A stretch of DNA of 64,000 bases from Sphingobacteriales bacterium. Its GTDB lineage: Bacteria; Bacteroidota; Bacteroidia; Chitinophagales; Chitinophagaceae. Of this stretch, positions 1 through 64,000 are shown one piece after another (position 1 is the stretch's first letter; every line of letters starts with the position of its first letter). The stretch covers positions 1 to 64,000 of the forward strand of contig JACPOD010000050.1 in the NCBI GenBank assembly GCA_016185185.1, in the 5' to 3' direction. Position numbers and translations under genes: made by a program. The notes beneath the pieces were generated by a model, which saw only the letters and a program-made list of their open reading frames with translations, did no database searches and was not told where the DNA came from.

Positions 1-414
1 CCTTACCACGAAAACAAAGCAACACTGGATAAAACCAAAAAAGATAAATGGGGATTGAATGTATTAGCCATCGATTGTGAATTGAAGGAAAATGAAAAGA
101 AGATGCGCAAGGATATGATGAATGATGCAAAAGAAATGCTGGAAGCGATCGGTTTAAAAAATGTACAGGCAGGTGAAGGAGATGGAACACCGGGACGTGG
201 TATTCATGAAATGGGTACAGCCAGAATGGGCCATGATCCTAAAACATCTGTACTCAACAAATGGAACCAGGTATGGGATGCACCCAATGTATTTGTAACT
301 GATGGATCATTTATGACTTCAGCTGCCTGTCAAAATCCGTCGTTAACGTATATGGCCTTTACAGCAAGAGCAGCGAATCATGCAGTGGAAGAATTAAAAA
401 AAGGTAACATTTAA
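1..414 (+). CDS. GMC family oxidoreductase, C-terminal part (5' end outside window)
   Basis: Frame open from base 1; C-terminal GMC motifs GIHEMGTARMG and VTDGSFMTSAACQNPSLTYMAFTARAANH. Confidence 0.9.
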   Translation, partial: PYHENKATLDKTKKDKWGLNVLAIDCELKENEKKMRKDMMNDAKEMLEAIGLKNVQAGEGDGTPGRGIHEMGTARMGHDPKTSVLNKWNQVWDAPNVFVTDGSFMTSAACQNPSLTYMAFTARAANHAVEELKKGNI

Positions 415-433
415 AAAATATAAAAACATCCAT

Positions 434-997
434 ATGGACAGAAGAGAGCTTTTAAAAATGATTGCGTTGGCAACAGGCGGTACAATCATTGGCGGAGAAT
501 TTCTGCTGAGTGGTTGTAAGTCTGGCTCATCAGGTGTTACATCGCTTGCTTCAGTAGATGTGGCATTGCTGGATGAAATTGCCGAAACCATTCTCCCTAA
601 AACCAACACACCCGGCGGTAAAGATGCCGAGGTGGGTAAGTTTATGAAACTGATGGTGACGGATTGTTACGAAGAAAAAGATCAAAAAATTTTTGTGGAA
701 GGATTGGATAAACTGGATGAAGCCTGCAATAAAATGCATAGTACCAGTTTCATTAAAGCAACACCTCGGCAAAGAAATGACTTGCTGCTAAGTATTGATA
801 AGGAAGCGAAAGAATACAATAAAACAAAGAAGCCAGATGATCCAAACCATTATTTCACGATGATAAAGCAATTAACTTTACTCGGCTTTTTTACTTCTAA
901 ACCAGGTGCTACACAGGCGTTACGCTATATAGCAGTACCTGGAAGGTATGATGGATGTGTGCCTTATACCAAAGGTGAAAAAGCATGGGCTACATAA
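434..997 (+). CDS. Gluconate 2-dehydrogenase subunit 3 family protein with Tat-like/lipobox N-terminus
   Basis: MDRRELLKMIALATGG...LLSGCKSG signal; directly downstream of GMC subunit; typical ETILPKTNTPGGKDAEV motif. Confidence 0.88.
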   Translation: MDRRELLKMIALATGGTIIGGEFLLSGCKSGSSGVTSLASVDVALLDEIAETILPKTNTPGGKDAEVGKFMKLMVTDCYEEKDQKIFVEGLDKLDEACNKMHSTSFIKATPRQRNDLLLSIDKEAKEYNKTKKPDDPNHYFTMIKQLTLLGFFTSKPGATQALRYIAVPGRYDGCVPYTKGEKAWAT

Positions 998-1038
998 TAA
1001 AACAGCAACTTCTTTAAATCATTTAATAAACAATTGTT

Positions 1039-1944
1039 ATGGATATTAAACGCAGAGACTTTTTAAAATTGTCCGGGGCAGCGGCCGCTGGTGCTGCTAT
1101 ATCCGGTTTGCCATTTGAATCATTTGCTGCAGGTACTACCGGTAAATATATCGGTATGCAGTTGTATACAGTGCGTAACGACATTAATAAAGATGTAGAT
1201 GCTACTATTAAGTATGTGGCCAAAGCAGGGTATAATCAACTTGAAATGTATGGCTTTGATGGTACTACTTTCTTTGGTAAGAAATCACCCAAAGAAATGA
1301 AAGATTTATTATCAGCGAATAATCTTTCTACTCCCAGCGGCCACTATTATTTACCGGCAGTGATGTATGAAAATAATATGGACCTTTGGAAACAATGCCT
1401 GGAAGCAGGCCATACACTCGGACATAAATACATGGTTATTCCCTGGGTGGATGAACCGCACCGTACCGGTGAATATTTTAAACAATTGGCAGATACGGTA
1501 AACACAGCGGCTGAGCTTACCAAAAAAGCCGGGATGAAACTGGCTTATCACAATCACGATTTTGAATTTAAAACAGGAGATGATGGTAAAACATTTTATG
1601 AGCACCTGTTACACCACACAGATAAAAACCTGGTTGATTTTGAAATGGATTTGTATTGGGTAGTGTATGCCGGACAAAAACCGCAGGACTGGTTTAAGAA
1701 ATATCCCGGTCGTTTTAAAATGTGGCATGTAAAAGATTTGTGGGTGAATAAAGAAGGAAAAAAAGAAAGTACACAAGTTGGGGATGGCACGATTGATTAT
1801 AAATCAATTTTTGCCCAGCGAAAATTAGCCGGATTGAAATATGCTTTTATGGAACAGGAGGCTTATACGATGCCAGAGGAAGAATGTATTAAGCGCAGCA
1901 TAGCTTACATGAAGAAGAACAGTTTTTATAACTATAACAAGTAA
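1039..1944 (+). CDS. Sugar phosphate isomerase/epimerase (TIM barrel), Tat signal
   Basis: KRRDFLKLSGAAAAGAAISG Tat motif; IGMQLYTVRNDINKD, YHNHDFEF motifs. Confidence 0.88.
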   Translation: MDIKRRDFLKLSGAAAAGAAISGLPFESFAAGTTGKYIGMQLYTVRNDINKDVDATIKYVAKAGYNQLEMYGFDGTTFFGKKSPKEMKDLLSANNLSTPSGHYYLPAVMYENNMDLWKQCLEAGHTLGHKYMVIPWVDEPHRTGEYFKQLADTVNTAAELTKKAGMKLAYHNHDFEFKTGDDGKTFYEHLLHHTDKNLVDFEMDLYWVVYAGQKPQDWFKKYPGRFKMWHVKDLWVNKEGKKESTQVGDGTIDYKSIFAQRKLAGLKYAFMEQEAYTMPEEECIKRSIAYMKKNSFYNYNK

Positions 1945-1963
1945 TTCTTTCTAAATCCAACCA

Positions 1964-1992
1964 GAAGCCGTCTCCGATAAAGAGGCGGTTTC
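1964..1992. terminator. Hairpin terminator between convergent genes
   Basis: gaagccgtctc-cgataaa-gaggcggtttc inverted repeat. Confidence 0.55.
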
Positions 1993-2475
1993 TTATTTAT
2001 AGAGATAACTCATCATTACCTCATCAATAAACCGGTTCTCATTTTTGAACCAGGTATATTTTCGCAATATCCCTTCTTTTTCAAAACCGGTTTTTTGATA
2101 CAGTCGAATGGCTTTTTCATTAATGGTTGCGGTGCTCAGTTCAATCCGCACTAAATTCATTTGCTTTCCCAGGTCAATTATTTCCTGCATCATTTTTTGT
2201 CCATAACCTTTACCTGCATGATCAGGATGAATAGCTAAACCACCGAGATAAGCCATGTGAGCATTGCGGTATTGCTGATGAATAAATTTAAACATACCAA
2301 TATCAACTCCGGCTTCACTATAAATGTAAATGATATCCCTGGCTAAGAGGTCATCAAAGACGGGTTGAAAAGAATCTTTATCCATCCTTTCATACAGTAA
2401 CCATGGGTTGGTTACAGGATGCATGTAGAGTTGATAGATATAATCAAAATCCCGTACTGTTATTTTCCTGATCAT
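1993..2475 (-). CDS. GNAT family N-acetyltransferase
   Basis: HPDHAGKGYGQKMMQEI acetyl-CoA binding motif; AIRLYQKTGFEKEG. Confidence 0.9.
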   Translation of the reverse strand: MIRKITVRDFDYIYQLYMHPVTNPWLLYERMDKDSFQPVFDDLLARDIIYIYSEAGVDIGMFKFIHQQYRNAHMAYLGGLAIHPDHAGKGYGQKMMQEIIDLGKQMNLVRIELSTATINEKAIRLYQKTGFEKEGILRKYTWFKNENRFIDEVMMSYLYK

Positions 2476-2481
2476 AATTTG

Positions 2482-3882
2482 CTATTGAACTTTCCAGTCA
2501 TCGGTACGGAAAGGTGTTAAGGGTAATCCTTCTTTGCTGAATATATTACCTATTACCGCATTACCAAAGCCGTATCTCACATGTATGGGATCTGTAATCT
2601 TTTTATTGGAAAGAATGATTTTATTGTTATCAAACTTCGCTTCAGCGGAAAACCATTCTTTATTATTGCCGCAGATATAAAAACCGGTAATCAATTTATC
2701 TTTTGCTATTAAACCATTATCAGCATCTTTGAAGGACAGAATAATTTTATTTTTCTTTATCTCCATACTTTTAAAAGAAGGACTCTTATAAGCAATACCT
2801 GTTTTATGATAAGTTTCTGCCAAAGCCCAGTTGGCCAAACGATTTCCTACTTCTTTTTTATGTGATGGATGAATATTACTTACTGAATCAATTAAATCAG
2901 TTACAATTACCACACCTGTGTTAGAATGCTGCAGCATTTTTGTTTGTTGCTCCTGCACTATCGCTCCTTCAAACGGACGACCATAAGTAAAAGGAGTTAT
3001 CTGTACTAAATAAAAAGGAAATTGTTTCCTGAATAAAGTTCGCCAGGAATCAATCATTGTAGTTAGCAGTGTGCTATACGTCTCTCCATTCGGCACATTC
3101 GCTTCCCCCTGGTACCATAATGCACCGGCAATTGAATAAGAGGTGATGGGAGCAATAATACCATTGTATAATTTGCCGGGCTTTACGGGTCCCCATGGAA
3201 CTTCGGTTAAGATATCAGCAGCTTTATTTAATATGGCATCATTATGAATAACTTCAGTCGGTGTCCATGCTTCGGCAGAAGTGCCGCCCCAACTGGCATT
3301 AATTAAACCAATGGGAATGTTCAATTCACTGTTGAGTTTTTTTCCAAAAAAATAACCAATGGCACTAAATGATTTCAGCGAATTGGAATCACATACTTTC
3401 CATTGTGTATGCACATCTTCCTGCGGATAATCACTCGAACTTCTTGGTATATGAAAGAAATGGATGTTCTTATTGTAACAGGTTGCCAGTTCTTTCAGAA
3501 TATCTTTTTCTCCGTTGTAATAACTCCATTCCATATTGGACTGACCGGAACAAACCCATACTTCTCCAATTAATACATCGGATAACACAATCGGTTCGCC
3601 CCAACCTTTAACAGTAATTGTATAGGGCCCACCGGCGCTAGGAGTACTGATCTTTATCTTCCATTTACCGGTATTTAATCCTTTCAGTTTATACTCCTGG
3701 TTGTTCCAATTGGTGTTGATAGTAATGGGTTCGTCAGGATTAGCCCAGCCCCATAAATAAACTGAATCATTTTGCTGTAATACCATACCTGAAGAAAGAA
3801 CAGCGGGTAAACGTAATTGTGCAGTAGTATTAAAGTATGTAAGTGTAATTAAACAAGCAAGAGTGATCAAACGTTTCATCAT
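2482..3882 (-). CDS. Sialate O-acetylesterase family protein
   Basis: GQSNMEW SASA motif; NASWGGTSAEAW; signal peptide. Confidence 0.92.
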   Translation of the reverse strand: MMKRLITLACLITLTYFNTTAQLRLPAVLSSGMVLQQNDSVYLWGWANPDEPITINTNWNNQEYKLKGLNTGKWKIKISTPSAGGPYTITVKGWGEPIVLSDVLIGEVWVCSGQSNMEWSYYNGEKDILKELATCYNKNIHFFHIPRSSSDYPQEDVHTQWKVCDSNSLKSFSAIGYFFGKKLNSELNIPIGLINASWGGTSAEAWTPTEVIHNDAILNKAADILTEVPWGPVKPGKLYNGIIAPITSYSIAGALWYQGEANVPNGETYSTLLTTMIDSWRTLFRKQFPFYLVQITPFTYGRPFEGAIVQEQQTKMLQHSNTGVVIVTDLIDSVSNIHPSHKKEVGNRLANWALAETYHKTGIAYKSPSFKSMEIKKNKIILSFKDADNGLIAKDKLITGFYICGNNKEWFSAEAKFDNNKIILSNKKITDPIHVRYGFGNAVIGNIFSKEGLPLTPFRTDDWKVQ

Positions 3883-3924
3883 ATCAAATCAAAAATTGTT
3901 AGCAGTATACAATAACGAGTTTTA

Positions 3925-4851
3925 TTAATCAACAGCATATTTTATTTCCGCCACTTTTCGAATCTCATCCATAGTTTCCATCAGCAGTAAAGTATCTGCA
4001 TGTGTCATAACCGGGCTTTCGGTTGATCCTTTTTTCAAACATTCATTCACATGTCTCGCTTCATACTGGTAACCAAAGCCACCTTCTTTTTCAAATTCAA
4101 TTAGTTTTCTTTCACCTTTTACTTCGTGATATAATTGAATGGTGGCTGATGGTTCATAAAATCTTGTAGTAAGCGTAAGCCCGGCTTTTGTTCCGGCAAT
4201 TTCCATTTCAGTAGGAAGATTGGTGGTGAATGAAGAAAACAATTGTGCCATCGCTCCGTTATCATATTTAAACAAGACCGATAATTGTTCATCCACACCG
4301 GTAACAGCAGGCACCATAGTAGCTTCAATTTTATCCGGCTTTCCTAAAACAGATAAGGTCATAAACACATTATAAATACCAATGTCCAGTAAAGTACCGC
4401 CACCCAACGCAGGATCAAATAATCTTTGTGGTGCATTATCACCAGTACGGAAACCAAAATTTACCAGCACTGCTTTTATCTCACCCAGTGTTCCATCATT
4501 TAATAAACTCAGCAGCTTGTTATAGTGCGGAAGAAATTTAGTCCACAATGCTTCCATTAAAAAAACTTTCTTTTCTCTTGCCACGGCAATCATTTCCTTT
4601 GCCTGCCAGCTGTTGATAGCAAAAGCTTTTTCACACAATACAGCTTTATTATGATTCAGGCAAAGTAATGTATGTTCATAATGATGCGAATGGGGAGAAG
4701 CAATATAAATAACATCTACTTCATGATTATTTACCAGTTCTTCGTAACTGCCATGCGTATATTTGCAGTTATTATGATTGCTTCTCTTGATACTATGCGG
4801 AAATATTTTAGCAGTGGTGTTACCAGGCCTTATGCTTTCCGCATTCAACAA
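3925..4851 (-). pseudogene. Gfo/Idh/MocA family oxidoreductase lacking the N-terminal Rossmann GxGxxA region
   Basis: Family-like from NCKYTHGSYEELV...VDVIYIASPHSHHYEHTLLCLNHNKAVLCEK onward; the preceding residues are the antisense of the ALDH N-terminus. Confidence 0.75.
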
Positions 4852-6141
4852 TTAAAAGCGTTAAAGGATTCGATTCTCCGGCACGAAGAAGATTTGTATG
4901 CAGCATTATATTCTGACTTGAAAAAAAGTAAAGAAGAAAGCTGGGTAACAGAATTAGGAATGGTGATGAGTGAACTGAACGCCATTAAAGCTGATTTAAA
5001 AGAATGGATGCAACCGGAATGGGCCGGAACAAATTTGTTAAATCTTCCATCATCCAGTTATGTGCTGAGAGAGCCATTAGGTGTAGTGCTAATTATTGGT
5101 CCGTGGAATTATCCTTTTCAATTATTGATAAATCCATTGCTGGGTGCTATTGCTGCGGGTAATTGTGTGGTATTGAAACCAAGTGAATTTTCTCCCGCCA
5201 CCACTGCAGTAATGAAAAAAATTATTGAAGAAACTTTTTCGCCGGAATATATTTTGTATGCGGACGGCGATGGTGCCACAGTAGTTCCGGAGATGATGAA
5301 CAATTTTACATTCGACCATGTGTTTTATACCGGGAGCACGGCTGTTGGAAAAATAATTTATAAGATGGCAGCTGAAAGATTAGTGCCGGTTACATTGGAG
5401 CTGGGGGGAAAAAGCCCGGCAGTAATAGAAGCGGATGCTAATATAAAAGTAGCAGCCAGGAGAATTGCTGTAACCAAATTCAGTAATGCCGGACAAATGT
5501 GTGTGGCGCCGGATTATGTACTGGTGCATGAATCGGTTAAAGAAAAATTTATTGGTGCTTTAAAAATGGCCCTGCTTACATTCTTTGAAGAAAAACCCGA
5601 AGAGGCTTACAGTTATGGTAAGATGATTAATGAAAAACAGTTTAACCGGGTAAGCAGTTATTTAACCAATGGAACAATTGTTCATGGAGGAAGAACCGAT
5701 AAGGATAAATTATTTATTGAGCCCACTATACTTACCAATGTATCATTAGAGGCAGCGGTAATGAAAGATGAGATATTCGGACCGGTATTGCCGGTCATCA
5801 GTTTTACTACCGATGAAGAAGCCAAACAAATAATTGAACAGCATCCAAATCCATTAGCATTTTATGTATATACTTCCAGCAGTAAAAAAGAGAAATACTG
5901 GCTGAATAATATTGCTTTTGGTGGTGGCTGTGTTAATAACAGCAGCTGGCATTTAACCAATCATAACCTTCCATTTGGCGGAAGAGGATTTAGCGGCGCC
6001 GGTAATTACCATGGTAAATATTCATACGAAACATTCAGTCACCGCAAAGCCATTATGAAAACACCCACCTGGTTTGACCCGGCTATTAAATATCCTCCTT
6101 TCAAAGGCAAGTTGAAATTGTTTAAATGGGTGATACGATGA
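4774..6141 (+). CDS. Aldehyde dehydrogenase family protein
   Basis: GPWNYPFQLLINPLLGAIAAGNCVVLKPSE, LELGGKSP, SNAGQMCVAPDYV; true start probably the ATG near 4774 rather than 4672. Confidence 0.92.
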   Translation: MIASLDTMRKYFSSGVTRPYAFRIQQLKALKDSILRHEEDLYAALYSDLKKSKEESWVTELGMVMSELNAIKADLKEWMQPEWAGTNLLNLPSSSYVLREPLGVVLIIGPWNYPFQLLINPLLGAIAAGNCVVLKPSEFSPATTAVMKKIIEETFSPEYILYADGDGATVVPEMMNNFTFDHVFYTGSTAVGKIIYKMAAERLVPVTLELGGKSPAVIEADANIKVAARRIAVTKFSNAGQMCVAPDYVLVHESVKEKFIGALKMALLTFFEEKPEEAYSYGKMINEKQFNRVSSYLTNGTIVHGGRTDKDKLFIEPTILTNVSLEAAVMKDEIFGPVLPVISFTTDEEAKQIIEQHPNPLAFYVYTSSSKKEKYWLNNIAFGGGCVNNSSWHLTNHNLPFGGRGFSGAGNYHGKYSYETFSHRKAIMKTPTWFDPAIKYPPFKGKLKLFKWVIR

Positions 6142-6803
6142 TTAGAACAATAAAAATAGTATTGTTGTTATTAATTGCATTTACAGTATATGTATTTATT
6201 GTAAACAGAAATTCAACACATATGACATTACGACAAAAATTTTTAAAAGCGGTTTATCCTGCTTTTATGTGGTTAAGTGGTAAGAAAGGCAAAGCGTTCT
6301 CCAATCACCAGGTACAACCACCAGTTTCTTTTTATTCATTAAAGCCTGTGCTGAACAACGGAACAATATATGACCTGTCGCAATTAAAGGGAAAGAAAGT
6401 TTTATTGGTGAACACAGCCAGCAATTGTGGTTATACCAATCAATATGATGATCTGCAAAAATTATACGAACAGGAAAAAGATAAACTGGTCATTCTTGGT
6501 TTCCCGGCCAATGATTTTAAAGAACAGGAAAAAGGAAGTGATGAAGAGATTGCACAATTTTGCAAACTTAATTTTGGTGTCACCTTTCCTTTAATGAAAA
6601 AATCTGTAGTGATTAAGGGAGCGGAACAAAACGAAGTGTTTAAATGGCTGAGTGATTCCACCTTAAATGGCTGGAGTAACAAACAACCTTCCTGGAATTT
6701 TTCTAAATATTTAGTGGATGAAGAAGGGAGACTCACTAATTATTTTGATCCGTCCATTTCTCCTATAAGTGAAGAGGTGATTAATGCCATCAGCAAAAAA
6801 TAA
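6126..6803 (+). CDS. Glutathione peroxidase family protein with N-terminal membrane segment
   Basis: VLLVNTASNCGYTNQYDDLQKLYE; LVILGFPANDF; WNFSKYLVD. Confidence 0.93.
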   Translation: MGDTMIRTIKIVLLLLIAFTVYVFIVNRNSTHMTLRQKFLKAVYPAFMWLSGKKGKAFSNHQVQPPVSFYSLKPVLNNGTIYDLSQLKGKKVLLVNTASNCGYTNQYDDLQKLYEQEKDKLVILGFPANDFKEQEKGSDEEIAQFCKLNFGVTFPLMKKSVVIKGAEQNEVFKWLSDSTLNGWSNKQPSWNFSKYLVDEEGRLTNYFDPSISPISEEVINAISKK

Positions 6804-6862
6804 TTTTTAAAACTAAAACGGCACGGCAAATCATTCGGTATTCAGCAAATTATTTTTAAATA

Positions 6863-7099
6863 ATGAACTATAATGACATCATCGGGGCCATTGGAGTAGG
6901 AGTAACCCTGCTGGCTTATTTTTTTAATATTTTTTCTTTTATACCAAAAGAAGGAAAATTGTTTTTTATAATGAATATTATTGGTGCCGCATTAGCCTGT
7001 TACGCATCACTCTTAATTAATTACTGGCCTTTCGTAATTTTAGAAGGAACCTGGACATTGATATCAATAGCCGGTTTATTAAAAACATCGAATAAATAA
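6863..7099 (+). CDS. Small CBU_0592-like membrane protein
   Basis: 78 aa with several hydrophobic segments; family-like IGAIGVGVTLLAYFFNIF. Confidence 0.65.
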   Translation: MNYNDIIGAIGVGVTLLAYFFNIFSFIPKEGKLFFIMNIIGAALACYASLLINYWPFVILEGTWTLISIAGLLKTSNK

Positions 7100-7101
7100 T
7101 T

Positions 7102-7626
7102 ATGCAAACAAGAGATGTTAGCTTCATCCATAAATATTTCCTGGCTGAAAAACAGGAGAGTTTATTGTTTTTAATAATTGGAATTACCGCCATATTATTA
7201 TCCGTTGTATTCTTCATTATGATAAAGACAAACCTTTCTTTTTATAAAGGTGCAGCCATTCCTTTATTGCTGGTGGGTTTAATACAGGTAACAGTTGGTT
7301 ACACAGTATGGGCAAGGAGTGATAAACAGCGATTAGATGTTGCTTATAAAATGGGAATGGAACCCATTGGCTTCGCTAAGAGCGAAGAGCTGCCCCGCAT
7401 GCAAACTGTAAATAAGAATTTTATTATCTACCGCTATACAGAAATTGTCCTTGCTATGGCAGGAATTGCATTGGTTTTTTTCTTTCGTAAAGAACCCAAT
7501 AAAGCCTTTTGGTTTGGATTGGGCGTAACACTCGCCATACAATCTGTCATCATGCTTGGTGCCGATTATTTTGCTGAGAAAAGAGCACTGCATTACACGC
7601 AGCAATTACAATCTTTACTGAAGTAA
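7102..7626 (+). CDS. Hypothetical multi-pass membrane protein
   Basis: Hydrophobic segments, 2 bp after previous ORF. Confidence 0.7.
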   Translation: MQTRDVSFIHKYFLAEKQESLLFLIIGITAILLSVVFFIMIKTNLSFYKGAAIPLLLVGLIQVTVGYTVWARSDKQRLDVAYKMGMEPIGFAKSEELPRMQTVNKNFIIYRYTEIVLAMAGIALVFFFRKEPNKAFWFGLGVTLAIQSVIMLGADYFAEKRALHYTQQLQSLLK

Positions 7627-7628
7627 TT

Positions 7629-9023
7629 TTAAAAAGCCAGCAAACCTGTAAATGCCGGTTCAGCAATGCGATGATCTGCTGCTGTTTCCAGTTGTTTGTT
7701 ATCGGTACAAAATGAAACACCCACACCTGCATTTTTAATCATGCAGATATCGTTTTTCCCATTACCCACTGCCATGATATTTTTAATTTCTATATTGAAC
7801 CGTTTACTCAGCTCCAGCACGGCATTGGTTTTACAATAATCATGTTTGCAAATGCTGTGTTTATTGTAAAGAAAGAAGGAAGGAATTTTAACTTCACCTG
7901 TGGCAACTCCTCTGTGAAATTCCAGTTCGTTTGCCAATGAAAAATCTAACCCTAGTTTGTTGGCAATATGATTGGTTACAGCGTCATAACTTTCACTAAT
8001 AATGCCACAAACATATCCCCTGAACTGCAGCTCTTTTATCACCTGTGCCGTGTCTTCTACAATTTCAATTTCATCAGCTGTTTTTAATATCTCATAAATC
8101 GGAATCCCTTTTAGTAATTGAGCAATTTGCTTTATGCGGATGAATGGATTAATTGCCATTTTAGCAATAGCTTTCAATTCATCGGTAAAGGAAAATTTAT
8201 CTGCCAATGTGTAGATAAAACTTGCTTTTAAAATAGTTTTATCCATATCAAAGATGGCCATCCTGCGGTATTTCTTGTTACTTTCTTTGGCGGCAAACTC
8301 CAATTGCTCATCTTCCCCGAAATGAATACCGGTGATGGTTTCAAATGTATCTTCCAAAAACTGCCCTGAACGTTTTAGAATAGCTTTGGTTACTTCTTTA
8401 CTCATCTTTGCCAGTTGTGTAATGCTTTGCATGCGGTTTTCAATATAACCCAAACTTACCTCTGCTATTCTTGCACCTTCCTTATGCATATCAATGAGTA
8501 TTCCTATATCCACGCCATAATCATCTTCAATCAATATTCGCTGGAAATATTCTTTCTTCCCGGCAATCATTCCGCTTAACGGTTGTTTGAAATGACTGAT
8601 GGATGGAAACAGGAAACTCAACAATGGTTTGGCCACTAATTCTGTTACACGTCCCGCCTGTCTTTCAAAATAGGATTTTACAAAATCAGCTTTTTCTTCC
8701 ATTATTGGTAGGGTGAGCCGGTCAATCACATCATCAGGATAAGTGGTGATATCAGCATCTACAAAAGCAACGATATCATGAGAGGCCAGCATAATACCTT
8801 CTCTCATGGATATACCTTTTCCTTTTTTACTGCTGGTAAAAATTTTCACCTGTTCTTTCCTGGCTTCTTTTACGGTGGCGTCAGTTGATTTATCGTCCAC
8901 CACAATGATTTCTCCAACAGCGGCAGAGCGTTTCACTATCTGTATCACCTTACGGATAGTAGCTTCTTCATTCAATGCAGGTATAATTACGGAGACCATA
9001 GGCTGGTTTTTATTGGTTAACAA
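7629..9023 (-). CDS. Fused GpgS/GT81-like glycosyltransferase and HAD-IB phosphatase
   Basis: N-terminal VSVIIPALNEEATI, VDADI, GRVTELVAKPLL, QPLSGMIAGK; C-terminal FDMDKTIL, ISESYD, VGNGKNDICMI HAD motifs. Confidence 0.85.
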   Translation of the reverse strand: MLTNKNQPMVSVIIPALNEEATIRKVIQIVKRSAAVGEIIVVDDKSTDATVKEARKEQVKIFTSSKKGKGISMREGIMLASHDIVAFVDADITTYPDDVIDRLTLPIMEEKADFVKSYFERQAGRVTELVAKPLLSFLFPSISHFKQPLSGMIAGKKEYFQRILIEDDYGVDIGILIDMHKEGARIAEVSLGYIENRMQSITQLAKMSKEVTKAILKRSGQFLEDTFETITGIHFGEDEQLEFAAKESNKKYRRMAIFDMDKTILKASFIYTLADKFSFTDELKAIAKMAINPFIRIKQIAQLLKGIPIYEILKTADEIEIVEDTAQVIKELQFRGYVCGIISESYDAVTNHIANKLGLDFSLANELEFHRGVATGEVKIPSFFLYNKHSICKHDYCKTNAVLELSKRFNIEIKNIMAVGNGKNDICMIKNAGVGVSFCTDNKQLETAADHRIAEPAFTGLLAF

Positions 9024-9175
9024 TTACAGGCAATTGCTCTTGTGCAAGCATCTTGCCAAGAGTGATAAGTAAGATAGCCAAAGATGCAGAGAGAAGTAGG
9101 GAAGATTCTGTTAAAATACTGAATGAAAATAAAGTGGCTGAAACTTAGCTATTTAGCCACAACTTTAATATTACA

Positions 9176-9203
9176 GGGTCGGGACGCTAAAGCGGCCTGA
9201 ACC
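9176..9203 (+). repeat. REP-like inverted repeat, RAYT downstream side
   Basis: gggtcgggacgctaaagcggcctgaacc; inverted match to 9936-9964. Confidence 0.85.
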
Positions 9204-9236
9204 AACTTTTACGTAAGTCAATCTTAAAATAATTTG

Positions 9237-9827
9237 TCAATCAATTCTTTTTTTTATGGATAGTTTACTTTTAGATGTTATATCATTTAAATGAAAACCA
9301 GTTTCCGCAAATAAAATTTCTTTATTGCATAATGTACCGTTTCTTAATCCTGTATAACCGGGGTAAGACGAATACGGCCATTTAGCCAAATCGTCCACAA
9401 GATTTGCCGTGAGTGGGTTTTGATGAATATAAAAGAAACATTGTTCAAGATAGCTGATGCTTTTACCATTTTCCGTTTCACTTAAAATTTTTGCTTTTGT
9501 TTTTTGCTGAAATAAAGACCCGGAACTGTGCTGCTCTTTATTAATAGCTTGTGAATAGCTGCTTAATAAGATACCTGTTCTGTATGAAAACTCCTGCATA
9601 GGTTTGCCGCCAAATGTATTCCTTTCTTTAACAGTGTTTTCATTTGCCTGTATGAGCAGGTGAAAATGATTGGGCATAAGGCAATAAGCAATTATATTGC
9701 ATACCGGAAGCAGTTGTTGCCTGGTTTTTTGAATAAAATAAAGATAATTGGCATGGTTGAAGAAGATGACTTGCTTGTTATTACCACGATTGTAAATATG
9801 ATAAAATTCTCCTTCGGAAAGGTGCAT
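9237..9827 (-). mobile_element. REP-associated tyrosine transposase (RAYT, Y1_Tnp/HUH family)
   Basis: FYHIYNRGNNKQ, CLMPNHFHLLIQ (HUH), FYIHQNPL, WPYSSY. Confidence 0.92.
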
Positions 9828-9861
9828 GATAATGTTTTAAATGAAGTTAGCAAAAAGAGTG

Positions 9862-9883
9862 GGGATGCTAAAACGGCCTGAAT
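9862..9883 (+). repeat. Degenerate REP-like copy
   Basis: gggatgctaaaacggcctgaatc, same orientation as 9176-9203. Confidence 0.7.
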
Positions 9884-9935
9884 CTTTTTTACTATCACGG
9901 GATAGATGTATAAAAGAAATAAAATTGCCGGTTAC

Positions 9936-9964
9936 GGTTCAGGCCGCATAAAGCGTCCCGACCC
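9936..9964 (-). repeat. REP-like inverted repeat, RAYT upstream side
   Basis: ggttcaggccgcataaagcgtcccgaccc, reverse complement of 9176-9203 apart from the central loop. Confidence 0.85.
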
Positions 9965-9966
9965 GG

Positions 9967-11007
9967 TTAATTGATGGGACATTTTTCATGATAATTAATT
10001 AACTCAATAGCAGTTTTGGAAAACGCATAACCGGCATATACTGTTGAGATTTCATTGAACACTTCATCAATTTCTTCCACTGTTTTGAGGGTAACTAATT
10101 TGTTACGATATTCTTTAATATTAGGAAGTCCTTTTAAATAGTTAGCGTAATGACGACGCATTTCATTAATACCTACCACCGGGTTTTTCCATTCTACACT
10201 TTTGTACAAATGTTTTCGGCATACTTCCACTCTTTGCTCAATGGTGGGAGGTGGTAAATGTTCACCTGTTTGTACAAAATGTTTTATCTCGTTAAATATC
10301 CAGGGATAACCAATGGCAGCCCGACCAATCATCACTCCATCCACACCATAGCGGTTTTTATATTCCAATGCTTTTTCAGGAGAATCAATATCGCCATTGC
10401 CAAAGATGGGAATTTGAATGCGTGGATTGTTTTTTACCTTACCAATGAGTGTCCAGTCGGCCTCGCCTTTATACATCTGCGTTCTTGTACGTCCGTGAAT
10501 AGCGAGTGCTTTTATACCAACATCCTGTAACCGTTCAGCAACTTCTTCAATGTTCCTGGTGTTATCATCCCAGCCCAATCTTGTTTTTACAGTAACCGGT
10601 AAAGATGTTGATTTAACTACTGCACTGGTTAAGCGAACCATCAAATCCAAATCTTTTAATACACCAGCACCAGCACCTTTCAATGCCACTTTTTTTACCG
10701 GGCAACCAAAATTAATATCGAGTAAATCGGGTTGTGTAACATCCACAATCTTTGCAGCCAGTGACAAACTTTCCTCATCACCACCAAATATTTGAATACC
10801 AACAGGACGTTCGTAATCAAATATGTCGAGCTTCTTGCGACTTTTAATCGCATCTCTTATCAATCCTTCGCTGCTGATGAATTCGGTGTACATCAAATCA
10901 GCCCCATTTTCCTTGCACACAGCACGGAATGGCGGGTCGCTTACGTCTTCCATGGGGGCAAGGAGGAGTGGGAAGTCGGGTAATGATATGTTGCCTATTT
11001 TTACCAT
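9967..11007 (-). CDS. dusB: tRNA dihydrouridine synthase DusB
   Basis: LLLAPMEDVSDPPFRAVC, INFGCPVKKVALKGAGAGVLKD, GRTRTQMYKGEADW; start at MVKIGN preferred over 11106. Confidence 0.93.
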   Translation of the reverse strand: MVKIGNISLPDFPLLLAPMEDVSDPPFRAVCKENGADLMYTEFISSEGLIRDAIKSRKKLDIFDYERPVGIQIFGGDEESLSLAAKIVDVTQPDLLDINFGCPVKKVALKGAGAGVLKDLDLMVRLTSAVVKSTSLPVTVKTRLGWDDNTRNIEEVAERLQDVGIKALAIHGRTRTQMYKGEADWTLIGKVKNNPRIQIPIFGNGDIDSPEKALEYKNRYGVDGVMIGRAAIGYPWIFNEIKHFVQTGEHLPPPTIEQRVEVCRKHLYKSVEWKNPVVGINEMRRHYANYLKGLPNIKEYRNKLVTLKTVEEIDEVFNEISTVYAGYAFSKTAIELINYHEKCPIN

Positions 11008-11013
11008 TATTAA

Positions 11014-11080
11014 GATGACAGTTGATCGATGACAGAAAATAAATATGATACCGTCAACTGTCAACTGCGAACAGTCAACT
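11014..11080. repeat. CTGTCAWC-type short repeat cluster in dusB upstream region
   Basis: gatgacagttgatcgatgacag ... ccgtcaactgtcaactgcgaacagtcaact. Confidence 0.7.
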
Positions 11081-11121
11081 ATTTTTGAGCCTGCAAATTT
11101 AATCACATATTCCGGATTATT

Positions 11122-12240
11122 ATGTATCAGCAGAAACCAAATATTTCATATATATCGCAATTGGGTATTTTGATTGGCCTGGTTGGGGCAGGACTTTTAT
11201 TTGGAGGTATATTAAGTGTTGTCCTTCTGTTTTCACAACTGGGAATGGCAAAAGCAACAGATGTAACTCAATTATTTAAGCCGGAGAACGTAAACCTCCT
11301 GCGCTGGTTACAAATAATTTCTACCCTATTTATGTTTTTTGTACCAACTATTGTGTTTGCAAGAATAGTATCAAAAAAACCATTTCCTTATTTGGGTTAC
11401 AATAAATGGATAAAGGCTGAACAGGTTGTATTGGTAGTACTAATAATGATTGCCTGTTTACCGGTGGTAGGTGCATTGGGCGAACTCACACAAAAAATTC
11501 CGCTTTCACCCGGTCTGGCAAAGAAGTTTAAAGATGCAGAGGATAATTATGAAAAACAGGTAGAAACATTGATGGCGATGAAGAACAGTGCTGATTATAT
11601 CTGGTCAATGCTGATCGTTGCCATATTGCCGGCTGTTTTTGAAGAAACATTATTCCGGGGGGGATTGCAAAACATGTTGCTTCGATGGAAAAACAGCTCT
11701 CCTTTATATGTAATTGCTTTAGGAGTTATAGCAGCATTTATATACGGTGGCTGGTTTAATGGGGAGATGGGAATAGCAATATTTTCACCCTTACTAATAG
11801 CTATAATGGCAATTTTGATTTTTGTCAAACCAATAAAAACTGTACTTGACAAAATAACGAACCATTATTTTGCTGCAATTCTTTTAACCAGCATTATTTT
11901 TAGTGCCGTGCATTTTTCTTTCTTTGGATTTTTTGCCAGGGCAGCTTTAGGAGTTATACTCGGCCTTATTTATTATTACAGCGGAAATATCTGGCTTAAT
12001 ATACTGGCACATATGTTTAACAATGGTGCAGCAGTAACCTTTATGTATTTTCAAATAAAAAAAACGGGTAAGATGCCCGGTAAAGAACTGGACTCAACGA
12101 TGCCATTATGGTCAGGTGCTGTAGCATTGATAATACTGGCAGGGCTGATTTATGCATTTATCCGCATCAGCAAGCCGATGAAAGAAAAAGCGGACCAGGA
12201 AGCTGCACCACCGATGGAAGACAACTGGCTGAATCTTTAA
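11122..12240 (+). CDS. CPBP (CAAX/Abi) family intramembrane metalloprotease
   Basis: EETLFRGGLQNML motif, multiple TM segments. Confidence 0.9.
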   Translation: MYQQKPNISYISQLGILIGLVGAGLLFGGILSVVLLFSQLGMAKATDVTQLFKPENVNLLRWLQIISTLFMFFVPTIVFARIVSKKPFPYLGYNKWIKAEQVVLVVLIMIACLPVVGALGELTQKIPLSPGLAKKFKDAEDNYEKQVETLMAMKNSADYIWSMLIVAILPAVFEETLFRGGLQNMLLRWKNSSPLYVIALGVIAAFIYGGWFNGEMGIAIFSPLLIAIMAILIFVKPIKTVLDKITNHYFAAILLTSIIFSAVHFSFFGFFARAALGVILGLIYYYSGNIWLNILAHMFNNGAAVTFMYFQIKKTGKMPGKELDSTMPLWSGAVALIILAGLIYAFIRISKPMKEKADQEAAPPMEDNWLNL

Positions 12241-12258
12241 CCACACCATAGCTAAGCA

Positions 12259-13203
12259 ATGGCATTTAATCTAGCAACATTTAAAACAAGAGCATTAACC
12301 GCCGTAGTATTTGTAATAGTAATGCTGGGCGGATTGTTATGGAATCAATGGAGTTTCCTGGCGTTATTTACTGTTATACATTTTGGTTGCTGGTGGGAGT
12401 ATATTAAACTGGTGGGGTTGATTGATAATAAATATCAGAGAATTTCTGCGTTTCATAAGTATGGGATCATGTTATTGGGGTTTGGATTGATGCTTTGGTT
12501 TACCAATGGTGCGTATAGTTTATTTGGTGTTGCATTAAATGAAGTGGGAAAGATATTATTGCTGGCAATGATTCCGGTTGTAATAATTGGTGATTTTATT
12601 TTTACCAGACCATTAAATCCAAAATTGTTTGCGCATTCAATTTTTGGATTGATTTATATTTCATTGAGTTGGGGTTTGATGATGAATTTATATCTTGCAG
12701 GCGTCAGTATTTCGTGTATGAATGGTGGAAATATAGGTGGTGCTGATTTAATTTATAATCATTTTGTATTTCCTTTTGTAATAATTCCCCTTTTAATAAT
12801 TGTTTCTATCTGGATCAATGATACAATGGCTTACATAGTAGGTTCATTTATTGGGAAAACACCATTGTCTAAAATTTCGCCAAAAAAAACCTGGGAGGGT
12901 ACTATTGGCGGTATAATTCTTTCTGTTGCAGTAACCGGATTAATTTTCTTAAACCTTAATCCGGAAATTATTATCAGGAGATTTCACTATGATTTTTCTT
13001 CAAAGGTTTGGTATATAATTCCACCGATCGCTGCTATTTTTGGCACAATGGGAGATTTATTAGAAAGCAAACTCAAACGCTTAGCAGGAGTAAAAGACAT
13101 CGGCAGTTTAATGCCTGGCCACGGTGGTTTTTTGGATAGGTTTGATTCTTTATTACTGGCTACCCCTTTTGTTTGGTTATACGTTTACTTCTTTATCAGG
13201 TAA
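12259..13203 (+). CDS. cdsA: Phosphatidate cytidylyltransferase
   Basis: SKISPKKTWEGTIGGI and DLLESKLKRLAGVKDIGSLMPGHGGFLDRFDS. Confidence 0.94.
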   Translation: MAFNLATFKTRALTAVVFVIVMLGGLLWNQWSFLALFTVIHFGCWWEYIKLVGLIDNKYQRISAFHKYGIMLLGFGLMLWFTNGAYSLFGVALNEVGKILLLAMIPVVIIGDFIFTRPLNPKLFAHSIFGLIYISLSWGLMMNLYLAGVSISCMNGGNIGGADLIYNHFVFPFVIIPLLIIVSIWINDTMAYIVGSFIGKTPLSKISPKKTWEGTIGGIILSVAVTGLIFLNLNPEIIIRRFHYDFSSKVWYIIPPIAAIFGTMGDLLESKLKRLAGVKDIGSLMPGHGGFLDRFDSLLLATPFVWLYVYFFIR

Positions 13204-13244
13204 TTTTAAAATGCAAAATAGTGATGGAAGCTGTTAACGTTGTG

Positions 13245-13322
13245 GTGTCAGGCTGAGCTTGTCGAAGCCTTGATGAGCAAAATACAAATGCTGAACAATC
13301 CTTCGACGGGCTCAGGATGACA
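13245..13322. repeat. Inverted pair of TCAGGCTGAGCTTGTCGAAGCC-type dispersed repeat
   Basis: gtcaggctgagcttgtcgaagcc ... ccttcgacgggctcaggatgac. Confidence 0.85.
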
Positions 13323-13451
13323 GCAGTATTAATCTTAATAAGATTGATTAAGGAATGAGAAAGTAGCGCAGCTTTCAACATTAAACCTTTAACCCCTTAA
13401 ACTTTCAAACCTTTCCTCGTTTCCTTATCTTTGCCGCTCTAATTTTAGCCA

Positions 13452-14111
13452 ATGACCATTCACAGAGAAGGATATAAAAGTATAGCCATTACAGGTATTT
13501 TGTTTGCCGTGATCAACCTGATCAGCTTTTATTTTTTTAGCGGAGAAATGCCGGTAATAAGCTGGATCATCTTTTTTGCCACCCTGGGGTTGTTACTTTT
13601 TATGATCTCTTTCTTCAGGATACCTGCCAGGAAGCTAACATTTAACGAAAACCAGGTAATGGCCCCTGCGGATGGAAAAGTAGTGGTGATAGAAGAAATA
13701 ACAGACGAAGAATATTTTAAAGACCGCCGCATACAGGTTTCTGTTTTTATGAGCCCGGCTAATGTACACCAGAACAGGAGCGGGGTAGCAGGAGAAGTAG
13801 TATACAATCAATATCACAAAGGAAAATATTTAGTGGCCTGGGATCCTAAATCTTCTACCGAAAATGAAAGGCATAGTGTGGTTATCCGTCATCCTAAAGG
13901 AGAAATTTTATTTAAACAAATTGCCGGTGCCCTTGCTAAAAGAATCATCAATTATTTGCAGGTAGGACAAAAAGTGGCGCAGAACGAAGAAATGGGGTTT
14001 ATTAAATTTGGTTCAAGAGTGGATATATTGCTGCCAACCGATGCAAAAGTGAATGTGCAGTTAAATGAAAAGGTAAAAGGCGGTGTTTCGGTTATTGCAA
14101 CTTTTGCCTGA
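13452..14111 (+). CDS. psd: Phosphatidylserine decarboxylase family protein
   Basis: APADGKVVVIEE, FMSPANVHQNRSG, MGFIKFGSRVDILLP. Confidence 0.92.
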   Translation: MTIHREGYKSIAITGILFAVINLISFYFFSGEMPVISWIIFFATLGLLLFMISFFRIPARKLTFNENQVMAPADGKVVVIEEITDEEYFKDRRIQVSVFMSPANVHQNRSGVAGEVVYNQYHKGKYLVAWDPKSSTENERHSVVIRHPKGEILFKQIAGALAKRIINYLQVGQKVAQNEEMGFIKFGSRVDILLPTDAKVNVQLNEKVKGGVSVIATFA

Positions 14112-14150
14112 TTATATTTGTCTTTCCTTAAAAATGATAAAACTTTTTGT

Positions 14151-14300
14151 ATGAAAAAATTATTTATGCTTGCTGCAGCCGCTTTTTTAATCAGCGGTGT
14201 TGCCTTTGCTAATGGTGGCGGAAAGAAATGTAAAAAAGAGTGTAAAAAAGAAGCCAGCGGCAAATCCTGCTGTAAGAAAAGCAGTGACAAAAAAAGCTGA
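14151..14300 (+). CDS. Small secreted Lys/Cys-rich protein
   Basis: MKKLFMLAAAAFLISGVAFA signal then KKCKKECKKEASGKSCCKK; start at 14151 preferred over 14118. Confidence 0.75.
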   Translation: MKKLFMLAAAAFLISGVAFANGGGKKCKKECKKEASGKSCCKKSSDKKS

Positions 14301-14352
14301 TAAAATATTATTAGCCTATGAAACTTCCTCCGTTTTTAACGGGGGATTTTTT

Positions 14353-15084
14353 TTACAATATATTTTCCAGTTCTTTTAAATGAAAAATAGTATACGTGGC
14401 CTGCGAATTTTTCTCCTCATTAGTATGATTTACAAATACACTATCCATCCCGGTATTAACTGCTCCTAATATATCTGCTTCCTCATTATCACCAATCATA
14501 ATGCTTTCATTTAAACTGGCACCCGCTTTATGCATGGCAAATTCAAAAATTTCTTTTTGAGGTTTTACATAATTGCATCCTTCGGAAGTTATAATTTTAG
14601 TAAAGTAATGAGTGAGACCGGAGTTGCGGAGTTTATTATGCTGCACTTCTTCAAACCCATTGGAGATAATATGGAGTGTATATTGTTTATCCAGCAGGTA
14701 TTGTAAAATTTCCTTTGTGTAAGGGAACAATTCTTTTTGTGCGGGCAATACATCCAGGTACCGCACACTTATTGATTTTGCTAATTTTTCATCCCCAATT
14801 TTGTAATCAAGCAAGGTATGCCACATCCTTTTCCAGCGCAATTCATCCTGTTTAATAAACCCTTTACTGTAGCGGTCCCAGAGCTTGTGATTGTGTTCAC
14901 GGTAAACCGTATGAAATTCTGAAAAAGGCCCAACACCCTGAGCAGGCAGATCAAATTCCTCATACATTTTCTTTAATGTTAAAAAAGAATTTGTTTCAAA
15001 ATCCCAGATGGTGTGGTCAAGATCGAAAAAGATATGCTTATAGTTGCCCCTAACCCCTAAAGGGGAATTAATTTTTTTATTCAT
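14353..15084 (-). CDS. YjjG-family HAD noncanonical pyrimidine nucleotidase
   Basis: KHIFFDLDHTIWDFETNS; MIGDNEEADILGAVNTGMD. Confidence 0.9.
   Translation of the reverse strand: MNKKINSPLGVRGNYKHIFFDLDHTIWDFETNSFLTLKKMYEEFDLPAQGVGPFSEFHTVYREHNHKLWDRYSKGFIKQDELRWKRMWHTLLDYKIGDEKLAKSISVRYLDVLPAQKELFPYTKEILQYLLDKQYTLHIISNGFEEVQHNKLRNSGLTHYFTKIITSEGCNYVKPQKEIFEFAMHKAGASLNESIMIGDNEEADILGAVNTGMDSVFVNHTNEEKNSQATYTIFHLKELENIL
15047..15069 (-). repeat. GC-rich palindromic element copy A (in yjjG-like CDS: NSPLGVRG)
   Basis: reverse strand aattcccctttaggggttagggg. Confidence 0.85.
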
Positions 15085-15117
15085 AGTAAGTTTGCAAATT
15101 ACATTAACTATTAATTT

Positions 15118-15873
15118 ATGAGCAATCTAAATTCCCCCTTAAGGGGGTCAGGGGGTATGAATATTGTTATAACGGGTGCTTCAAAAGGGATTGGCAGGGC
15201 GGTGGCGGAGATCTTTGCTGCCAACGGTCATAATCTCTACCTGTGCAGCCGCAATGAAGTAGCCTTGTATAAAACGATGCAGGAACTGATCACAAAATAT
15301 CCCGGCATACATGTTAAGGCCAAGGCAAGAGATTTAAGTACCAGAGAGGGAGTGGAAAGTTTTGGCGACTGGATTTTAAATAATTCCATTAATATAGATG
15401 TATTGGTAAACAATGCAGGGCTGTTTGAACCCGGTAGTGTGTACAATGAACCAGAAGGTGCTTTAGATCGTATGCTGGCCATTAATTTATACAGTGCCTA
15501 CCACCTTACCCGTAAATTAATTAGCCAAATGATGGAGCAAAGTGACTTTCATGGGTCAAGAGGACATATTTTCAATATCTGTTCTATTGCATCTTTAAAT
15601 GCTTACGATAATGGAGGAGCTTACAGTATCAGTAAATATGCTATGCATGGGTTTTCAAAAAACTTAAGAGAAGAAATGAAACCGTATGCGATTAAAGTTA
15701 CTGCTGTCTTTCCGGGTGCGGTTTATACAGATTCATGGTCAGGTTCAGATATAAACCCCAAAAGAATTATGGAATCTGAAGACATTGCAAAACTGATTTA
15801 TACTTCTGCCCAGCTTTCGCCCATGGCCTGTGTGGAAGATATTGTTATAAGGCCCCAATTGGGCGACTTGTAG
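15118..15873 (+). CDS. SDR family oxidoreductase
   Basis: IVITGASKGIGRAVAEIF, VNNAGLFEPG, YSISKYAMHGFSK; start may be 15157. Confidence 0.92.
   Translation: MSNLNSPLRGSGGMNIVITGASKGIGRAVAEIFAANGHNLYLCSRNEVALYKTMQELITKYPGIHVKAKARDLSTREGVESFGDWILNNSINIDVLVNNAGLFEPGSVYNEPEGALDRMLAINLYSAYHLTRKLISQMMEQSDFHGSRGHIFNICSIASLNAYDNGGAYSISKYAMHGFSKNLREEMKPYAIKVTAVFPGAVYTDSWSGSDINPKRIMESEDIAKLIYTSAQLSPMACVEDIVIRPQLGDL
15130..15156 (+). repeat. GC-rich palindromic element copy B (NSPLRGSGG)
   Basis: aattcccccttaagggggtcagggggt. Confidence 0.88.
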
Positions 15874-15949
15874 TTTAACAGCTATTTAACCGCTGTTAAC
15901 GGTAAAGCACCGGATAGTAATTTTTAATTTTGTTACCCGGTTTGAAGTT

Positions 15950-17920
15950 ATGAAAATTGTGTCCCATCAAATGAAAATGATATTGAAGAAAAGGTTACAT
16001 CAAACTCTTCTTATTTCTCTTTTAATTACAGTTGCCTGCCTGGTGACACAAAAAAGTTTTGCCCAGGTTAAATTTTCAGCGGTACCAAGCTTTACTGAAC
16101 TTTCCCGGGACCAGGCATTACAAATTGAATTTATAGTGGAAGGGATTGATAAAATTGATGAATTTATTCCACCATCATTTAATGGATTTACTGTAATACA
16201 GGGACCTGTTTATGGAAATTATTTCAGCATTAATAATGGCGACGTAAGCAGGAGTGTTACCGTTACTTATTTACTGATGCCTAAAAAGGCGGGTATATTG
16301 ATCATTGATGCTGCACAAACAAAAGTTAAAGGGAAACGCATTAAATCAAATACGCTTAGCATAAATATATTAGATCGGGTATCGGGCAATAGTAGCCAGG
16401 GTAACGTGATGCCTTTACCCTCCCTGCCAGGACGAAAGGGGAACACCAATGATGCTGATATCAAGGATTATGTTTTAAAGAAAGAGGAAGATCCGATAGC
16501 AAAAATTCAAAAGAATTTAATTGTACGATTAGAAGTAAGCAAGCATACTTGTTATGAAGGGGAACCAATAATAGCTACTTATAAATTATATACAAGATTA
16601 AAATCTGTATCGAGAGTTATCAAACGACCTTCTTTTAATGGGTTTTCAGTTGTTGAAATGACAACACCAGAAAGTATGGATTTTCAGCCAGACCAGTTGG
16701 ATGGCAAGCAGTTTTACTCAACAACACTCCGAAAAATACAATTATTCCCGCTTCAGTCAGGAGAACTGACTTTAGAACCAATTGAAATTGCAAGCCAGGT
16801 ACGCTTTTTAAAAGCGGGGGATAAACCAAAAAAAAATAATGGATTTGATGATGTCTTCAATGATTTTTTTGGTGACGAAATGCTCAACGAAGAAACAGAA
16901 GAGCACAACCTTACACAGCAAACAAAACCATTAACCATTACAGTTAAGCCCCTGCCCGAAAATGGCAAACCAGCAAGTTTTAATGGCGCCGTTGGAAAGT
17001 TTAGCATACAAGCAGCATTAAATAATCAGCAAATTGCCGCAAATGAAACGGGTACTTTAAAGGTGATAGTGGAAGGGAAAGGTAATTTGCCTATGATTAA
17101 TGCACCAGTTGTAAACTGGCCTAAGGAAATAGAAACATTTGAACCAACTGCCAGAGACGATATTGATAACACAACTGCTCCGGTAAGCGGAAGTAAAACT
17201 TTTGAATATCCTTTTAGTGTGAACGATAAGGGAAATTATATAATCCCTTCAGTAAGCCTTTCTTATTTTAATCCTGAAACGGAAACCTACGAAACAGCAA
17301 ATGCACCAATCATAAACTTTGCTGTAAATAAAATAGCTCCCAAACAAGAATTGGTTATTAAAGATTACCCGGAAGAAGAACAGGAAAACTTTAGTGAAAG
17401 ACTTTATCGCTTTTATGAAAAAACGCTTAACAAAGAATGGTGGTGGCCGGCAATGCTGCTGGTTTTATTGCTATGGTGCAGTTATCAATGGCGGCAAAAA
17501 GTAAAAATATCTGCCGCTAAAAAGGAACTAAGGCGAATACTTGAAGAAGAAAACAAAACAGAAACCGCAATCCCGTTAACGGAAGGGGCAATTTCTACTT
17601 TTAATAACGACCCGCTGGATAAAGCCCGGCAGGAATTAAAAAAAGAAAACCCCACAGGCTTTTACAATGAGTTACATACAGGGCTTTGGACCTATTTGCA
17701 ACAAAAATACCAGCTTGGCCCGATGGATATGAACAAAAAAATAATCATTAGTAAATTAAAAGCCGATTTATTTGATGAAAACTTTATAGCAAGTTTCCAA
17801 CAGTTGCTTGATGCTTGTGAAATAGCTTTGTATTCACCTGTTCATACACCTGCCGAAATGTATCAATTGTTGCAGGAAGCAGAAACATTTATAAAAAAGG
17901 TAGAGTACAAAATTGTATAG
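15950..17920 (+). CDS. BatD family protein
   Basis: FSAVPSFTELSRDQALQIEFIVEG; C-terminal TM and BatD-type layout. Confidence 0.87.
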   Translation: MKIVSHQMKMILKKRLHQTLLISLLITVACLVTQKSFAQVKFSAVPSFTELSRDQALQIEFIVEGIDKIDEFIPPSFNGFTVIQGPVYGNYFSINNGDVSRSVTVTYLLMPKKAGILIIDAAQTKVKGKRIKSNTLSINILDRVSGNSSQGNVMPLPSLPGRKGNTNDADIKDYVLKKEEDPIAKIQKNLIVRLEVSKHTCYEGEPIIATYKLYTRLKSVSRVIKRPSFNGFSVVEMTTPESMDFQPDQLDGKQFYSTTLRKIQLFPLQSGELTLEPIEIASQVRFLKAGDKPKKNNGFDDVFNDFFGDEMLNEETEEHNLTQQTKPLTITVKPLPENGKPASFNGAVGKFSIQAALNNQQIAANETGTLKVIVEGKGNLPMINAPVVNWPKEIETFEPTARDDIDNTTAPVSGSKTFEYPFSVNDKGNYIIPSVSLSYFNPETETYETANAPIINFAVNKIAPKQELVIKDYPEEEQENFSERLYRFYEKTLNKEWWWPAMLLVLLLWCSYQWRQKVKISAAKKELRRILEEENKTETAIPLTEGAISTFNNDPLDKARQELKKENPTGFYNELHTGLWTYLQQKYQLGPMDMNKKIIISKLKADLFDENFIASFQQLLDACEIALYSPVHTPAEMYQLLQEAETFIKKVEYKIV

Positions 17921-17923
17921 AAA

Positions 17924-18634
17924 TTAATTGGTAAACTTATATCCCATTCCCCTTACAGAATGAAAATACCTTGGGTTACGGCTATCTTCTTCAAAATATT
18001 TACGAAAGCTGAGGATAAAATTATCAATCGTTCGGGTAGTAGGATATACATTATAACCCCAAACTGCCTGTAATATTTTTTCACGGGTAACTACTTCATT
18101 TTTATTTTCTATGAGCAGTTTAAGCAGCATAGCTTCCTTTTTGCTGAGTTCAATTTTTTCTTTTTTATAATTGATGGCCTCCAGGGCTTTAAAGTCAACA
18201 GAGTTGTTGCCAAAACTGTATTCACTGCCAATAGTTTCTTTATCGAGCAACAATTTATTTTTATCAATAAGCTTTTGCACCCTCAGTAAAAGTTCTTCCA
18301 GGTTAAAGGGTTTGGTTAAATAATCATCAGCCCCTTTTTTCAGCCCCAACACCCTGTCTGCGGAACTGTTTTTAGCACTTAATATTAAAACAGGCAGGGC
18401 AGTATGCTGCAGACGCAGGGTTTCTAATACAGTTATACCGTCAATCTCGGGCAGCATGATATCCAGTATCACTAAATCAAAATACTCGTTTTGTAAAGCT
18501 TTTAATGCAGAAGGTCCATCAAAGGCAGAACTTACTTCATAGCCTTCCATTTCAAGGTTAAGCTTAAGAGCTTCCTGTAAGTTCTCCTCATCTTCTACCA
18601 GTAAAACTGAAGCGATTGCTTTTTCCTTAGCCAT
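17924..18634 (-). CDS. OmpR-family response regulator
   Basis: VLLVEDEENLQ, DLVILDIMLPEIDGI, winged-helix TRTIDNFILSFRKYFE. Confidence 0.93.
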   Translation of the reverse strand: MAKEKAIASVLLVEDEENLQEALKLNLEMEGYEVSSAFDGPSALKALQNEYFDLVILDIMLPEIDGITVLETLRLQHTALPVLILSAKNSSADRVLGLKKGADDYLTKPFNLEELLLRVQKLIDKNKLLLDKETIGSEYSFGNNSVDFKALEAINYKKEKIELSKKEAMLLKLLIENKNEVVTREKILQAVWGYNVYPTTRTIDNFILSFRKYFEEDSRNPRYFHSVRGMGYKFTN

Positions 18635-18636
18635 TT

Positions 18637-19329
18637 CTATTTATAAAAATTAACTCCAAAGATAGTTCCACGGGGAGTATTATCTGTGATATTAATTTCA
18701 GCCCCGTGATCTTCAATGATCTTTTTGGTGATATATAATCCAAGCCCTGTGCCTTTTGTTTTACGGGTATTTTCATTGCCTACCCGGTAAAACTTATTAA
18801 AAACCTGTTTCTTTTCTGCATCGTCAATACCCGAGCCTTCGTCAGATATCTCCAGGTTTATTCTATCCCCCTCGTCTGTAAGATCAATATTTACCGTTGA
18901 GTCTTCCGGTGAATATTTTAATGCATTTTCAAGTAAGTTATTAACCGCAATTTGCATAAGCAGCGTATCTCCAATAACATACAGATCGGGTTCAATAGAA
19001 GATTCTATAATACGGTTAACAAACCGTTGTTTAAAATCCTGTACACAGCCGTCTGCTAAAACAGATAAATTGATCTCTTCTTTTTCTATACTAAGATTGC
19101 CGCTGTCAATTTGTGCAGCCAGTAAAATATTATTGGTTAATGTATTAAGGCGGTTTTCGAACTGTGGATCATCTTTAACCAGTTCCTGGATTTTATAATC
19201 GGTCATTGCTTTATTTTGTTTTTCTAAAGCGATATACCACCAGGACAGGGCAGCTATGATATATAAAAGAAGGAACCAGTAAACAACCGTAATGGAGGAA
19301 AGCTTATATATTTTTTTGCTAAAAGGCAT
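18637..19329 (-). CDS. Sensor histidine kinase with apparent internal loss of TM2 and DHp/H-box
   Basis: One TM, then KDDPQFE directly joined to NRLNTLTNNILLAAQIDSG; N-box NNLLENALKYSP and GTGLGLYITKKI present; no H-E-L/R-x-P. Confidence 0.85.
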   Translation of the reverse strand: MPFSKKIYKLSSITVVYWFLLLYIIAALSWWYIALEKQNKAMTDYKIQELVKDDPQFENRLNTLTNNILLAAQIDSGNLSIEKEEINLSVLADGCVQDFKQRFVNRIIESSIEPDLYVIGDTLLMQIAVNNLLENALKYSPEDSTVNIDLTDEGDRINLEISDEGSGIDDAEKKQVFNKFYRVGNENTRKTKGTGLGLYITKKIIEDHGAEINITDNTPRGTIFGVNFYK

Positions 19330-19678
19330 CAGCGGTTTTTTTCAATTCTTATTCCCGCATTCATCACATGGAGTAATGGGTTGTCACGCATATTTTGTTC
19401 CAGTTGAATGCTGTAAGTGCCCTGTTGTTTAAACCGGATCCCTTTAAATAAAATGATACGGTGTTGTATTCATAGGCCTCAGTATGCCTAAGGCTCAGGT
19501 AAATGTTGTAAGACGAAACAGTATCGCTAATAACAAAACTTATTTCCGGTTTATAATCCCAGGCCCATTCATGTTTGGGTATCTCAACGTTTTTTTCAAA
19601 CACGTCGATTTTCATGCAAGTGGCAAAACTTAACAAAAAACAAACGGTAAGCAAATAAATGATTGGAGATTTTTTCAA
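19329..19678 (-). pseudogene. gldH: Gliding motility lipoprotein GldH, internally deleted and frameshifted
   Basis: N-terminal CMKIDVFEKNVEIPKHEWAW...LRHTEAYEYN in one frame; C-terminal HRIILFKGIRFKQQGTYSIQLEQNMRDNPLLHVMNAGIRIEKNR* in another. Confidence 0.75.
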
Positions 19679-19708
19679 GCGGGATGTTTTTACAAAAGTA
19701 ACGCAGAA

Positions 19709-20584
19709 CTATAAAACATTTAAAATCTGTTCTTTTGCTTTCTCCAGTTCATCTTTCATCATAACCACGCATTTCTGAATGGTAGAATCATATGCTTTAG
19801 CCCCGGTGGTATTAATTTCCCGGCCAATTTCCTGCAGTACAAACGAAAGTTTTTTCCCTTTACTCTCTTCTACTTCCGCTAACAGGCTTTTAAAATATTC
19901 ACAATGGTTTTTCAACCTTACTTGCTCTTCACTAATATCTATTTTTTCTATGTAGTAAATAAGTTCCTGTTCCAGCCGGTTACCATCGTAATTGGTTTTT
20001 CCCACATGCTCTTCCAGTAAACGGGTAATTCCTTCTCTTATTTTTTGCTGGCGTAGCGGTTCCAGCTTTGCTACTTCTTCCTGTAACTTTTCAATATTAC
20101 CGATCCGTAACAGCAGATCATCTTCCAGCGACTTACCTTCTTCTAACCGGTGAATATTTAAATCATCTATAGCAGCCAGCAATACTTTTTTGAATTTTTG
20201 CCATTCGTCATCTGTTAATGTTTCCCCGGTGGGAGTTATCACTTCAGGGAGTTTTAATAATGTACTCAGGATACCAGATGCATCCAAGTTTAGCTCCCTG
20301 GATAATTTTTCAACGGGTGCATAATAAGCTTTTGCCAGCTCTACATTAATAGATACAGGTTTGGAGTTACCAGATTCTTTCAGGCTGATAATACAATCAA
20401 TGCTGCCCCGGCCCAGCTTACCCATAAGAATGGTCCGGATATCAAACTCAAAAGGTTTTAAAAACCCCGGTAATTTTAAGGAAAGCTCAAATTGCTTCCC
20501 ATTGAGAGATTTTATATCAATTAAAAAAGTTTTATCACCCACGGTTTGTTCAGCTCTTCCAAAACCCGTCATTGATTTTAACAT
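19709..20584 (-). CDS. YicC family protein
   Basis: MLKSMTGFGRAE start and C-terminal QEIGREINTTGAKAYD. Confidence 0.93.
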   Translation of the reverse strand: MLKSMTGFGRAEQTVGDKTFLIDIKSLNGKQFELSLKLPGFLKPFEFDIRTILMGKLGRGSIDCIISLKESGNSKPVSINVELAKAYYAPVEKLSRELNLDASGILSTLLKLPEVITPTGETLTDDEWQKFKKVLLAAIDDLNIHRLEEGKSLEDDLLLRIGNIEKLQEEVAKLEPLRQQKIREGITRLLEEHVGKTNYDGNRLEQELIYYIEKIDISEEQVRLKNHCEYFKSLLAEVEESKGKKLSFVLQEIGREINTTGAKAYDSTIQKCVVMMKDELEKAKEQILNVL

Positions 20585-20704
20585 AAATTGTTCTTTTGTG
20601 CGTAAGATAGTTTTTTTAACCTTATTAAATACAGTTGTACACTGGTTGATAGTGATAGGATATTTATAAAAGAAACTTTTTTCGGCAGTTGCTGCAAAAG
20701 AAAA

Positions 20705-20726
20705 ATCCTCCTGAAAACAGGAGGAT
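20705..20726. terminator. Hairpin with A/T-rich flank
   Basis: atcctcctgaaaacaggaggat. Confidence 0.6.
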
Positions 20727-20738
20727 CTCATTATATGG

Positions 20739-20771
20739 ATGGGTTAGTAAGTACCGGGGAATATTTTTCCC
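20739..20771 (+). ncRNA. Candidate sRNA/leader motif copy 1: ATGGGTTAGTAAGTAC plus hairpin
   Basis: Same 16-mer followed by a hairpin occurs at 52022-51979 on the other strand. Confidence 0.4.
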
Positions 20772-21203
20772 TACACAATATTAAAAATTATTTTATCATA
20801 AGAAAAAAAAATTCCAAAATATTTTATTCACATTTTTTTTATGCTTGTGGAAAAGGGTGTTGTTTTTTAACTCATTTATGAGTAAATAATTTGCGCAAAC
20901 TGAAAGCAAATAAAAAAATGAAAGGAGTTAGTTTGAAAAAACTAATAGTTGAAATCCTTTACTATGCAGTGTTTCATTGAAAAGCAACGAAAGAAAAATA
21001 AAGTGATCAATTATTATTTCTATATTTTATTGGTGTAATAATACTTTTTTGTAACCCCACAACAGGGGAGAAGACAACTGTATAAAATTATTTTTAAGAA
21101 GGCTCAATGCTGCAGTTTTTCTTAAATAAATGGCATTTCAGGCAGCTTGTTATAATGATTGCAGAATGAAAACACCTGTTAACTTTGCGAAAAGATTACA
21201 ACA

Positions 21204-22151
21204 ATGAAATTTAAATTACCCGTTCCGGTTAAATGGATAGCTGATTTTATAGCTGCGGAACTGATAGGAAATAAAGAAGGATTGGCAACCGGCATTAATG
21301 AAATTCATAAAGTTGAAAAAGGTGATATTGTTTTTGTTGATCATCCCAGGTATTATGATAAATGTATCCATTCGGCCGCATCATTTATTATTATTAATAA
21401 GCAAACAGATTGTCCGGAGGGTAAAGCATTGCTGGTAGTAGATACTCCGTTTGATGCGTATATTAAATTAGTCCGGCACTTCAGACCGTTTAACCCATCT
21501 GCAAAAGCAATCAGCGATTCGGCAATTATTGGTACAGATACTGTTCTTTTCCCCAATATTTTTATTGGTAATAATGTAACGATTGGCACCAATTGTATTA
21601 TTCATCCCAACGTTTCAATTTATGATGATACTGTAATTGGTAATAACGTGGTAATACATGCCGGAACAACGGTTGGCTCCGACGCATTTTATTTCAATAC
21701 AAAAAAAGACAGGGAAGTGTGGTATAAAAAAATGGAAAGCTGTGGAAGGGTGCTTATTGAAGACGATGTGGAAATAGGTGCAGGTTGTACTATTGACAGA
21801 GGCGTAAGCAGCGATACCATTATTGGGAGAGGAACAAAGTTTGATAATATGGTGCACATTGGTCACGATACTGTGATTGGAAAGAACTGTTTGTTTGCGG
21901 CCCAGGTTGCAGTAGCTGGTGCCACAACTATAGAAGATGGAGTGGTGCTGTGGGGACAGGTTGGTGTAAATAAAACATTAACGATTGGGGCTAATGCTAT
22001 CGTATTGGCTCAAAGTGGTGTGGGGGGATCGCTGGAAGGTGGCCAAATATACTTTGGAACGCCGGCAGAAGATGCTTCTAAAAAGAAAAGAGAAATTGTC
22101 TGGATCAAACGAATCCCGGAAATGTGGGAACAACTCAAAAAAATGAAATAA
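21204..22151 (+). CDS. lpxD: LpxD-like UDP-3-O-acylglucosamine N-acyltransferase
   Basis: Hexapeptide repeats; [40 protein letters not shown]. Confidence 0.87.
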
Positions 22152-22155
22152 AAAA

Positions 22156-22173
22156 GGGAGGTTTTATCCTCCC
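22156..22173 (+). terminator. Terminator-like hairpin after lpxD
   Basis: gggaggttttatcctccc. Confidence 0.5.
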
Positions 22174-22382
22174 CGCAATTCATAAGTTAGCATGAATAAC
22201 TCAATCTGAAAATGTATTTTGGCCATCACTGACCATAACCCGTTTTTAAATTCCCAAGGCTTTCACCATTGGTAATACCAAAATACAACCGAACATCAGG
22301 AATCTCTATCTGAAATTAATAACTGTGCAGGATGGCTCAATAACTGTGCAGGTATGGGTCTTTTTTTACGATTAAAAGGTTG

Positions 22383-23129
22383 CTATTGTTCAAACTTTGA
22401 AAGGAATTCATCTCTTTTGCGGGTAGAAACTTCTATAGACGTATTATCCTGCATTTCTATATATCCACCCCTCCCTTTGAAATATTTCTTTACAAAGGCA
22501 AGGTTAACGATATGCGAATGATGAATTCTGCAAAACTCTTCTTCCGGTAAAAGGTCTTCGTACTCTTTTAATGATTTACTTACTACAAATTTTTGTTTAT
22601 CGGCCAGGTAAATAATGGTATAACTGCCGCTTGCTTCGCAACGAATAATATTTTCAACACTTGTAAAATATAAACCATCATTTGTTGGAAGCCCGATTTT
22701 TTGCTGCACCGGTTTGCCTCCTTTAATATTTTTCAGAAATACATCCAGCTTCTGGTCCATATTTTTTTCCTTAACTCTCTCCAATACTTTTTGAACAGCA
22801 GTTTTTAAATCATCTATATCAACTGGTTTTAAAAGATAATCCAATGCACAATACCGAAAGGCTTTTAAAGCATAATTATCAAAAGCTGTAACAAAAATTA
22901 CCTGAAAATGTACCGGCATTAATTTGTCCAGCAGGTCAAAGGCATTACCAAAAGGCATTTCAATATCCAGGAACACTAAATCCGGTTGTATCGTTTTAAT
23001 TAAGGAAATGGCTGATTCGAAACTTTCTGCTTCGCCTGCCACGGCAACCTGCGGACAAAATTCTTCCAGCAGGTTTTTTAAAATCCTGTTGTTGCGTGGC
23101 TCATCATCTACAAGTATCGTGCTGATCAT
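22383..23129 (-). CDS. LytTR-family response regulator
   Basis: LVDDEPRN receiver; LytTR C-terminal FCRIHHSHIVNLAFVKKYFKGRGGYIEMQD. Confidence 0.93.
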   Translation of the reverse strand: MISTILVDDEPRNNRILKNLLEEFCPQVAVAGEAESFESAISLIKTIQPDLVFLDIEMPFGNAFDLLDKLMPVHFQVIFVTAFDNYALKAFRYCALDYLLKPVDIDDLKTAVQKVLERVKEKNMDQKLDVFLKNIKGGKPVQQKIGLPTNDGLYFTSVENIIRCEASGSYTIIYLADKQKFVVSKSLKEYEDLLPEEEFCRIHHSHIVNLAFVKKYFKGRGGYIEMQDNTSIEVSTRKRDEFLSKFEQ

Positions 23130-23138
23130 GAAATAAAA

Positions 23139-26060
23139 TTAATTGTTTTGCACGAGGCTTAACGGGAATCTGATGACAATTTTTGTGCCGGTAGAATAGA
23201 GGTTGTCATCAACAAGATCTTCCACTGTAATATCAATTTTTTCGGTTAGGGTTTTATTAATATTTTCAATTCTTTCGCTGGTAAGCAACATGCCTTTTGA
23301 CTGATATTCTATATGCTGTTTACTTTTCAACTCTTCCGCCTTCTTCCTGCCAATTCCATTATCCCTTATGATACAGGTAAGAAAGGACCCCGACATAGCA
23401 AAGCTGATTTCAATTAAGCCCTTGCCCTCTTTTTTATAACGTATTCCATGGCGTATACTGTTTTCAATATAAGGTTGAAGTAACATTACCGGAATTTTAT
23501 AGACCTCTGCTTTTATGGCCGGATCAATAAGTAAAGTATAGTCAAATTTATTTTCAAACCTTAATTTTTCGAGGGTCAGATAATTATTTAAATACTCTGC
23601 TTCGTCTGAAATACTGATGGTGGTTCGACTTGAATTGTCTAATGTTTGCCGTATTAATTTTGCAAACCCGCCTATAAAACGATTAGCTGACTGGATATCT
23701 TTGTCGTAAACAAATTGCTGGATTGAATTAAGGCAGTTAAAAATAAAATGCGGGTTCATTTGGGCCCTTAATGCCATTTGTTCCAGCTCGGCAATACGTT
23801 TTTCTGTCTCCTTTTCTTTAAATTCTTTTCTTTTTTTGCCCTTATTATAAATGGATACAAATAATAAAGTTATAGCAGCAGTGGCAATTATTGCCAGTAT
23901 ATAAAACCATGCTGTTTGATAAAACGCCGGGATAATATTGATAGAGATTTTTTTTATTTCACTTTTAATACCAAACTTATTTATAGCAAAAAGTTTAAAT
24001 ACATAATTGCCGGGTGGTAATGAAAGAAATTCAAGCGATGTTTCTGTGGTCGTTTTCATTTCTTTATCTAATCCTTCCATCATATACCTGTAAATGATAT
24101 CCCCGGTAGATTTAAACGATATGCCCACAAATTGAATCCTGAAGTTATTGTGTTTATAATTGAAGTCATACCGCTCTTTAACCGGTATCTCTTCCGAACC
24201 TTCATAAACGTTTGTAATTTCAAGGGTGCACTTGGAAGTATTACTTACTTTTTTGACATTAAAATATGTTATTCCATCCTGGCTGGCTACAAATACAGTA
24301 TCATTATCTTTATATATAGCATTTACCTGGTTTGAAAGCAGACCATCATTCACTGTAAAAGGAGTAATAGTATAGGGTTTAGTTTTTAAGTCAATTCTTG
24401 TAATTCCTTTATCTGTGCCTGCCCATAAAACATCATTATAAATAGTGAGATTCCGGCAAATATTACTGGTAAGACCCTGCTCAACTGTAATGGTATCTGT
24501 TATTTTACCCTTTTTCATTCCTATGATACCACCGTCGTAGGCTCCAACCCATAAAGTAGTATCATTGCTTACTACCATGGATGAAATTCTTTTGCTAAAC
24601 AAAGTATCATACTCACCCATAAAAACAGGCATCAGTTCCGGCGGTAAATGATAGAGCCCGTTTAATGTTCCTATAAATAATGTTTTTTTATAAAGGCAAA
24701 TAGCAGTTGAACGTTCGTTCCATATTTTTTTCGGGTGTTCAAAATCGTTAAGACTGAATAATTCTGCATCAGCTGCTGTAGCAACAAATATGCTGTCATC
24801 ATTAACGTAATGAATATATTTGACAGAACTTAAACTTGCCGTTTTCTCTATTTTAAGGTCTTTGCTCAGTACCATTAAATATTCATCAGAACCAATAATA
24901 AGTTTTCCGGAAGAAGTTTTACTAATGCAGTTAATGCGGTTGTATTTGTTTTTTTTTAAACCTGGCAGACTTAATGACTTTGTGTTTTTAAAATCCTTTG
25001 TGTAGTGTAACTGTCCAAAATTTGAGCCCATTACAATAGTTCGCCCTGCTTCTGAAACCGAAAAAATTTCCTGGTTGGTATCCTCTTTCCAGGGCTTATA
25101 ATTTTTATATTCTGTGGAGAGTAATTGATAAACCCCTTCACCTAAGGTGGAAAACCACCAGCTTCCTTCATGATCAATAAGCACTTTGCTTACCGATATG
25201 TTTTTAAGAAAATGAAAGTTTGTTTTTTTTGTATCCGGATCATAAATCAAAGTACCATCTGAAGTATTGATAGCAATAGTGCCATTACCCGGACTGGAGA
25301 AACGAAGAAAATTATCGGGAAATTCAAAGCAATGCATGGCTTTTGTGGATAATGATTGGGCACAGGCAGCATTTTCGCCACTGCGCCAAACAATATAGTC
25401 GCCGGAAATATTAATATGTAAAAAAGCCCTGTATTGTTCCGGGTAATTTATATTAAATAACCAGCTGAAATGATTGTTGACATAAGTATATAGCTGATTT
25501 TGCCATTGAAGAACCAGTTCTTTTTTACTGTTAAGTCCAATAAATAAAGAACCAGACAGCGGGATATTATTAATCTTGTCGTAATAGTGAATTTGATTTT
25601 CCGGAGTAATCAAATACAATCCTTTTTCTTCCAGTATCCAGGTGTTCCTGTTTTTATCCCTGCATATATTCTGTACATTAGAATGCAGTTGGATTTTCTT
25701 TAAAATCGTGTCGTTTTGCTGGTTATAAATTTTTCCTTTATAATAATAACAAATTGTTTTTTTAAATGGTACAAACCATACTCTGCCATCTTCATCACCA
25801 TAAATTTCGAGTATTTCATTATCCGGTAAGCCATCGTTAGTAGTGAAGTTTTTAAAATGTGTCCCGTCAAAACGGCTCACTCCGCTTTCGGTACCAAACC
25901 ATAAAAATTTCTGCGGATCCTGGTAAATAGCATATACATTACCACCGGCCAACCCACGTTGTACATCATAATGAGCATAGCTGAAATCCTGCGCTTTGAC
26001 CGAAAGAAAGCAACAGATAAAACATATAAATGCGATGATTTTTTTTAAGCAGTCAGCCAT
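23139..26060 (-). CDS. Two-component propeller sensor kinase (LytS/YpdA-type)
   Basis: Propeller repeats GLAGGNVYAIYQDPQKFLWFGTESGVSRFDG; QMNPHFIFNCLNSIQQFV. Confidence 0.93.
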   Translation of the reverse strand: MADCLKKIIAFICFICCFLSVKAQDFSYAHYDVQRGLAGGNVYAIYQDPQKFLWFGTESGVSRFDGTHFKNFTTNDGLPDNEILEIYGDEDGRVWFVPFKKTICYYYKGKIYNQQNDTILKKIQLHSNVQNICRDKNRNTWILEEKGLYLITPENQIHYYDKINNIPLSGSLFIGLNSKKELVLQWQNQLYTYVNNHFSWLFNINYPEQYRAFLHINISGDYIVWRSGENAACAQSLSTKAMHCFEFPDNFLRFSSPGNGTIAINTSDGTLIYDPDTKKTNFHFLKNISVSKVLIDHEGSWWFSTLGEGVYQLLSTEYKNYKPWKEDTNQEIFSVSEAGRTIVMGSNFGQLHYTKDFKNTKSLSLPGLKKNKYNRINCISKTSSGKLIIGSDEYLMVLSKDLKIEKTASLSSVKYIHYVNDDSIFVATAADAELFSLNDFEHPKKIWNERSTAICLYKKTLFIGTLNGLYHLPPELMPVFMGEYDTLFSKRISSMVVSNDTTLWVGAYDGGIIGMKKGKITDTITVEQGLTSNICRNLTIYNDVLWAGTDKGITRIDLKTKPYTITPFTVNDGLLSNQVNAIYKDNDTVFVASQDGITYFNVKKVSNTSKCTLEITNVYEGSEEIPVKERYDFNYKHNNFRIQFVGISFKSTGDIIYRYMMEGLDKEMKTTTETSLEFLSLPPGNYVFKLFAINKFGIKSEIKKISINIIPAFYQTAWFYILAIIATAAITLLFVSIYNKGKKRKEFKEKETEKRIAELEQMALRAQMNPHFIFNCLNSIQQFVYDKDIQSANRFIGGFAKLIRQTLDNSSRTTISISDEAEYLNNYLTLEKLRFENKFDYTLLIDPAIKAEVYKIPVMLLQPYIENSIRHGIRYKKEGKGLIEISFAMSGSFLTCIIRDNGIGRKKAEELKSKQHIEYQSKGMLLTSERIENINKTLTEKIDITVEDLVDDNLYSTGTKIVIRFPLSLVQNN

Positions 26061-26103
26061 TCAGCCTTAAAGATAAAGCATGATACTGCTACCGCAAAGG
26101 CTT

Positions 26104-27177
26104 TCACTGTGATTCAGGATAATAATCATACGGAAGGAAATCAGCTAATTTTTTCCATGCCCAGTATCCTGCATTTACAATTGCTGTTTGCGGAAAAAAG
26201 AAGCCATTCTCCTGTATGATAAAATAATCCCGTACAGTTATAGCTGAAGTTTGATGCGGTGTTCCTTTGGGATATTTATAAGCAGCCAGAAATTTGTCAT
26301 CCGCCCTTGCTTTTTTATATACCACTTTAACTTCATCCGGCAAACTGATTTCAACATTGGCGCTGTCCAGTACATTATAGAATGCTGTATCGTATGGATT
26401 GCTTAAGGGTAAAAACTTTTTGGAACCGGGTAAAGTATCTTTTATTTCCAATGCAAATCCTTCTTCTGTTAAGGCGCTGTCGTAATAAGCCCTCATAAAA
26501 TGTAAACGGGATCCATAATAAGCCTTCTCACGGTTCTTTTTCCAAACAGCTTTTAAGGAATCGCTTCCTTCCATTTCTTCAAAAAAAGGATAGCCCAAAA
26601 AACCACTCAAATCAGTATTGTATTCGTAGGTAAATGAATCCAGTTTATATTTAATGCGGTAGCCCAGTTCATTATTATTGATGATGATATCTTCTTTACC
26701 CACCACTTTAAGTTTATTCTTTTTTTTAAGGAAAAGAAATTTTAAAGCTTCCGGATTTTGCAAACTGCATTTTTCTGCATTAGGGGATGTGCCAATAAAG
26801 TTTTCAGAAAAAAACTTTCCATATTTTCCCCAACCGTTTGCTACCTCATTACTATTTTGAACTACTACTTCTTCCAGTTCCTTTTCCTTTGGTTTAAGAA
26901 TAATTACAAGCGGTTCTTTATTGGCATTTGACACTTGTAATGACTGTGTCTGATACCCTGTGAATGTTACAATTAAATTATATCCGCCATCGGGCAGGTA
27001 TAGTTTAAACTCACCGGTAATATTTGCTGCGGTACCAATAGTGGTATTTTGACAAAATACAGAAGCACCGGGCAGTGGTTGCTGCAGGGTGTCGGTAATT
27101 TTGCCGGTGATTATATACTGTTGCCCGTATGTTTTGCTGAATAAGAATACCAGTAAGAGAAGTATTGATCTTTTCAT
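26104..27177 (-). CDS. Carboxypeptidase-like regulatory domain protein
   Basis: N-terminal ITGKITDTLQQPLPGASVFCQNTTIGTAANITGEFKL. Confidence 0.85.
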   Translation of the reverse strand: MKRSILLLLVFLFSKTYGQQYIITGKITDTLQQPLPGASVFCQNTTIGTAANITGEFKLYLPDGGYNLIVTFTGYQTQSLQVSNANKEPLVIILKPKEKELEEVVVQNSNEVANGWGKYGKFFSENFIGTSPNAEKCSLQNPEALKFLFLKKKNKLKVVGKEDIIINNNELGYRIKYKLDSFTYEYNTDLSGFLGYPFFEEMEGSDSLKAVWKKNREKAYYGSRLHFMRAYYDSALTEEGFALEIKDTLPGSKKFLPLSNPYDTAFYNVLDSANVEISLPDEVKVVYKKARADDKFLAAYKYPKGTPHQTSAITVRDYFIIQENGFFFPQTAIVNAGYWAWKKLADFLPYDYYPESQ

Positions 27178-27253
27178 TGAATACTGAATTGGTGACTCAA
27201 AGATGGTAAACGATTATTGTTTATGCAAATTGTAAGCCGGAATAAGAGGAGAA

Positions 27254-28255
27254 TTAACTTTTTATTCGTTGCAGGTAGATAGCGCAGGTTTCTTTAATGG
27301 TTTCTTCCATTTTACGGAATTGAAAACCAGGCAGTGCTTTTAATATTTTGCTGTTATCAAAATATACTTTGGCTCTTGCAGTACGGGAGGTCTCTTTGGT
27401 TAACAATGGATTACTTCCAGTGAACATGGATTTTAATTTGTCCAGCCGCCAGATGAGTTCACCCATCCATTTTTTTGCTTCCCGGTGCGGTGGTTTTTTA
27501 CTAAAACCTGCTGCTGCCATGCTGAGCATTTCTTTATAAGAACGATTTTCTGCACTTAATATAAATTTTTCACCGCTAATATCACTTTCCATCAACTTTA
27601 TCATAGCGGTGGCCACATCTCTTACATCAACAAAGCCGGTAACACCATGTGTGTACCAGGGGAATTCATCGTATGCTTTTTTAAACAGGGCAGATGAGCC
27701 ATCATTCCAATTAGCGGGACCTAATATAATAGTTGGATTAACCACAGCAGCTTTTAAACCTTCGGCAATACCACGAAATACTTCCAGCTCTGCATTATAT
27801 TTACTTTTACCGTAAGCAGAGTTATTGGTTTCTTCGCTCCATTGCGTTTGTTCGGTAATGGTTTCGCCTTTTCTTATTCTGCCTAATGCAGCAACCGAAC
27901 TTACATGCACTAATTTTTTTACACCAGCTGTTAAACAGGCATTCACCACATTGGCTGTGCCTTCCACATTGGTTTGAAATAATTCTGATTTTTTCTTTGG
28001 ATTGAAACTTACTACTGCTGCACAATGATAAACCTGCTCAACACTTTGCATGGCATCTTCTAATGAAAGTACATCGTTGATATCAGCTTTAACCCAATCA
28101 ATGCCCCCCGGCCCACTGAAGGGGGAGTTATCAGGAATATTTTTCCTGTAAATAGCTTTTACTTTTTTTCTCTGGGCAACTAACTGATTTATTAATTCTG
28201 TTCCTACTAAACCAGTTCCTCCTGTTACTAAAATGTTGTTGGTGGATTCATTCAT
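27254..28255 (-). CDS. NAD-dependent epimerase/dehydratase
   Basis: ILVTGGTGLVGTELI; YGKSKYNAE. Confidence 0.92.
   Translation of the reverse strand: MNESTNNILVTGGTGLVGTELINQLVAQRKKVKAIYRKNIPDNSPFSGPGGIDWVKADINDVLSLEDAMQSVEQVYHCAAVVSFNPKKKSELFQTNVEGTANVVNACLTAGVKKLVHVSSVAALGRIRKGETITEQTQWSEETNNSAYGKSKYNAELEVFRGIAEGLKAAVVNPTIILGPANWNDGSSALFKKAYDEFPWYTHGVTGFVDVRDVATAMIKLMESDISGEKFILSAENRSYKEMLSMAAAGFSKKPPHREAKKWMGELIWRLDKLKSMFTGSNPLLTKETSRTARAKVYFDNSKILKALPGFQFRKMEETIKETCAIYLQRIKS
28103..28129 (-). repeat. GC-rich palindromic element copy C (in epimerase: NSPFSGPGG)
   Basis: reverse strand aactcccccttcagtgggccggggggc. Confidence 0.85.
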
Positions 28256-28284
28256 TAAAGCAAACTTAAGACATGTATTTTATT

Positions 28285-28305
28285 ATTCCCCCTTCAGGGG
28301 GTTAG
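28285..28305 (+). repeat. GC-rich palindromic element copy D, overlapping the stop codon of the 3-hydroxyacyl-CoA dehydrogenase
   Basis: attcccccttcagggggttag. Confidence 0.85.
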
Positions 28306-29144
28306 TATTGATAATATCCCTTCCCCGTCTTCTTTCCTAACTCGCCTTTAGCAACTTTGTCCTGTTGAATGGGAGAAGGTCTAAAACGTTCTGTATGATT
28401 AAATGCATCATAAAGAGATTGGCTTACGGCGAGGTTAATATCGTTGCCAATTAAGTCCATTAATTTAAATGGTCCCATTTTAAATCCGGATGCTTCCATT
28501 AATTTATCAACAGTGGCAAAATCAGCTAAGCCTTCTTCCACCAGTTTAAATGCTTCGAGATAATAATGACGGGCTACCCGGTTTACGATAAAACCCGGAG
28601 CATCTTTACACATCACCGGCGTTTTACCCATTTGTTTGCATAAATCATACACCTGCTGCGCCACTGTATCATTTGTTTGCTCACCTTTTACTACTTCCAC
28701 CAGTTTCATGATGGTAGCGGGATTAAAAAAATGCATGCCCACTACTCTTTGCGGATGCACAACATTCTTTTGTATATCGGTAATGGAAAGCGATGAAGTG
28801 TTGGAAGCAAAAACAGTATCGCTATGATTTAACTCCGACAGTTGATTGAATAAAGAAACCTTGGCTTCTGTTTTTTCTATGATGGCTTCTATGATAACAT
28901 CAGCTACGCAATGGTTTATTTCGCCGGTAAACTGAAAGCGGTTTAGAATTGTTTCTTTTTCTGCGGCTGATATTTTTCCTTTCTCTGTTAATGATTGCAG
29001 GTTTTTTTCAATAGCTGCTTTGGCTTTTTCCAGTACTGCTGTATTGACATCAAACAAAATGGTAGTAAAGCCTGCTTGTGCGGCTGCTTGTGCAATACTG
29101 CTGCCCATTGTTCCGGCGCCACAGATGCAGATTGTTTGGTTCAT
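28302..29144 (-). CDS. 3-hydroxybutyryl-CoA dehydrogenase
   Basis: ICGAGTMGSSIAQAAAQAGF; VVGMHFFNPATIMKLVEVV; GFIVNRVARHYYLEA. Confidence 0.93.
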   Translation of the reverse strand: MNQTICICGAGTMGSSIAQAAAQAGFTTILFDVNTAVLEKAKAAIEKNLQSLTEKGKISAAEKETILNRFQFTGEINHCVADVIIEAIIEKTEAKVSLFNQLSELNHSDTVFASNTSSLSITDIQKNVVHPQRVVGMHFFNPATIMKLVEVVKGEQTNDTVAQQVYDLCKQMGKTPVMCKDAPGFIVNRVARHYYLEAFKLVEEGLADFATVDKLMEASGFKMGPFKLMDLIGNDINLAVSQSLYDAFNHTERFRPSPIQQDKVAKGELGKKTGKGYYQY

Positions 29145-29187
29145 GTGTTATTGGATTTGAGTGAATGTGAAATTTGAATCATGGGAT

Positions 29188-29514
29188 TTAATCGTTCTTT
29201 ATCTTCCTGATTAATTTTCTTAATTGTGTGGCATTGAAACGTCTTGCAGAGTGATGAATGGTAAGAATATGTACGGTTTGTTTATTAACAATGAAATAGA
29301 TAATACGGAAGTTTCCTTCAATTAACTCTCTTATTAATTTATTTTTTAGTTCGGGTACAATTCTTCCAATCTGCGGAAATGATTCAAGAATATCAGTGCG
29401 GCTGAGGATTTTTTCAATTTGCAAACGGGCATACGTGATTGAATCAAGACTGATATAGCGGCCTATTTCTTCCAAATCACTTAATGACTGTTCAGTAAAG
29501 TTTACTTCACCCAT
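29188..29514 (-). CDS. RelE/ParE family toxin
   Basis: ParE-like FTEQSLSDLEEIGRYIS...LIRELIEGNFRIIYFIVNKQTVHILTIHHSARRF. Confidence 0.88.
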   Translation of the reverse strand: MGEVNFTEQSLSDLEEIGRYISLDSITYARLQIEKILSRTDILESFPQIGRIVPELKNKLIRELIEGNFRIIYFIVNKQTVHILTIHHSARRFNATQLRKLIRKIKND

Positions 29515-29684
29515 TTTTTTAGGCGTTTCTTTGCTTCTTCTTTACTTACAACTTTTCCCTGCTGTGATTGTTCTATCCCAATACGGATTTTCTCCAGCAA
29601 CACGATGCGTTCTATTGCTTCTTCTGCTTCAAACTTTGAGGGAAGTGATTCTATAGACTTTATGACATCTTTTTTTGTAAGCAT
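29502..29684 (-). CDS. Putative antitoxin
   Basis: 60 aa charged ORF overlapping toxin start by 13 bp. Confidence 0.75.
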   Translation of the reverse strand: MLTKKDVIKSIESLPSKFEAEEAIERIVLLEKIRIGIEQSQQGKVVSKEEAKKRLKKWVK

Positions 29685-29832
29685 TTTTTCTTTTCAATAA
29701 AGTTAATAAAATGATTATACGTTTTCAAAAATGCTGAACAATGTAACTATACTTTAAACGGAGCGTCGCCACAAATGTTGCACAAAGCTGAAAAAGCTAA
29801 GCACATAATTCAACCCATTATAAATCATCAGC

Positions 29833-29870
29833 AGATTGCCACGGCAAGCTACGCAAGCCTCGCAATGACG
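29833..29870. repeat. Dispersed-repeat-like sequence
   Basis: agattgccacggcaagctacgcaagcctcgcaatgacg resembles common intergenic repeats. Confidence 0.45.
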
Positions 29871-29882
29871 AATACTGTGGAG

Positions 29883-30914
29883 CTATGTTGCACTCGTAAA
29901 CTGTTTCAAAAATCGTACATCATTCTCACTGAACAAACGAATATCGTTGATGCCGTACTTTAATAAAGCTGGTCGCTCTACTCCCATACCGAATGCAAAG
30001 CCCGTGTATTTGTTACTGTCGATACCGCAGTTCTCTAATACTTTTGGATGCACCATACCACAACCTAATATCTCCACCCAACCGGTGTGCTTGCAGATAT
30101 TACAACCACTGCCGCCACAGATGAAACAGCTTACATCCATCTCTGCACTTGGCTCGGTGAATGGAAAATAAGAAGGACGGAAACGAACTTTTACATCTTT
30201 ACCATACATCTCCTGTACAAAGAAGTAAAGTGTTTGTTTCAAATCAGCGAATGAAACATTTTCATCAATGTACAAACCTTCTACCTGGTGAAAATAGCAA
30301 TGACTTCTTGCACTGATGGTTTCGTTACGATACACACGACCGGGACAAACAATGCGAATAGGCAGCTTGCCTTTTTCCATTTCACGGATTTGTATATTGC
30401 TGGTATGTGTACGCAATAACCAATCAGGATTCGTGTTGATATAAAAAGTATCCTGCATATCACGGGCAGGATGATTTTCGTCTAAGTTGAGAGCTCCAAA
30501 GTTGTGCCAGTCGTCTTCAATCTCCGGACCTTCTGCAACAGCAAAACCTAATCTTTCAAAAATGGAAACAATATGATTATGCATTAAACTGATTGGATGA
30601 CGGCTGCCGACAGCGATTGGGTCGCCGGGTAATGTTAAGTCAATATCATTGCTTGTTGCCTCATGCCCGTTTCCTGTAGAGCTTTTCCATTCTTCATACT
30701 TACCTTCTGCAAATTGTTTGAACTCGTTTAGTACCTGTCCGAACTGTTTCTTTTGTTCATTGGCCACATTCTTCATCTCGCCCATCAAGGCTTTTACTAT
30801 GCCTTTGGTGCCGAGGAATTTGATGCGGTAATCTTCTAATTCTTTAGCGCCTTTTACTGCTAATGCCTCAATTTCTTTTTTATAGGATGCTATTTGTTCC
30901 AGAATTTTTTCCAT
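29883..30914 (-). CDS. pheS: Phenylalanine-tRNA ligase alpha subunit
   Basis: HPARDMQDTFYI, RVYRNETISARSHCYFHQVEGLYID, FAFGMGVERPALLKYGINDIR. Confidence 0.96.
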   Translation of the reverse strand: MEKILEQIASYKKEIEALAVKGAKELEDYRIKFLGTKGIVKALMGEMKNVANEQKKQFGQVLNEFKQFAEGKYEEWKSSTGNGHEATSNDIDLTLPGDPIAVGSRHPISLMHNHIVSIFERLGFAVAEGPEIEDDWHNFGALNLDENHPARDMQDTFYINTNPDWLLRTHTSNIQIREMEKGKLPIRIVCPGRVYRNETISARSHCYFHQVEGLYIDENVSFADLKQTLYFFVQEMYGKDVKVRFRPSYFPFTEPSAEMDVSCFICGGSGCNICKHTGWVEILGCGMVHPKVLENCGIDSNKYTGFAFGMGVERPALLKYGINDIRLFSENDVRFLKQFTSAT

Positions 30915-30935
30915 GGCGGCAAAGATAATGAATTG

Positions 30936-30955
30936 CCCCGGCCTTAAGGCCGGGG
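30936..30955. repeat. Perfect 20-bp GC-rich palindrome
   Basis: ccccggccttaaggccgggg. Confidence 0.9.
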
Positions 30956-31014
30956 GAAGTTAGTTGTAAGGATTCAAATGATGGTTGATTATATTTGCCC
31001 AAATTATTAACCGC

Positions 31015-32151
31015 ATGTCCGACTACCTGAACCTGCAGGATTTTCTACTACCCGTTCGTAAAGATGTTATCAGTAACGATAATGGTTACAATGATGGCCA
31101 GATAGGTTCGCATATTAATTTGTATGAAGAAGAGTTTCCCGATTTAGACGAAGCGGATATTGTGCTGGTAGGTATTGGGGAAGTACGTGGACAGGGTGTG
31201 CACACCGGCTATTCCAATGGACCCGATAAAATAAGGGAACAATTTTACCAGCTATATTACTGGCATACTGAAGTTAAGATTGCTGATATTGGTAATGTAA
31301 AAAGCGGTGCGTTATTAACCGATAGCTATGCTGCAGCAAAAACGGTAATTGCCGAACTGATTAAAGAAAAGAAAACCGTTGTTATTCTCGGCGGCTCACA
31401 CGATAATACGCTGGCCCAGTATTATGCGTATGGAAGCCAGAATAAAATTATTGAAGCCACAGGTATTGATTCCATCATCAACTTAAATATGGAATCGCCG
31501 CTTCGTCATGAAAGTTTTTTGATGGAAGTATTAACCGGTGAACCAAACTATATCCGTCACTACAATCATATTGGCTTCCAGATTTATAATATTCATCCTA
31601 AGATGATGGAAACAATGGATAAACTACGTTTTGATTGTTTCCGTGTAGGTAAAGTAAAAGAACATATTGATGAAATGGAACCTGTCATCCGAAATTCCAA
31701 TTTAGTAACGATAGACATTGCCGCTATTGCCAATGCTTATGCACCGGCAACGGATATTAGTCCCAATGGATTTACGGGTGAAGAAATTTGTACCATGACC
31801 AAATACGCCGGTATGAGTCCCAATGTAAATACGCTGGGTATTTATGGCTATTTACCGGAAAGGGATAACAGTGATTTAACCGCCAAACAAATTGCCCATA
31901 TGCTTTGGTATTTTGTGGATGGCAAACAAATATGCAAGAACGAAGTGAAGATGGAAAACCGGGACGACTTTAATGAATACCATACCGCACTGGCAGAAAT
32001 AGAAACGGTTTTTTTACAAAGCAAACGCACCGGCCGCTGGTGGATGCAGATGCCCGATAAAAAATTCATCGCCTGCAGTTACAGCGATTACGTAATGGCA
32101 AGTAATAATGAAATACCGGAAAGGTGGTTGAGGGCGCAGGAGAGGAGTTAA
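31015..32151 (+). CDS. Arginase/formimidoylglutamase-fold protein
   Basis: VVILGGSHDNTLAQYYAY, IINLNMES, VTIDIAAIANAYAP; start at MSDYLNL. Confidence 0.82.
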   Translation: MSDYLNLQDFLLPVRKDVISNDNGYNDGQIGSHINLYEEEFPDLDEADIVLVGIGEVRGQGVHTGYSNGPDKIREQFYQLYYWHTEVKIADIGNVKSGALLTDSYAAAKTVIAELIKEKKTVVILGGSHDNTLAQYYAYGSQNKIIEATGIDSIINLNMESPLRHESFLMEVLTGEPNYIRHYNHIGFQIYNIHPKMMETMDKLRFDCFRVGKVKEHIDEMEPVIRNSNLVTIDIAAIANAYAPATDISPNGFTGEEICTMTKYAGMSPNVNTLGIYGYLPERDNSDLTAKQIAHMLWYFVDGKQICKNEVKMENRDDFNEYHTALAEIETVFLQSKRTGRWWMQMPDKKFIACSYSDYVMASNNEIPERWLRAQERS

Positions 32152-32219
32152 AAACAAAATCCAAAAAAAAATGTCCAAAATCAAAGCTTTGAATTTTGCG
32201 CTTTTGATTTGGATTTTAT
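32152..32219. repeat. Imperfect ~31-bp inverted repeat, possible terminator
   Basis: aaaatccaaa...aaaatcaaag / ctttgaatttt...tttggatttt. Confidence 0.65.
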
Positions 32220-32249
32220 AGAAAAGTTTTTGCTTTGCTTATCTGCTCT

Positions 32250-32468
32250 TCACTTCCCATTACATATTAAGCGTTCTTCACTGTTGATAATAAAATCTGC
32301 AGCAGGGTTCAGGCTATAATGACCTTTGTTTTTTACACTCAAAATAGTGCAACCGGTTTTTCTCCATAAGTCCAAGTCACCAATGGTAGCGGAGTGTTTA
32401 ATTTCCAGCGTTTCCACATGCGCTAAAATTAAGAACGGGGCACGATTTAAAAACTGATATTTCAACAA
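32250..32468 (-). pseudogene. Fragment of a TrkA-C/RCK_C-like domain protein
   Basis: HVETLEIKHSATIGDLDLWRKTGCTILSVKNKGHYSLNPAADFIINSEERLICNGK; only TTG start, abuts next gene. Confidence 0.5.
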
Positions 32469-32484
32469 AACATATCTTTAAAGA

Positions 32485-33792
32485 ATGAAAAATATTTATT
32501 GGATTCCGGGGTTGTTATTTTTTTCATCCTGTTCGGTTACAAAACAAATTGCAAAGGTGGCTAAACGGGAAGTGATTAACGATTCTGCTTTATTACCGGC
32601 ACATGTGGGAATTGCATTATACGATGCAGAAGCCGGCAACTATTTATACCAATACCAAAGCGATAAATATTTTGTGCCTGCCAGTAACACAAAAATATTT
32701 TCGCTGTATGCCGGCATGAAATACCTGGGCGATTCATTGCCGGGATTGAAATATTATGAAACAGCGGATACTTTATATATTCAGCCTACCGGCGACCCCT
32801 CGTTACTACACCCCGATTTTAAAACACAGAAGGCAGCTGATTTTTTAAAAACTAAAAACAAACCGGTAGTTATTAATGACATTAACTGGAATGATGAAGC
32901 ATTAGGATATGGTTGGGCGTGGGACGATTATAATGATGATTATATGGTGGAAAGAAGTCCGCTACCGGTTTATGGCAATGTGATAAGGTGGTCGCAAACA
33001 GTTAACCCGCAAACAAAAGAAGTAGCGGTTCAGTCAACCCCATTTTTAAAATGGGCACAAACAAGCACCGCCAATGCTGCGGGAAATAAATTCCTGGTTA
33101 AAAGAAAACGGGATGAAAACTATTTTCAAATAATTACAGGGAATATCAATACTACACAGGATGTGCCCTTTGTTACCAATGGGACAGAAACAGCTAAACT
33201 ATTTTTATCAGATTCACTCAAAATAAACATATCATCCAATTCAATGCCAACTGTCAACCGTCAACTGTCAACTCTTTATTCTGTTCCTTCAGATAGTCTG
33301 TACAAAATAATGATGTACCGAAGCGATAATTTTTTTGCGGAGCAAACATTGCTGATGGCAGCAAATGAAAAACTGGGTATAATGAATGAGGAGGCCATCA
33401 TCTCATATCTGAAGAAAAACGATTTTAAAGATATTCCCCAGCAACCCAAATGGGTGGATGGCAGCGGATTGAGCCGGTATAATTTATTTACCACTGAATC
33501 ATTTGTTTGGATATTAAATAAAATGAAAACGGAATTTGGTATTGAAAGAATGAAAGCCTTATTGCCAACAGGAGGCAAAGGAACCCTTGGCAATCTTTAT
33601 GCAGAAGAAAAAGGATTCATCTTTGCAAAAACAGGCACATTATCTAATAATACATCATTAAGCGGCTACTTGATTACGAAGAAAAAAAAACTTCTTATCT
33701 TTTCTTTACTGGCAGGTAATTTTCAAACAGGGTCCACACCTGTAAGACTTGCTTTTGAACGCTTTATAAAATACCTGCGCTATAATTATTAA
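32485..33792 (+). CDS. D-alanyl-D-alanine carboxypeptidase/endopeptidase (PBP4-type)
   Basis: SNTK, SDN, KTGTL motifs. Confidence 0.9.
   Translation: MKNIYWIPGLLFFSSCSVTKQIAKVAKREVINDSALLPAHVGIALYDAEAGNYLYQYQSDKYFVPASNTKIFSLYAGMKYLGDSLPGLKYYETADTLYIQPTGDPSLLHPDFKTQKAADFLKTKNKPVVINDINWNDEALGYGWAWDDYNDDYMVERSPLPVYGNVIRWSQTVNPQTKEVAVQSTPFLKWAQTSTANAAGNKFLVKRKRDENYFQIITGNINTTQDVPFVTNGTETAKLFLSDSLKINISSNSMPTVNRQLSTLYSVPSDSLYKIMMYRSDNFFAEQTLLMAANEKLGIMNEEAIISYLKKNDFKDIPQQPKWVDGSGLSRYNLFTTESFVWILNKMKTEFGIERMKALLPTGGKGTLGNLYAEEKGFIFAKTGTLSNNTSLSGYLITKKKKLLIFSLLAGNFQTGSTPVRLAFERFIKYLRYNY
33247..33273 (+). repeat. GTCAACT heptamer repeat inside PBP4-type CDS
   Basis: ccaactgtcaaccgtcaactgtcaact encoding PTVNRQLST. 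Confidence 0.75.
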
Positions 33793-33943
33793 GCTTTGAA
33801 AAAGTTTTAATTCGCCAACAACGCTATTTTTTTTTATTTCCAGGCAGCATTATTTTCCCGGCAGGGAACTTATTACTACAGGCCATTAAACCCTGTAAAA
33901 AAATAATTAATCCACATACCCTAACCATTCAAATCAAAGCGTT

Positions 33944-36076
33944 ATGAAAAATTTTTACTTATTGCTTGCTGCATTATTAATGCTGCAATTACCACTTTCA
34001 GCTCAAACGAATACTAATCCCTGTGCGGGTCTTGCCAAATTTCAGTATGTTATTGATGGGAATACCGTAAAGTTTACTTCGGCGCCTAACTACAGTACTT
34101 CTATTTTTCATTACTGGAATTTTGGCGATGGTAAAACTGCCGACAGTGCCAACCCGGTGCATGTATATGCCAATGGCAGTTACCGGGTAGTGCATTATAT
34201 AAAAGACACCCTGCGCAACTGTTATGATTCTTCGGTTGCTGAATTTCAAATACCTGTAAATATTAATTCTTGTGCAGGCTTAGCAAAATTTCAATATGGA
34301 ATTTATGGTGATACCGTAAAATTCTATTCGCCAAACAATCTGCTTGTTCATTACTGGAAACTGGGCGATGGCAGCACTTCAGATAAAACCAATCCCGTAC
34401 ATGTGTATGCTCCCGGTAGTTACCGTGTGGTGCATTATATAAAAGATACGGCACGAAAATGTTATGATTCTGCTGTTGCAGAATTCACCATTATAAAAAA
34501 TGTGGAATGTCCTAAACCTTCTTTCCAATGGCAGAAAGATTCATTCAACACTAAAGCAGTTAAGTTTTATAATACCACCGGAATTACTGCTACGATCTAT
34601 AAATTTACCTGGCAGTTTGGAGATGGGACTTCTTCCACCGATATCAACCCCACACATGTATATAGCGATACAGGAGCATACAATGCCTGTCTGATCATAG
34701 AGCAGTTGAATGGGTTGTGTAAAAATTATTCCTGTCAGGCAATTATCATTCGCCCTGATTGTAATATTAAACCAGATTTTACATGGGAGTCAGCAGCGGG
34801 TAACCCATCAAAAATTTATTTTAAAAATCTTTCTGCACCCACCACTACGCCTAATGTAATGTTCTCATGGAGTTTTGGTGACGGTACTTTCTCCAATGAA
34901 GTAAATCCTCAGCATGGCTATGATAAACCCGGGATTTACCAGGTATGTTTAAAGATGCAGGTAACCAACAGCGATTGTATAAAATATATTTGCAAACAAG
35001 TTGTTGTTCGTACACCTTGTGATAATCTTTATGCAAAATTTGAATGGAAACAGGATTCTGCCCATCCATTACGTGGTGTTCAGTTTGTAAATCTTTCTTC
35101 TTCTATTGCGAATGCACCATTAGGTGTAAGATGGAATTTTGGAGATGGCACCACCAGCAGCGAATGGAACCCGTTCCATCAATATAATGAACCGGGTAAG
35201 TACAGGGTTTGTTTAATTGTAAAGTTTTTTGATAGTTGTTACAAAGAAACCTGCGATACAGTTGTTGTTCCCAGGCCTGAGATAAACTGCGAAGAAATTT
35301 CAAAATTCAGGTTTGAAAAAGTTACCAATGATGCGCTTGGTTATTATTTCGCGGCAACACACCGTAATCCTAACTGGAAATATACCTGGACATTTGGCGA
35401 TGGAACAGGTATGCAGGGGGAAGAAGCTAAACATCGTTATGAAAAAGAAGGTAAATACACAGTATGTCTTACTGTATATAAATCTGATGCCTGTGCTTCC
35501 ACAACTTGTATGGAAATAACAGCAGGCCATATTCCCTGTGATGATGTTCGTATTAAATTTGAAACAATAAAAGGATCAGAAATTCCCAATCGTGTAAAAT
35601 TTCATGCCATTAGTAATGAGGGATTAAAAACACAGAAATGGGTGATCTATAATACAACCGGATCCCTGATTAATATGCCCGTTGTTTTATACGGACCGGA
35701 TCCAGTGTATACTTTCAGGGAAAAAGGTTTATACAAGGTTTGTTTACTGGCTACAACAGTTACAGGTTGTACTAAACAATATTGCGATACACTTCGCATC
35801 GGCAATGTAATCGTACCAACTGTATGTGAGTTAAAAATATTTCCTAACCCGGCCACTACTCATATTGAGTTTGATGTGGTAAGTGAGACTAACGGTGTTT
35901 TAGTGGTGAACATTTTTGATATAAATGGAGTAAAACGTTCCCAATTTATGATTGCTGCACAGCAGGGTAACAATCATGTTAAAATACCGGTAGAAAGTTT
36001 ATCAGCAGGTTACTATTATATAGAAGTTGTTCAGAGCAACGGACGGGTTTGTAAAGGGAAGTTCCAGAAATTATAA
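33944..36076 (+). CDS. Multi-PKD-domain secreted protein with T9SS C-terminal sorting domain
   Basis: Repeated WNFGDG...NPVHVY PKD motifs; C-terminal LKIFPNPATTHIEF...GYYYIEV. Confidence 0.93.
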   Translation: MKNFYLLLAALLMLQLPLSAQTNTNPCAGLAKFQYVIDGNTVKFTSAPNYSTSIFHYWNFGDGKTADSANPVHVYANGSYRVVHYIKDTLRNCYDSSVAEFQIPVNINSCAGLAKFQYGIYGDTVKFYSPNNLLVHYWKLGDGSTSDKTNPVHVYAPGSYRVVHYIKDTARKCYDSAVAEFTIIKNVECPKPSFQWQKDSFNTKAVKFYNTTGITATIYKFTWQFGDGTSSTDINPTHVYSDTGAYNACLIIEQLNGLCKNYSCQAIIIRPDCNIKPDFTWESAAGNPSKIYFKNLSAPTTTPNVMFSWSFGDGTFSNEVNPQHGYDKPGIYQVCLKMQVTNSDCIKYICKQVVVRTPCDNLYAKFEWKQDSAHPLRGVQFVNLSSSIANAPLGVRWNFGDGTTSSEWNPFHQYNEPGKYRVCLIVKFFDSCYKETCDTVVVPRPEINCEEISKFRFEKVTNDALGYYFAATHRNPNWKYTWTFGDGTGMQGEEAKHRYEKEGKYTVCLTVYKSDACASTTCMEITAGHIPCDDVRIKFETIKGSEIPNRVKFHAISNEGLKTQKWVIYNTTGSLINMPVVLYGPDPVYTFREKGLYKVCLLATTVTGCTKQYCDTLRIGNVIVPTVCELKIFPNPATTHIEFDVVSETNGVLVVNIFDINGVKRSQFMIAAQQGNNHVKIPVESLSAGYYYIEVVQSNGRVCKGKFQKL

Positions 36077-36145
36077 ACACCTATCATCGTGGGTCGCTCA
36101 TGGTAGTGGCTCACGTTTATTTTTTACAGTTGGCGCTTCAATCAT

Positions 36146-36180
36146 AGCCGCATGAGCAACGTACCGCTCATCGGCTTTTT
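36146..36180. terminator. Strong hairpin terminator between convergent genes
   Basis: agccgcatgagc-aacgtacc-gctcatcggcttttt. Confidence 0.75.
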
Positions 36181-38044
36181 ATTTCACAAACAGCTTGTCT
36201 AAATAGTCCTGCTTAAATTCTAAATAGGTGGGGTTCCCATCAGGAGTTATGTTGGGGAGGGTACAGGCAAACAGATCAGCAATTAAATTTTCCATTTCTT
36301 TTACAGATAAAGACCTGCCTTGTTTAACAGACTGCTGCCATGCCAGTGAACGAATTAATTTTTCTCTACGGGAAAATTTTACTTCACTTGTAAAATGTTT
36401 GTACTGTTCTAATAGGTTTTCTATCGCCGCTTTCTCATTACCCTGCTCTACATCTGCCGGTGTGCCCTGTATTACAAATGCATTGTTACCAAAAGGTTCA
36501 ATTAAATAACCAAGCTGGTTTAAATCATCAATCAGTTCACCCAGCATGACCGAATCCTGCGAAGAAAGCTGAAGGGTGGAAGGAAATAAACTTTTTTGTG
36601 TGGCAATGGATTTTCCCTGCCCTGCAGCAGTAAAACGTTCATATAATATCCGTTCATGAGCGGCTTGCTGGTTAATAAGTAAAAAACTCCGGTTGGTTTG
36701 AATGACTATATAAGCATTAAGTAATTGCGTTGGTTTATACGCTTCAATAATGGTAAACAAAGAAGGTTTTGCAGCAGAAATATTTTCAATAATAAAATCA
36801 TCCGGCTTCTGGCTTCTGTCATCAGTCATCTTTCCACTGTCATCTGTCATCTTCTTCTCCGCTATCTGGTACAGGTCCCTCCAGTGTTTCAGTTCACTTT
36901 TGCTTTCAATTTTATGCGCCTGGTTCTTTTGTGTAAAAGTTTGATACAACGATGAGGAGGCGGCAGCTGATTTTCTTTCTTCTGTAAAAGGCTTACTTAC
37001 CGCATCTAAATTTTGAATCGTTGGGTCAAGGTCAAAATCAAGTGTAGGCGTAATGCTGAATTGTGCCAGCGCATGTTTTACAGCTGCCTGCACAAATGCA
37101 TACACTATCTTTTCATCTTCAAATTTTATTTCCTGTTTCGTTGGATGCACGTTAATGTCAATCTGGGCAGGATCAAGGTCAATAAACAATACATACATCG
37201 GGAAAGCATCTTTACCCACCATTTCATCATACGCATTCATTACAGCATGATTGAGATAAGCGCTTTTAATAAAACGGTTGTTTACAAAGAAGTACTGATC
37301 ACCACGGGTTTTTTTGGCGGTATCCGGTTTTCCCGCAAAACCATAAATGTTCATATAATCAGTATGTTCCTGTACACTTACTAATTTGGCATTGTAGTTA
37401 TTCCCCATCAACTGTACAATGCGTTGTTTGAGTGTACCACTTTCCAGGTGATAAACTTGCTGACCATTGCTGGTAAGGGTAAATAATATTTCGGGGAATG
37501 CCAGTGCAATACGGGTAAACTCATCTACAATATGGCGCAGCTCAGCGGCATTACTTTTTAAAAAATTTCTTCGTGCAGGAACGTTGAAGAAAATATTCTT
37601 CATGGCAATGCTGGTTCCATTATTAGTTGCAACAGGTTCCTGTTTTATTACCTGGCTGTTCTCAATTTCAATATACACACCAGTCGTATCTTCTGTTCTT
37701 TTGGTTTTTAATTCTACCTGTGCTACGGCTGCAATAGAGGCTAATGCTTCTCCCCGAAAACCCATTGTTTTTATGCGAAACAAGTCATCAATAGCTTTTA
37801 TTTTGGAAGTGGCGTGTCTTTCAAAACTCATCCTCGCATCTGTTTCACTCATTCCTTTTCCGTTATCAATTACCTGTATTAAAGATTTGCCGGCATCGTT
37901 AATGATAAGTTTAATTTCAGTGGCACCGGCATCAATGGCATTCTCCATCAGCTCTTTTACTGCACTGGCAGGTCGCTGAATAACCTCACCAGCTGCAATC
38001 TGGTTGGCAATATTATCGGGCAATAATTGTATGATATCCGGCAC
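36179..38044 (-). CDS. mutL: DNA mismatch repair protein MutL
   Basis: IAAGEVIQRPASAVKELMENAIDAGAT; GFRGEALASIAAVAQ; C-terminal ACTLPNITPDGNPTYL. Confidence 0.96.
   Translation of the reverse strand: MPDIIQLLPDNIANQIAAGEVIQRPASAVKELMENAIDAGATEIKLIINDAGKSLIQVIDNGKGMSETDARMSFERHATSKIKAIDDLFRIKTMGFRGEALASIAAVAQVELKTKRTEDTTGVYIEIENSQVIKQEPVATNNGTSIAMKNIFFNVPARRNFLKSNAAELRHIVDEFTRIALAFPEILFTLTSNGQQVYHLESGTLKQRIVQLMGNNYNAKLVSVQEHTDYMNIYGFAGKPDTAKKTRGDQYFFVNNRFIKSAYLNHAVMNAYDEMVGKDAFPMYVLFIDLDPAQIDINVHPTKQEIKFEDEKIVYAFVQAAVKHALAQFSITPTLDFDLDPTIQNLDAVSKPFTEERKSAAASSSLYQTFTQKNQAHKIESKSELKHWRDLYQIAEKKMTDDSGKMTDDRSQKPDDFIIENISAAKPSLFTIIEAYKPTQLLNAYIVIQTNRSFLLINQQAAHERILYERFTAAGQGKSIATQKSLFPSTLQLSSQDSVMLGELIDDLNQLGYLIEPFGNNAFVIQGTPADVEQGNEKAAIENLLEQYKHFTSEVKFSRREKLIRSLAWQQSVKQGRSLSVKEMENLIADLFACTLPNITPDGNPTYLEFKQDYLDKLFVK
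36805..36855. repeat. CTGTCATC heptamer-type repeat inside mutL linker
   Basis: ggcttctggcttctgtcatcagtcatctttccactgtcatctgtcatcttc encoding KKMTDDSGKMTDDRSQKPDD. Confidence 0.75.
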
Positions 38045-38416
38045 TCAAAATTTTTTAGGCGGCAAAGTTAACCATTCACAATTGCTTTACCGAAAAGATG
38101 CGTAAATGTTAAAACTTTTATGGGTGATATAATTATCTTTTTCAGATACAACCATCCTTCACTACTGTTCATCTATATTCTGTTTTTGATCTGTTCCCGC
38201 TTTTGTATGGTCCCGTTTTTAAGTCCGGTAAAGGGCAATGGTTAGTTGCCGGTGAAGAACCCCGATTTGCAGATCTGGCTTCCCATTTGAAAACAATTTA
38301 TACCCACTACGTACAACCAATCGTACCACTCATACCATGTCGTGCCGAATGGCATGACATTTTTGTTTTTAGGCTTGTGTTATTGCTGTAATTTTAAACC
38401 TCAACTATGGTTTAAG

Positions 38417-41341
38417 ATGATAGTAAGAACAATAGTCATTTTTCTTTTTAGCCTTGCATCTTTAATCAGTTTGGCACAACCCAAAAAACCCAAAGCGGAA
38501 CAGTGGGCAGATAGCGTATTTAATAGTTTATCCGATGATCAGCGTATTACACAATTAATTGTAGTAAGACTTTCTTCCCTGGATGTAAAAACCAAAAAAA
38601 TAACCTGGCTTGACAGTGCAGTTACGGATGCGGTTAAGAAATATAATATCGGAAGTATTTGTTTGTTCCAGGGCGGGCCAACACGACAGGCCGAACTCAT
38701 CAATTATTATCAAAGTATTGCACAAACACCCATTATGATTTCGATAGATGGTGAATGGGGGTTGGGGATGCGTATGCTGGACAGTGTTCAAAAGTTCCCT
38801 TACCAGCTTACCATGGGGGCGTTACAGGACGAACATATTATTTATAATGTTGGTAAAGCAATAGGTGAGCAGTGTAAACGAATGGGAATTCATGTGGATT
38901 ATGCGCCGGTGGTAGATGTAAATAATAATCCCAATAATCCTGTTATTAATTTCCGCTCATTTGGGGAAGACAAATACAAAGTGGCAAAATTTGGTATTGC
39001 AATCATGCGGGGTTTACAGGATGCCGGTGTAATGGCCTGCGCCAAACATTTCCCCGGTCATGGTGATGTGGACGTAGACTCCCATAAGGATTTACCGGTA
39101 ATCAATAAAACAAAAAAGCAGTTAGAATCATTGGAGTTATATCCTTTCCGTAAAATTTTTAAAGCGGGTGTTGGCAGTGTAATGATTGCGCACCTCAGTG
39201 TTCCGGCTATTGATAACACACCCAATAAACCTACTTCTATTTCCTATAAAAATATCACCGGGCTGATGCGGCATCAAATGCAATACAAAGGGTTAACGTT
39301 TACCGATGCACTGGAAATGCAGGGGGTTAAAAAATATTATCCTGATGGAGAAGCATCAGCGCAGGCAATCATTGCAGGAAATGATATGTTGTGTTTGCCA
39401 GGAGATATTCCGGCAGCTATTGATAAAATAAAAGAGGCGATTAGCAAAAAGAAACTAAAATGGAGTGATGTATATGCACATACCAAGCGGGTACTGCTGG
39501 CAAAATATAAATATGTGTTACCAAATGTTTCCCCAATATCTTATAATAATCTTTCAACAGATTTGAATGCCGGCATCCCTTCACAAAGAGCTATGGTTGC
39601 TAAAAATGCTATCACTTTATTAAAGAATGATAATAAAGCGATTTTTCCTTTGGCCAAACATACACAAAAGAAAATTGCATATATAGGAATTGGTATTGAT
39701 AGTATGAATGCTTTTGCGAAACGAATGGCAAACGATTACAACGCAACGATCTTTCTTTTTAATGGAGCTGCGGACTCATCCCGTACAGTAACAGTGCTGG
39801 ATTCATTAAAGCAATTTGATGTTGTTCTGCTAGGTGTTCATAATTACGCCAATTACCCGGCTAATAATTTTAATATTAGTAAGGCAGCCATTCAATTGAT
39901 AGATACATTACAGCATTATAATAACAATATTTCCCTGTTCTTTGGTAATCCTTACGCTATTAAAAATGCCTGTTCAGCAAGGAACTTGCTGGCCTGCTAT
40001 GAAGACGATGCCATTTTCCAGGAGGCAGCAGCAGATATTCTGCAGGGGTTGAATACACCAAAAGGTAAACTACCTGTAACAGTTTGTCCTTCTTTTAAAT
40101 TTGGTATGGGACTCACTACAATAAACCTGCCGGTAGCAAATCCTGCTTTGCCTGGCATCAATGAAAATAAATTAAGAGCTATAGATTCAATTGCCGAAGA
40201 TGGTATTAAAAGAAAAGCCTATCCCGGTTGTGTGGTGCTGGCTGTTAAAGACGGAAGAATCATTTATAACAAAGCGTTCGGGCATTATGCGTATAATGAT
40301 AAACATGCAGTTTCATTAAACACAATATATGATCTTGCCTCTGTAACAAAAATTTCGGCCACCACACTGGCAGTAATGAAATTATATGATGAGGGGAAAC
40401 TGGAGTTAACAAAGACTTTAGGTGATTATCTTCCCTGGGTAAGGGGCAGTGATAAAGAAAGCTTACTTATTAAAAACATTTTATTGCACCAGGCTGGTTT
40501 AAAAGCCTGGATACCTTTTTATAAAGAAACTATTGATACAGTTTCCGGCATTCCTTTTAAAGGTTATTATTCTGCGGTCAAAAAAAAGAACTACACTGTT
40601 CGTGTGGCAGATAAAATGTTTATGCGTAATGATTGGGTGGATACGATGTATAAAAGAATTTTACAAAGCCCGTTAACAGCTGAAGGCAACTATATTTACA
40701 GCGATAATGATTTTATTTTTCTTGGTAAGATCGTTGAAGCGGTTACTGGTATGCCTTTGAATGAGTATGTTAAAAAAACATTTTACGATTCAATGTTACT
40801 GACGACGACCGGCTTTAAACCCAGGGAAAGGTTTACTGTTGATAAAGTTGCGCCAACTGAAAAGGAAAAATATTTTCGTTTACAATTATTAAAAGCTGAT
40901 GTACATGATCCTGGTGCAGCTATGTTTGGGGGAGTAGCAGGGCATGCGGGTTTATTCAGCAATGCAAAAGACCTGGCTTTGTTATGGCAAATGATTTTAA
41001 ATGGAGGAACCATAAATGGAACTGAATACATAAAAGAACAAACCATCAAATTATTTACCGGTTATAACAGTACCGTGAGCAGGAGAGGCTATGGCTTTGA
41101 TAAACCTGGTACCGGTTACGATGTTCGTTCCACTCCATACCCTTGCGCCAATGCTTCACCGGAAACATTTGGCCACACGGGTTATACAGGTACCTGTGTA
41201 TGGGTTGACCCAAAGTATAATTTGATTTATATTTTTCTTTCCAACCGTGTTAACCCGGAAGGTGGAACCAATACACTTCTTTCCACTTTAAATATAAGAG
41301 GTAAGATCCAGGATGTGATTTATGAAGCCATACAGCATTAA
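38417..41341 (+). CDS. GH3 (NagZ-like) domain fused to beta-lactamase-class serine hydrolase
   Basis: KHFPGHGDVDVDSHKDLPVI (GH3/NagZ); SVTK, YSDN, FGHTGYTG (serine hydrolase); start at MIVRTIV. Confidence 0.92.
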   Translation: MIVRTIVIFLFSLASLISLAQPKKPKAEQWADSVFNSLSDDQRITQLIVVRLSSLDVKTKKITWLDSAVTDAVKKYNIGSICLFQGGPTRQAELINYYQSIAQTPIMISIDGEWGLGMRMLDSVQKFPYQLTMGALQDEHIIYNVGKAIGEQCKRMGIHVDYAPVVDVNNNPNNPVINFRSFGEDKYKVAKFGIAIMRGLQDAGVMACAKHFPGHGDVDVDSHKDLPVINKTKKQLESLELYPFRKIFKAGVGSVMIAHLSVPAIDNTPNKPTSISYKNITGLMRHQMQYKGLTFTDALEMQGVKKYYPDGEASAQAIIAGNDMLCLPGDIPAAIDKIKEAISKKKLKWSDVYAHTKRVLLAKYKYVLPNVSPISYNNLSTDLNAGIPSQRAMVAKNAITLLKNDNKAIFPLAKHTQKKIAYIGIGIDSMNAFAKRMANDYNATIFLFNGAADSSRTVTVLDSLKQFDVVLLGVHNYANYPANNFNISKAAIQLIDTLQHYNNNISLFFGNPYAIKNACSARNLLACYEDDAIFQEAAADILQGLNTPKGKLPVTVCPSFKFGMGLTTINLPVANPALPGINENKLRAIDSIAEDGIKRKAYPGCVVLAVKDGRIIYNKAFGHYAYNDKHAVSLNTIYDLASVTKISATTLAVMKLYDEGKLELTKTLGDYLPWVRGSDKESLLIKNILLHQAGLKAWIPFYKETIDTVSGIPFKGYYSAVKKKNYTVRVADKMFMRNDWVDTMYKRILQSPLTAEGNYIYSDNDFIFLGKIVEAVTGMPLNEYVKKTFYDSMLLTTTGFKPRERFTVDKVAPTEKEKYFRLQLLKADVHDPGAAMFGGVAGHAGLFSNAKDLALLWQMILNGGTINGTEYIKEQTIKLFTGYNSTVSRRGYGFDKPGTGYDVRSTPYPCANASPETFGHTGYTGTCVWVDPKYNLIYIFLSNRVNPEGGTNTLLSTLNIRGKIQDVIYEAIQH

Positions 41342-42201
41342 TATAATTTCAGTAATACCTTTTTGATCACATCATATTTCATCCACGGAATAAAATGGTT
41401 GGCATCAGGTATCAGTGTTGTTTCAACCGAAGCAGCATTTATTAATTTCTTTTCTGCATAAGCTGCATTACCCACCGGAACAAAAGTATCTTTCATACCA
41501 TGTACAATAAATACTTTGCATTTTATCAAGGGAAATTTTTGTTGCAGTGCATACACATCTTTTTTAAAGTATTTTAATTCTGTATTACTGGGCCGCAAGG
41601 CGCCGGGAACAAAAAATTGCAAAGGGGTATTATCGAGCACACCCCGCCAGCCTTCTGTTTTTTCCTCAGCAGGATCCACGCTGGCGGCTAATAGTACGAG
41701 GCCATCATACATTGCCGGATTATCACCAGCCAGCCATACAATCATCGGTCCGCCAAGTGAGTGCCCTGCCAGGTACATTGGTTTACCATTTTGCAATTGT
41801 TTTAAAACAGGTTCAATTAATGCAGCTTGTTTATCCATATGTTCCGCATTGCCATAATCGCTGTAACCAAAGCCAGGCCGGTCAATGGATATCATCCTGA
41901 ATTTTGCTAACAAATCTTTATCCTCCATGTATTGTGCAAAAGCCCCCCATTCACCGGGCGAACCATGTACAAAAACAATTGTGGGAAATGTGTCATTGCC
42001 TGTTTTTGCATAATGGATATGACGATTACCCACAGGAACTGTAACAGTAGTTAAGACAACGCCGGCTTTTTTAAAATTTTCTTTTGCCCTGCTGTCACTA
42101 ATCCTCATTTTCATACAACTCTGTGCCATGATCAGCCAAAGAATCAAAAACACAGCGAATACACGGAAGGAAATTTTCATAAGCTTTCTCCATTTCATCA
42201 T
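41338..42201 (-). CDS. Alpha/beta hydrolase
   Basis: FVHGSPGEWG, LAGHSLGGPM, DANHFIPW. Confidence 0.9.
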   Translation of the reverse strand: MMKWRKLMKISFRVFAVFLILWLIMAQSCMKMRISDSRAKENFKKAGVVLTTVTVPVGNRHIHYAKTGNDTFPTIVFVHGSPGEWGAFAQYMEDKDLLAKFRMISIDRPGFGYSDYGNAEHMDKQAALIEPVLKQLQNGKPMYLAGHSLGGPMIVWLAGDNPAMYDGLVLLAASVDPAEEKTEGWRGVLDNTPLQFFVPGALRPSNTELKYFKKDVYALQQKFPLIKCKVFIVHGMKDTFVPVGNAAYAEKKLINAASVETTLIPDANHFIPWMKYDVIKKVLLKLY

Positions 42202-42217
42202 TAAACTTACAAAAAAA

Positions 42218-42240
42218 GTCCCGCCTTAGTTTGGCGGGAC
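42218..42240. terminator. Hairpin
   Basis: gtcccgcc-ttagttt-ggcgggac. Confidence 0.65.
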
Positions 42241-42261
42241 GTGTTAAAAAAAGTTCTAAAC

Positions 42262-42660
42262 TTATTGCTTTGTCAGCTGGTAAACATCTTTGTAATAGAT
42301 AAAGCCATTATAACTTCTTTCAAAATTTACTTTGCTGCCATTTTTTTTAAAGTCATAATCACCCAGTAATATCAACGACCAGTCAAAGTTAGCCGCCCAG
42401 GGACAGGTGCTAGAAAATTTAATCTTGCTATTAGTAATACTGAATGTTCCGCTGCAGAAAGCAGGATAGTTATTCTTATTACTTTCGGCCGAATAATGAT
42501 TGCCTGAAATAGTGATGGATACCTGTGCCGTATCTTTCCACGGAGATATGCGGTAAAAAATTCCTTTATACACACCGTCGGCTAAAACGGTTTCGTTTGA
42601 TTTTTTACAACCAATAAGTAAAATAGTTATTCCAATACACACAATAAAGATGAATCTCAT
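42262..42660 (-). CDS. Hypothetical lipoprotein
   Basis: Signal with lipobox ILLIGCKKS. Confidence 0.75.
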   Translation of the reverse strand: MRFIFIVCIGITILLIGCKKSNETVLADGVYKGIFYRISPWKDTAQVSITISGNHYSAESNKNNYPAFCSGTFSITNSKIKFSSTCPWAANFDWSLILLGDYDFKKNGSKVNFERSYNGFIYYKDVYQLTKQ

Positions 42661-42711
42661 ACGATAATTTTACAGGTTGACATCACCACCAAAAAAATCG
42701 TTGCACCTCAA

Positions 42712-44046
42712 CTATTTTTTATCGCTGGAATTCTCAGGAGGTTTTTTCTCTACTTTCAATGGGCCACGGTTTTCCTGTTTGGGTTGATTGCGGCTATCGG
42801 GTGTGTTTCCCCCACGGTTTTCTCTTCTTTCGTTACTGCGTTTTTCCGGTCTTTGCTGTCCCCGATTTTCCTGCCGTGGCTGGTTACGATTATCTCCTCT
42901 TCTGTCATTACCTCTGTTATCCCTGCTGTCCCTGTCAAATTTTTTACGGCTGCTTTTTTCCAGCGTACGCAAACTTATTTGTCCCACTACATCTACAAAT
43001 TCAGGTTCTACCACTTTTGGTTTGCCGGTTGTTACATCTACCGGTTCCAATTCATCGGGTTTAATACCTCTGGCATTGAGCGATTTAATTTCTTTTACCC
43101 TTTTTATAGTAAGCGGGTATTGTTTATTACTGTCGGGCAGCACATACCACATCAGGTTTTTAAAAATATCTTTCTTTATAAGAGTAGCGTTGCCACGGGT
43201 AATTTGAATGACATCCGCATTATCAGGAAAATCCTGCAACGCATCCAAATAGGTATCGAGTTCATAATTCAAACAACATTTTAAGCGACCACACTGACCG
43301 CTTAACTTGGTTTGATTAATAGAAAGATTCTGATAACGGGCAATAGTGGTAGTTACACTCTTAAAATCAGTGAGCCAGCTGCTGCAACATAGTTCACGAC
43401 CACAGCTACCTATACCGCCAACTTTGGCTGCTTCCTGTCGTATACCAATCTGCTTCATTTCCACTTTTACTTTAAATTCGGAAGCATATTGTTTTATCAG
43501 TTCCCTGAAATCAACTCTGTCCTCAGCAGTATAAAAAAAAGTGGCTTTGCGACCATCCGCTTGTATTTCCACTTCAATCAGCTTCATATCCAGCTTCAGG
43601 TTAAGGGCAATGGACCGGGCTTTGGATAATGCCCCGGCCTGTCGTTCTTTATGTGTACGGAACAGTTCAATATCACGTTCGCTGGCACGGCGTAGTATCT
43701 TTTTCATTTCGGGGTCATCTTCCCTTACTTCCTTTTTCTTCATTTGTAAACGCACCAGTTCACCCGTAAGGTTTACCATACCAACGTCAAAACCGCTTAC
43801 GCCTTCTACAGCCACCAGGTCTCCTTTTTCAAAATATTGTAAAGTAGTATTACGGTAAAAATCTTTGCGACTGCCATTGTTAAAGGATATCTCCACCACT
43901 TTGCAACTGCTTTCCGGATCGGCAAACGGAAGGTTGGCCAGCCAGTCATGCACATTCATCCGGTTACAGCTACCTGTGCTGCATCCTCCGTTACTTTTAC
44001 ATCCGGCAGCTTTACCACTACCCGTTCCACAAGAACTACATCCCAT
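42712..44046 (-). CDS. PSP1/RicT (YaaT-like) protein with Cys-rich N-terminus and basic C-terminal tail
   Basis: GGIGSCGRELCCSSWL, LSGQCGRLKCCLNYE PSP1 signatures; MGCSSCGTGSGKAAGCKSNGGCSTGSC. Confidence 0.92.
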   Translation of the reverse strand: MGCSSCGTGSGKAAGCKSNGGCSTGSCNRMNVHDWLANLPFADPESSCKVVEISFNNGSRKDFYRNTTLQYFEKGDLVAVEGVSGFDVGMVNLTGELVRLQMKKKEVREDDPEMKKILRRASERDIELFRTHKERQAGALSKARSIALNLKLDMKLIEVEIQADGRKATFFYTAEDRVDFRELIKQYASEFKVKVEMKQIGIRQEAAKVGGIGSCGRELCCSSWLTDFKSVTTTIARYQNLSINQTKLSGQCGRLKCCLNYELDTYLDALQDFPDNADVIQITRGNATLIKKDIFKNLMWYVLPDSNKQYPLTIKRVKEIKSLNARGIKPDELEPVDVTTGKPKVVEPEFVDVVGQISLRTLEKSSRKKFDRDSRDNRGNDRRGDNRNQPRQENRGQQRPEKRSNERRENRGGNTPDSRNQPKQENRGPLKVEKKPPENSSDKK

Positions 44047-44338
44047 ATAGTCAATCAATGATTTTAATGAATAAAAAAAGAGGGGAGAAGGGATGTACTT
44101 AGCATTTGTGCTACTATTTAGCACCCATTGCGTCGCACACTTCGGGGTTCTGTTCAATCGTTATCAGAAGGTTTCATTGGCCACAATCGTATATATAATA
44201 AAATACCAATGCTTGCTACTTGAAAACCAATCCCACATCATCCATCGCCCCGCCACTGCCCCTTTCAACTCAATTGTTCAAAAATAGTGATTTGTTTTTA
44301 AAAACCTTTATAACGTTGAGTGAAGCCAGAATGTTGTT

Positions 44339-45550
44339 TTACCAGGTTTCTGCCAGTGTTTTTTCTAAAATTATATGGTTGAGCTTTATAGTAAGGGCAT
44401 GAAACAGCATTTTGCCGTTGGCATTCCGTTCTATATAGTATGTGGCTTTGTCCAGTTCTTCAATAATGGCCTGCTGCTGACTGATGCCGGCAATTTTATT
44501 GAGCCGCTGGGCAAAATCAAATTCATTTTCCGGCAGGGCCACATTTTCGGCGCCCATTAATTTAATGCGGATGGCCTGCTCCAGCAGATGGTTAAAGTAG
44601 CGCAGAAATTGTTTTTGTTTTTCCCGGCCCAGCTTACTTATTTCTTCCACCCATTTAACCTGTGCAATGGGGCCGGTTTTTAAAGTGGCATTGAGCCATT
44701 CCCTTAATAAGGATTGCCAATCTTCTTCTGCATGCTGAATTAATTGTAAGGCTTCCCGGTAATTGCCTTCGCTTACGCTGGCAATTTGCCTGGCCTGTTC
44801 CGGAGACAATTTAGTTCTTTGTAAAAGAGCTTCTTCCACTTGAGCCGCATCAATGGGAGGAATCTTTACTAATTGGGTTCTTGAAATAATGGTTGGTAAA
44901 ACAAGCGATTCATTTTCCGCCACCAGTATAAATAATGTATTAGGCGGAGGCTCTTCAATCAATTTTAATAATTTGTTTCCTTCCTTGCCCAAATATTCAG
45001 GCATCCACATGATTAAAATTTTGAATTCACTTTCAAAACTTTTTAAACTCAACTTGCGGATGATGTCATTGCATTCTTCTGCGGTGATATTTCCCTGCTT
45101 ATTTTCTGCGCCGATAAATTGTAACCAATCATATACATTTCCATAAGGATATTGTGCAATAAATTCCCGCCACTCTCCAATATAATCGGTACTCACCGGT
45201 TTGTCGCCTGATTTTTTGGGAATAACCGGGTAAGAAAAATGTATGTCGGGGTGAATTAACTGATGTGCTTTAACACAGGCCGGACAGACTCCGCATGCAT
45301 CATTTGCCAATTGCTTATTGCCAATTGCTTCAGTTGGTTCCTCCCCAAACAAAGATGGACCAAGTGATGCTTTGTTTTTTCCATTTACTTTTTCGCAAAC
45401 AATAAATTGGGCAAATGCTAATGCCATAGATAAAGCACCACTTCCTTCGTTACCTAAAAAAAGTAACGCATGGCTCAGCCGGTTTTGCTGTACCAAATCT
45501 GCCAGTTGTTGTTTGGTTTCTTTTTGTCCTATAATGGAAGAGAATAACAT
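44339..45550 (-). CDS. holB: DNA polymerase III delta' subunit
   Basis: IIGQKETKQQLADLVQQNRLSHALLFLGNEGSGALS; KLLKLIEEPPPNTLFILV. Confidence 0.9.
   Translation of the reverse strand: MLFSSIIGQKETKQQLADLVQQNRLSHALLFLGNEGSGALSMALAFAQFIVCEKVNGKNKASLGPSLFGEEPTEAIGNKQLANDACGVCPACVKAHQLIHPDIHFSYPVIPKKSGDKPVSTDYIGEWREFIAQYPYGNVYDWLQFIGAENKQGNITAEECNDIIRKLSLKSFESEFKILIMWMPEYLGKEGNKLLKLIEEPPPNTLFILVAENESLVLPTIISRTQLVKIPPIDAAQVEEALLQRTKLSPEQARQIASVSEGNYREALQLIQHAEEDWQSLLREWLNATLKTGPIAQVKWVEEISKLGREKQKQFLRYFNHLLEQAIRIKLMGAENVALPENEFDFAQRLNKIAGISQQQAIIEELDKATYYIERNANGKMLFHALTIKLNHIILEKTLAETW
45307..45370. repeat. Repeat-like insertion in holB
   Basis: Encodes SLGPSLFGEEPTEAIGNKQLAN between Walker A region and zinc-finger CGVCPAC; internal ccaattgcttattgccaattgctt tandem. 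Confidence 0.5.
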
Positions 45551-45682
45551 TGGTTGCGAAGATAAAAGCTAATCTTTAATAGTTAATGCACGGATATTAC
45601 AAAAAACTACCACTTTGAGGTATTGCTTTTGCCCCCCTATTACTATATTGTATTTTATTTAAAACCTTTAAAAAATTTTGTC

Positions 45683-46317
45683 ATGAGAAAATTATTGTTT
45701 GTCATCATCGTAATTACAATTCTTTCCTGTAAAAAAGATTCACAGATTGTTAGTTTTGAAAAATTGTCCCCTGCCGCTAAAGAGATTGCAGGAGTAAAAT
45801 CTTTAACCGGGGTTAAACAAGCTTCATTATTGTTAACTGATAGTGAAAGACAGGATTTGTGGCTTTCAAAATTTACTTCAATTTTGAATAATGATAATTT
45901 AAGTTCACGTCAAACAGAAATAGTACAATCCTTATGAATTTTTTAAAAAGCACAGGTATAAGTGTCCTTTAAAATAACCCTGCATTAGGCGAAAAATTCC
46001 TTGCAAAAAATTTACAAAAAATTGATGAAGCTTTTACTAAAGAACAAACATACCTTTTGGTAGAATGTGCATATACAAATGGGAACTTCTCTATATTTAA
46101 AGCAGATAAATATTTAGCTAACTTGGAGTCTTCAAAAAACAGTCCGATTGCAGCGGCTTCGGTAGCCTGTAGTTGCAGGTATGATATTGGATGTGGCTTT
46201 GGAAATTTATGTAATTCAGGGGGTTGCCCAACAACGAATGGAGGTTGTGGATTATTTGGTACTTCCAGTTGTACAGGCACTTGCAGCCAGGGAAATGGCG
46301 GCCCAATTATTAAGTAA
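45683..46317 (+). pseudogene. Fulvocin-C-like bacteriocin-related protein, split by frameshift and stop
   Basis: Lipoprotein N-terminus (45683-45937) and, in another frame, NNPALGEKFLAKNLQKIDEAF...CSCRYDIGCGFGNLCNSGGCPTTNGGCGLFGTSSCTGTC. Confidence 0.6.
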
Positions 46318-46484
46318 GAGTAAACCTAATAATAATTAACTGAATGTATGAATAGTCAATCAACTTAGGCAATTTATACATTCAGTCTTTAAAAGGTAAG
46401 CATGAAAGTAAGGTTGATACTCTACAGTTTAATTTCTACATTTTTTTTATTGCACTGGTTTATAATATAAATATCAGTGAACTA

Positions 46485-47282
46485 TTGGTACGCTATATTA
46501 TTATATTTTTATTTTATTCTTTATCTTTTTACTTTTCAAGTATTTTTTTTAAACAGAACAGCTGGTTTACTTTTTTTTGTATTGTGTTGCCACCGGTACT
46601 TATTGATGCATCTGTATTGATAACTAATTACAGGCTTGTTCCATTGCGATTCCCTTATGCAAGTATATATCCTGTGGCAGGCTGTTTTTGTGGAATGTTT
46701 ATCTTTCAAAAATCCTGGGTTAAACTAATAGGCCTGGGAGTTTTAACAGTTTGCTTTATCACTGTTTCTTATAAAACGCTCCTGTCGGGAATTATTTATT
46801 GGATGGAGAAAAGAAACGAGCAATTGGTTAAGGTTAATAACTCCTTTCTTTATAAAAAAATTTTTACCATTGATAAAAACGAAATTAGTTTAATTGACAC
46901 TGTAAAGAAAAAAGCCACCATACTTGAGCTTTATTTTGTTAAGTGCCCCCCATGCAAAATGAAACTTGCTGTATTAAAAGAATTGTATAATAAATTGCAT
47001 TCAGAGGAGTTTCAGATTTTTTTTATATGTGATGGGTCATTAACAAGTTATAACGACTTTATAAGCAATGCTAAAGAAAATAATGGCGATGGCTTTTCTT
47101 TTTTTTATGATAGTAAAAATAACATTTGTGATAGCATAATACATGTAAATGGCTATCCACAGGAAATATTATTAAACAGAACCGTTATTCATTCAACTCA
47201 TTATGGCTTTGATGAGTATTCAAAGACACCATATATTGAGGATGAGATTTCTAAAATTAAAAACATTTTAAATGAAAATTAG
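46485..47282 (+). CDS. Membrane protein with C-terminal thioredoxin-like CPPC domain (likely starts at 46402 if the T8 tract is a frameshift)
   Basis: Hydrophobic N-terminal half; ATILELYFVKCPPCKMKLAVLKELY. Confidence 0.78.
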   Translation: MVRYIIIFLFYSLSFYFSSIFFKQNSWFTFFCIVLPPVLIDASVLITNYRLVPLRFPYASIYPVAGCFCGMFIFQKSWVKLIGLGVLTVCFITVSYKTLLSGIIYWMEKRNEQLVKVNNSFLYKKIFTIDKNEISLIDTVKKKATILELYFVKCPPCKMKLAVLKELYNKLHSEEFQIFFICDGSLTSYNDFISNAKENNGDGFSFFYDSKNNICDSIIHVNGYPQEILLNRTVIHSTHYGFDEYSKTPYIEDEISKIKNILNEN

Positions 47283-47661
47283 AGTATATGTAACAATCTT
47301 AACGGTATTACTAATATGGGGGTGCAAAGATATTAAACCTGTTTTTGAAATTAATCCAAGGGAAGTTAAAACAGATACAATAATCGCAGGGGAACAAAGA
47401 GCATATCATTTTAAGATTTTTAATAGAGGGAGTAAGGATTTGATTATAGAAGATTATGTTGCTGGATGTGAATGCACCCAAATAAATCTTTTCAGGAATC
47501 AAAAAGTAAGTAGCAATGACAGTATCCCTTTGAATATAATAATTTCCACAAAAAAGGAAGAGGCTAATAAATTAAAAGAAGTAGAATGCACATTTAAAAC
47601 AAATGCTACGCCGACATTTTATAATATTGCTTTGAAGTTTTATATAAAACAGGGTAATTAA
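47272..47661 (+). CDS. DUF1573-like lipoprotein
   Basis: Lipobox LIWGCKD; FKIFNRGSKDLIIEDYVAGCECT motif. Confidence 0.8.
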   Translation: MKIRVYVTILTVLLIWGCKDIKPVFEINPREVKTDTIIAGEQRAYHFKIFNRGSKDLIIEDYVAGCECTQINLFRNQKVSSNDSIPLNIIISTKKEEANKLKEVECTFKTNATPTFYNIALKFYIKQGN

Positions 47662-48221
47662 GGCTTACCCAAATATTTTGTAATCGCCTCATCCATCGGG
47701 TTCACTTTACTCGGAAATACGTCAATCAACTTTCCCTTTTCATCTAATAAAAATTTGGTGAAGTTCCATTTTATAGGATCTTGAAGGAATTGTTTCCTGG
47801 CAGCATTCTGTTCTCCCACACTATTGGCCAATGCATTGGATTGTTCCAATAACCATTTAAACAAAGGATCTATATCGTTTCCCTTAACAGAAACCTTTGC
47901 TGCCATTGGAAAACTTACCCCATAATTCTTTTTGCAGAACTCGCCAATCTCTTCATTGCTCCCTGGTTCCTGTGCACCAAAATTATTAGCCGGGAAACCT
48001 ATTATCACTAATTCGTTTTTATAGGTTTCATATAATTTTTCAAGTCCTTCGTATTGCGGGGTGAAGCCACATTTAGAAGCTGTATTAACGATGAGGATCT
48101 TTTTCCCTTTATAATCATTTAAATCAATTGTTTTGCCTTTCGACAATGCCTCTACTTTAAAATCATACACAGAAGGTGATGCAAAAAAAACGGCCAGCAA
48201 TGCCATGAAAAGTATTTTCAT
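47658..48221 (-). CDS. Glutathione peroxidase family protein, secreted
   Basis: ILIVNTASKCGFTPQYEGLEKLYE; VIIGFPANNFGAQEPG; WNFTKFLLD. Confidence 0.93.
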   Translation of the reverse strand: MKILFMALLAVFFASPSVYDFKVEALSKGKTIDLNDYKGKKILIVNTASKCGFTPQYEGLEKLYETYKNELVIIGFPANNFGAQEPGSNEEIGEFCKKNYGVSFPMAAKVSVKGNDIDPLFKWLLEQSNALANSVGEQNAARKQFLQDPIKWNFTKFLLDEKGKLIDVFPSKVNPMDEAITKYLGKP

Positions 48222-48319
48222 AATTCAGTATTTTAAAATGGATAACAAATATAGACAAACAAAGTTCGAAAAAATGTTAACTGCTGTGTGGTACTTCTTG
48301 TTAATATTTGCTTGGAAGA

Positions 48320-49717
48320 TTATTGTTTCTCATAACAACCAAGGTCGGGTAAACCATTAGAGCGGGGCTTTCCGTCCAGGTCGGTCAATAAGCCGGTAGC
48401 TTTTCCATTATTTAATGCAGGAGATCCGGCTTTAAGATGAAAGTTATAAAACCGCCTGCTTACATCAATACTATCAAATACCGGCGGCTGGTTTTTTAGC
48501 GAGGCAGTAAATAGTGTATTTGGAGGGTCGTTTTTCACTTTGTATAAAACATTGTCAAAAGTTACACTAAATGTGTTGGTACCCTGTTTGTCCGTCACTA
48601 TTTCATCTTCAACAGTACCACCTTCACCCCAGATAATGCAATTAGTGAATGTTGCATTTAGCGAACTTGTGGTGACCTGGTTGTTTTGTTTTAAAGCATT
48701 ACTGGCAAATAATACCGGGTTTTTGTGATTGATAAAAACAGAGGAATATGTTGCCATTGTGCAATGGGTAAAATTATAATTACCTCCTAAAGCTATGGCT
48801 ACATTATTGCCACAATTGCTGATTAAACAATTGTCTGCTTTAATGCTGGATTGAACGCCTAATAAACCGGCATCATAAATATTATCAATAATGCATTGCG
48901 ATAATGTCACCTTTGGATTAGCATTAGAAGAAGGATTATAAGCAATAACACCCTGGTAAGCATTTTTAATTATAGCGTACGTCAAATGATTATCCTTACT
49001 GGTTTCTCTAAAATATATGCCGGGCCATGAACCAGGAAAATCACGGTAATCCTCATCTAAACGGTCTCCACGAAATACCACACTGTCTTGCTTAGTGCCA
49101 TTTATTGTTAATGTACCATCTACAATAAAAGGAGCATCTGCATGACTATAAATTCTCACACCAGGATTAATGGTAAGATTAATATTGGTATCAACTTGTA
49201 ATCCTCCAAGGATGACATAGGGAAGGTCATTATTCCAGGTTGTATTTGCATCAATTACTTTATTTCTTAAAAAGTGGGCATTTTGACCAAATGCCTGTAG
49301 GTGTTTATAAAAAGTATTGCCGTTCCAGTTTATTTGAATGCTATCGTTGATTACAAAAGGAAGATTTGCTGAATTTGGGTTAATGGTTACTAAAACAAAA
49401 ACATAAATACTATCGCTGGCCTCAATTTCAATATTATTAATAGACGGGCCGGGGGTGCCGTCAGCATTTATTTTAAATGCAGAAGTTGCACCACCCATTA
49501 ACTTAACTGATGATATTTGAATCTTTTGCTTGTTGGGATTAACGATTGTAAAATATTGAGTAATGGAGCCGGTAGAGGTAAATACAGTATCAAATTGAAG
49601 CGTATCCCGGTTAATATTCAGAGAAGCATTGGCATCAGTCAGCAACCTTTCTTTTTTACAGGAAATAATGGTAAGGCCAATAAAGGAGAAGAGGGTTATG
49701 TACGTAAGCAGTTTCAT
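48320..49717 (-). CDS. Right-handed beta-helix/choice-of-anchor lipoprotein
   Basis: Lipobox IISCKKE; parallel beta-helix region; C-terminal PALNNGKATGLLTDLDGKPRSNGLPDLGCYE. Confidence 0.82.
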   Translation of the reverse strand: MKLLTYITLFSFIGLTIISCKKERLLTDANASLNINRDTLQFDTVFTSTGSITQYFTIVNPNKQKIQISSVKLMGGATSAFKINADGTPGPSINNIEIEASDSIYVFVLVTINPNSANLPFVINDSIQINWNGNTFYKHLQAFGQNAHFLRNKVIDANTTWNNDLPYVILGGLQVDTNINLTINPGVRIYSHADAPFIVDGTLTINGTKQDSVVFRGDRLDEDYRDFPGSWPGIYFRETSKDNHLTYAIIKNAYQGVIAYNPSSNANPKVTLSQCIIDNIYDAGLLGVQSSIKADNCLISNCGNNVAIALGGNYNFTHCTMATYSSVFINHKNPVLFASNALKQNNQVTTSSLNATFTNCIIWGEGGTVEDEIVTDKQGTNTFSVTFDNVLYKVKNDPPNTLFTASLKNQPPVFDSIDVSRRFYNFHLKAGSPALNNGKATGLLTDLDGKPRSNGLPDLGCYEKQ

Positions 49718-49765
49718 TCGTTCAAAAATAACGCTTGGGACTTAAAAATAGTGTAATAGAAGCGA

Positions 49766-50467
49766 TTAATCTGTAGCATAAGCTAAAGCAGCAATGCTTA
49801 ATTGTACCATCCCGGCAGATAATAGTACACTCCCGCAAGCTTCGGTGGTAGCACCAGTGGTTATTACATCATCCACCAGCATCACATGTTTGTTTTTCAA
49901 AGCATCCGCATTAAGCAGTTTAAAACTTTCGCTAACATTTTGCCAGCGGTCTGTTCTTCCTTTATGAGTTTGGGTTTCGGTATAAACTCTTCGGGTAACA
50001 ATATTGTCCCAAACCGGTACACCGGTTATTTCGCTAATACCATTGGCAATTACAGAGGCCTGGTTATATCCACGTTTCTTTTGTTTGTCCGGAAATAGTG
50101 GTAATGGAATTAAAGCATCAATACCATTGAAACGATTGGAATCTTTTAATTGAAAAGCGAGGCGATTGCCAAAAAAAATCCCTACTTCTTTCTTTCCTTT
50201 ATATTTTAATTGATGAATGAGTGATTGAATAATGGCATGTTTGGAAAAATAAAAACCGGTCATGGCAGCAGCAACCGGAATTCTTCCCCAAAATATTTTT
50301 TCGACGGGGTTATTTAGATGTTTGGCAAAATTGGTTTCAGGTAAATCATTCAGGCAACGGAGGCATAATAAACTTTCTTCTGATAATAAATCGCTGCCGC
50401 ATCCGTAGCAGGTATGCGGGAAGAAAAGCTGGGTAAGCCCGTTTTTAATAAGGTTGATGGTGTTCAT
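49766..50467 (-). CDS. ComF family protein (phosphoribosyltransferase)
   Basis: CYGCG...CLRC zinc motif; KKRGYNQA; VMLVDDVITTGATTEACG. Confidence 0.93.
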   Translation of the reverse strand: MNTINLIKNGLTQLFFPHTCYGCGSDLLSEESLLCLRCLNDLPETNFAKHLNNPVEKIFWGRIPVAAAMTGFYFSKHAIIQSLIHQLKYKGKKEVGIFFGNRLAFQLKDSNRFNGIDALIPLPLFPDKQKKRGYNQASVIANGISEITGVPVWDNIVTRRVYTETQTHKGRTDRWQNVSESFKLLNADALKNKHVMLVDDVITTGATTEACGSVLLSAGMVQLSIAALAYATD

Positions 50468-51840
50468 TAAAATAATTGACGATAAACTTCATCCACTCTT
50501 CCAACTGTTGCAACAGTAATATTAAACTTTTGCGAGCCTAAACTTTTTTGATTGTATTTACTCACAATAATTTTTTCAAAACCAAGTTTCTCTGCTTCCG
50601 CAATCCGTTGTTCTATCCTGTTAACAGCACGGATTTCGCCACTTAATCCTACTTCGCCGGCAAAACAAATGTGTTGCGGAACAGGGATGTCTTCATATGA
50701 ACTTAATAAGGCGCAAACCATTGCCAGATCAATAGAAGGATCTTCAACCTTTAAACCACCGGCAATATTTACAAAAACATCCTTCATTCCAAAATGAAAT
50801 CCTCCCCGTTTTTCTAACACTGCCAATAGCAATTGTAATCGCCGTAAGTCAAAACCGCTTACTGTTCTTTGCGGTGTACCATATACAGATTGGGTAACCA
50901 GTGCCTGTACTTCAATTAATAAAGGACGCATCCCCTCAATGGTAGCGGCAATGGCTACACCACTTAACTGATCTTCTTTTTGTGTAATTAAAATTTCACT
51001 GGGATTTAATACTGCCCTCATCCCTTTTTCTGTCATTTCGTAAATACCCAGTTCTGCAGTGGAACCAAAGCGGTTTTTTATAGTTCTTAATATTCTATAT
51101 GCATAATGCTGGTCACCTTCAAACTGAAGAACCGTATCAACCATATGTTCTAAAATTTTTGGCCCGGCTATGCTTCCTTCTTTTGTAATATGGCCAATTA
51201 GAAAAACAGGTGTATTTGTTTCTTTGGCAAACCGCTGAAGCTCTGCTGCACACTCTCTTATTTGAGATACACTGCCGGGCGAAGATTCAATATAGGGCGA
51301 TTGTAAAGTTTGAATAGAATCAACAATTATTAATTGCGGACGCAGTTTCTTAATTTCCTGAAAAATTGTTTGTGTGTTGGTTTCTGTAAGCAAATAAAAA
51401 TTGTCATTGCTTATTTTTAATCTGTCGGCCCTCATTTTTATTTGCTGTTCGCTTTCTTCACCACTAATGTACAGGGTAATAACATTTTTTAGCAGTAATC
51501 CATTTTGTAAAAATAATGTTGATTTACCTATGCCTGGTTCGCCGGCAACCAATACAATACTTCCGGGAACAATACCACCTCCTAAAACACGGTTTAATTC
51601 ATTGTCAGTTGTTGAAATTCTTTTTTCTTCACTGCTTATTACTTCATTGATAGAAATTGTTTTGATTTCTTTTTTATCGGTTGAATATTTTTTCCAATCA
51701 GTTTCAGAAAGTTTATTGTCTTTGGTAATTACTTCTTCTACAAAACTGTTCCATTGATTACAGGACGGACACTTACCAATCCATTTGGTGGATTCATATC
51801 CGCAGTTAGAACAAAAAAATGCCGTCTTTACTTTACTCAT
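50467..51840 (-). CDS. radA: DNA repair protein RadA
   Basis: FFCSNCGYESTKWIGKCPSCNQWNSF; VAGEPGIGKSTLFLQ; KNRFGS. Confidence 0.96.
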   Translation of the reverse strand: MSKVKTAFFCSNCGYESTKWIGKCPSCNQWNSFVEEVITKDNKLSETDWKKYSTDKKEIKTISINEVISSEEKRISTTDNELNRVLGGGIVPGSIVLVAGEPGIGKSTLFLQNGLLLKNVITLYISGEESEQQIKMRADRLKISNDNFYLLTETNTQTIFQEIKKLRPQLIIVDSIQTLQSPYIESSPGSVSQIRECAAELQRFAKETNTPVFLIGHITKEGSIAGPKILEHMVDTVLQFEGDQHYAYRILRTIKNRFGSTAELGIYEMTEKGMRAVLNPSEILITQKEDQLSGVAIAATIEGMRPLLIEVQALVTQSVYGTPQRTVSGFDLRRLQLLLAVLEKRGGFHFGMKDVFVNIAGGLKVEDPSIDLAMVCALLSSYEDIPVPQHICFAGEVGLSGEIRAVNRIEQRIAEAEKLGFEKIIVSKYNQKSLGSQKFNITVATVGRVDEVYRQLF

Positions 51841-51978
51841 CAAAAATTTTTTCTTCAATAAAAAATTAAAATTAGAAAAACAGCATGGTAATAACTGATA
51901 AATAATTTTTTAATGAATGATGGGAAATGAAAAAACTGGGGATGAAAAAAATTAAAAAGAGAAATGATTGTAAAAGTA

Positions 51979-52022
51979 AAAGGGTCGGCATTTCTGCTGA
52001 CCCTTTGTACTTACTAACCCAT
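51979..52022 (-). ncRNA. Candidate sRNA/leader motif copy 2: ATGGGTTAGTAAGTAC plus GC-rich hairpin upstream of radA
   Basis: On - strand: motif 52022-52007 then AAAGGGTCAGCAGAAATGCCGACCCTTT. Confidence 0.45.
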
Positions 52023-52340
52023 TAAATTCTTGCACTAAATTACAAATTGCCGGAACATTACAAAATTAATTTTGGGTTGTGTGCATAATTTTTTTGTAAG
52101 TGTGAGCTATACTGTTAGTAAGCCTTAAAACCCTCTTTAATGTATTGAAAATAAATAAGTTATAACTATAATAAATCTATTTTAAAAACTTTTGCTCGTT
52201 TGGCAATCAACGATTTATGCACTCAAAAATGCTGACAAAAGAGCTTAATTTTTTTTTGAAACCTGCTAAAACAGGTGAATAAAAAAAATGGTAACCCTTT
52301 TGAAGGTTTAATTGTTTTAAACCATATAAAATTTACTACT

Positions 52341-53033
52341 ATGATGGGCTATCTTTTAATTTCTGCGGTTTTTATGGTACTAGGTATGGTAGTGCAGGGG
52401 CGGCTCAAAAGCAGGTTTGCAGAGTACAGCAAAGTGCCCACTTCTTCAGGCCTGAGCGGCAAGGAAGTGGCGGAGAAAATGCTGCGGGACAATGGTATTT
52501 ATGATGTAAAAATCACTTCCGTGGACGGCGTTCTGTCAGATCATTATAATCCTGTTAATAAAACTGTTAACCTTAGCCTGGACGTTTATAATGGCCGAAA
52601 TGTGTCGGCAGCGGCGGTGGCCGCTCATGAATGTGGTCATGCCGTTCAACATGCTACAGCGTATTCTATGCTGATGTTACGCTCCAGGCTAGTTCCGGTG
52701 GTACAAGTAACCACCTCTCTTTCTCAATGGGTAATAATGGCAGGGTTGGGAATAATGGGTTTTGGCGGGGGTAACCAAACGGTATTACTAATAGGCATTA
52801 TCCTTTTTGCTGCCTCCACTTTATTCTCTGTAATAACACTTCCTGTAGAGTTTGATGCTTCTAACAGGGCAATGAAATGGATTGAAAACAGCGGAATAAC
52901 AACAAAAGAAGAGTATGAAAAAGCTGCCAATGCACTTAAATGGGCAGCTTCAACTTATATTATTGCAGCATTGGCAGCTGTAGCAAGCTTAGTTTATTAT
53001 ATAACCATATATACCTCCCGTTCAAGGGATTAG
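52341..53033 (+). CDS. Zinc metallopeptidase (YugP-like)
   Basis: AAHECGHAVQHA HExxH-like motif; TM segments; start MMGYLL. Confidence 0.9.
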   Translation: MMGYLLISAVFMVLGMVVQGRLKSRFAEYSKVPTSSGLSGKEVAEKMLRDNGIYDVKITSVDGVLSDHYNPVNKTVNLSLDVYNGRNVSAAAVAAHECGHAVQHATAYSMLMLRSRLVPVVQVTTSLSQWVIMAGLGIMGFGGGNQTVLLIGIILFAASTLFSVITLPVEFDASNRAMKWIENSGITTKEEYEKAANALKWAASTYIIAALAAVASLVYYITIYTSRSRD

Positions 53034-53216
53034 CGGTTGATAACCATTGCAAGTGGAGAAAACCAGAAAATTATATTTCTTACAAAAAGTAAATAAAAAA
53101 AGGTAATCTCAACTATTTAAAGCAGCTTAAATTCTTATCAAGTTGTCAAATAAATTTCCAGAACTAGATACTTTTATTATTTTTTTAACTATTTTGCCGA
53201 ACCAAAAATTAATGAC

Positions 53217-56200
53217 ATGAGAAAATTTCTAACCAGTTTACTGGGTGTAGTGCTTTTTATTGCACCTACATTTGCCCAGACAATTGAAGTAACCGGTAAG
53301 GTTACCGATCCCGCTGGAGCTCCAATTCCTGGCGCATCCGTAAAGGTGAAAGGTACTAAAACCGGAACAAGTGCATCCTCGGATGGTACTTTCAAAATCT
53401 CAGCTCCTTCCAAATCAACTCTGCAGATCAGCGCAGTGGGATTTGAAACAATTGAAGTTGCTGCAGGTTCTTCTGTTACTGTTTCTCTCAAACAATCCAA
53501 GCAAGAATTAACCGAAGTGGTGGTAACCGCCCTTGGTATCAGGAGAGAGAAAAAAGCTCTTGGATATTCCGTTGCTACAGTAGGGAAAAAAGATTTGGAA
53601 TTGAGACCAGATGGTGACGTTGTACGTCTCCTTAATGGTAAAGCTCCGGGAGTTGACATCCTTAACTCAAGTGGTATGTCCGGTAGCGGTACCAACATCA
53701 TTATCCGTGGTGTAAGTACTATTTCCGGGAGCTCCACACCATTATTCATTGTAGATGGTGTTCCTTTTGATGCTTCTACCAATGCACAATCCAGTTTCGT
53801 TTATGGTAACACTACCTCCAGCCGTTTCCTTGATTTGGATCCTAACAACATTGAAAGCATCAGCGTATTAAAAGGATTAAGCGCTACTACTTTATATGGT
53901 GAATTGGGACGTAACGGTGTGGTTTTAGTTACAACTAAAAATGGGTCAAGCAGGAAAGCTGCAAAGAAAACAGAAATAACTGTTACACAATCTTTATTCC
54001 AAAATAAAGTGGCTAATCTGCCCGATTACCAGCAAACCTATGGTGGTGGTTTTGATCAGAGCCTTGGCTTGGCTTTCTTTAGTAACTGGGGAGCCAAGTT
54101 TACAGATCCTCCAACATTAGTGACACATCCGTATGACCGGGGTTCATTAAACGTGGCATTTCCACAATTTAAGGGTGCTAAATATGAATATAAACCCTAT
54201 AACAGTGTTGAAAGGTTTTTCCGCACCGGTACAATTAAAAATACTTCAGTTAACGTAGCTGCATCCGGTACAAATACCACCTTTAATGCAAACTACAGTT
54301 ACCTGGATGACCAGGGTTTTACTCCCGGTAACCGCTTAATTAAAAATACATTTGGTATGGGCGGTACAGCAAAATTGAATAATAACTTTACTATAAGCGG
54401 TACTGTTAACTATGCTATTACTGATTTTAAATCACCTCCCACATCTACCAGTTTTGGAAGTAACCCAACCACTTCATCGGTATTTGGTAACTTGATTTAT
54501 ACCCCCATTGCAGTAAACCTTATGGGTACACCTGCAGATGGTAATAATTATTTGCCTTGGGAAAACCCCTTGGATCGTTCGTCTGTTTATTACCGCAGCA
54601 GTAACGATATTCAAAACCCAATATGGACAGTAAACAATGGGTTTACCGGTCAAAAAGTTAACCGCATTTATGGTAACCTCCAGATTAGGTATGAAGTATT
54701 GAAAAACCTTAACCTCAGTTACCGTGTTGGTTACGATCAGTATTCTGATTATAACTATCTTTCTCAAAACAAAGGTGGTACTGTGGGTGGTTCTGACTAC
54801 ACATTGGGTATCAACCGTACAGTAACCGGTTTTAATACTATCTGGAACCATGATTTGTTAGCCAGTTGGCAAAAACAACTTACCAGTGAATGGAACCTGG
54901 ATATTACCGGAGGCTTCAATTCCCAAGAAAGGATATACAGCCAGAGTGGTATGAGAAGTACCAACCAGCTTGTATATGGTTTATTTAACCATTCAAACTT
55001 TGTAAACCACGATAATTTTTCAGAAGATGGAAGTAGTTTAGACTTTAAATCCAGCACACAAGCTATTGGTGTGTTTGCAGAAGCTACCGGTAGTTTTAAA
55101 GATTACCTGTTCATTAAAGCAGGAGGCCGTAATAGCTGGACAACAAACTTAGAAAAAGATAACCGCCGCAAATTTTATCCAAGCGCCAGTATTTCTTTTC
55201 TTCCTACATCAGCTTTTGCTGGTTTGTCAAAAAGCAAGGCAATCAATTACCTGAAATTGCGTGCAGGGGTTGCTACCAGTGCCAACTTTGGTTTCCCATA
55301 CAGAACAAGACCAACTTTGTCTATTGGTGCTAATTCCTTTGTTGACCGAAGCGGTACAGTTATTAATACCAATGCAATTGGCAACCGCTTAGCAAACCCT
55401 AACTTAAAACCAGAATTATTAACAGAGGTGGAAGTTGGTATGGAAGGTAAATTTATTGATAACCGCCTGAGTATTGACCTGACTTTCTATAAAAGAACTT
55501 CTAAAGACCAGATACTAAGGAGGGATTTAGATCCATCTTCAGGTTTTACTTCTAAAGATATCAATGCCGGAAACGTACGAAACAAAGGGATTGAATTAGG
55601 TTTGGGTTATACTGTTATCCGTAACAAAGACTGGAGATGGCAGTTAGATGGTAACTTTACTTTAAACAGGAGTTTGGTTTACGGATTACCAGATGATGTA
55701 AAGCAAATTGTAATTGATGGTTTCACCAATGAGGGTTTATTTGCTATTAATGGGCAGCCATTAGGTATCATTCAGGGTGCTTATACACTTAAAGATAATA
55801 AAACCGGTAAGCGTTTGGTTGGAGACGATGGTTATTATATTACTTCTAATAACTTAGGTATAATTGGTAACCCCACTCCTAAATACAAAATGACAGGTAT
55901 TAGTACCTTAGGATATAAAGGATTTAGTTTCCGCATGCAGTGGGATTTCACCAAAGGTGGTCAAATGCTGGCTTATACACCTGGTACACTGATTGGCCGT
56001 GGTTTAACAACCGATACCGAGTTTGATCGTTTATTGCCCTGGATACTTCCGGGTATCAGCCAGTCAACTGGCAAGCCAAACGACATTCAAATCAGCTCCA
56101 GTGAAGCTTACTTTAATAACCTGAGTGGGTTTTTTGGAATGAGTGACCTGATTGTTTACGATGCTACCGTTATAAGATTACGGGAAGCTTCATTGTCATA

Positions 56201-56417
56201 TAACCTGCCGGAAAATATTTTGAGCAAAACTCCATTTGGATCTGTACAGTTTACAATCTCTGGTCAAAACCTTTGGTATAATGCTCCAAACTTCCCTAAA
56301 GGTGTAAACTTTGATCCTGAAACATCCAGTCTTGGTGTAAGTAATGTAAGAGGATTGGAATATTTATCAGGCCCAACTTCCCGCCGTTTGGGTGCTAGTA
56401 TCAGGGTAACATTCTAA
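53217..56417 (+). CDS. SusC/RagA-family TonB-linked outer membrane protein
   Basis: CarboxypepD_reg N-terminus, VVVTALGIRREKKALGYSV, plug domain, C-terminal beta-strand. Confidence 0.96.
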   Translation: MRKFLTSLLGVVLFIAPTFAQTIEVTGKVTDPAGAPIPGASVKVKGTKTGTSASSDGTFKISAPSKSTLQISAVGFETIEVAAGSSVTVSLKQSKQELTEVVVTALGIRREKKALGYSVATVGKKDLELRPDGDVVRLLNGKAPGVDILNSSGMSGSGTNIIIRGVSTISGSSTPLFIVDGVPFDASTNAQSSFVYGNTTSSRFLDLDPNNIESISVLKGLSATTLYGELGRNGVVLVTTKNGSSRKAAKKTEITVTQSLFQNKVANLPDYQQTYGGGFDQSLGLAFFSNWGAKFTDPPTLVTHPYDRGSLNVAFPQFKGAKYEYKPYNSVERFFRTGTIKNTSVNVAASGTNTTFNANYSYLDDQGFTPGNRLIKNTFGMGGTAKLNNNFTISGTVNYAITDFKSPPTSTSFGSNPTTSSVFGNLIYTPIAVNLMGTPADGNNYLPWENPLDRSSVYYRSSNDIQNPIWTVNNGFTGQKVNRIYGNLQIRYEVLKNLNLSYRVGYDQYSDYNYLSQNKGGTVGGSDYTLGINRTVTGFNTIWNHDLLASWQKQLTSEWNLDITGGFNSQERIYSQSGMRSTNQLVYGLFNHSNFVNHDNFSEDGSSLDFKSSTQAIGVFAEATGSFKDYLFIKAGGRNSWTTNLEKDNRRKFYPSASISFLPTSAFAGLSKSKAINYLKLRAGVATSANFGFPYRTRPTLSIGANSFVDRSGTVINTNAIGNRLANPNLKPELLTEVEVGMEGKFIDNRLSIDLTFYKRTSKDQILRRDLDPSSGFTSKDINAGNVRNKGIELGLGYTVIRNKDWRWQLDGNFTLNRSLVYGLPDDVKQIVIDGFTNEGLFAINGQPLGIIQGAYTLKDNKTGKRLVGDDGYYITSNNLGIIGNPTPKYKMTGISTLGYKGFSFRMQWDFTKGGQMLAYTPGTLIGRGLTTDTEFDRLLPWILPGISQSTGKPNDIQISSSEAYFNNLSGFFGMSDLIVYDATVIRLREASLSYNLPENILSKTPFGSVQFTISGQNLWYNAPNFPKGVNFDPETSSLGVSNVRGLEYLSGPTSRRLGASIRVTF

Positions 56418-56438
56418 ACCGAAGAAAAATTTAAAATT

Positions 56439-58169
56439 ATGAAACTGAAAAAAATAATATTTACTGTTTTATCAACTGCTCTGCTTGTTTCCTGCAGCAA
56501 GATCACAGATAAGCTTGATAATGGCTTGAATAATCCAAACAGCGTTACACCGGATCAGGCCGAAGCCAGTTTATTACTGAACCAGGCACAATTAAGTTTT
56601 GCTGGATTCTTTGATGCAGCTTCTGATTTGGGTATGCAATTGACCCGCCAGGTAGTTATGTACGGACCGAGGTATGATAATGCTTATTCTCCCCAAACCT
56701 ATGATGGTTTATGGACAACAGCATATACCTCTATCTTCAAAAACATCAACACACTTATTCCTTTGGCAGAAAATGCAAAAAAGTATAATGAAGTGGCAAT
56801 GGCTAAAATCATAAAAGCCTATACGTTAATGACCCTGGTTGATTTGTTTGGTGACGTGCCTTTGGGAGAAGCTAATTTGGGAGATAATAATCTTAACCCA
56901 AAAGTGGATAAAGGAGATGCGGTGTATGCTGCTGCAATAAAATTGCTTGATGAAGCAATTAAAACCTTTGATGATATGTCTGCTAAAACAATAGTACCGG
57001 CATCTTATCCCGGATCACAGGATTTGTTTTATGCAACCGGCGCCCCTTCTTCCTCACAAACGCTGTCAACAGGTCAGCAAAACTGGAAAAGACTGGCTAA
57101 AACGCTTAAGTTAAGGGCATATGTAAATACGAGAATGGTGGATGCTAATGCCAAAACAAAAATTGATAATTTATTAACCGAAAATGATTTGATTAATGCT
57201 GCATCTAATGATTTTGAATTTAAATATTCCACCAAGCAAGCAAACCCTAACAGCCGCTCAACCAGGTATAATGGGAACTATACTGCTGCAGGTAGTGCCG
57301 GCGACTATATAGGTACATATATGATATGGACGATGTTGAATGAAAAAGGAGGGGCCAGTATTACTTCGGCCGCTCTTGACCCAAGAACACGATATTACTT
57401 CTACCGCCAGCAAACCAGTTATGCTAATGCAAATGAAGCAAGCGTTAGTTGTATCAATTCAACCCCACCTGCTCATTATCCACCGAGTATGCCATTTTGT
57501 CTATTGGCAAGCGGTTTCTGGGGACGCGACCATGGTGATAACAGCGGTATTCCACCAGACGGGAACCTGCGTACAACAGTAGGTGTTTATCCCTACGGTG
57601 GCGAATTTGACAACAGTCAGGGGACCAGGGTGTCATTAAACCGCGGAGGTCTTGGTGCGGGTATCCAGCCGATATGGCAAAATGCATTCACCTCTTTTAT
57701 CAAAGCAGAAGCAGCACTAAAGCTGGGAACAGCGGGTGATCCAAGGTCTTTACTGGAAGAAGGGGTTAGGAGGTCTATTGCTAAAGTTCAGGGCTTTCCT
57801 GCCTCTATTGGATTTTTGTTGCCTACATCGGATACTACTATATTAAGAAATACAACCACCAGGATTAATACGTATGTAAATAAAGTATTGAGTTTGTATG
57901 ATGCTGCCACAACAGATGAAGATAGAATGGAAGTAATAATGAAGGAATACTACATTGCTCTCTGGGGTAATGGTGTGGATGCGTACAATATGTACCGTCG
58001 TACACAGCACCCTAATAATATGCAATACACAAGATCTCCTTCACCAGGACAGTTTATCTACTCACATCTTTACCCTTCTGTGCATGTTAACCTTAACATC
58101 AATGCCCAACAAAAAGCAGATGTGGGGGTACAGGTATTTTGGGATAAAAACCCTAAAACACTCAAGTAA
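56439..58169 (+). CDS. SusD/RagB-family lipoprotein
   Basis: LLVSCSKI lipobox; SusD-like layout directly after SusC. Confidence 0.94.
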   Translation: MKLKKIIFTVLSTALLVSCSKITDKLDNGLNNPNSVTPDQAEASLLLNQAQLSFAGFFDAASDLGMQLTRQVVMYGPRYDNAYSPQTYDGLWTTAYTSIFKNINTLIPLAENAKKYNEVAMAKIIKAYTLMTLVDLFGDVPLGEANLGDNNLNPKVDKGDAVYAAAIKLLDEAIKTFDDMSAKTIVPASYPGSQDLFYATGAPSSSQTLSTGQQNWKRLAKTLKLRAYVNTRMVDANAKTKIDNLLTENDLINAASNDFEFKYSTKQANPNSRSTRYNGNYTAAGSAGDYIGTYMIWTMLNEKGGASITSAALDPRTRYYFYRQQTSYANANEASVSCINSTPPAHYPPSMPFCLLASGFWGRDHGDNSGIPPDGNLRTTVGVYPYGGEFDNSQGTRVSLNRGGLGAGIQPIWQNAFTSFIKAEAALKLGTAGDPRSLLEEGVRRSIAKVQGFPASIGFLLPTSDTTILRNTTTRINTYVNKVLSLYDAATTDEDRMEVIMKEYYIALWGNGVDAYNMYRRTQHPNNMQYTRSPSPGQFIYSHLYPSVHVNLNINAQQKADVGVQVFWDKNPKTLK

Positions 58170-58181
58170 AAAATTATAAAT

Positions 58182-59039
58182 ATGAAAAAAATAATTATAG
58201 CAAATCTGGCATTTATCGCTTTGCTGGGTGCAGTTTCCTGTAAAAAGCTGGATGTAGTGTCAGATTCTAAAACACTGGGGGTAGGTTCTTACCTAACCCT
58301 TGAAAAAAAGACTAATCTTAATATCGATTACGATAACCTGAACACAACTTCAGTAAGTATTGATGTAAAAGAGTATGGCTCACCTGTTGACAAAATCACG
58401 ATTTATGTTTCTAAGGAGGCTACACAAGACCAATCTGCCTGGAAAAAAATAAAAACCGTTCCTTACAGCGGTACTACTACCTTAAACGTAAAAGCAACTG
58501 AAATAGCCACAGCCCTTGGTGTAGCTCCCTCGGAACTTTTACCAGGAAGCCAGTACACTTTGTACAATGAGATCCTTACTAAGGATGGCAGAACTTATAG
58601 TTTTGCTAACACTCTCGCCGACTTTGAAGCCATATCTAACTACAGAATGGCTTTACGCTGGAAAGCAACTGTAATTTGCGCCTGGACACAGGCTTCTACC
58701 AATGGTACTGTATGGACCATTGATGAAGATGGTTGGGAAGATTTCGTCGCCGGTGATCAATTTGTAATGCAAAATGGCCCTGGAGCAAACCAGGTAACAA
58801 TGGTTGGTGTTTACCCTACATCCTATCTTCATAAAGATGTAGTAATGGATATTAACCCAGCAACAGGTGAAGTTACCATTGCAAAACAAGCTTATGGTGG
58901 TTATTCCAATGGTGGTACAGTTTATTCAGCTGAGGGTTCAGGTTACATTTTCTCCTGTGCCGGTAAGCTTGATTTAAACGTTAACCATACAGGTGGCGGT
59001 TCCAACTTTGGATTCTTTAAGTTTGTAGCACATCAATAA
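58182..59039 (+). CDS. Accessory surface lipoprotein of SusCD locus
   Basis: GAVSCKKLD lipobox; co-directional, 12 bp after susD. Confidence 0.75.
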   Translation: MKKIIIANLAFIALLGAVSCKKLDVVSDSKTLGVGSYLTLEKKTNLNIDYDNLNTTSVSIDVKEYGSPVDKITIYVSKEATQDQSAWKKIKTVPYSGTTTLNVKATEIATALGVAPSELLPGSQYTLYNEILTKDGRTYSFANTLADFEAISNYRMALRWKATVICAWTQASTNGTVWTIDEDGWEDFVAGDQFVMQNGPGANQVTMVGVYPTSYLHKDVVMDINPATGEVTIAKQAYGGYSNGGTVYSAEGSGYIFSCAGKLDLNVNHTGGGSNFGFFKFVAHQ

Positions 59040-59061
59040 GAATTACTCTTAGTAGTTATAA

Positions 59062-59094
59062 AATGTCCCATCTTTTGGTGGGACATTTTTTTTT
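59062..59094 (+). terminator. Rho-independent terminator of SusCD operon
   Basis: aatgtcccatcttttggtgggacatttttttt. Confidence 0.85.
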
Positions 59095-59171
59095 AAACAC
59101 CTCTGTTTTGCTAACAACTGTTTACATCAATATTGTTTCAGTATTTTTGTAATCAATTAAATGTTTGCCAG

Positions 59172-62100
59172 ATGGGTTTTGTTTCTTCTGCTAAAATTAG
59201 GATAGTAACAGCTGCGTCATTATTTGATGGGCATGATGCTGCTATAAATATCATGCGCCGCATTATGCAGAGCAAAGGGGCAGAGATCATCCATCTGGGG
59301 CATAACAGGAGTGTTAAGGAAATAGTAGAAGCCGCTATTGAAGAAGATGTACAAGGGATTGCTATTACTTCTTACCAGGGCGGGCATGTGGAGTTCTTTA
59401 AATACATGAAAGATTTGCTGGAAGAAAATGGTTGCGGCCATATTAAAATATTTGGCGGTGGCGGGGGCACTATTTTGCCGGCTGAAATAGAAGAGCTGCA
59501 TCAATATGGTATCACCAGAATTTACTCCCCCGATGATGGCAGGCATATGGGACTTGAAGGAATGATTGAAGATGTATTAAAACAACTGGCCCCCCCATCC
59601 CCCGAAGGGGGGATTAAAGAGCAAGTTCTCAAATGGAATGGTAAACTGCCTTTAGATGAAGTAAAAGATATACGAAGAATTGCAAGAATTATTTCTTTAG
59701 CTGAAAATGGCGATGATTATTCTAAACAATTAAAAGAATTAATTGAATTGGCAGTGTTTTCGGAGAACCCCCCTTTGAGGGGCAGTGGGGCCGTTCTGGG
59801 AATAACAGGTACGGGCGGAGCTGGTAAATCTTCTGTTACAGATGAAATAGTTCGCCGCTTCCTTGCCAGTTTTTCAGATAAAACAATTGCTGTTATCTCA
59901 GTTGACCCATCAAAGAAAAAGACTGGCGGTGCTTTACTTGGCGACCGAATTCGAATGAATGCTATTTCACATCCCCGTGCTTATATGCGTTCACTGGCCA
60001 CAAGAGATGATAACACGGCACTAAGTTCTGCCGTACAGGATGCTATTGATATTTGCAAAGCAGCCGCTTTTGATTTTATTATTTTAGAAAGTGCTGGTGT
60101 TGGGCAAAGCGATGCGTCTATTTTAGATTATTGTAATGTGAGTTTATATGTAATGACTCCTGAATATGGCGCTGCATCACAATTAGAAAAGATCAATATG
60201 CTGGATTATGCAGACCTGGTTTGCATCAACAAATTTGATAAAGCCGGCGCACTGGATGCTTTGGCAGACGTAAGAAAACAATACAAACGTAATCATGGTT
60301 TATGGACAGCTAACGATGAGGATCTGCCAATTGTTGGAACCATGGCCAGCAAGTTTAACGATGATGGTGTTAACCATTTATTTCAATTACTTCTGAAGAG
60401 AATTGAAAATAAAACGCAGGTTAAATTTGGTGAATATCATTTTTCCGAAAAAGCCAAAGTTTCACAGGCCATTATTCCGTCTAACAGAACAAGATACCTT
60501 AGTGAGATAAGTGAAAACAACCGTAATTATAACCAGTTAGTAATTGAGCAGGTGGCTATTGCTACAAAATTATATCAACTCAATGGGGTATTGGAAACAT
60601 TGGTGGCGGCAAATTCACCTTTATCGGTAATTGATGAAATAAAAAAGCAAATAACTTTTTTTACAGAACAACTTACACCTGTTTCCAGAAAACTCATCAG
60701 TAATTGGCCGGAAAAAATAAAAGCGTATCAAAAAGATTATTATGAATATAAAGTGCGGGATAAAATAATCAAGCAGGAAATGTTTAGTGTCAGTCTTTCT
60801 GGTACAAGAATTCCTAAAGTTGTTTTGCCAAAACATAAAGACTGGGGTGATTTACTAAGATGGCAGGCGCAGGAAAACTTTCCGGGAAGTTTCCCCTTTA
60901 CTTCCGGTGTGTTTCCGTTAAAGCGGGAAGGAGAAGATCCAACAAGAATGTTTGCCGGAGAAGGAGGACCTGAAAGAACCAACCGGCGTTTTCATTATGT
61001 AAGTGCTGATCAGTCGGCCAAAAGATTATCTACTGCATTTGACAGTGTAACACTTTATGGTGAAGATCCTGATCATCGTCCCGACATCTATGGAAAAATT
61101 GGAAATAGCGGCGTTAGCATTGCTACGGTTGATGACGCCAAAAAATTATACAGCGGCTTTGATTTGTGTGATCCTAAAACATCTGTGAGTATGACAATCA
61201 ATGGTCCGGCACCTATGATGCTGGCATTTTTTATGAATGCTGCTATCGATCAGCAATGTGAAAAATGGATCACTGAAAATAATTATTGGGAAGAAGCTGA
61301 AAAAATTCAACAGTCAAAATACAATCGTCAGCAAAAACCTTCTTATTTCAATCACTCCTTTCCGGATGCTTTACCAGAGGGAAACAATGGATTAGGCTTA
61401 AAATTATTAGGGTTAAGCGGGGATGAAGTATTGCCAGCAGAGGCATATGCACAATGTAAACAGGTGGCATTACAACAGGTTAGGGGAACAGTACAGGCAG
61501 ATATATTAAAAGAAGATCAGGCACAAAATACCTGTATCTTCTCTACTGAATTTGCCTTAAAACTGATGGGTGATGTGCAGGAATATTTTATCAATCAAAA
61601 TGTAAGAAACTTTTACAGTGTATCTATCAGCGGATACCATATTGCAGAAGCAGGCGCTAATCCCATTACACAACTGGCATTTACATTGGCCAACGGATTT
61701 ACTTATGTTGAATATTATTTAAGCAGGGGAATGCATATTGATGATTTTGCCCCTAACTTATCCTTCTTTTTCAGCAATGGTATGGATGCTGAGTATAGTG
61801 TAATTGGAAGAGTGGCAAGACGAATTTGGGCAAAAGCAATGAAATATAAATATAAAGCCAACAAACGCAGCCAGATGCTGAAGTATCATATTCAGACATC
61901 CGGAAGAAGTTTGCATGCCCAGGAAATTGATTTTAACGACATACGTACCACCCTGCAGGCATTGTATGCTATCTATGATAATTGCAATTCACTTCACACA
62001 AATGCCTATGATGAAGCCATTACCACACCAACAGAGGAAAGTGTACGAAGAGCTATGGCCATACAGCTGATCATCAACCGGGAGCTGGGTTCTGCTAAAA

Positions 62101-62582
62101 CAGAAAATGTAATTCAGGGTTCTTTCGCAATAGAAGAGTTAACAGATTTGGTTGAGGAGGCCGTACTTAAAGAATTTGACCGGTTAACAGAAAGAGGGGG
62201 TGTATTGGGTGCCATGGAAAGAATGTATCAGCGAAATAAAATACAGGAAGAAAGTTTGGTATATGAACACCAGAAACATACCGGTGAATTACCATTGATT
62301 GGTGTAAATACCTTCCTCAATAAAAAAGGTTCACCCACCATCATACCCAATGAAGTGATAAGAAGTACTACGGAAGAAAAAGAGCAGCAAATTGAAAACC
62401 TGAAAGCTTTCTGGATACGTAATGAAAATAAATCTGCTGAAGCGTTGAAAAAATTACAGCAGACTGCCATTAACAATGGTAATTTGTTTGAGGAGCTAAT
62501 GGAAACTGTAAAATACTGTTCGCTCGGACAAATAACACATGCATTATACGAAGTAGGCGGGCAATACCGGAGGAATATGTGA
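59172..62582 (+). CDS. icmF: Fused isobutyryl-CoA mutase (B12-binding, MeaB-like GTPase, mutase)
   Basis: [15 protein letters not shown]12 domain; [13 protein letters not shown]-domain; mutase [16 protein letters not shown]. Confidence 0.95.
59589..59615 (-). repeat. GC-rich palindromic element copy E (in icm[10 protein letters not shown])
   Basis: reverse strand aatccccccttcgggggatgggggggc. Confidence 0.85.
59766..59792 (+). repeat. GC-rich palindromic element copy F (in icm[10 protein letters not shown])
   Basis: aacccccctttgaggggcagtggggcc. Confidence 0.85.
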
Positions 62583-62680
62583 TAATTTAAAACACTGTAA
62601 TAAAAATAATTCGTATTTTAATTGTCCATTTTCTGCCCTTCTAAACGTCATCATTTCATTTACAAAATAAAACACAAATT

Positions 62681-63289
62681 ATGAGAAAAACATTACTGGT
62701 AATGGCAACCATATTCCTGGTTTCTTTTACCACACAAAGTGGTACGATAACAGACAAAGAAAAAACTGATGCAGCCAAATTCCTCACCGAAACTGAAAAT
62801 GGAGTTCTTGCCTCTGTAAAAGGATTGAGCGAAGCTCAATTAAAATTCAGACCGGCTCCGGATAAGTGGGGGATAGAAGAATGTATGATGCATATTGCTG
62901 CCGCAGAGAAACTGCTTTGGGCATCCGTGGATAAGCAATTAAAAGAAAATGCCAATCCTGAAAAAAGAGCAGATATAAAAATGACAGATGATGATGTGAA
63001 GAAAAATATTGAAAGCCGTGCAAACAAAGTAAAAACATTTGCTCCGCTTGAACCTCAAAACACCGGCTTCAAAAACTTAGAGGAAGCGATTGCTTCATTT
63101 AAAGAAAATCGTGGTAAACTTATTGATTATGTAAAAGGAACGAATGCGGACCTGCGTAATCATGTTGTAAATATGGGTTTTGCATCCTTCGACGCATATC
63201 AAATGATTTTATTTATTGGCGCACACAGTAACCGGCATATGCAACAGATAGAAGAAGTAAAGGCAGATCCTAACTTCCCCAAAAACTAA
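62681..63289 (+). CDS. DinB family protein, secreted
   Basis: Signal peptide; KWGIEECMMHIAAAEKLLW and IGAHSNRHMQQIEEVK. Confidence 0.88.
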   Translation: MRKTLLVMATIFLVSFTTQSGTITDKEKTDAAKFLTETENGVLASVKGLSEAQLKFRPAPDKWGIEECMMHIAAAEKLLWASVDKQLKENANPEKRADIKMTDDDVKKNIESRANKVKTFAPLEPQNTGFKNLEEAIASFKENRGKLIDYVKGTNADLRNHVVNMGFASFDAYQMILFIGAHSNRHMQQIEEVKADPNFPKN

Positions 63290-63308
63290 AATACATATTA
63301 ATTTTTCT

Positions 63309-63342
63309 AAAACCCTTGTACTAAAATGTGCAGGGTTTTTTA
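63309..63342 (+). terminator. Terminator hairpin after DinB gene
   Basis: aaaacccttg...tgcagggtttttt. Confidence 0.65.
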
Positions 63343-63611
63343 TTTGCTGTAAGTTCAGTATTAAATCCTTCAAAGGACTAAACCCGTTAAAAGATCACTT
63401 CAGTATAAATGTATAAAATATCAACAAGAGTTAGTGAAAGGTAAATTGGAAATACTACTTATTGCTGATAAGGATACTAACTACGTAATTAATAATATTA
63501 TGTAACTTCAACTTCTTGCAGGTAATAACACCTGTATGCTTTGCCAAACATTCTTTTTAAAGGAATGTTATCTTCTACGATTGTTGCCGCAGTGTGTACT
63601 AAAATTTATTT

Positions 63612-64000
63612 ATGACAGCAGAACATCAGCGACTGGCGGTAAATGCAGGAAAAGAAATTCCATTGGCACAATGGGGACCATATGTAAGTGAACGACAGTG
63701 GGGAACGGTAAGGGAAGATTACAGCGAGTATGGCGACGCCTGGCATTATTTCCCATTTGACCAATCACACAGCCGTACTTATTTGTGGGGAGAAGATGGG
63801 TTGGCGGGAATTTCTGATTTTTTTCAAAACCTCTGCTTTTCCGTGGCTTTGTGGAATGGAAAAGATCCCGTATTAAAAGAACGTTTATTTGGATTAGGCA
63901 ATAGCCAGGGTAATCATGGTGAGGACGTAAAAGAACTATATTACTACTTAGATAATATTCCAACGCATTATTATATGGAATATTTGTACAAGTATCCTCA
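63612..64000 (+). CDS. MGH1-like/GH63-type glucosidase, N-terminal part (runs off window)
   Basis: ATG at 63612, open to window end: [49 protein letters not shown]. Confidence 0.88.

What the first reader, a model, noticed from the sequence alone, without database searches (positions are those of the whole stretch)
18637..19329. Sensor kinase missing the phosphoacceptor histidine region by an apparently in-frame deletion
Seen: after TM1 and YKIQELVKDDPQFE the protein jumps to NRLNTLTNNILLAAQIDSG; there is no HELKTPI-like H-box or second TM. Knowledge: related Bacteroidota kinases have roughly 85-90 residues here (second TM plus DHp helix 1). ATP-binding motifs remain and an OmpR-type regulator gene follows at once. 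A kinase without its own His could act only in trans or as a phosphatase/decoy, or the gap is an assembly deletion.
Basis: partly seen in the sequence, partly recalled or inferred. Interest (0 to 1): 0.62.

Follow-up and report, generated by a model that had tools for sequence, protein, structure and literature searches.

The report
Assembly gap inside a sensor kinase
The sensor kinase really lacks 95 residues, including its phosphoacceptor histidine, in this sequence, but the same draft genome carries many similar blunt 117-285 bp losses, one of them removing an indispensable piece of its only RNA polymerase beta gene, so the gap is almost certainly an assembly error and not biology.

Summary
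The 230-aa frame at 18637-19329 (-) keeps TM1, the end of DHp helix 2 and an intact HATPase_c domain. It lacks TM2 and the whole HisKA H-box region. Against both same-genus genomes exactly 285 bp (95 aa) are missing, in frame, at about 19153-19160. Every relative that could be scored is full length with THELKTP; no compact family was found.

The reading as an altered kinase is not supported. The window belongs to a fragmentary draft genome (122 contigs, 81% complete) in which such losses are common. About 280 bp away gldH has a 130-bp frameshifting loss; a Gfo/Idh gene at 4768 has lost 194 bp with its start. In 248 kb aligned to two siblings, nine losses of 117-285 bp are private to this genome and none is private to a sibling; the siblings differ by one in 223 kb. 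One removes 39 residues of the only rpoB found: the rifampicin region plus fork loop 2, indispensable in bacteria. Junctions are nearly blunt, frame is random, and the broken genes show no decay. This is an assembly artefact, probably short gaps closed up.

The parts
18637..19329 (-). sensor histidine kinase gene as assembled: 230 aa, 95 aa shorter than orthologues
19153..19160 (-). junction at which 285 bp (TM2, linker, DHp helix 1 with THELKTP) are missing relative to both same-genus genomes
19225..19296 (-). first transmembrane segment (retained)
   Evidence: hydrophobic stretch read directly from the translation
18655..18969 (-). HATPase_c domain (retained, residues 121-225)
   Evidence: Pfam PF02518, 8.2e-25
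17924..18634 (-). OmpR/PhoB-type response regulator (Response_reg + Trans_reg_C), intact
19329..19678 (-). gldH lipoprotein gene, broken by a 130-bp frameshifting loss at about 19464-19466; the C-terminal half continues undecayed in another frame up to the kinase start
3925..4768 (-). Gfo/Idh/MocA oxidoreductase; a 194-bp loss at 4768/4769 removes the start and the N-terminal Rossmann motif
   Evidence: Pfam PF01408 matches only from profile position 53; alignment

Best explanation
The gene in the living organism is most likely an ordinary full-length (about 325 aa) class I sensor histidine kinase paired with the adjacent OmpR-type regulator. The missing 285 bp are an assembly error. This draft genome has near-blunt joins across intervals of 117-285 bp at roughly one per 27 kb of aligned sequence. 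I infer that the intervals are short unassembled gaps between linked contigs or mate reads, closed up without leaving Ns. Shown: the gap, its privacy to this genome, the many similar gaps, and the hit on rpoB. Inferred: that the kinase gap has the same origin as the rpoB gap, and the step of the assembly pipeline that produced them.
For: (1) Both same-genus genomes and all scored relatives are full length with THELKTP at a fixed 111-residue distance from the N box. (2) Nine private losses of 117-285 bp in 248 kb aligned (eight by script, plus gldH), no loss of this size private to a sibling, and one event between the siblings in 223 kb. (3) The only RpoB found in the genome lacks 39 residues that are identical in both siblings, the rifampicin region plus fork loop 2; no bacterium is known to live without it (established knowledge). 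(4) Junctions show 0-3 bp of possible microhomology; at C6:37769 both flanks keep their own GCAA copy, so that join is blunt. (5) Frame effects look random: kinase, one Gfo/Idh and rpoB in frame; gldH, the other Gfo/Idh and a VirJ-like gene not multiples of three. (6) The broken genes show no secondary decay: kinase CA part dN/dS 0.06-0.08, and the gldH C-terminus stays open and conserved in the other frame. (7) The genome is fragmentary, 81% complete in 122 contigs, and the 177 kb checked for Ns contained none, consistent with gaps closed up instead of marked.
Against: No reads or second assembly of the species were available, so the artefact is not shown directly at 19153-19160. The kinase gap, taken alone, is in frame and exactly 95 codons. 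The losses are uneven: C120 and C104 have none in about 50 kb aligned. I did not show which assembly step causes them; GC content and cross-species conservation of the missing pieces are unremarkable.
Confidence: 0.94

Rival explanations
1. A real recent deletion turned the kinase into a His-less protein that can act only in trans (as CA-domain donor to another kinase), as a phosphatase, or as a decoy for the adjacent regulator.
For: In frame, ATP-binding domain intact, regulator gene intact next door. Kinase variants that work as pseudokinases are known, for example ChrS of Corynebacterium glutamicum (PMC9491836), although there the CA domain is lost, not the His.
Against: No relative shares the form. 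TM2 and DHp helix 1 are gone too, so stable dimerisation would be doubtful. Equivalent losses elsewhere in the same genome hit gldH out of frame and rpoB in an indispensable region.
Confidence: 0.03
2. A real decaying gene or genome: the lineage is undergoing genome reduction with many small deletions and this kinase is a young pseudogene.
For: The assembly is smaller than the siblings (2.84 Mb at 81% complete against 4.0-4.5 Mb), and several genes carry losses.
Against: Genome decay would spare rpoB, would produce point frameshifts and stops as well, and would not give near-blunt losses confined to 117-285 bp. The broken genes show no secondary decay.
Confidence: 0.02
3. The deletion is a real minor variant in the source population, picked by the assembler as the shorter path of a bubble.
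For: Metagenome assemblers do collapse strain variants (general knowledge).
Against: It would require frequent damaging variants in the population, including a lethal one in rpoB, all with near-blunt junctions and a narrow size range.
Confidence: 0.01

Closest known systems
Orthologous HisKA-HATPase_c sensor kinase of same-genus genomes (RXJG01000004.1, isolate AWTP1-9; JACQDV010000055.1, isolate NC_groundwater_1004)
   Same: Same neighbours (gldH upstream, OmpR-type regulator downstream), same N-terminus and catalytic domain, 76-78% amino-acid identity over the shared part.
   Different: The orthologues are 325 aa and contain TM2 and the HisKA domain; 95 residues are absent in the window.
Histidine pseudokinases (for example the ChrS frameshift variant, PMC9491836)
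   Same: A kinase missing one of its two catalytic elements.
   Different: ChrS loses the CA domain, and the mutation was reproduced and had an effect; here the DHp/His part is absent and the absence is probably not real.
Local misassembly of draft metagenome bins (collapsed short gaps)
   Same: Private losses of a few hundred bases, near-blunt, hitting genes without regard to function, in a fragmentary genome.
   Different: The particular pipeline step is not identified here.

Membership tests
Class I (HisKA) sensor histidine kinase | HATPase_c catalytic domain with N and G boxes | tested here: met
   PF02518 8.2e-25; NNLLENALKY and GTGLGLYI present
Class I (HisKA) sensor histidine kinase | HisKA domain with phosphoacceptor His (HE[LF]KTP) | tested here: not met
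   No HisKA match in the assembled protein; present in both siblings
Class I (HisKA) sensor histidine kinase | Two transmembrane segments around the sensor part | tested here: not met
   Only TM1 in the assembled frame; the orthologues carry a second hydrophobic segment within the missing 95 residues (read directly)
Histidine pseudokinase of a conserved lineage | Compact or His-less form kept in related genomes | tested here: not met
   31 of 42 fetched loci could be scored and all have THELKTP at the same spacing; the other 11 did not pass the motif search
Assembly artefact (collapsed gap) | Similar losses elsewhere in the same assembly, rare between close relatives | tested here: met
   9 private losses in 248 kb against 1 sibling-sibling event in 223 kb
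Assembly artefact (collapsed gap) | Losses strike indispensable sequence | tested here: met
   39 residues of the only RpoB found are missing
Assembly artefact (collapsed gap) | Reads disagree with the junction | not testable with these tools
   No reads, and no second assembly of the species, are held

The most novel reading that the evidence does not exclude
The deletion is real and the organism uses a membrane-anchored CA-domain protein without its own histidine, which phosphorylates another kinase's DHp domain in trans or dephosphorylates the adjacent regulator.
Probability: 0.03. Interest if true: 0.5.

Novelty: not a real feature. Interest (0 to 1): 0.06.

Why it matters
For biology, little: the gene is an ordinary sensor kinase. 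For users of this draft genome it matters more: at about one silent loss per 27 kb of aligned sequence, roughly a hundred junctions could be expected genome-wide (extrapolation). In-frame ones, such as this kinase or the GLPGLI/serine-hydrolase fusion, look like new protein architectures and would mislead any survey of truncated or fused proteins.

Tried and rejected
Compact kinase family: rejected, since no short relative was found among 98 matching genomes (shortest open frame 280 aa) or in the genome-contig scan. Missing segment placed on another contig: not found (the rpoB search was a short query without a positive control, so it shows little by itself). Missing pieces being unusually conserved between species or unusual in GC, which would point to shared-k-mer tangles: not supported. 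Repeats or microhomology at junctions pointing to real recombination: 0-3 bp only. Literature on this kind of assembly error: one unrelated paper.

Full report
Observation. The frame at 18637-19329 on the minus strand encodes 230 residues: a TM1-like N-terminus, YKIQELVKDDPQFE, then directly NRLNTLTNNILLAAQIDSG and an intact HATPase_c domain. No HisKA domain and no second transmembrane segment are present. A Response_reg/Trans_reg_C regulator follows 2 bp downstream (17924-18634).

Size of the gap. The window is contig C79 of a 2.84-Mb, 122-contig, 81%-complete genome. Two same-genus genomes hold the orthologous locus with the same neighbours; one is a groundwater bin, the other is isolate AWTP1-9. 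Their kinases are 325 aa with HisKA at residues 107-172. Alignment gives exactly 285 bp missing in the window against both, at about 19153-19160. Every relative that could be scored by motif (31 of 42 loci, a few genomes counted twice) has THELKTP at a fixed 111-residue distance from the N box. Among 98 matching genomes of the order the shortest open frame is 280 aa. No compact family was found.

The neighbourhood. The gene upstream, gldH, has its own loss of 130 bp about 280-310 bp away. It is out of frame, but the C-terminal half continues, conserved and open, in another frame down to the kinase start codon. At 4768/4769 a Gfo/Idh gene has lost 194 bp with its start and Rossmann motif, again against both siblings. 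Three losses in 15 kb pointed away from kinase biology.

Genome-wide sample. I compared 12 stretches or contigs (248 kb aligned) with the two siblings. Scripted criteria (100-320 bp, tight junction) gave these losses private to this genome: C79:4768 (194), C79:19155 (285), C119:34013 (225, another Gfo/Idh, in frame), C119:37650 (179, fusing a GLPGLI protein to a serine hydrolase), C6:20650 (200-224, atpH-atpA intergenic), C6:37769 (265), C116:39189 (245, VirJ-like; gene name from recall of the family), and C4:26762 (117, rpoB). gldH (130) was added by hand. A further candidate at C79:38372 is seen against one sibling only and is not counted. By the same criteria no loss appears in a sibling relative to this genome, and one event separates the two siblings in 223 kb. 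Three of the losses (C119:37650, C6:37769, C116:39189) could be checked against one sibling only.

The decisive case. The only RpoB found in the genome lacks [39 protein letters not shown], 39 residues identical in both siblings and present in solved bacterial polymerases at the corresponding place. That is the rifampicin region and fork loop 2; from established knowledge no bacterium is viable without it. So this loss cannot be real. The kinase loss resembles it in size, near-blunt junction with 0-3 bp of possible overlap and privacy to this assembly; that they share an origin is an inference.

Against evolution. The remaining kinase codons are under ordinary constraint (dN/dS 0.06-0.08 for the CA part), and the broken gldH shows no further decay. 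Real old deletions would be followed by decay; real recent ones at this density, including one in rpoB, are not credible.

Mechanism of the artefact (inferred). Sizes of 117-285 bp with near-blunt joins and no Ns in the 177 kb checked fit short gaps between linked contigs or mate reads that were closed up instead of being filled with Ns. GC content and cross-species conservation of the missing pieces are unremarkable, so I cannot say why these places failed to assemble. Reads were not available.

Verdict. If the short protein existed, it would be a CA-only membrane protein acting in trans, which I put at about 3%.

Noticed in passing
window 19329-19678: gldH broken by a 130-bp out-of-frame loss relative to both siblings; the C-terminal half remains intact in another frame.
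   Followed up: yes
window 4768: Gfo/Idh oxidoreductase lacks 194 bp including the start and N-terminal Rossmann motif.
   Followed up: yes
L146 (G000:C4:15001-35000), about 11762: The only rpoB found lacks 39 codons (rifampicin region and fork loop 2) in frame.
   Followed up: yes
L050 (G000:C119:20001-40000), 14013 and 17650: A second Gfo/Idh gene lacks 225 bp in frame; a GLPGLI-family gene and a serine hydrolase gene are fused in frame by a 179-bp loss.
   Followed up: yes
L053 (G000:C116:30001-41049), about 9188; L055 (G000:C6:20001-40000), 17769: Further private losses: 245 bp in a VirJ-like gene, and 265 bp between a phosphatase-like gene and a beta-propeller gene.
   Followed up: partly
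window 11672-11871: CPBP-family protease carries about 169 bp absent from both siblings; it looks like extra transmembrane sequence. Direction of change not determined.
   Followed up: partly
window 9237-9827: A small transposase-like (REP-associated/IS200-type, by eye) gene lies in a stretch of about 800 bp absent from sibling G001.
   Followed up: no
G000 as a whole: The class I tRNA-synthetase search found no equivalent in this genome of the 890-896 aa frames (probably ValS) seen in both siblings, consistent with 81% completeness.
   Followed up: no
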